Of a stretch of DNA of 25,271 nt, positions 1-25,271 are shown piece by piece. How positions within the stretch are numbered: the stretch's first letter is position 1; each line of letters starts with the position of its first letter. The stretch is from a virus, in IMG/VR virus record IMGVR_UViG_3300010885_001188, positions 1-25,271 of that record; one strand, written 5' to 3'. Position numbers and translations under genes: made by a program. The notes beneath the pieces are model-generated. The model saw nothing but the letters and a program-made list of their open reading frames with translations. It ran no database searches and had not been told where the DNA came from.

Positions 1-1
1 A

Positions 2-667
2 AACAAATCTTATTATTTTAGCCACGATTATAACGCAGCTAACGATACAAAGGTGCTTTTTTTAAGGCATCAATTAGGGATGGAAGGTTATGGTATCTAT
101 TGGTTTTTAATTGAAAAATTAGCAGATGCAGGAGGTAAAATGCCATTAGAATTAATACCTATATTAGCTATGCAAATGCAATCAAGTGATACAAAAGTTA
201 AAGGAGTTATTACACAGTTTGATTTATTTAGCATTGTTGAAGGTGAGTTTTGGTCAGAAAGACTTAATGACCATTTAGGATTAAGAGCAAAATTAAGTCA
301 GAGTGGTAAAAATGGAGCAATAACTAGATGGGGAAATGGGGAGGCTAATGGGGTGGCTATTGGGGAGGGTAATGCAAAGAAAAGAAAAGAAAAGGAAATA
401 AAAGAAAATACTAAAGATATATTTATAAATAATATTAATTTACATAAAGAATTATTAGGTGAATCTTATGATGAGTTTATAGAATATTGGAGTGAAACTG
501 ATAAAAATGGAAAAACAAGATATGAACTAGAAAAATTTTTTGATGTAAAAAGAAGAATAAATACTTGGATTAAAAACAAATTAAGATATGGAAATACAAA
601 AACATTTAGCACAACCGCTACAAGTAAACAACGAATGGAAACCCTTAAAGAGTGGGTTAATAGTTGA
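2..667 (+). CDS. DUF4373 (Lin1244/Lin1753-like) replication protein, 5' partial
   Basis: The frame is open from base 2, and the codons before the first in-frame GTG (position 53) encode residues typical of the family start (YFSHDYNAANDTK followed by VLFLRHQLGMEGYGIYW). The true start therefore lies upstream of the window and GTG 53 is not the start. The N-terminal part matches the DUF4373 or Lin1244/Lin1753-like domain, a winged-helix-like domain in phage replication-initiation or primosome-like proteins (family knowledge). A lysine/glutamate-rich linker follows at about 360-420, then a C-terminal region with a W-rich helix (EYWSETDKNG, INTWIKNKL). The likely role is initiation of phage DNA replication at the origin, by inference. 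The 3' end overlaps the next gene by 80 nt in another frame. Confidence 0.8.
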   Translation, partial: NKSYYFSHDYNAANDTKVLFLRHQLGMEGYGIYWFLIEKLADAGGKMPLELIPILAMQMQSSDTKVKGVITQFDLFSIVEGEFWSERLNDHLGLRAKLSQSGKNGAITRWGNGEANGVAIGEGNAKKRKEKEIKENTKDIFINNINLHKELLGESYDEFIEYWSETDKNGKTRYELEKFFDVKRRINTWIKNKLRYGNTKTFSTTATSKQRMETLKEWVNS

Positions 668-1328
668 TAATGAAATAGTTAATTCTTTTAATGGTGATAA
701 GTTAAATTTAGTATCACCTATAATTTTAAGAGAAAATTTAGCTTACATCTTTACTTTGTTAGGATTTAAAAACTATCCTGATAAAGAAGAGATGTTAATA
801 ATTGAAGATTTTATACGTACAAGTTATCCAAAATATACCGTACAAGAATTTAGAGTAGCCTTTAAAATGGCAGTTCAAGGTAAGTTAGATTGCTCTACAG
901 ACCATTATGAAAAGTTTAGTCCAAAGTTTATAGGGCAGGTTATGTATGCATACACTAAAAAAGCTAATGAAGTACGCAAAAACCTAAAACCTATTTTAAG
1001 CGCAATAGAGCCACCCAAATTAACTGATGATGATATAGTATCATTTACCCAAAAAGAGTGGCTAGAATCGTCTAGAAATGACTTTAACAAGGTATTTAAT
1101 GCTGACAAGGTATTTGCAATTTTATTAAAACAAGGAAAATTGTCTTTTGAACCTGAAGAAATGCTTAAAATTATACAGGCAGTTAGACAAGATAATCAAT
1201 ATAAATTAAACAAAATGTATGGACAAGATGCTAAAGAGTTTAGCAAATTAATAAAAGATGATACATTTGTTGATACACAATGTAAAAAATTAGCTTTAAA
1301 AAAATATTTTGAAAGTTTACCAAATTAA
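588..1328 (+). CDS. Unknown protein, possible replication accessory factor
   Basis: This 246-aa soluble, charged, mostly helical protein has no membrane segment or catalytic motif that I recognise. The ATG at 588 is the only ATG early in the frame, so the start implies an unusually long 80-nt overlap with the preceding DUF4373 gene. The central part (residues about 45-130, with PDKEEMLIIEDFI, HYEKFSPKFIGQVM and YTKKANEVRK) looks like the conserved core. Its position directly behind a DUF4373 protein is where phages often carry a helicase loader or other primosome partner, so replication accessory is a context guess only. The gene overlaps the next small reading frame by 20 nt. Confidence 0.65.
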   Translation: MEIQKHLAQPLQVNNEWKPLKSGLIVDNEIVNSFNGDKLNLVSPIILRENLAYIFTLLGFKNYPDKEEMLIIEDFIRTSYPKYTVQEFRVAFKMAVQGKLDCSTDHYEKFSPKFIGQVMYAYTKKANEVRKNLKPILSAIEPPKLTDDDIVSFTQKEWLESSRNDFNKVFNADKVFAILLKQGKLSFEPEEMLKIIQAVRQDNQYKLNKMYGQDAKEFSKLIKDDTFVDTQCKKLALKKYFESLPN

Positions 1329-1503
1329 ATATTTAGAATATGGAACTAGGAAATGGTGCTATACAAATAATTTTATAGACTGTTATCCTAGCAGAAATGA
1401 GGCGATTACAGGAATTAATCGGCTCAAATTTACAAAAGAATTTTATGACAAATTATGGACATATCAGCAAATGAACTTACACAATGGGCAAAAACTAACT
1501 TAG
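1309..1503 (+). CDS. Small hypothetical protein
   Basis: This short frame encodes 64 aa if the TTG at 1309 is used (KVYQIKYLEYGTRKWCYTNN and onward). No ATG is available, so the start is uncertain. It overlaps the upstream gene by 20 nt and the nuclease gene by 49 nt, consistent with the tightly overlapping gene style here. The composition (aromatic, alternating beta-like start, then helix FTKEFYDKLWTYQQ) looks like real protein rather than a shadow frame. No function is recognisable. Confidence 0.5.
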   Translation: MKVYQIKYLEYGTRKWCYTNNFIDCYPSRNEAITGINRLKFTKEFYDKLWTYQQMNLHNGQKLT

Positions 1504-1769
1504 GTTACATTGGAGTTAGATTAAATAGAGTTAACAATATTCCTTATGGTAAAAGAAAAGGAACTATACAAAAAGGATGGGCAGACCTTCAGGGATATGA
1601 TTCTGAAGGTAAATATGTAATGGTTGAAATAAAAAAACTAGGTGATAAATTAAGTAAAGAACAGATTGAAAGATTTATAGATTGTTGGAAATGTGGAAGT
1701 TTAGTCTATATTTGTACTGAAGTAGATAACAAACCTGCTTTAGTTGAATGGACAAAAATAAAATTATAG
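1455..1769 (+). CDS. VRR-NUC-like PD-(D/E)XK nuclease
   Basis: This 104-aa protein has the layout of a minimal virus-type replication-repair nuclease (VRR-NUC) domain. It has a KGxxD segment (K40 G41 to D44), a beta strand carrying E58-x-K60 (VEIK), and a following helix with Q70 (LSKEQIERF). Together these match the PD-(D/E)XK metal-binding core. Such stand-alone domains act as phage Holliday-junction or flap-type nucleases in recombination and DNA processing (family knowledge). The ATG at 1455 gives a full-length domain. The 3' end overlaps the next gene by 22 nt, suggesting translational coupling with the sigma-like protein. Confidence 0.8.
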   Translation: MDISANELTQWAKTNLGYIGVRLNRVNNIPYGKRKGTIQKGWADLQGYDSEGKYVMVEIKKLGDKLSKEQIERFIDCWKCGSLVYICTEVDNKPALVEWTKIKL

Positions 1770-2230
1770 AAGAATTTTGGCTTAATGATGAAGTAAATCA
1801 AGCATTTGCAAAGATGCAACCTGAAGAATTACAGTATGATTTAAAAGCTGAAGTATTTTTAGTTTTGTTAGAAATGGATAATGATAAGTTATTTGGTCTT
1901 TACGAGAGAAAAGAAATTAGGTTTTATATTGTTCGTACTATGCTCAATATGATAAAGTCAGATAGAAGTCAATTTTGGAAAAAATATAGAAACTATACAG
2001 AATATGAGGGAAATGAAAAAGTAGAGGTAGAACAAAATAATGTAATTGATATAATGGAGAATGGTATTGAAAAACTACATTGGTATCAAAAAGAGATACT
2101 AAATTTATATACCTTTGATTTTAATAAGAATGCAAAGGAGTTAAGTAGAAAGACAGGAATACCTTATATGAGCATTATTAGAACATTAAAACAAACTAAA
2201 ACTGAACTAAAAAAACACATACGGAAATGA
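1748..2230 (+). CDS. Sigma-70/ECF-like RNA polymerase sigma factor
   Basis: This 160-aa protein has a two-part layout. Residues about 28-75 are helical with basic and aromatic residues (EIRFYIVRTMLNMIKSD then FWKKYRN), resembling sigma region 2. Residues about 112-157 (WYQKEILNLYTF; NAKELSRKTGIPYMSIIRTL; TELKKHI) read as a sigma region 4 helix-turn-helix. A variable acidic linker joins them, as in ECF-type factors. The likely role is redirecting host RNA polymerase to phage promoters or otherwise regulating phage transcription. It is divergent, so a different HTH regulator remains possible. It ends in an ATGA-type overlap with the next gene. Confidence 0.65.
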   Translation: MDKNKIIEEFWLNDEVNQAFAKMQPEELQYDLKAEVFLVLLEMDNDKLFGLYERKEIRFYIVRTMLNMIKSDRSQFWKKYRNYTEYEGNEKVEVEQNNVIDIMENGIEKLHWYQKEILNLYTFDFNKNAKELSRKTGIPYMSIIRTLKQTKTELKKHIRK

Positions 2231-2466
2231 TTCAAATAATTATAACAAGTGTCTGTACATCATTATTTTTTAATTCTATCCACAACCTTCACATTAAATG
2301 GAAAGTCAACTTCAAACCTTTCAGTTGTGGAAGTTGTTTGGCTGCGTGGATTGGGGTCTTATTATATTTCTCACCTAAATTAATAGTAGATATAGCAAGT
2401 GTATTATTTATATCAGGTTACTTAGGTGCTATAACAGAAACATTAATGTACAAAATATGGAATTAG
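2227..2466 (+). CDS. Small membrane protein with CxxC
   Basis: This 79-aa protein has a hydrophobic N-terminus (residues 2-15) and two further hydrophobic stretches (about 38-50 and 52-69). Between them is a conserved-looking FSCGSC motif (C34, C37) followed by LAAWIGVLLYF. It is probably an inner-membrane protein. Small phage membrane proteins with a Cys pair before a Trp-containing segment occur in several families, but I cannot assign one. It starts 4 nt before the stop of the sigma-like gene (ATGA) and overlaps the next gene by 10 nt. Confidence 0.65.
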   Translation: MIQIIITSVCTSLFFNSIHNLHIKWKVNFKPFSCGSCLAAWIGVLLYFSPKLIVDIASVLFISGYLGAITETLMYKIWN

Positions 2467-2756
2467 AACATAGAACATTTTTAAAAGAACATTATATTAA
2501 TTATGAAACTGCACTTAGTGGTTATGTAAGAAATTTAGATTTGCCTATACTTAAAACTTATGAGCATATATATAGAACTTATTTGAACCCTACATTTGTT
2601 TTAACTATATGGTGTGCAGGATGTAGAATGGAAATGATAATTAGGTTATATGCATATTATGTTAATCTACCAATAGAAAAAAAAGATGATGCTATAATAA
2701 CTTTTAGAATAGAAGAGCCTAAAAAAAGAGGTCGTAAACCAAAAAAAAATGAGTAA
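2457..2756 (+). CDS. Hypothetical protein with AT-hook-like C-terminus
   Basis: This 99-aa protein is not recognised as a family. It is helical with many Tyr residues and a CAGC pair (C53, C56). It ends in a strongly basic tail, KKRGRKPKK (residues 89-97), whose RGRKP core resembles an AT-hook minor-groove DNA-binding motif. That tail would suit binding of this AT-rich genome, but this is inference from one short motif. The gene overlaps the membrane protein upstream and the LpxA-like gene downstream (8 nt). Confidence 0.6.
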   Translation: MELEHRTFLKEHYINYETALSGYVRNLDLPILKTYEHIYRTYLNPTFVLTIWCAGCRMEMIIRLYAYYVNLPIEKKDDAIITFRIEEPKKRGRKPKKNE

Positions 2757-3231
2757 CTACATACATCCAACTGCAATAATAGGTGATAATGTTGCACTAG
2801 GTGATAACAATTATATAGGTGCATATTGTATTATCGGAGACCCTGCTGAATTTAAAAAACATTGGGGTGAAAAAAAAGGGAAAGTTATTATAGGAAATAA
2901 TAATATAATTACAGGATTAGTAACAATTGATTCAGGAACTGAAAATGTTACATATATTGGTGATGATTGTTTTATAATGAAACACGCACATATAGGACAC
3001 GATTGTACAATAAGTAATAAAGTTACTATTAGTTGTGGTGCAAAGATAGGAGGTCATTCAATCATAGGTAGTAGTTCTAATATAGGATTAAATGCGGTAT
3101 TACATCAATTTAGTATTATTCATATTGGATGTATGATAGGAGCAAGTGCATTTTTTAAAGGTGTATCAGAACCATATACAAAATACGCAGGAGTACCTGC
3201 TAGAAAACTAGGAGAAAATAAACCACGATGA
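2749..3231 (+). CDS. LpxA-like acyltransferase (left-handed beta-helix)
   Basis: This 160-aa protein is made of hexapeptide repeats (IGDNVALGDNNYIG and onward). It closely tracks UDP-N-acetylglucosamine acyltransferase LpxA: HPTAI near the start, an IGxxCIIG turn, then KHAHIGHDC, GGHSIIG and VLHQF. From memory of the E. coli enzyme, the LpxA active-site residues appear kept: H81, the catalytic base H84 with D85, H103, and H119-Q120. LpxA transfers a hydroxyacyl chain from ACP to UDP-GlcNAc, the first step of lipid A synthesis in the cytoplasm. Bacterial LpxA is about 260 aa with a C-terminal helical domain; this protein stops after the helix with GVPARK, so substrate binding may differ. An O- or N-acetyltransferase of another sugar is the main alternative. 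It overlaps the next gene by 4 nt. Confidence 0.85.
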   Translation: MSNYIHPTAIIGDNVALGDNNYIGAYCIIGDPAEFKKHWGEKKGKVIIGNNNIITGLVTIDSGTENVTYIGDDCFIMKHAHIGHDCTISNKVTISCGAKIGGHSIIGSSSNIGLNAVLHQFSIIHIGCMIGASAFFKGVSEPYTKYAGVPARKLGENKPR

Positions 3232-3809
3232 ACGCACTAATTTATTTAAACTATCAAAATAAGAATATTGAAACTTTGTTTCATAATATTAAAAATGCAG
3301 GTAAGCATATAGACTTAATTAGTATTGTAGATGAAACAGGAATTGCTTATGCAATCAATAAGGGATTGATGCAATTAAACAATTTTAATTATATAACTAT
3401 TATGGGTAATGATATACAAGAACCTGATAATTGGTTACTAATTAGAAATAACTATATGAACGATACAAGTATAGGTATTTGTTCAATTCCATTAGGAGGA
3501 TTTAATGGTGATTCATTAGATTTGATTGGCAACTTTACAATATCAAAAGAAACAATAAATAGGCTAGGTGCATTTAATGAGCAGCTAGACCCATACGGAG
3601 CAATAGACTTAGACTATTGCACTAGATGTAGAGCAGCAGGATTACAAACAAAGTACATACCAAATATAAAAGCAAATCATATTGAACAGAATAGTATTGA
3701 TGCTTATGGTTATAACAAGATGGATTTAGTAAAAAAGACTTGGGATTTACATAATAGAAATGTATCAGCATACGGAGATGGAACTAAAACATATTATATT
3801 CCTTTATGA
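3228..3809 (+). CDS. GT2-like (GT-A fold) glycosyltransferase
   Basis: This 193-aa protein reads as a short GT-A family 2 glycosyltransferase. It has an N-terminal strand (ALIYLNY), a helix that ends before the strand ITIMGNDI with N61-D62 in the position of the metal-binding DxD, and a mid segment (FTISKETINRLGAFNEQLDP, residues 103-122). An acceptor-side DLDY (127-130) then lies next to CRAAGLQTKYIP, and H151 follows. It would transfer a sugar from a nucleotide sugar to an acceptor in the cytoplasm. It is shorter than typical GT2 enzymes (about 250-300 aa) and the DxD is degenerate, so donor and activity are uncertain. It sits between the LpxA-like and GT4-like genes with 4-nt overlaps on both sides. 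Confidence 0.75.
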   Translation: MNALIYLNYQNKNIETLFHNIKNAGKHIDLISIVDETGIAYAINKGLMQLNNFNYITIMGNDIQEPDNWLLIRNNYMNDTSIGICSIPLGGFNGDSLDLIGNFTISKETINRLGAFNEQLDPYGAIDLDYCTRCRAAGLQTKYIPNIKANHIEQNSIDAYGYNKMDLVKKTWDLHNRNVSAYGDGTKTYYIPL

Positions 3810-4810
3810 GAATACTAGCAATTACAACAAAGTTTAGTGGGGTAGGTTATCATAGAATTATGATGCCATTAGTCAATATGAAGAAAGACTATTGTATGAT
3901 TACAGATACCATTAATGAATTAGTGTTTGATAATAACTATGATATAGTAATTTTTAATAGATTCCTAGCTGCTACGGATGCAAAGTTATTAGTGAAGATG
4001 AAATTAAAATATAACTTTAAACTGATTGTAGATAATGATGACTATTGGATATTACCACCTTCACATATTCTAGCACAGAGATATAGAGAAAGTAACATAG
4101 CTGAAATAATTACAGAGTATATGAAGGTAGCTGACCTATGCACCTGTACGCACGAAAGATTAGCAGAAGAAATATATAAGTATAATTCTAATGTAGAAAT
4201 ACTTCCTAATGCTTTGCCTTATGGTGAAGAGCAGTTCCAAGATAATAAACTAGAATCTGATATGGTTAGATTGTTTTGGTCAGGTAGTGGTACTCACGTT
4301 CCTGATTTAGATATACTTCGTAATCCTATGAAGAAAATAAACTTCCCTGTTAGAACAGTAATAGCAGGATATAACTTAGGTGAGAAACATTTATGGGATA
4401 GGATGATAGGAGTATTTACTAATGGTTTAAAATTAAATCCAACGATATATGACTATGCAGATATAACAAAATATATGGGTGCTTATTGTGATTCTGATAT
4501 TAGCATTATACCTTTAGTTGAGAATAAGTTTGGTTCAATGAAATCTAATTTAAAGGTTTTAGAAACTGCATCCAAGAAGAATCCTGCCATAGTTAGCAAT
4601 GTACATCCCTATAAAGATATGCCTGTATGCTATGTAAATAACCAACAAGATTGGTACAAATGGATTAAGCTATTGACATTTGATGAGGCAGCTAGGATAG
4701 AATACGGACAAAAGCTATTTGACTATTGTAATACCAATTTTAACCTTCACACCATAAATAACAAAAGATTTGCTATTTATAATAAATTGATAGGCAATGC
4801 CAATATATAA
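3806..4810 (+). CDS. GT4-like (GT-B fold) glycosyltransferase
   Basis: This 334-aa protein has the two-domain look of a GT-B glycosyltransferase. The N-terminal Rossmann half starts with MRILAITTKFSGVGYHR and includes LIVDNDDYW (residues 73-81). A mid-protein linker ILPNALPYG (132-140) is the usual hinge strand of GT4 enzymes. The C-terminal half carries a donor-site segment: SDISIIPLVENKFGSMKSN (230-248), then KVLETASKKNPAIVSN (250-265), which corresponds to the GT4 E-x7-E region. It probably transfers a sugar from a nucleotide donor to a glycan or other acceptor. The 3' end overlaps the HAD-like gene by 14 nt. The acceptor is unknown. Confidence 0.8.
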   Translation: MRILAITTKFSGVGYHRIMMPLVNMKKDYCMITDTINELVFDNNYDIVIFNRFLAATDAKLLVKMKLKYNFKLIVDNDDYWILPPSHILAQRYRESNIAEIITEYMKVADLCTCTHERLAEEIYKYNSNVEILPNALPYGEEQFQDNKLESDMVRLFWSGSGTHVPDLDILRNPMKKINFPVRTVIAGYNLGEKHLWDRMIGVFTNGLKLNPTIYDYADITKYMGAYCDSDISIIPLVENKFGSMKSNLKVLETASKKNPAIVSNVHPYKDMPVCYVNNQQDWYKWIKLLTFDEAARIEYGQKLFDYCNTNFNLHTINNKRFAIYNKLIGNANI

Positions 4811-5231
4811 ATGTAGCAACGGAAAATATAGAATAGGTACAGGTAGTTGTATATATGACACACAAGATAAAGCTGCAGAGGTTTGGGCAGCTATTTTAGC
4901 TAGTGGTAAATATGCTGGAAAAAAAGTAAGCTATGATTATGATGGAGTATTAAGTACAGATGCAGGAAAAGAAAAAGCTAAAAGAGATATAGCAGCAGGT
5001 AATTCAGTTTACATCATATCAGCTAGACACGATAAATCAGGTATGTTAACTGTTGCTAGAGAATTACATATACCAAGTGATAAAGTTTATGCCACAGGTT
5101 CTAATAGAGAAAAGGTTAAGAAAATAGATTCTTTAGGAATTGAGATTCATACGGATAATAACCCTGATGTTATAACACAGGTTAATTTATTACCAAAAGC
5201 AAGGGGGGTTAAATTTGAAGAATCACACTAA
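4797..5231 (+). CDS. HAD-like hydrolase with short N-terminal domain
   Basis: Residues 1-37 form a small Gly/Tyr/Ala-rich module (YKCSNGKYRIGTGSCIYDTQ). Modules like it are often seen at the ends of phage structural or processing proteins. Residues 44-125 form a minimal HAD phosphatase core: motif I SYDYDGV (nucleophile D47, acid D49), motif II YIISAR (S75), a Lys in SNREKVKK (motif III), and motif IV HTDNNPD (D120). It may dephosphorylate a sugar, nucleotide or polynucleotide end, and the substrate cannot be told from sequence. It links the glycosyltransferase cassette to the packaging genes. It overlaps both neighbours. Confidence 0.75.
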   Translation: MPIYKCSNGKYRIGTGSCIYDTQDKAAEVWAAILASGKYAGKKVSYDYDGVLSTDAGKEKAKRDIAAGNSVYIISARHDKSGMLTVARELHIPSDKVYATGSNREKVKKIDSLGIEIHTDNNPDVITQVNLLPKARGVKFEESH

Positions 5232-5472
5232 AGTATATTTAAAACATTTTGGATATTCAGGTGAAGAATTTTTTCCTTGTGAAGTTTGTGGCGCTAGAGC
5301 AGTTGACATTCATCATATAGAGGCTAGAGGAATGGGGGGAACTAAGATAGGAGATACAATAGAAAATCTTATGGCATTATGCAGATATTGTCATACTGTA
5401 ATGGGTGATACAAAAACACATATGGAATTTTTAAAAAAGAAACATAAAGAAAAATTAGATGGCAAAAGGTAA
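5215..5472 (+). CDS. HNH endonuclease
   Basis: This 85-aa protein has a complete HNH fold: zinc Cys pair C22-x2-C25, catalytic IHHI (H33, H34), central N51, and second zinc pair C56-x2-C59 followed by H60. HNH proteins encoded close to the terminase commonly stimulate or take part in cleavage of packaged DNA (known for HK97 gp74-type proteins). That role is the likely one here, since the terminase genes begin 0.5 kb downstream. The start is TTG at 5215, inside the end of the HAD gene and preceded by a G-rich aaggggggt. No ATG gives a complete domain. Confidence 0.85.
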   Translation: MKNHTKVYLKHFGYSGEEFFPCEVCGARAVDIHHIEARGMGGTKIGDTIENLMALCRYCHTVMGDTKTHMEFLKKKHKEKLDGKR

Positions 5473-5581
5473 AAGTGATTCAACCAAAATTTCATTTGGC
5501 AAAAGAAAAAGAGGTAAAGCTAAAAAATCTTATAATAAACATTCTCCCAAACCTAAACCAAGTAGAGGACAAGGCAAATGA
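5459..5581 (+). CDS. Small highly basic protein (40 aa)
   Basis: A short frame from ATG 5459 to TGA 5581 encodes MAKGKSDSTKISFGKRKRGK and 20 more residues, ending PKPKPSRGQGK. It is rich in Lys/Arg and in Gly, Ser and Pro. Short Lys-rich proteins of the type SFGKRxxGKAKKSYNKH directly before terminase genes are a recurring feature of Bacteroidota phages, as I recall. The start overlaps the HNH gene end by 14 nt and its stop overlaps the next start (ATGA). A nucleic-acid-binding packaging accessory is possible but unproven. Confidence 0.65.
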   Translation: MAKGKSDSTKISFGKRKRGKAKKSYNKHSPKPKPSRGQGK

Positions 5582-5931
5582 TAATACTACCTGCACAAAT
5601 AGAAGGATTAACTTCTAGAAAAGATAAAACTATTAAAGTAACATTTGGAACACAGGAATTATCCCCTGTTGATGCTGCTCAAATATTTCAATTGAATCAA
5701 AGATTCTGCTATATTGGAATAAAAGAAGAATTGTTTCAACAAGATGATATAGATACAATAGATTCTATAAAGACAGACCTAGAATCAAATAAGACCCCAT
5801 CACAAAGATTGAGGGGTATATTATACATTAATTACCAACAAGATAGCGAAGGTTACAAAGATTTTATGACATATTATCTTGGTAAGATGGATAAACTTTG
5901 TGAACATTTTAAGTCTAAATTAGATAAATAA
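5578..5931 (+). CDS. Hypothetical protein upstream of terminase
   Basis: This 117-aa soluble protein begins with a beta-like segment (MIILPAQIEGLTSRKDKTIK) and continues as a charged helical region ending YYLGKMDKLCEHFKSKL. I recognise no catalytic motif. It is coupled to the basic protein by an ATGA overlap and lies just before the putative small terminase. This suggests a packaging-module role, by context only. Confidence 0.6.
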   Translation: MIILPAQIEGLTSRKDKTIKVTFGTQELSPVDAAQIFQLNQRFCYIGIKEELFQQDDIDTIDSIKTDLESNKTPSQRLRGILYINYQQDSEGYKDFMTYYLGKMDKLCEHFKSKLDK

Positions 5932-5950
5932 ACAAGACAATAACAAGACA

Positions 5951-6316
5951 ATGGCATTGCAAGACATTATAGAATATCAATTTCCTAAAGGGCAATCAGG
6001 CAATCCTAATGGTAGACCTAAAAAATATGTAAGCCTACTTATTGAGCAAGGGTATAAACTATCAGAGGTAAATGATACAATGCAAAATCTTATGGCTATG
6101 ACTGAAGACCAATTAAAAGCTATTGAAGAGGATGTTTTAGCAACTGCATTAGAAAGAACAGTATGCAAGGCTATACTTAATTCAATGAAAAAAGGTAGCC
6201 TATATTCAATAGAAACTTTACTTACTAGAGTTTATGGTAAACCAAAGGAACAGATGGATATTAAGTCTGATAATAAAATAGAAGTTATTTTTGTAGATGG
6301 TAAAACCATTTTATAG
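5951..6316 (+). CDS. DUF5681-containing putative small terminase subunit
   Basis: This 121-aa protein starts with the diagnostic DUF5681 motif FPKGQSGNPNGRPK (residues 11-24), followed by helical segments and a C-terminal beta hairpin (KIEVIFVDGKTI). DUF5681 proteins are commonly found next to large terminase genes and are treated as small terminase or DNA-recognition subunits. Here the stop codon overlaps the GTG start of the large terminase by one base. The ATG lies at the end of a perfect tandem 11-bp duplication (AACAAGACAAT at 5931-5952). DNA recognition for packaging is the inferred role. Confidence 0.8.
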   Translation: MALQDIIEYQFPKGQSGNPNGRPKKYVSLLIEQGYKLSEVNDTMQNLMAMTEDQLKAIEEDVLATALERTVCKAILNSMKKGSLYSIETLLTRVYGKPKEQMDIKSDNKIEVIFVDGKTIL

Positions 6317-7467
6317 TGCAAATATTTCTACCTAACCCACACGCAAACCAACAGAAGATACTTGAATGCGATAAACGATTCAGAGTAGTAATGTGTGGTA
6401 GAAGATTTGGCAAGTCAGAACTATCACAGATACTTTCAGTTACATATGCCGTTAAAGGACTTTCTGTAGCTTATATAACCCCTACTTACGGATTGGCGAA
6501 GGTTTTCTTTGGTAAGCTAACAGAGAGCCTAGAATTGCCTAAAAACAAGTCTGACCTTAAAATAGATTTTCCCAATGGTGGACAGGTAGAGTTCTTCACA
6601 GGTGAACGATTAGATAACCTTAGAGGTAGAAAGTTTCACTTAGTTATAATAGATGAAGCATCATATATCCCTGATTTAGAACAGGGGTGGCAAAATAGTA
6701 TAAGACCTACGCTAACAGATTACAAAGGCAAGGCTATCTTCTTATCAACACCTAGAGGTAAAAACTTTTTTTATAGTTTATTTATGAAGGCAGGGGAAAA
6801 TGATTGGGCATCGTTTAAGTTTACTAGCTATGATAACCCATTCATAGACCCACAAGAAATAGATGAAGCTAGGATGCAATTACCTGAAGTAGTATTTGAG
6901 CAGGAGTATATGGCAAACCCTAGCGAGAATAGTGCGAACCCATTCGGTAATAAGTTTATAGAGAATTGCATTAAACCAATGAGTAACCAACCTATAGTAG
7001 CATTTGGTATTGACTTAGCAAAGTCAGTTGACCATACAGTTATCATAGGCTTAGACAATGAAGGCAATGTGGCTTATTTTGACCGCTTCCAAATGGATTG
7101 GCATAATACTAAGGAGAATATTAAAAGGCTGCCTAGATGCCCTATATTGATAGATAGCACAGGTGTAGGAGACCCTATTACCGAAGACCTAAAAAGGGAG
7201 AACATAATGGTAGAAGGTTTAAAGTTTACAAGCCAATCTAAGCAGCAACTAATGGAGGGTCTAGCAACTGCCATCCAACAATCTAGGATAGGTTTTCCAA
7301 GTGGGGTTATAGTAAATGAGTTAGAAGTGTTTGAGTATCAATTCACTTCTAATGGGGTAAGGTACTCTTCACCTAGCGGATTCCACGATGATTGCGTTAT
7401 GGCACTAGCACTAGCGTGGTCTAATTTCAGCATTAAAAGGGGTAATGGTAGGTATTTATTTGTCTAA
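6316..7467 (+). CDS. terL: Terminase large subunit
   Basis: This 383-aa protein carries both terminase domains. ATPase: Walker A CGRRFGKSE (residues 27-35), Walker B LVIIDEAS (109-116, D113 and E114) and coupling motif FLSTPRG (142-148). RNase H-like nuclease: D233 in GIDLAKSVDHT, D280 in ILIDSTGVGD, and H357-D358-D359 near the C-terminus, followed by CVMALALAW. It powers DNA translocation into the procapsid and cuts the concatemer. The start is GTG 6316, overlapping the last base of the upstream stop. It is somewhat short for the family (often 400-550 aa) but has all key residues. The strategy (cos or pac) cannot be read from sequence alone. Confidence 0.95.
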   Translation: MQIFLPNPHANQQKILECDKRFRVVMCGRRFGKSELSQILSVTYAVKGLSVAYITPTYGLAKVFFGKLTESLELPKNKSDLKIDFPNGGQVEFFTGERLDNLRGRKFHLVIIDEASYIPDLEQGWQNSIRPTLTDYKGKAIFLSTPRGKNFFYSLFMKAGENDWASFKFTSYDNPFIDPQEIDEARMQLPEVVFEQEYMANPSENSANPFGNKFIENCIKPMSNQPIVAFGIDLAKSVDHTVIIGLDNEGNVAYFDRFQMDWHNTKENIKRLPRCPILIDSTGVGDPITEDLKRENIMVEGLKFTSQSKQQLMEGLATAIQQSRIGFPSGVIVNELEVFEYQFTSNGVRYSSPSGFHDDCVMALALAWSNFSIKRGNGRYLFV

Positions 7468-7501
7468 TTACCGTTCATCACTTATATTTACCGTTCATCA
7501 C
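7468..7501 (+). repeat. Perfect 14-bp direct repeat pair, 20-bp period
   Basis: TTACCGTTCATCAC occurs at 7468-7481 and again at 7488-7501. The 20-bp spacing is close to two helical turns, so both copies would face the same side of the DNA. The pair lies directly upstream of the promoter at 7528, where an activator or repressor would bind. Confidence 0.75.
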
Positions 7502-7527
7502 AAAGTTTAAAAATAGTTGGCAAAATG

Positions 7528-7560
7528 TTTGGAAGATGTATAAATCTTGACCTATCTTTG
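7528..7560 (+). promoter_or_regulatory. Bacteroidota-type promoter
   Basis: TTTG at 7528-7531 is followed after exactly 21 nt by TATCTTTG at 7553-7560. This matches the known Bacteroidota primary sigma consensus (TTTG/TTG near -33 and TAnnTTTG near -7). Transcription would start at about 7567, giving a short A-rich leader before the ATG at 7592. It is the clearest promoter in the window and drives the 96-aa gene. Confidence 0.75.
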
Positions 7561-7591
7561 ATTTATCAAACAAACCAAAAAAACAAACATT

Positions 7592-7882
7592 ATGAAAAAG
7601 ATTACAGAAAAAGAATTAAAAATGTTGCACAACATTTATGATGACCAAAACACAGATAGTTGTGGGAACTTCAAAGTACAAACAAATGAAGAAAAAGGAT
7701 TAATTGGTTCTTTAGTAAAAAAAGAATTAGTTTATAATTCTTACGAAGGAGATACTTTTGGTAAAAATTGGGAATTTTCTAAGTATTCATTTTGTTGCAC
7801 TATGCAAGGAATTAATATTTTATCAGAAAATGGATTTGATGTATCACATTTAATGGAATATTACGAATTATATCAATCATAA
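7592..7882 (+). CDS. Hypothetical protein, possible winged-helix; own promoter and terminator
   Basis: This 96-aa acidic protein has no sure family. The pattern KELKMLHNIYD, then EKGLIGSLVKKELVYNSY, then a CTMQGINILSENG tail resembles the order of helix, recognition helix plus wing, and C-terminal strand in small winged-helix proteins, but this is only a resemblance. It has Cys at 24, 68 and 69. The gene lies between large terminase and tail genes and carries its own signals: direct repeats and a promoter upstream, and a terminator-like hairpin 20 nt after the stop. It therefore looks like an independently expressed accessory (moron-like) gene rather than a virion gene. Confidence 0.75.
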   Translation: MKKITEKELKMLHNIYDDQNTDSCGNFKVQTNEEKGLIGSLVKKELVYNSYEGDTFGKNWEFSKYSFCCTMQGINILSENGFDVSHLMEYYELYQS

Positions 7883-7902
7883 CTAACCCACCATAGTCAG
7901 GG

Positions 7903-7929
7903 GTGCGACTGAACAACGCACAATTTTTT
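7903..7929 (+). terminator. Intrinsic terminator-like hairpin
   Basis: GTGCG (7903-7907) pairs with CGCAC (7917-7921) across a 9-nt loop, followed by AA and six T (7924-7929). The stem is short but GC-rich in an AT-rich genome. It closes the 96-aa gene. The T run abuts the ATG of the next micro-ORF. Confidence 0.5.
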
Positions 7930-8013
7930 ATGAAACAAAAAAGCCATAATACAGAAGCAGTAATTATATTAGTCGTAGTATTTCTGATAACTGCCTACTT
8001 ACAAAATATTTAA
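7930..8013 (+). CDS. Micro-ORF, single membrane segment (27 aa)
   Basis: ATG 7930 to TAA 8013 encodes MKQKSHNTEAVIILVVVFLI followed by TAYLQNI. It has a basic N-terminus and one hydrophobic helix (about residues 10-24). This layout suits a tiny inner-membrane peptide oriented with the N-terminus inside. It begins directly after the T run of the terminator-like hairpin, so its expression would depend on readthrough. There is no homology I recognise, and it may be a chance frame. Confidence 0.4.
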   Translation: MKQKSHNTEAVIILVVVFLITAYLQNI

Positions 8014-8018
8014 GATAC

Positions 8019-8079
8019 TATCCCTGTTTAATTAAACAATTAATAATCGTTAGTGGGTTATCCTAAGGGGACAGGGATA
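8019..8079 (+). repeat. Nested inverted repeats in noncoding spacer
   Basis: Perfect 9-bp arms TATCCCTGT (8019-8027) and ACAGGGATA (8071-8079) enclose 43 nt. A perfect 12-bp palindrome GTTTAATTAAAC (8026-8037) overlaps the left arm. In addition GTGGGTTA inside the loop (8053-8060) is complementary to TAACCCAC (7884-7891) upstream, allowing a competing long-range pairing. The spacer could be a structured leader or operator for the genes starting at 8096 and 8179. Confidence 0.5.
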
Positions 8080-8095
8080 TTTTAAAAACAAACAA

Positions 8096-8212
8096 ATGAA
8101 AGAAACATTAGGAATGCTTAAATTCTTCTTTATTTCAGTACCTGTATTTTGTATAGTCTATTTAATTATGCTATCTTTATGCAAAATCAAAGACCTATGT
8201 GGGAAAAAATAA
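8096..8212 (+). CDS. Small membrane protein (38 aa)
   Basis: ATG 8096 to TAA 8212 encodes MKETLGMLKFFFISVPVFCI followed by VYLIMLSLCKIKDLCGKK. It has a single hydrophobic helix (about residues 8-28), three Cys and a basic C-terminal tail. The ATG follows an A-rich tract (aaaaacaaacaaATG) typical of the real starts here. It overlaps the tail chaperone gene by 34 nt. Holin-like or other membrane-active roles are possible but cannot be shown. Confidence 0.5.
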   Translation: MKETLGMLKFFFISVPVFCIVYLIMLSLCKIKDLCGKK

Positions 8213-8868
8213 GTGTATGGCAATACCAACAGATTTATACTGCTCTTAACTCTAAAGAGAAAGATGCAACAGATTTAGACTTAGAAGTTAAATTAGTAGG
8301 CATAGTCAACAATATGACTGAAATGCAAATAGATAGCCTTCCTTTGAATGAATACAAAGAGTTGAGTAAAACTATTACTTTCTTAAATGAGCCAATACAA
8401 GGCACTCCTAAGAAGCATATAGCCATATCTAGGAGTAGAAGGTACAGGATTAACTACGACATCAGCAAGATGCCATTCGCAAGGTATATAGAAAGCAAGG
8501 TATTTAGTGAGGATTTATATGGCAACCTACATAAGTTAGCAGCGACAATGGTAATACCACAGAAAAGAAAGCTAGGATTTTGGGTTGACCAACCCTATGA
8601 TGCAAGTAAACATCAGGAGTATTCCAACGATATGCTAGAGGCTAAGTTTGTAGATGTTTACCATTCGCTTGTTTTTTTTTATCAAGTATACAGAAATTGG
8701 ATAGAAGTTTCACAGGATTATTTGGTGAGCAAGTTGAAGGAAGCAGGGATGAAGGAGGACAAAGCGAAAGAGGTGGCAGCAAGTTTATGCAGTATTTTGG
8801 ATGGCAATATTCAGCCAAACTTATTGCCGAGTACGAAAATTGCACAGTTACGCAAGTATATGAAATGA
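8179..8868 (+). CDS. Putative tail assembly chaperone (G-like)
   Basis: This 229-aa protein starts at ATG 8179 (a TTG at 8149 in frame is less likely). The N-terminal layout (WEKISVWQYQQIYTAL, an acidic stretch, LVGIVNNMTEMQIDSLPLNE, then LSKTITFLNEP) resembles phage tail assembly chaperones. These proteins keep the tape measure soluble and recruit tail tube subunits. A run of nine T (8672-8680) lies at codons 165-168, and the -1 frame is open from 8646 to 8951. A frameshifted longer form is therefore likely, as for lambda G/GT. The zero-frame C-terminus (KLKEAGMKEDKAKEVAASL) also looks like genuine protein. Position before the other tail genes supports the call. Confidence 0.6.
   Translation: MQNQRPMWEKISVWQYQQIYTALNSKEKDATDLDLEVKLVGIVNNMTEMQIDSLPLNEYKELSKTITFLNEPIQGTPKKHIAISRSRRYRINYDISKMPFARYIESKVFSEDLYGNLHKLAATMVIPQKRKLGFWVDQPYDASKHQEYSNDMLEAKFVDVYHSLVFFYQVYRNWIEVSQDYLVSKLKEAGMKEDKAKEVAASLCSILDGNIQPNLLPSTKIAQLRKYMK
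8672..8680 (+). other. Candidate -1 programmed ribosomal frameshift site (T9)
   Basis: Nine consecutive T are read in the chaperone frame as (g)TT TTT TTT T(at). This contains a slippery heptamer of form X XXY YYZ with all T (8673-8679). A -1 slip continues without a stop to 8951, producing a fusion of about 257 aa whose new 90-residue tail includes the T-like domain. The site sits just inside the left edge of the -1 open frame (8646). Confidence 0.55.
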
Positions 8869-8951
8869 GTACAATAGAATGTTTAAATAGCTTATCATAT
8901 CTAAAGGCTAAGACAGATTTTGATAATGAACAGATAAAGAAAATAAGATAG
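8787..8951 (+). CDS. Tail assembly chaperone T-like extension
   Basis: The -1 frame encodes MQYFGWQYSAKLIAEYENCT, then EMSTIECLNSLSYLKAKTDF, ending DNEQIKKIR. The pattern (aromatic FGW start, helix, then a predicted helix ending in a charged tail) resembles the T part of tail chaperone GT proteins in related phages. It may be made as an extension of the upstream gene by frameshifting at 8672-8680 (open frame 8646-8951). Alternatively it could be translated on its own from ATG 8787 (54 aa) or from ATG 8865, which overlaps the upstream stop as ATGA. The linker between the T9 run and 8787 is Gly/Glu/Arg/Ser-rich. Confidence 0.55.
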   Translation: MQYFGWQYSAKLIAEYENCTVTQVYEMSTIECLNSLSYLKAKTDFDNEQIKKIR

Positions 8952-8980
8952 TTTGCATAGTTTAGGTTTTGGTTTGACTA

Positions 8981-9005
8981 CCCCTGCTCTTAAAAAAGGT
9001 GGGGG
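8981..9005 (+). terminator. Weak terminator-like hairpin
   Basis: CCCCTGCT (8981-8988) can pair with GGTGGGGG (8998-9005) using several G-U wobbles over a 9-nt loop, followed by the T-rich TTAGTTATTTT. The same CCCCTGC...GGTGGGGG arms occur in the stronger terminator at 17562-17595. It separates the chaperone from the gp10-like gene and may only attenuate. Confidence 0.4.
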
Positions 9006-9039
9006 TTAGTTATTTTAGGGCATTATCCTATTTATTTGT

Positions 9040-9702
9040 ATGAGCATTAGTAAAGCACAGGCAGAGTTTTTAGCAAGTGGAATCCTAAATAGATTAGGTG
9101 AGCAGCGCATTAAGGAAGATGAATTTCCTGTTGTTGAATCATTACTTAATCAATTTGGTGGTCAATTTGTTATAACTGCTCAAAATAATCTAATAGCTAA
9201 TAAAAATATAGCAAGTGGTGATATAAAGGATATCAGGACAAATATTACAAAATATGGAAATACATATACTTTGTCTTTGGGTTATTCTAAAAATCAACCT
9301 GCATCAAAGTATTGGAAATTTGTAAATAAAGGTGTTAGAGGAACTAAAAACGAAAAGGCAGATAGCAAAACACCTTATAAATTTAACCCATCTAAAAAGA
9401 GCATTCCGATTGCAGTAGCACAAAGAATGATAGATTCAGGTAAAAAGAAAACTACATCTGTAAAACCTTATAGAAAACTAGGAGTAGAAACTAAGGCAAT
9501 AGAAGATAAAAAGTCTTTAGCTTATTTAATAGCTAGGTCAATACATAGAAGAGGATTAAGTTCAACACATTACTTTGATAATGCAGCTAAAGAAACATTC
9601 GGTCAAAACTTCTATGATGTAATGACTGCAGCATTAGGTAAAGATATTCAAATTAAAATTAGACAAATAGGTAAAGAAAATGGCAATAACAATACAAAGT
9701 AG
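9040..9702 (+). CDS. HK97 gp10-like / tail completion protein
   Basis: This 220-aa protein has an N-terminal helical part (KAQAEFLASGILNRL, ESLLNQFGGQF), a central beta segment (TYTLSLGYSKNQ; KYWKFVNKGVRG) and a C-terminal motif IHRRGLSSTHYFDNAAKETF. The last is typical of HK97 gp10-like or head-tail completion proteins in Bacteroidota phages as I recall them. These join head and tail or cap the tube. The start ATG 9040 follows a short intergenic region. The end overlaps the next gene by 23 nt. Confidence 0.5.
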   Translation: MSISKAQAEFLASGILNRLGEQRIKEDEFPVVESLLNQFGGQFVITAQNNLIANKNIASGDIKDIRTNITKYGNTYTLSLGYSKNQPASKYWKFVNKGVRGTKNEKADSKTPYKFNPSKKSIPIAVAQRMIDSGKKKTTSVKPYRKLGVETKAIEDKKSLAYLIARSIHRRGLSSTHYFDNAAKETFGQNFYDVMTAALGKDIQIKIRQIGKENGNNNTK

Positions 9703-10906
9703 TCCTGCACCATATTCAAGTATGCACGATAGTTTATGGTATGTATCAAGTTCAACTAATGTAAACTTAACTTCATTTAAGTTTGTATATGATGTTTATG
9801 TTAGTGGTTCACAGGTTAGTAGAACTAAAATATTCCCTGCACCTTCAGCCGAAGGAAGCTATGGTGTATTTAACCCATCACCAATGATTAGGTCATATGC
9901 AACTAATTACTTTGAACCTTCTGGAAGTTCTATATTAGTAGCTTCTAACGATAAGATAAAAGTAGATGCTACAATACAGATAGGAGAAGAGTATATAAGT
10001 GGTGGCAATCTATTGACTAATTTAAACCTAGCATCAAGTGCATTAAGTGCTTATAATTACTACCAACCATTATTTGCAGATATACTATTAAGCAATGCAG
10101 AAACACCATTGGTACTATCTGATTACTATGATAACCTATTAATACAAAACTTTACAAATGATTGGCTAACTGAACGAGATGTAAATAATATTATAATTGA
10201 ATATGGTGATATATTTTATGCTACATTCTTTAAAGTAACTGCAGGTTCTTATTCAGCTAAAATAGATGTAGTAAACGAAGCAGGTTCTGTAATAGATACT
10301 GCAAGTGGTTCAATTACATTTAGTGGGCAAATGAATCTATTTAATTTAAGTGCTGCTAATATTAATACATTCGCAGGTAGAACTTTAATTAATGCAAATA
10401 CTTGGGGTTATAATGTATCTATAAAATTAGGTGCAGCAGAATCTAGGAAGTTAAAATTTACTCAAAAGTGTTATCCTAAATACAAGCAGTTCAATCTTAA
10501 TTTCCTTAATCGTTTAGGGGGATGGGATACAATGAAATTTGCATTAGTTAATAAAAGGTCTAGCGAATATACTAGAAGCAATTATAAAAGAAGTGATTGG
10601 CAATTGATAGGAAATACAATGAGCAATGTAGATAATTATAATAAATATAATGAAAGTACAATAAGCTATTCTATTCAACATAAAGATATGTACCATTTAG
10701 TTTCTGATTGGGTAAGCCAACAAGACTATGAATGGTTAGCACAGTTAGTAGCTAGTTCTATTGTTTATATAGAAGTACAAGGAGCATATTTCCCTGTAGT
10801 TATATCATCTAATAATTACCAATATAAGTTAGAGGTTTCAGATAAGTTATTTAATTTTGAAATAGATATTGAAATTTCCAAATATTTAAATAGCCAATAC
10901 AGATAA
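9680..10906 (+). CDS. Large tail/baseplate structural protein
   Basis: This 408-aa beta-rich protein has no signal peptide or membrane segment. The N-terminus (TIQSSPAPYSSMHDSLWYVS) and the later KIFPAPSAEGSYGVFNPSPM fit a group of Bacteroidota phage tail proteins that follow the gp10-like gene. The C-terminus (YFPVVISSNNYQYKLEVSDK) is strand-rich. The role is inferred from position: a distal tail or baseplate component, upstream of a hub-like protein and the tape measure gene. It ends sharing one base with the next ATG. Confidence 0.5.
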   Translation: MAITIQSSPAPYSSMHDSLWYVSSSTNVNLTSFKFVYDVYVSGSQVSRTKIFPAPSAEGSYGVFNPSPMIRSYATNYFEPSGSSILVASNDKIKVDATIQIGEEYISGGNLLTNLNLASSALSAYNYYQPLFADILLSNAETPLVLSDYYDNLLIQNFTNDWLTERDVNNIIIEYGDIFYATFFKVTAGSYSAKIDVVNEAGSVIDTASGSITFSGQMNLFNLSAANINTFAGRTLINANTWGYNVSIKLGAAESRKLKFTQKCYPKYKQFNLNFLNRLGGWDTMKFALVNKRSSEYTRSNYKRSDWQLIGNTMSNVDNYNKYNESTISYSIQHKDMYHLVSDWVSQQDYEWLAQLVASSIVYIEVQGAYFPVVISSNNYQYKLEVSDKLFNFEIDIEISKYLNSQYR

Positions 10907-13011
10907 TGATTAGCACAGAAATTTATATAGAAGATTATAGATTAGACTTATTACAAAATATAAGTACGGAGTTTAATTATACTATTGATGATATTGTAGA
11001 TTTTGGTTCTAGGAATACTTCTTTCTCAAAGACTATAAACATAGCAGGTAATTCTACTAACAATAGAATCTTTGGTTTTGTATTTGACTTAGGTAATGCA
11101 AACTTTACGGATAATACTTTCCCAAATGTTAACTATAATTTTAATGCTAGTAAGTCTGCTAAATGTAGAATATTTATAGATAAGATACAAGTATTTAAAG
11201 GCACATTAAGAATATTAGAAATAGTCATTGATAATAATAAGATAGAATATCAATGTTCTGTTTTTGGTGAGTTAGGTGGTTTTATATCTGCATTAGGTAA
11301 TAAGAGATTAACTGGTAATGAAAATTCAAAAGATGATTTAGATTTTAGCGCATATGACCATACTTTTATACACGAGAATATAACCCCTAGTTGGGAAGTA
11401 TCAGGTGCTAGAGGAACTAATAATAGTTCAGGATATGGTTCTGGTTATTATTATCCATTGATTGACTATGGAACATATAGTTCAGATAAATTAGATTATG
11501 ATGTAATGACATTTAGACCTGCATTATTTGTAAAAGAATATTTAGAAAAGATATTTGCAGGAAGTGGTTATACTTATGACTTTCCTTTATTAAATACAGA
11601 CCCATTTAAGAGGTTAATAATACCACATAATCAAAAGATTTTTTCAACATTAAGTAATGTTCAATTAGTATCTACTCCTAATGTTACGACTTATACAGGT
11701 TCAAGTACAACTATTCCAATAGGTTTCACTAATACTACTTTAGGTAATTTTACCTATGGCAGTAATACATATATTTATACAGGTGCAGCAGCTAAGGTAA
11801 TGAATTTAGATTTTAAATTGGTTGGGTTATATACTGCAGGTGGAATAGCTACACTTAATGTTAAAAAAGCAACCGTTACTATTGGAAGTTATTATATTGG
11901 TGCGCCATTTGCAGGACATTATTTTACTGCTAATATTAATCTAACAGGAATAACTTTTAATCCAAGTGATAGTTTGACTTTTTCTTTAGATTGGACAAGT
12001 AGTTCATCTAGTTATAGTTTACAAGTATTTTCAGGTGGAAGTTTAAATTTAGGTACTACAAGTTCAGATGTAGTTCCTTTAAATTATAACGAAGCTATTA
12101 AAATAAATAATACTATACCTAAGGGAATATTTCAAAAGGATTTCTTTTTAAGCATTTGTAAAATGTATAATCTATATGTTTATGATGATATATTTACTGA
12201 GAAAAAGATATTTATAAAACCATACATAGACTTTTATCCTACAACAAGTAATAATGCTTTAGATTGGTCTAATAAAATAGATAGGTCTAAGCCATTAAGT
12301 ATAAAACCAATGAGTGAACTAAATGCAAGATACTACCAATTCAAATACAAAGATGATAATGATTACTATAATGAAAGCTATAAAAAGAAATATAATGAAA
12401 ATTATGGTGATAGGTTATTTGATACTCTATATGACTTTAGTAAAGATACAGAATCACTTGAGGTAATATTTGCATCTAGTCCATTAATACAAGCAACAGG
12501 TAGAGATAAGAGAATAACACAAATATTAAAGTTATCTGATAGTAATACTAAAGAACAACAGATGGATAGTGTTATAAGAATAATGCAAGTACAAAAAATA
12601 ACAGGTGTAACAAGTTGGAATATACACGCACAAAATAGTAGCAGTAATTTAGTAACATTAACAAGCTATGGTTATGCAGGTCATTTGCATTTTAATGGAA
12701 GTGGAATACCTGACCAAGATATAAACTTTGGTGCGCCTAAAGAGGTTTATATAACAACAACATCATATCCTACTACTAATTTATTTAATGCCTATCATAG
12801 TGATTATATGGCAGAGATAACAAGTAAAGATAGTAAGCTATTAAGTTGCTATGCTTTACTAAATACTAATGATATTAATACATTAGACTTTAGTAAGTTT
12901 ATATGGATAGATGGAGTATTATTTAGATTGAATAAAGTAGAAGGATTTAATCCTATGCAATACAATACAACAAAATTGAGTTTATTAAAAGTAATTGAAA
13001 CAACATACTAA
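10906..13011 (+). CDS. Large tail hub-like protein
   Basis: This 701-aa protein begins with MISTEIYIEDYRLDLLQNIS and contains SRNTSFSKTINIAGNSTNN (residues about 34-52) followed by a series of beta segments (CRIFIDKIQVFKGTLRILE). I recognise this start (fSKTInlpG..N..F) from tail hub or baseplate proteins of Bacteroidota phages. Glycine/serine-rich middle regions (SSGYGSGYYYP; TYTGSSTTIPIG) suggest surface loops. It shares a base with both neighbours, consistent with stoichiometric co-translation, and precedes the tape measure gene. The exact function is not provable here. Confidence 0.5.
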   Translation: MISTEIYIEDYRLDLLQNISTEFNYTIDDIVDFGSRNTSFSKTINIAGNSTNNRIFGFVFDLGNANFTDNTFPNVNYNFNASKSAKCRIFIDKIQVFKGTLRILEIVIDNNKIEYQCSVFGELGGFISALGNKRLTGNENSKDDLDFSAYDHTFIHENITPSWEVSGARGTNNSSGYGSGYYYPLIDYGTYSSDKLDYDVMTFRPALFVKEYLEKIFAGSGYTYDFPLLNTDPFKRLIIPHNQKIFSTLSNVQLVSTPNVTTYTGSSTTIPIGFTNTTLGNFTYGSNTYIYTGAAAKVMNLDFKLVGLYTAGGIATLNVKKATVTIGSYYIGAPFAGHYFTANINLTGITFNPSDSLTFSLDWTSSSSSYSLQVFSGGSLNLGTTSSDVVPLNYNEAIKINNTIPKGIFQKDFFLSICKMYNLYVYDDIFTEKKIFIKPYIDFYPTTSNNALDWSNKIDRSKPLSIKPMSELNARYYQFKYKDDNDYYNESYKKKYNENYGDRLFDTLYDFSKDTESLEVIFASSPLIQATGRDKRITQILKLSDSNTKEQQMDSVIRIMQVQKITGVTSWNIHAQNSSSNLVTLTSYGYAGHLHFNGSGIPDQDINFGAPKEVYITTTSYPTTNLFNAYHSDYMAEITSKDSKLLSCYALLNTNDINTLDFSKFIWIDGVLFRLNKVEGFNPMQYNTTKLSLLKVIETTY

Positions 13012-14747
13012 TGGCAACAGAAAATTATGATTTAAATATTAATGTCAAAACCAATGCTGAAGGTTCAGTAGGTTCACTTAAAAAGCAACTTAGAGAAGCA
13101 CAGGCAGAAGTAGCAATACTATCTGATAAGTTTGGTGCTACATCTATTGAAGCAGCAAATGCAGCAAAAAAAGCAGCAGAACTTAGGGATAGAATAACTG
13201 ATGCAAAAGCATTAACAGAGGCTTTTAATCCTGATGCGAAATTTAAATCCCTTACTGCTTCCTTATCAGGTGTTGCAGGTGGATTCGGAGCAGTACAAGG
13301 AGCAATGGCTTTATTTGGTGCTGAATCAGATAATGTACAAAAAACATTATTAAAGGTTCAATCAGCTATGGCATTATCACAAGGTTTACAAGCAGTTGGT
13401 GATAGTATTGATAGTTTTAAAAACTTAGGGCTTGTAATTAGAACACAAGTAGTTTCTGCATTTACAACATTAAGAGGTGCTATTATAGCAACAGGAGTAG
13501 GAGCATTAGCAGTTGGATTAGGATTATTAGTTGCAAATTTTAAAGAAGTTAAAGAAACTATATTAAAAGTATTCCCTGATTTAAAAGGATTTGGTGATGA
13601 GGTAATGAGAATAGTTAACGCAATTACAGATTTTATTGGTTTAACAAGTGAACAAGGTAGACAATTAGATAAATTAAAAGATAATTTAAAAAATGTTACA
13701 AATGAATATGATAATCAAATAAAAAAACTAGAATCTCAAGATGGTAATGAGGCAGAAATATATAAAAAGAAACAAGAGAGATTAGATAAACAAATTGAAA
13801 TTTTAAATTTAACTCAAAAAGTAAAAGGAGAACTTAGTAAAGATGAAATTAATCAATTAAGAGATTTAGAAGCTGATAAAATTGTACTATCTAATAATGA
13901 AGATAAAAGAAAGAAAAATTTAGCAGATAAAGAATATGAAAGAAATCAAGCTAGTATGAAAGCTACTACTGATTTTGAAGTGCAATTAGCAAAAGATTTA
14001 AGAGCAATAGATGAAAAAAAGGCAGCAGATAAAAGAGCAATAGATTTTCAAAATATGGAGAATCTAATATCTGATATAGATTATAAAAATAGTTTATTAG
14101 ATAATGATTATGAACTAGACCAACAAAGACTTGCTAATAAAGGTGCATATCTAGATGAACAAAGAGCAATTGAATTATCTAATTTGGATTTATCAGAAAA
14201 AGATAGATTAGATATTATTGCAAAATATGCAACAAAGGAAAGAGATATAGATAGTCAAATTACTAAAAGTAAAAAAGAAGAAAAAAAAGCACAGGTAAAA
14301 GAATCTATTGAATTAATGGGTCAGCTAACTGACTTTGTTGGTAAAGATACTGCAGCAGGAAAAGCATTAGGAATAGCAACTGCTACTATAAATACATATC
14401 AGGGAGCAAGTGAGGCATTAAAACAAAAGTCAACATTACCTTCTCCATTTGATGTTATTGCTAAAATAGCTAATGTTGCAACAATTATAGCAACAGGTAT
14501 TAAAACTGTTAAATCAATAACTTCTGTTCCTGTTCCTAATGGTGGTGGTGGTGGAGGTTCTATGCCTTCTCTATCAAGTATATCACCAATTATGCCTGAA
14601 TTACCAACTGCACAAGTAACGCAATTAAATCAGCAATCAATTAACGATATAGGTAACAATGCAGTAAGAGCATATGTAGTTGAAAGTGATGTAACAAGCA
14701 GTCAAGATAGAATAACTGCAATAAGACAAAGAGCAAGATTTAGTTAA
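13011..14747 (+). CDS. Tail tape measure protein
   Basis: This 578-aa protein has the tape measure layout. An N-terminal helical coiled region has SVGSLKKQLREAQAEVAILS and Ala-rich heptads (AANAAKKAAELRDRI). A hydrophobic segment is at about 155-175 (RGAIIATGVGALAVGLGLLV). A long charged coiled-coil section spans about 210-430 (KKKQERLDKQIEIL; KDLRAIDEKKAADKRAID). The end is Gly/Ser-rich (PNGGGGGGSMPSLSS). Tape measures set tail length and are ejected into the cell envelope. At roughly 1.5 angstrom per residue the tail would be short to medium (about 90 nm). It sits right after the hub-like gene. Confidence 0.85.
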   Translation: MATENYDLNINVKTNAEGSVGSLKKQLREAQAEVAILSDKFGATSIEAANAAKKAAELRDRITDAKALTEAFNPDAKFKSLTASLSGVAGGFGAVQGAMALFGAESDNVQKTLLKVQSAMALSQGLQAVGDSIDSFKNLGLVIRTQVVSAFTTLRGAIIATGVGALAVGLGLLVANFKEVKETILKVFPDLKGFGDEVMRIVNAITDFIGLTSEQGRQLDKLKDNLKNVTNEYDNQIKKLESQDGNEAEIYKKKQERLDKQIEILNLTQKVKGELSKDEINQLRDLEADKIVLSNNEDKRKKNLADKEYERNQASMKATTDFEVQLAKDLRAIDEKKAADKRAIDFQNMENLISDIDYKNSLLDNDYELDQQRLANKGAYLDEQRAIELSNLDLSEKDRLDIIAKYATKERDIDSQITKSKKEEKKAQVKESIELMGQLTDFVGKDTAAGKALGIATATINTYQGASEALKQKSTLPSPFDVIAKIANVATIIATGIKTVKSITSVPVPNGGGGGGSMPSLSSISPIMPELPTAQVTQLNQQSINDIGNNAVRAYVVESDVTSSQDRITAIRQRARFS

Positions 14748-14767
14748 TATTTTAAAAAATACTATTT

Positions 14768-15361
14768 ATGAGTATGGAATTACCTTTATATATGTTGGAA
14801 ATATCAGATGATTTATTGGATGATGCAGAGGTGCAATTCGTATCATTAGTAGATAGACCTGCAATTCAAAAGAATTGGAATGCCTTTAAAAATGAACAAA
14901 AGTTTCAAATCATTAGCGAAGATAAGCACATTATTAGTGGTTGCGCTATGTTGGCTGACACGCCTATTTTTAGAAGTGATGCTACTTTTGGTGATTACTA
15001 TGTGGCTTTTTCTAAAGATACTATTACAAAAATTGTTCAGAAATATTTTAAAAAAGGATATCAAAACAATGTAAACCTAATGCACGACCCTAATCAAATT
15101 GAAACAGGGGTAACTATGTTTGAAAGTTTTATTAGTGATAAGTCTAGAGGCATAGCACCAATGAAAGGATTTGAAGATGCACCTGATGGTAGTTGGTTTT
15201 GTTCAATGCTAGTAGAGAATGATGCAGTATGGGAACAAGTTAAAGCAGGTAAGATTAACGGATTCTCTATTGAAGGAATATTTAACTATACTCCTAAAGC
15301 AAGTCAAGACCAAGTTAAGATGCAAAAGATAAAAAACATATTAGAACAGATTGAGTTCTAA
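14768..15361 (+). CDS. XkdF-like prohead serine protease
   Basis: This 197-aa protein matches the phage XkdF/S78-like serine protease family. The N-terminus (ELPLYMLEISDD..AEVQFVSLVDRPAI) is followed by a catalytic region with NLMHDPNQ (H106), a strand pair GVTMFESFISDK, and GFSIEG (S167) after VKAGKIN. It cleaves capsid and scaffold proteins during prohead maturation. It lies immediately before scaffold and major capsid genes, the usual head module order. ATG 14768 is the first start (a second, MELPLYML, follows two codons later). Confidence 0.8.
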   Translation: MSMELPLYMLEISDDLLDDAEVQFVSLVDRPAIQKNWNAFKNEQKFQIISEDKHIISGCAMLADTPIFRSDATFGDYYVAFSKDTITKIVQKYFKKGYQNNVNLMHDPNQIETGVTMFESFISDKSRGIAPMKGFEDAPDGSWFCSMLVENDAVWEQVKAGKINGFSIEGIFNYTPKASQDQVKMQKIKNILEQIEF

Positions 15362-15403
15362 GTGATAAACATTATAATTTATTAACATTTAAAGAAAAAT
15401 AAA

Positions 15404-16000
15404 ATGAATCCAAAAGAAGCATTAAAACAAATACGAGCAATATTTGAAGATATGCCACAAGTAGTTGAGCCTGTTGCACCTGTTACTCCTGAAGTAACTA
15501 AAGTACAAATGGCTGAATACTCTTTAGCAGATGGAACTAAAGTTCAAATTTCTGAATTAAAGATTGGTGGTATGGTTCAAATGGCTGATGGTACTCCTGC
15601 TCCAATGGGAGAATATCAATTAATGGATGGTACTTCAATCCAAGTTGATGAAATGGCAACAATCATAGAAATCGCATCTCCAAAAGAAGATGTAGTAGTA
15701 GAAGAGCCTGTAGCACCTGCTGCACCTGTTGCTCCTGCACAAGATACTCAAGCTATGGCTGAAGCATTAAAGGCTGAATTTGCAGAGCAAAAAAGCCAAT
15801 TAGAAAAAAAGATTACTGAATTAGAGAGCAAAGTAAAGCAAGGGTTTGCACAAGTAGCTGAATTAGTAGAGGCACTTTCAAACACTCCAACTGCAGAGCC
15901 TACTCAAAAGTCAGCAAATGCTTTTCAATCATATGTATCTAGCAATGATACAAAATATGAAAGATTAGAGAAATATAGAAACGCAATTTTAAACAAATAA
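15404..16000 (+). CDS. Capsid scaffold protein
   Basis: This 198-aa acidic protein is rich in Pro, Ala and Val (VVEPVAPVTPEV; EEPVAPAAPVAPA), with a predicted coiled coil at about 118-158 (KAEFAEQKSQLEKKITELES). Its C-terminus (YERLEKYRNAILNK) is basic and may bind the capsid protein. Three DGT turns (LADGT, MADGT, LMDGT; residues 41-77) form a short internal repeat. Composition and position between protease and major capsid gene are typical of a scaffold. There is no signal of a different enzymatic role. Confidence 0.7.
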   Translation: MNPKEALKQIRAIFEDMPQVVEPVAPVTPEVTKVQMAEYSLADGTKVQISELKIGGMVQMADGTPAPMGEYQLMDGTSIQVDEMATIIEIASPKEDVVVEEPVAPAAPVAPAQDTQAMAEALKAEFAEQKSQLEKKITELESKVKQGFAQVAELVEALSNTPTAEPTQKSANAFQSYVSSNDTKYERLEKYRNAILNK

Positions 16001-16011
16001 ATTTATAAACA

Positions 16012-16962
16012 ATGTCATTTTCAATTAGTTCATTAACGAATTATACTAAAGAGAACGAAGCACAGTTAGTTACTTCTTCTGTTTTAGGTGCAAAAACTGC
16101 TGCTCTTATTAAGAGTGCAGGTAATGTTATGGTTGGTGTTAAGTCAGCACAAACTATCAACATTATGGATACAGATGCTTTCTTCCAAACAGGTGGTACT
16201 TGCGGATGGAATGCAAGTGGTACAACTTCTTTCACTCAAAGAACTGTAACAGTAGGTAAAATCAAAGTACAAGAATCTTTATGTCCAAAGTCATTAGAAG
16301 CTAAATACTTACAAAAGGCTTTACCAACAGGTTCAATTTATGATTCAATTCCTTTTGAGCAAGATTTTACAGATAGAAAAGCTAAAACAATTGCTGCTCA
16401 ATTAGAGAGTGCAATTTGGCAAGGTGATACAACTTCTGCTAATGGTAACTTAAATAAGTTTGATGGTTTAATCAAATTGATTGGTGCTGCTTCAGGTGTT
16501 ATTGATGCTAATGTATCAGGATTTATTTCAGGTGCGCCTTTAACTTCAATTACTTCTGCTAACGTAGTAAGTTTATTTGATGGTGTTTACAAAGCAATTC
16601 CTGCTAAAGTAGTATCAATGGAAGATATGGTTATTGTATGTGGTGTTGATACTTTCCGTACTTACACTATTGCATTAAAGAACTCAAACTTATTTGCATA
16701 TACTTTTGATGGTAAAGCTGATTCTGAATTTGTATTGCCAGGGACTTCAATTAAAGTTATTGCTTTAAATGGTTTAAATGGAACTAATGATGTTTACGCA
16801 ATGCGTTTAAGCAACTTGTTCTTAGGTACAGATTTATTGAACGAAGAAGAGAAATTTGACATCTTCTTTGCAAAAGAGGCTGATGAAGTTCGTTTTGCAG
16901 CAGAGTTCAAAATGGGTGTGAATATCGCATTCCCTGATGAAGTTGTAAAAGTGAATATCTAA
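16012..16962 (+). CDS. Major capsid protein (HK97 fold)
   Basis: This 316-aa protein has the order of an HK97-fold capsid protein. An N-terminal extension leads into KAKTIAAQLESAIWQGD (residues 123-139), a spine-type helix and strand. The P-domain-like region (MEDMVIVCGVDTFRTY) follows, then C-terminal beta strands near YAMRLSNLFLGTDLL. It is preceded by protease and scaffold and followed by a hairpin at 16970, as expected for a very abundant product. The ATG lies after aaatttataaacaATG. Confidence 0.85.
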   Translation: MSFSISSLTNYTKENEAQLVTSSVLGAKTAALIKSAGNVMVGVKSAQTINIMDTDAFFQTGGTCGWNASGTTSFTQRTVTVGKIKVQESLCPKSLEAKYLQKALPTGSIYDSIPFEQDFTDRKAKTIAAQLESAIWQGDTTSANGNLNKFDGLIKLIGAASGVIDANVSGFISGAPLTSITSANVVSLFDGVYKAIPAKVVSMEDMVIVCGVDTFRTYTIALKNSNLFAYTFDGKADSEFVLPGTSIKVIALNGLNGTNDVYAMRLSNLFLGTDLLNEEEKFDIFFAKEADEVRFAAEFKMGVNIAFPDEVVKVNI

Positions 16963-16969
16963 ATAATAA

Positions 16970-16997
16970 GGGGAGTTGAAATATACTTCCCATTTTT
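16970..16997 (+). terminator. Hairpin after major capsid gene
   Basis: GGGGAGT (16970-16976) pairs with ACTTCCC (16985-16991), with one G-U, over an 8-nt loop and is followed by ATTTTT (16992-16997). The 7-bp stem plus T5 looks like a weak terminator or mRNA-stabilising 3' structure between the capsid and tail-tube genes. Confidence 0.45.
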
Positions 16998-17018
16998 AAT
17001 ATTATAAAATAAACAAAA

Positions 17019-17537
17019 ATGGCGTGTGCATTAACTCAGGGATATACCCTAGATTGTCGTGATTCCTTAGGTGGAATTACCGAAGTTTATTTTATTGCAA
17101 GTTCAGATGTCGCATCTACTACCGAAGCAAGTGGAGTTATTAGTGCAATAACTAAATCTACAGGTAAGAGATTCTATAAATATGAGTTAACAAAAGGTAC
17201 TTCAATGTTTACTGAAACAGTAGCAGCGAATGTACAAAATGGTACATTGTATTATACAACTGAATTAACAATAATTTTAAATAAATTACAAGCAAATACA
17301 AGAAATGAAATCTTGTTATTAGCTCAAAATAGATTGAATGCTGTTGCTAAAGATAGTAATGGTAAATATTGGTATCTTGGTAAAACAAGAACATTAGATT
17401 TGACAGGTGGTAGTGCCGCTACAGGTACTGCTGAAGGAGATAGAAGTGGATATACTTTAACTTTTAGCGGAGCAGAAGCTGCTTTAGCACCTGAAGTAAG
17501 TAGTTCTATTATAGCTTCTTTAACAACTGCAGGTTAG
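17019..17537 (+). CDS. Probable major tail tube protein
   Basis: This 172-aa protein starts MACALTQGYTLDCRDSLGGI. It ends with strand-rich TLTFSGAEAALAPEV preceded by TGTAEGDRSGY, the pattern of phage tail tube proteins. It is small, beta-rich and near the capsid gene, and is followed by the strongest terminator in the window, consistent with high expression. The tail module (8179-14747) lies upstream of the head module, so the tube gene is separated from the tape measure gene. A capsid decoration protein is the main alternative. Confidence 0.6.
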   Translation: MACALTQGYTLDCRDSLGGITEVYFIASSDVASTTEASGVISAITKSTGKRFYKYELTKGTSMFTETVAANVQNGTLYYTTELTIILNKLQANTRNEILLLAQNRLNAVAKDSNGKYWYLGKTRTLDLTGGSAATGTAEGDRSGYTLTFSGAEAALAPEVSSSIIASLTTAG

Positions 17538-17561
17538 TTTGTAGTTTTTTCATAGTTAGTT

Positions 17562-17595
17562 CCCCTGCCTAGTTTTCTAGGTGGGGGTTTTTTTT
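17562..17595 (+). terminator. Strong intrinsic terminator
   Basis: CCCCTGCCTAG (17562-17572) pairs with CTAGGTGGGGG (17577-17587) as an uninterrupted 11-bp stem with two G-U pairs and a TTTT loop, followed by eight T (17588-17595). It ends the protease-scaffold-capsid-tube transcription unit. Confidence 0.85.
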
Positions 17596-17635
17596 ATCCA
17601 TATTTATTCGTAGATATACGCATATGAGTCAAAAA

Positions 17636-17716
17636 GTCAAGTTATTGACTTATGTTATAACATTTGTCAAGTTATAACTTTACTGAATTGGATTTCAGTC
17701 AAGCAATAACTTTACT
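17636..17716 (+). repeat. Three spaced repeats with 30-32 bp period
   Basis: GTCAAGTTAT occurs at 17636-17645 and 17666-17675, 30 bp apart. The longer GTCAAGTTATAACTTTACT (17666-17684) matches GTCAAGCAATAACTTTACT (17698-17716) at 17 of 19 positions, 32 bp on. The first copy is itself an inverted repeat (GTCAA GTTA TTGAC). About three helical turns per step suits cooperative protein binding (operator or iteron array). Confidence 0.65.
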
Positions 17717-17720
17717 TTAA

Positions 17721-17740
17721 TCATTGTACATCATTGTACA
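17721..17740 (+). repeat. Perfect tandem 10-bp repeat
   Basis: TCATTGTACA is repeated twice without a gap (17721-17740). The second copy with the next bases forms the palindrome CATTGTACAATG (17732-17743). Confidence 0.7.
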
Positions 17741-17741
17741 A

Positions 17742-17778
17742 TGTTCACGTATTCGTGAAAGTTTACTTTTTGTGAACA
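17742..17778 (+). repeat. Nested inverted repeats
   Basis: TTCACG (17744-17749) and CGTGAA (17754-17759) flank a 4-nt loop. TGTTCAC (17742-17748) can alternatively pair with GTGAACA (17772-17778). The two foldings compete, as in a switch-like or operator element. Confidence 0.6.
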
Positions 17779-17834
17779 ATAAGTAACAATATTACCTATT
17801 TTGAAAACATTTATATAATTGCTATTTATATTTG

Positions 17835-18209
17835 ATGATACATTTAACTAAAGGCGAAACAAATACTATTGTTATGACACTAACTGAAAAACAGTTGTTG
17901 AGTAACCCTAATTATTTATTTGTATTTATAAATAGAAGTAGTAATTGTGAGGTAAAATTTATCAAATTAAATGCAACAGATACAAGTTTGTACAAAAATA
18001 GGTACAATGTTTTTAGCATAGTTACTAATACATACTTTAAAAACGAATTAGAAGGTCAATATACCTATGAAGTTTACGAACAAGCAAGTACTACCAATTT
18101 AGATATAACAGGCTTAAACAAGCTAGAAACAGGCATTATGTGGCTTTTAGGAACTACTATGACATATAATCAATATACAACAACAGACACTTATACAATT
18201 AGACAATGA
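17835..18209 (+). CDS. Small beta-rich protein upstream of portal
   Basis: This 124-aa protein starts at ATG 17835 (a TTG one codon earlier is unlikely). The sequence alternates strands (LFVFINRSSNCEVKFIKL; YNVFSIVTN; GQYTYEVYEQ) and looks like a single beta-sandwich without a signal peptide. Similar small proteins before the portal gene in Bacteroidota phages have no fixed name as far as I know. It resembles the 122-aa BppU-like protein at 23149 in length and strand pattern, so a baseplate or neck role is possible. Its stop overlaps the portal start (ATGA). Confidence 0.55.
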   Translation: MIHLTKGETNTIVMTLTEKQLLSNPNYLFVFINRSSNCEVKFIKLNATDTSLYKNRYNVFSIVTNTYFKNELEGQYTYEVYEQASTTNLDITGLNKLETGIMWLLGTTMTYNQYTTTDTYTIRQ

Positions 18210-20191
18210 TAGATTTAAGAGTATTAACATTTGCAGAAGCTAGACAACCTGAATTTAAAGAAAAGAAAGGTATTGATGGTGGCTACATTAAATATGGAGA
18301 AAACAATGATTATCCTGAATATATAGTAGATTTATATAATAAGTCATCTAAACATAGTGCAATTGTTAAAAGCAAGGTGCATTATATTACAGGCAATGGT
18401 TGGTCAGGTGAACCTGATGCTAAAGCATTTATAGATAAAGCAAATAGAGTAGAAACATTAAATGATTTAACTAGAAAAGTATCTTTAGATATAGAGATAT
18501 TTGGTGGCGCTTATTTAGAAATTATTTGGGATTTATCAGGTAACCTTGCTGAGATATGGCATTGTGATTATGTAAAAATTAGAACTAATAAAGATAATAC
18601 GCAGTATTGGTATAAAGAAGATTGGAAAGATAATAAGGTTAAACCTAGTGTAATAGCTGCATTTAATCCTAAACAACCAACAGGTAAACAAATTCTTTAC
18701 ATTAAAGAGTACAGACCTAATATTGGTATTTATGGATTGCCATCTTATTTTGCTGCATTAAACTATATTGAAAGTGATATTGAAGTATCTAAGCATATTT
18801 TAGGAAATGCACAAACAGGGTTTTCAGCTAGTAAACTTATTACCTTGCCAAATGGTGAGCCTAATGATGAAGAGAAACGTAATGTAGATAATAGATTAAG
18901 AAAGACTTATAGTGGTGCAGATGGTAAGAAATATATGATTGCTTTTGTTAATGATATATCTAGGAAGCCTGTCGTAGATGATTTAGGTACAAGTGATTTA
19001 ACTAAAGAAGATTTTGGTAGAGTAGATGAATTGATTCAAACTAATATATTTAGTGGACATCAAGTTACTACTCCTTCTATTATGGGTATTGCTGAATCAG
19101 GTAAGTTAGGAAGCAGAACAGAGATGCGTGATGGTTATGAGATATTTAAAAACACTTATGTTAATGCAAAACAAATGCATTTAGAAAGTGTATTTAATAT
19201 GTTAGCTAAATATAAAGGTGTTACAACTGAAATAAAGATTATACCTACAGAACCAATTGGAATAGAATTTAGTGAACAAACAATAGCTTCAGTTGCACCT
19301 AAAGATTGGATATTAGAAAAGATAGGTATTGATATGACTAAATATGCACCTACTATTGATTCTACTGCACCTGCACAGGGTTTATCTGTTAATGAACATA
19401 TCAAAGGTCTAAAAGGTAGAGAGTGGCAGAATATGCAGCGTATAATTCGTGAGTTTACTAAAGGTAAAATTAATAGAGACCAAGCTACTGCAATGCTTAA
19501 AACAGGATATGCTTTAAGTGATGAGGAAGTTAATACTTGGTTAGGTTCAGAAGAATTAGATGCACAATTTGCTGCACAAGATTTTAGTGTATTTTATGAG
19601 TTTGGTGAGAATAAAGAATCATTTAATATTTGGAAAACAAGTAAAAGATTTAGTGATGAAGCAGACTTTTATATGTTTGCTGATGTTAACCAATTAGAAT
19701 CAGATATACTTGACCAAATTTCTAAACAAAAGGATATTACTCCAGAAGTATTAGCAGAGGTATTAGATGAAAATGTTAATACAATTAATACTATTTTAAA
19801 GGATTTAGAAGATAGAAAAATATTAAAGGTTAAAGAAACTAAAATAGGAAAAGGAATAGATAGTAATATTATTGTATCAAGAGAATTAACACAACCATTA
19901 AGTAAGACAGTTAAAGATGTAAAACCACAGACAACAGAAATAATGGTTCGTTTTTCTTATGAATGGATTGAAGGATATAATGATTCAGATAAAAAAACAA
20001 GTAGACCATTTTGTGTTGCTTTATTAGATGCAAAAAAGCTATATAGTAGAAGTGATATTGAAATGATGAGTTCTAGATTAGGATATTCAGTATGGGATAG
20101 AAAAGGCGGATGGTGGAATGATAATGGAACGATAAGTGAATCTTGCCGTCATCAATGGAAAACAAATATAGTTACAAGAAAAATTAAATAA
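18206..20191 (+). CDS. Portal protein fused to winged-helix and MuF-like C-terminus
   Basis: This 661-aa protein is longer than a simple portal (often 400-550 aa). Residues 1-360 have the portal pattern: an N-terminal segment ending GYIKYGENNDYPEYI, a YLEIIW strand, and IFSGHQVTTPSIMG about residue 281. Residues 495-545 (LESDILDQISKQ, PEVLAEVLDENVNTI, LKDLEDRKILKVKE) form a winged-helix-like unit. Residues 580-655 carry a MuF/head-morphogenesis-type motif: RPFCVALLDAKKLYSRSDIE, GYSVWDRKGGWW and CRHQW (C647, R648, H649, W651). The portal ring connects head and tail and is the DNA channel. The extensions probably act in head morphogenesis, by inference. Confidence 0.8.
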   Translation: MIDLRVLTFAEARQPEFKEKKGIDGGYIKYGENNDYPEYIVDLYNKSSKHSAIVKSKVHYITGNGWSGEPDAKAFIDKANRVETLNDLTRKVSLDIEIFGGAYLEIIWDLSGNLAEIWHCDYVKIRTNKDNTQYWYKEDWKDNKVKPSVIAAFNPKQPTGKQILYIKEYRPNIGIYGLPSYFAALNYIESDIEVSKHILGNAQTGFSASKLITLPNGEPNDEEKRNVDNRLRKTYSGADGKKYMIAFVNDISRKPVVDDLGTSDLTKEDFGRVDELIQTNIFSGHQVTTPSIMGIAESGKLGSRTEMRDGYEIFKNTYVNAKQMHLESVFNMLAKYKGVTTEIKIIPTEPIGIEFSEQTIASVAPKDWILEKIGIDMTKYAPTIDSTAPAQGLSVNEHIKGLKGREWQNMQRIIREFTKGKINRDQATAMLKTGYALSDEEVNTWLGSEELDAQFAAQDFSVFYEFGENKESFNIWKTSKRFSDEADFYMFADVNQLESDILDQISKQKDITPEVLAEVLDENVNTINTILKDLEDRKILKVKETKIGKGIDSNIIVSRELTQPLSKTVKDVKPQTTEIMVRFSYEWIEGYNDSDKKTSRPFCVALLDAKKLYSRSDIEMMSSRLGYSVWDRKGGWWNDNGTISESCRHQWKTNIVTRKIK

Positions 20192-20764
20192 ATGTCATTA
20201 AATACATTATTCATATCAGTACAAAGTATTAAAGATAGAACAGGTTTACACGCTAATGTAGATGAGAAATTAGTATTGCCTGAAATTAAGACGGCACAGG
20301 ATATGTATATACTACCAACATTGGGTAGTACTTTATATAATAGATTACAAGATGGTGTAAATAATTGCACCTTAAATATGGATGAACAGGCTTTACTAGA
20401 CAACTATGTAGCTGATTGCCTTATCTATTATGTTATGAGTGAACTGCCAATGGGTTTATCATATCAGTTTTATAATAAAGGTTTACTAAGAAAGCAAGGT
20501 GATAATACAGAAAACCCATCAATGCAGGATATGATTGATGTAGCAAATAGATATAGAACTAGAGCAGAGTTTTACAAGCAAAGAATAATTAAATATTTAA
20601 GACAAAATAATACTACATTCCCTGAATATTTAAACTTTACAAGTGGTATTGATACAATCGTACCTGACTTAGAAGGTTATACTTCATCACTATATTTAGA
20701 TAATGATAGCTGCTATGAGAATAAAAACTTAGCACAAAAATATCAGGGTAAAATAGGATGTTAA
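20192..20764 (+). CDS. DUF6712-like head-tail connector
   Basis: This 190-aa helical protein starts MSLNTLFISVQSIKDRTGLH, with NVDEKLVLPEIKTAQDMYIL and LGSTLYNRL following. This is the pattern of gp6/DUF6712 head-tail connector proteins, which form a ring under the portal. It follows the portal stop directly (0-nt gap) and precedes the tail terminator gene, the usual neck module order. The C-terminal part is Tyr/Asn-rich. Confidence 0.7.
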   Translation: MSLNTLFISVQSIKDRTGLHANVDEKLVLPEIKTAQDMYILPTLGSTLYNRLQDGVNNCTLNMDEQALLDNYVADCLIYYVMSELPMGLSYQFYNKGLLRKQGDNTENPSMQDMIDVANRYRTRAEFYKQRIIKYLRQNNTTFPEYLNFTSGIDTIVPDLEGYTSSLYLDNDSCYENKNLAQKYQGKIGC

Positions 20765-20765
20765 T

Positions 20766-20894
20766 ATGAGCAAAGAAGCAAACATTAAAAATCAAAATAA
20801 GCTAAAAGTTTATTTAGAAAAAACAAAAAAGAATGACCTTAAACCAAATAGTAAAACAAATAACAACATTCGGAAACAATCACGAGCAAATTAA
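20766..20894 (+). CDS. Small basic protein (42 aa), tentative
   Basis: ATG 20766 to TAA 20894 encodes MSKEANIKNQNKLKVYLEKT and 22 more Lys/Asn/Arg-rich residues. It starts just after the connector stop, which favours a real gene. However, it overlaps the next gene by 62 nt in another frame, and AT-rich composition makes short Lys/Asn frames common. There is no recognisable motif. Confidence 0.35.
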   Translation: MSKEANIKNQNKLKVYLEKTKKNDLKPNSKTNNNIRKQSRAN

Positions 20895-21255
20895 GTTCGT
20901 GTATTTCGGTGATGTTTGGGAGAGATTAAGTAACGGAGAAGTTACTTACCCTGCTATGTTCTTTACTTTAATTGATGCTCAAATATTAGCTAAACAAATA
21001 CAATACAATTTTTCTATTTATGTAATGGATAGAATGTTAATGGAGGAAATAAACGAAACAGAAGTATTAAGTGATATGACTTTAGTATCACAAGATATTG
21101 TAGCTAATTTAAGAGACCCACAATATAATTGGATAGCAGGTGATAATATGCCAATGTCATTTTATACGGAATCAGACCCTGATTATTTAGCAGGTATTAA
21201 AATAGATTTCTCATTAACATTATCTTCATTAAACGATACTTGTCAAATACCTTAA
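20833..21255 (+). CDS. Tail terminator-like protein
   Basis: This 140-aa protein has the pattern of a tail terminator/neck protein: MTLNQIVKQITTFGNNHEQI, then YFGDVWERLSNGEVTYPAMF, and a beta-rich part (FSIYVMDRML; VLSDMTLVSQDIVANLRDP). These proteins cap the tail tube and join it to the connector. Position after the connector supports this. The alternative is another head-tail joining protein. Confidence 0.65.
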   Translation: MTLNQIVKQITTFGNNHEQIKFVYFGDVWERLSNGEVTYPAMFFTLIDAQILAKQIQYNFSIYVMDRMLMEEINETEVLSDMTLVSQDIVANLRDPQYNWIAGDNMPMSFYTESDPDYLAGIKIDFSLTLSSLNDTCQIP

Positions 21256-21256
21256 T

Positions 21257-23125
21257 ATGCAAAGTAAAAAAATAAATGAATTAGGAACAAGTTTATCACC
21301 ATCAGTTAGTGATTTAACTGTAGTTGGTGATGCTATAACAGGTCAATTAAAAAAGATTACTTTATCACAAATTGCAGCTTTATTTGGTTCTTCAGGTTCA
21401 GTATCATCTATTGCAACTACTGCTCCATTAACAGGAGGAACTATTACAACGAGTGGTACATTAGGTATTACTCAAGCTACTACTTCAGCTAATGGTTATT
21501 TAAGTTCAACGGATTGGAATACATTTAACGGAAAACAACCTGCATTAAGTGGAACAGGATTTATAAAGATTAGTGGAACTACAGTGAGTTATGATAATAG
21601 TTCTTATTATCTAGCATCTAATCCAAGTTCTTTTATTATTTTAAGTTCTTTAAGCGGTAGTACAGGAATAAGTTATAATAGTTCAACAGGGGTTATTACA
21701 TCTACAATAACACAATATACAGATGCATTAGCTAGGGCATCATTAAGTTTTGCTTCAGGGAATGCTTCTTATAATAATACTACAGGAGTTATAAGTATTC
21801 CTACAAATAATACTCAATTAACAAATGGTTCTAACTATATTATTTTAAGTTCATTAAGTGCAGGTACAGGAATAAGTTATAGCAATACTACAGGTGTAAT
21901 TTCATCTACTATTACACAATATACTGATACACTTGCAAGAATGTCATTAAGTTTTACTGCAGGTTCAGGTGCTTACAATAATGGTACAGGAGTTATAACT
22001 ATACCTACTAATAATAATCAGATTACAAATGGTGCAGGATATATAACAAGTTCTGCTTTATCATCTTATTTGCCATTAAGTGGTGGAACGTTAACAGGTG
22101 CATTAAGTGGAACAACTGCTACATTAAGTGGTACAATATCATCAAGTTCAACAAGCAGAGCATTTTCAACAGAAACTGCTACAAATGTTTTATTTTCTAA
22201 TATAGGCGGTGCTTTTGACATTATATTTGGAGATGGTGCTGCAAGATATTATTCATTAAGTACACCAACTGGTGCAGCTACTGGTAGTATTAAAAACTAT
22301 ACAAGTGGAACAAATATAATTACTTGGACAAGTGGGGGTAATGTTGGTATTGGTAAAACAACACCTGACGCTAAATTACAAGTGGTAGGAGATATATATG
22401 TAGGTAATTATCACGATTCTAGTAAATTATGTATAGGTGCTGACCCTAATGATTATTTACAATATAATTCTGGCTTAGATGGAATATTAATGGCTAGTTA
22501 TGGTGCTACTGCATTTTATACGGGTGCTTCATCTACTGAAAGAATGCGTATTACAAATGGTGGTAATGTATTAATAGGAACTACAACTGATGCAGGTTAT
22601 AAATTCCAAGTCAATGGAGACATATATGCAACAGGTTCAGCAGTTTATTTAGGAGGAGTTACTTATGGTTCTACTCAAACTTTTAATGGTTTAGTATATT
22701 TGAATAGTACTACTTATGTGGCAGTTGGTCAAGGTATTACTTGGAAAGGTTCAAGTGGTACTACTTACGATTTTAGTATAAGCAATTCGGGGACTGTTCC
22801 TTATATTTTAAGTTCGGTTGAAATAGACTTAAATGCACCAATAGGTATGCGTTATGGTAATGGATATAGTTTTAAAGGTAATGGTAGTTCTGCTTACAAT
22901 GTTAATTTATTTAATAGTGGTATTTCAAATGACCAATTAACAATGTTAGGAGGTCTAAGAATGGATACTACAACTGCTCCTTTAGTTCCACCAAAATTAA
23001 CAACTACTCAAAGAAATGCTTTATCTGCTAGAGGTGTAACTTATTGCCCATCAGGTTCTATGATATACAATACAACTACTAATAGTATGAATTATTGGGA
23101 TGGCTCTTCTTGGGTTATTTTTTAG
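21257..23125 (+). CDS. Tail fibre protein with duplicated module
   Basis: This 622-aa Ser/Thr/Gly/Asn-rich protein has fibre character. The N-terminus (KKINELGTSLSPSVSDLTVV) is an attachment-type segment. Two units of about 67 aa (residues 127-194 and 195-262) repeat the pattern GISY..TGVI.STITQYTD, then LARxSLSF, then IPTNN.Q.TNG. The later region has fibre motifs NVGIGKTTPDAKLQVVGDIY, ERMRITNGGNVLIGTTTDAG and KFQVNGDIYATG. It ends with a Tt-rich NSMNYWDGSSWVIF. No self-cleaving S74 chaperone domain is visible. It likely binds host surface polysaccharide or protein. Confidence 0.75.
   Translation: MQSKKINELGTSLSPSVSDLTVVGDAITGQLKKITLSQIAALFGSSGSVSSIATTAPLTGGTITTSGTLGITQATTSANGYLSSTDWNTFNGKQPALSGTGFIKISGTTVSYDNSSYYLASNPSSFIILSSLSGSTGISYNSSTGVITSTITQYTDALARASLSFASGNASYNNTTGVISIPTNNTQLTNGSNYIILSSLSAGTGISYSNTTGVISSTITQYTDTLARMSLSFTAGSGAYNNGTGVITIPTNNNQITNGAGYITSSALSSYLPLSGGTLTGALSGTTATLSGTISSSSTSRAFSTETATNVLFSNIGGAFDIIFGDGAARYYSLSTPTGAATGSIKNYTSGTNIITWTSGGNVGIGKTTPDAKLQVVGDIYVGNYHDSSKLCIGADPNDYLQYNSGLDGILMASYGATAFYTGASSTERMRITNGGNVLIGTTTDAGYKFQVNGDIYATGSAVYLGGVTYGSTQTFNGLVYLNSTTYVAVGQGITWKGSSGTTYDFSISNSGTVPYILSSVEIDLNAPIGMRYGNGYSFKGNGSSAYNVNLFNSGISNDQLTMLGGLRMDTTTAPLVPPKLTTTQRNALSARGVTYCPSGSMIYNTTTNSMNYWDGSSWVIF
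21635..22042 (+). repeat. Two tandem 67-68 aa fibre repeats
   Basis: Codons 127-194 (21635-21838) and 195-262 (21839-22042) of the fibre encode the same module at high amino-acid identity. Both begin IILSSLS, contain TITQYTDxLAR and end NGxxY. A related partial copy is in the next fibre gene (23706-23858). Confidence 0.75.
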
Positions 23126-23148
23126 TAATAAAATAAAATAAAAAAAAT

Positions 23149-23517
23149 ATGTCTTGTTCAACAACAACTGCAGATTTAAGACCTGCACAATATAATGTCC
23201 AAATATGGAGAAATGATACTTGGTCGCAAGTATTTACGATAAGTGCAAATAGTGTAGCAGTTAATTTAACAGGTTGCACTATTATAATTCAAGTAAGAAA
23301 AACTGCTTCAAGTAGTGATGTAGTTTTAAGTCTATCAAGTGCAGATACTTCTATTGTAATTGGAGGTGTAAGTTCTAATCAAATTACATTAAAGAAGGTT
23401 GTTAATATAGCTGCAGGAAGCTATGTATATGATATGAATGTTACTTTTCCTAGTGGGTTAGTAAAGACATATGTTTGGGGAACTTTTTTTGTACAAGAAG
23501 ATATAACTAAAATATAA
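23149..23517 (+). CDS. BppU-like baseplate/fibre-base protein
   Basis: This 122-aa beta-rich protein resembles the N-terminal domain of baseplate upper protein BppU. WRNDTWSQVFTISANSVAVN is followed by LTGCTIIIQVRKTASSSDVV and ITLKKVVNIAAGSYVYDMNV, ending KTYVWGTFFVQEDIT. Such domains anchor receptor-binding fibres to the tail. It sits between two fibre genes and its stop overlaps the next ATG. Confidence 0.6.
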   Translation: MSCSTTTADLRPAQYNVQIWRNDTWSQVFTISANSVAVNLTGCTIIIQVRKTASSSDVVLSLSSADTSIVIGGVSSNQITLKKVVNIAAGSYVYDMNVTFPSGLVKTYVWGTFFVQEDITKI

Positions 23518-25271
23518 TGGCAGATATAAACATAACTGAAACTACGATAGATATTAATGTAACTGAACAAGTTATAGAAATACTATCACCAACGGGAGGT
23601 TACCCATTACCATCTGATATTTATAGTGTATTTGGTAGAACAGGTACAATAATTGCTACGAGTGGTGATTATACAACAACACAAGTAACAGAGGGTACAA
23701 ACCTTTATTATACAGATGTAAGAGCAAAAGCATCTCTTAGTTTTGCAGCAGGAAGTGGTGCATATAATAGCACAACAGGTATTATAACAATCCCTACAAA
23801 TAATAATCAAATTACTAATGGAGCAGGTTATATTACAAGTTCTGCTTTAAGTACTTATGTACCATATACAGGAGCAACAAATAATCTTAATTTAAGTACT
23901 AATAATTTATTAGCTAATAATGCTTTTTTAGGATTCAGTTCAATTACTGCTTCAGGAACACAAGTTGTTTTAACAGTTGCTTCAGTCCCTACTTATATAG
24001 TTACAGGTTCAGGAGGTCAAACAATTAAATTACCTGATGCTACAACATTACCTAATGGTGCTAATTATGTTTTTAATAATAACCAAAGTAGTGGAGCAGT
24101 ATTAGTAAATAATAATTCTAATACTTTAGTAGTTTCTATTCCTTCAGGTGGTTATTGTACATTAGAATTAACAGATAATAGCATTTCAGCAGGTTCTTGG
24201 GATAAACATTTTCAAGCACCATCAAATGTAAGTTGGTCTACAAATACTTTTGATTATGCAGGTTCTATAACAAGTGCTACTTGGAATGGTGTTGCGGTGG
24301 GAGTAAATAGAGGTGGCACAGGTCAATCAACATATACAGATGGTCAATTATTAATAGGTAATACAACAGGTAATACATTAAGTAAATCTACTTTAACACA
24401 AGGAACAGGCATTTCAATTACAAATGGTTCTGGTTCAATTACAATAGCATCTACAATTACTCAATATACGGATGCATTGGCTAGAGCATCTATTAGTTTA
24501 ACAACTACAGGAACATCAGGTGCTGCAACATATAGTTCTTCAACAGGTGTTTTAAATATTCCACAATATAGTGGTGGTGGTGGTTCTATGGTTTATCCTG
24601 CTGCAGGTATTGCAATTTCAACAGGTACAGGTTGGGGTACTTCAATTACTGACTATAGTGCAAATTGGAATACTGCATATACAAATAGAATTACAAGTTT
24701 AACAACTACAGGTTCAAGTGGAGCAGCAACACTTACAAGTAATACTTTAAATATTCCTAACTATACATTAGCAGGTTTAGGTGGTATTACATTAACTTCA
24801 TTAAGTGCTACAACCCCTATAACATATAATAATACAACAGGAGTTTTTACAATTACTCAAGCAAGTGCATCTGCAAATGGATATCTTGCAAGTGGTGATT
24901 TTACTACCTTTAATAATAAGCAAGGTGCAATAATCTTGACAACCACAGGAACGAGTGGTGCTGCTACATTAGTAGGAACTACTTTAAACATACCACAATA
25001 TAGTGGTGGTGGAGGTTCAATGGCTATCGGTGGAACAATCACAAGTGCAACGGCAGGTTCAGTTTTATTTGCTGATACAAGTGGAGTACTAGCTCAAGAC
25101 AATGCTAATTTCTTTTGGGATAATACAAATAAAAGATTAGGATTAGGTACAATTACTTTAGGTTCTAAATTTCAAGTCAACGGTAACGCAGCCATAGGAT
25201 ATTCAGCGAGTACGGCTGCACCTACAAACGGGTTGGCAGTTGCAGGTAGTGTTCAAATAAATACAGCTGCA
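23517..25271 (+). CDS. Second fibre protein, 3' partial
   Basis: ATG 23517 opens a frame with no stop to the window end (585 codons), so it continues beyond it. Residues 64-114 repeat the module of the first fibre (YTDVRAKASLSFAAGSGAYN, then TIPTNNNQITNGAGYITSSA). A distinct beta domain follows (residues about 140-230). Then comes GGTGQSTYTDGQLLIGNTTG, a common fibre motif. Three LTTTG.SGAAT units follow (starting at 328, 395 and 474), two of them ending NIPQYSGGGGSM with a flexible glycine linker. The end has fibre-type KRLGLGTITLGSKFQVNG. It is probably a receptor-binding fibre. Confidence 0.75.
   Translation, partial: MADINITETTIDINVTEQVIEILSPTGGYPLPSDIYSVFGRTGTIIATSGDYTTTQVTEGTNLYYTDVRAKASLSFAAGSGAYNSTTGIITIPTNNNQITNGAGYITSSALSTYVPYTGATNNLNLSTNNLLANNAFLGFSSITASGTQVVLTVASVPTYIVTGSGGQTIKLPDATTLPNGANYVFNNNQSSGAVLVNNNSNTLVVSIPSGGYCTLELTDNSISAGSWDKHFQAPSNVSWSTNTFDYAGSITSATWNGVAVGVNRGGTGQSTYTDGQLLIGNTTGNTLSKSTLTQGTGISITNGSGSITIASTITQYTDALARASISLTTTGTSGAATYSSSTGVLNIPQYSGGGGSMVYPAAGIAISTGTGWGTSITDYSANWNTAYTNRITSLTTTGSSGAATLTSNTLNIPNYTLAGLGGITLTSLSATTPITYNNTTGVFTITQASASANGYLASGDFTTFNNKQGAIILTTTGTSGAATLVGTTLNIPQYSGGGGSMAIGGTITSATAGSVLFADTSGVLAQDNANFFWDNTNKRLGLGTITLGSKFQVNGNAAIGYSASTAAPTNGLAVAGSVQINTAA

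Follow-up and report, generated by a model that had tools for sequence, protein, structure and literature searches.

For abiE, both AbiEi of Streptococcus agalactiae and Rv2827c of Mycobacterium tuberculosis have been established as autoregulators that act through inverted repeats (PMC7319586), and sets of these repeats in type IV toxin-antitoxin operators are bound by the antitoxin (PMC7319586, PMC3985639). In mobile mystery protein A/B systems (TIGR02612/TIGR02613, an HTH protein and a Fic protein) the operator has repeated imperfect palindromes about 33 bp apart, with a GTCAAG...CTTTAC variant in some Chitinophagaceae. Proteins and RNA mimics are known means by which phages overcome toxin-antitoxin systems; in phage phiTE, expansion of the pseudo-ToxI repeats, a short phage repeat locus copying the nucleic-acid part of such a system, leads to escape from abortive infection (PMC3475682). 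Gene-less DNA sites able to titrate a regulator are known as transcription-factor decoy sites or DNA sponges (PMC7686491, PMC7826281), and intergenic mosaics of palindromes, as bacterial interspersed mosaic elements (BIMEs) and REPINs (PMC2817692, PMC3116915).

The locus considered here occupies positions 17596-17834 of a DNA stretch of 25,271 nucleotides from a freshwater phage (IMG/VR record IMGVR_UViG_3300010885_001188), the whole of which is referred to as the window, and separates two operons of head genes. We give about even chances to this block being a mobile array of gene-less operator mimics that titrate host regulators. In phiTE, RNA mimics the antitoxin of one system, whereas here DNA would mimic the operators of several systems, the function being putative; decoy sites and sponges are engineered or chromosomal, whereas we propose a natural multi-target phage array. 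The single ingredients (AbiE operators, decoy sites and RNA mimicry of ToxI by phiTE) are known; a phage array of several operators of the toxin-antitoxin type was not found in the open-licence literature searched.

An earlier note, made from the sequence, had described a gene-free stretch with three repeats of 30-32 bp period, a perfect tandem decamer with a palindrome and two competing inverted repeats, flanked by a strong terminator and the portal operon. Its coordinates and all these features held on re-checking (Table 1), only the portal side being refined. The repeats are GTCAAGTTAT at 17636 and 17666 and GTCAAGCAAT at 17698, with spacings of 30 and 32 bp; the perfect tandem decamer ATCATTGTAC spans 17720-17739 within the palindrome CATTGTACA...TGTACAATG; and the inverted repeat GTTCACG/CGTGAA (17743-17759) has a competing partner, GTGAAC, at 17772-17777. 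There is no ORF of at least 60 aa between 17537 and 17832. The terminator has a stem of 11 bp followed by T8, and on the other side the portal gene, starting at 18206, is preceded by a gene that most likely starts at ATG 17835 and has a product of 124 aa. The right border may be a promoter-like or start-region box, a putative role. Elsewhere in the window, at 8983-9007, a second CCCCTGC...GGTGGGGG stem like the head-operon terminator is followed by CTATTTAT before the gene at 9040, and the two are perhaps a family-specific terminator plus start box.

Table 1. Parts of the block and the genes of the window, with positions in the window.
Feature	Position	Strand	Basis or remark
Terminase gene	6316-7467		
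Protease gene	14768-15361		
Head protein gene	16012-16962		
g1, protein of no recognised kind	17019-17537		Left flank of the block
Intrinsic terminator closing the head operon and forming the fixed left end of the variable site	17562-17595	+	Terminator scan; kept in compared family members, site empty or filled
Module A, imperfect palindrome ATCCATATTTATTCGTAGATATACGCATAT	17596-17625	.	First module in other inserts too
Module M1, three imperfect palindromes of GTCAAG-N4-ACTTTAC type at 17636, 17666 and 17698	17633-17716	.	Resembles operator of mobile mystery protein A (HTH)/B (Fic)
Two perfect tandem copies of the decamer ATCATTGTAC, with the palindrome CATTGTACA/TGTACAATG; module without an assignment	17720-17743	.	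Sequence
Module M2, TGTTCACG-TATT-CGTGAA-N12-GTGAACA	17742-17778	.	Resembles AbiEi_2 operator, 3/4 half-sites
GTAACAATATTACC, weakly like module K/M6 (GTAGTAATACTAC; AbiEi_3-AbiEii operator-like)	17783-17796	.	3 mismatches to M6; assignment uncertain
Conserved right border TTTTGNAAAYATT ... CTATTTAT ... before the portal operon	17799-17834	+	Beside ATG 17835; kept in empty and filled sites
g2, small protein	from ATG 17835		Right flank of the block
Portal protein gene	18206-20191		

The block is the densest hairpin cluster of the window, in agreement with the earlier statement that its repeat density is unlike that of any other part. Perfect 7-bp stems with loops of 3-12 number six in the block, the window maximum per 240 bp; the second-ranking separate place has three, the mean is 0.3, and 3 of 1000 Markov simulations attained six. 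In a single-stranded DNA fold the block has z = -6.8, none of 200 shuffles being equally stable. Structured RNA was considered and rejected, the Rfam matches all being below the gathering score and centred on the terminator side. Sites found in a sigma-70 promoter scan were no more numerous than in shuffles.

The portal search gave 80 loci, in 79 of which both g1 and g2 could be placed; together with the window, these made 80 genomes for comparison. In this set the terminator and the box before the g2 start are conserved; 21 genomes lack the DNA between them, their whole gap being 89-98 bp, and 59 have it, with gaps of 151 bp to 2 kb. The inserts are chains of palindromic modules, each a subset of about 13, and the module content differs widely between close relatives. 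In the window the modules are confined to this single region, and those of the window were not seen again outside the site in the relatives compared at first. In scans of viral contigs, however, modules turned up 3' of the terminase gene in L086/L087, a relative with an empty site here (L087 and L021 are one contig), at other places in relatives, and in contigs that lack this portal gene, some of them about 100 kb long. At the same spot just 3' of the terminase gene, the window has a direct repeat, TTACCGTTCATCAC x2, at 7468-7505. In the 34.7-kb relative L063 no array was detectable anywhere. Thus, being absent from some relatives and found at other sites and in other phages, the array is, as far as genome comparison tells, a dispensable, movable block.

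These data bear on two proposals of the earlier note, an iteron replication origin and a packaging start. Direct repeats and strong secondary structure would suit either, but a function required at this place is disfavoured by the 21 empty sites, by the array-free L063, by the array lying 3' of the terminase gene instead in L021/L087 and by the variation of content among close relatives, so that we regard both as very improbable. As for the conservation that the note proposed to check, the repeats are not conserved at this place, but their half-sites and spacings are conserved wherever they are present. Among named phages and plasmids the gene region had no DNA match, and those of the arrays were all short, AT-rich and chance-like; the nearest named portal is that of Nonlabens phage P12024 (26% identity).

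The module order is nearly fixed: with motif definitions of our own, 168 of 181 pairwise orders, taken from distinct arrangements, fit one sequence from A to M, and the exceptions include inverted blocks. Our initial idea had been transposition of the REP/BIME or double-hairpin kind, which was set back once the modules matched operators. Selfish hairpin repeats of this kind, spreading in intergenic DNA, would account for the many palindromes, their mosaic arrangement, their intergenic position and their occurrence in several phages. However, one high-copy REP family with a RAYT transposase would be characteristic of BIMEs, whereas the phage array is not high-copy, occupies as a rule one place per genome (one region in the window), keeps a nearly fixed order, and consists of several unrelated palindrome families with a half-site architecture identical to that of bacterial operators. 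We therefore consider selfish repeats improbable.

The array could also act in cis, a host or phage regulator controlling through its sites the portal operon or some phage promoter nearby. In favour of this, it lies directly upstream of the conserved portal-operon box and often ends with M1, about 42 nt ahead of the start codon. In the empty sites, however, the box is kept without any module; the modules abutting it differ among relatives; the arrays found elsewhere are rarely at gene starts; and some blocks are inverted, all of which makes cis-regulation hardly probable. The late-operon operator of the earlier note was nevertheless the closest of its three guesses, as the sites are operator-like, but they resemble bacterial toxin-antitoxin operators and not the phage's own.

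The M2 pattern, TGTTCACG-N4-CGTGAA, had 25 matches in a scan of about 85,000 bacterial and archaeal species genomes, 22 of them in Bacteroidota, and 12 of the 25 are placed immediately at the start of an AbiEi_2-type gene (PF09952) of roughly 333 aa, a family whose members serve a type IV toxin-antitoxin system both as antitoxin and as repressor. The host sites comprise four half-sites spaced N10-N4-N10, of which the window keeps three with exact spacing: the module has inverted GTTCAC half-sites, the N4 centre and the right outer half-site at N10. At least one outer half-site at N10 is present at all host sites (20/20; both sides, n = 17) and at 49 of 61 phage sites (both sides, n = 12). TAnnTTTG is a promoter box of Bacteroidota; it occurs at 11/20 host M2 sites, where 2.1 would be expected, and at 3/61 phage sites (expected 3.4). 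Thus M2 shares half-sites and spacing with AbiEi_2 operators, whereas the phage copies have neither an adjoining AbiEi gene nor the promoter box, and the copy in the window does not overlap an abiEi promoter or start. In L124, L131, L046 and L171 the palindrome ATCACAATTTGTGAT or a relative of it often adjoins M2, where the window has the ATCATTGTAC tandem; the two are possibly variants of one further module.

Module M16 (TGAGTAA-N2-TTACTCA) is found in relatives and is absent from the window. Its host matches have four half-sites and precede an AAA_14/DUF4143 ATPase gene by about 21 bp, and in all 11 phage sites a third half-site is present at the same 6-bp distance without a mismatch. For M3 (two patterns), M8 and M12, no host operators were found in about 190-220 genomes, and no host partner was found for modules A, B, C/M3, G/M8, H/M7, J and M12.

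Two contigs of this phage family, L190 and L253, are binned in the Chitinophagaceae MAG UBA8137 (G003), either through contamination or as a hint at the host, for which binning is weak evidence. Within 0.92 Mb of this MAG the sole M2-type site outside the phage contig precedes an AbiEi_2 gene, after which comes a weak AbiEii match, and this operator and the module in L190 share an exact 18-bp core, TGTTCACTGCCCGTGAAC. Near the same AbiEi_2 gene there is an M16-like four-half-site sequence (L297 3649-3697; L268 around 1500), beside which no intact AAA_14 gene was detected. The sole M6 site in the 0.92 Mb precedes an AbiEi_3-AbiEii pair, and an M9-like site (29/32) lies 18 bp before a Fic_N/Fic gene. 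As BLAST scores of the arrays against the 0.92 Mb were at chance level, no better than those of shuffled controls, the case for this MAG rests on position beside toxin-antitoxin genes. M6 had three matches in 368 genomes, fewer than the reversed control and none at a toxin-antitoxin gene, and in the host search the exact M9 pattern matched one phage contig only; hence the assignments of M6 and M9 rest on this one MAG.

For M1, which holds the 30-32 bp repeats, matching palindromes were found in Chitinophagaceae genomes upstream of the gene for mobile mystery protein A; of the five such genomes with a match, four had it at this gene. The gene encodes an HTH protein and neighbours that of the Fic protein mobile mystery protein B, and at many of its loci three or four palindromes resembling one another recur at about 33 bp (a strict pattern recognised them at 14 of 30 loci). 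A unit spacing of 33 bp was observed in 23/29 host pairs and 16/21 phage pairs. The window likewise holds several palindromes of the GTCARG type with a period of about 33 bp, but differs from the described operator in its spacings (30 and 32 bp), in a degenerate first unit and in having no mobile mystery protein A gene, either directly downstream or anywhere else in the window.

In a tblastn search of 187 phage loci, mobile mystery protein A was found only as the HTH of three MUG113 proteins, and no AbiEi_2 homologue and no AAA_14 were found. The three genes encode fusions of MUG113/T5orf172 (GIY-YIG-like) and HTH, all on the minus strand (L023, 8741-9229; L127, 12745-13230; L152, 2405-2884). 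Their HTH matches mobile mystery protein A at 34% over 68 aa, and M1-type sites overlap the start of each gene; the product is possibly a nuclease reusing the DNA-binding domain of an antitoxin. As M1 is thus also the apparent operator of a phage gene, it need not target the host. The variable gap takes up other nuclease genes as well, L036 having an endonuclease VII-type HNH gene inside it (8669-9115, minus strand).

The main rival explanation, which we consider unlikely, is that the modules are operators left by mobile cassettes (homing-type nucleases, toxin-antitoxin-like genes) that entered the hotspot, spread and decayed, with no present function. The presence of the MUG113/T5orf172-HTH gene in L023 and of the endonuclease VII gene in L036 at this same insert site speaks for it; such a gene could have left M1 behind as its operator, given the M1-type sites over all three MUG113-HTH gene starts; and transfer of cassettes fits both the fixed order and the inverted blocks. 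Unlike the outcome of neutral decay, however, half-sites and spacings are near-perfect while the spacers vary (M16, 11/11; M1, 33 bp), and operators far outnumber genes, no AbiEi_2 or AAA_14 gene having turned up in the phage loci searched. The near-perfect half-sites, and the lack of genes for modules other than M1, favour present function, though not decisively.

We may conclude that the identification of the modules as operator-like sites of bacterial regulators is well supported by the comparisons, while the decoy role of the array is putative. These comparisons show a block that is either present or missing at one site, modules in fixed order whose half-sites and spacings match those of operators, no AbiEi_2 or AAA_14 gene in the phage loci searched, and no promoter box kept. 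If the array does consist of operator mimics, each module would copy the binding site of a different DNA-binding regulator of Bacteroidota. The targets identified would mainly belong to toxin-antitoxin or Fic systems (mobile mystery protein A/B, AbiEi_2, AbiEi_3-AbiEii and the Fic_N protein), and one would be the AAA_14/DUF4143 ATPase gene. Placed between the head terminator and the portal operon, the array would disturb neither. Replicating phage DNA would multiply the sites and so titrate host antitoxin-repressors or hold them DNA-bound; the effect may be either derepression, yielding more antitoxin, or stabilisation of the DNA-bound complex. Altered toxin-antitoxin control during infection would favour the phage, but titration of an antitoxin could also hurt it. 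We put forward only tentatively, with the balance tilting somewhat against it, that the array is a counter-defence element of a new class: a fixed-order modular DNA array, common to different phages, that gathers operators of many host toxin-antitoxin and abortive-infection systems and would manipulate several of these defences together by regulator titration.

If true, this would explain the recurring hairpin-rich spacers in these Bacteroidota phages and would constitute a cheap multi-target anti-defence principle. Each module that has no partner as yet would then predict a host operator together with its system and, read in reverse, the array would be a catalogue of host defence operators.
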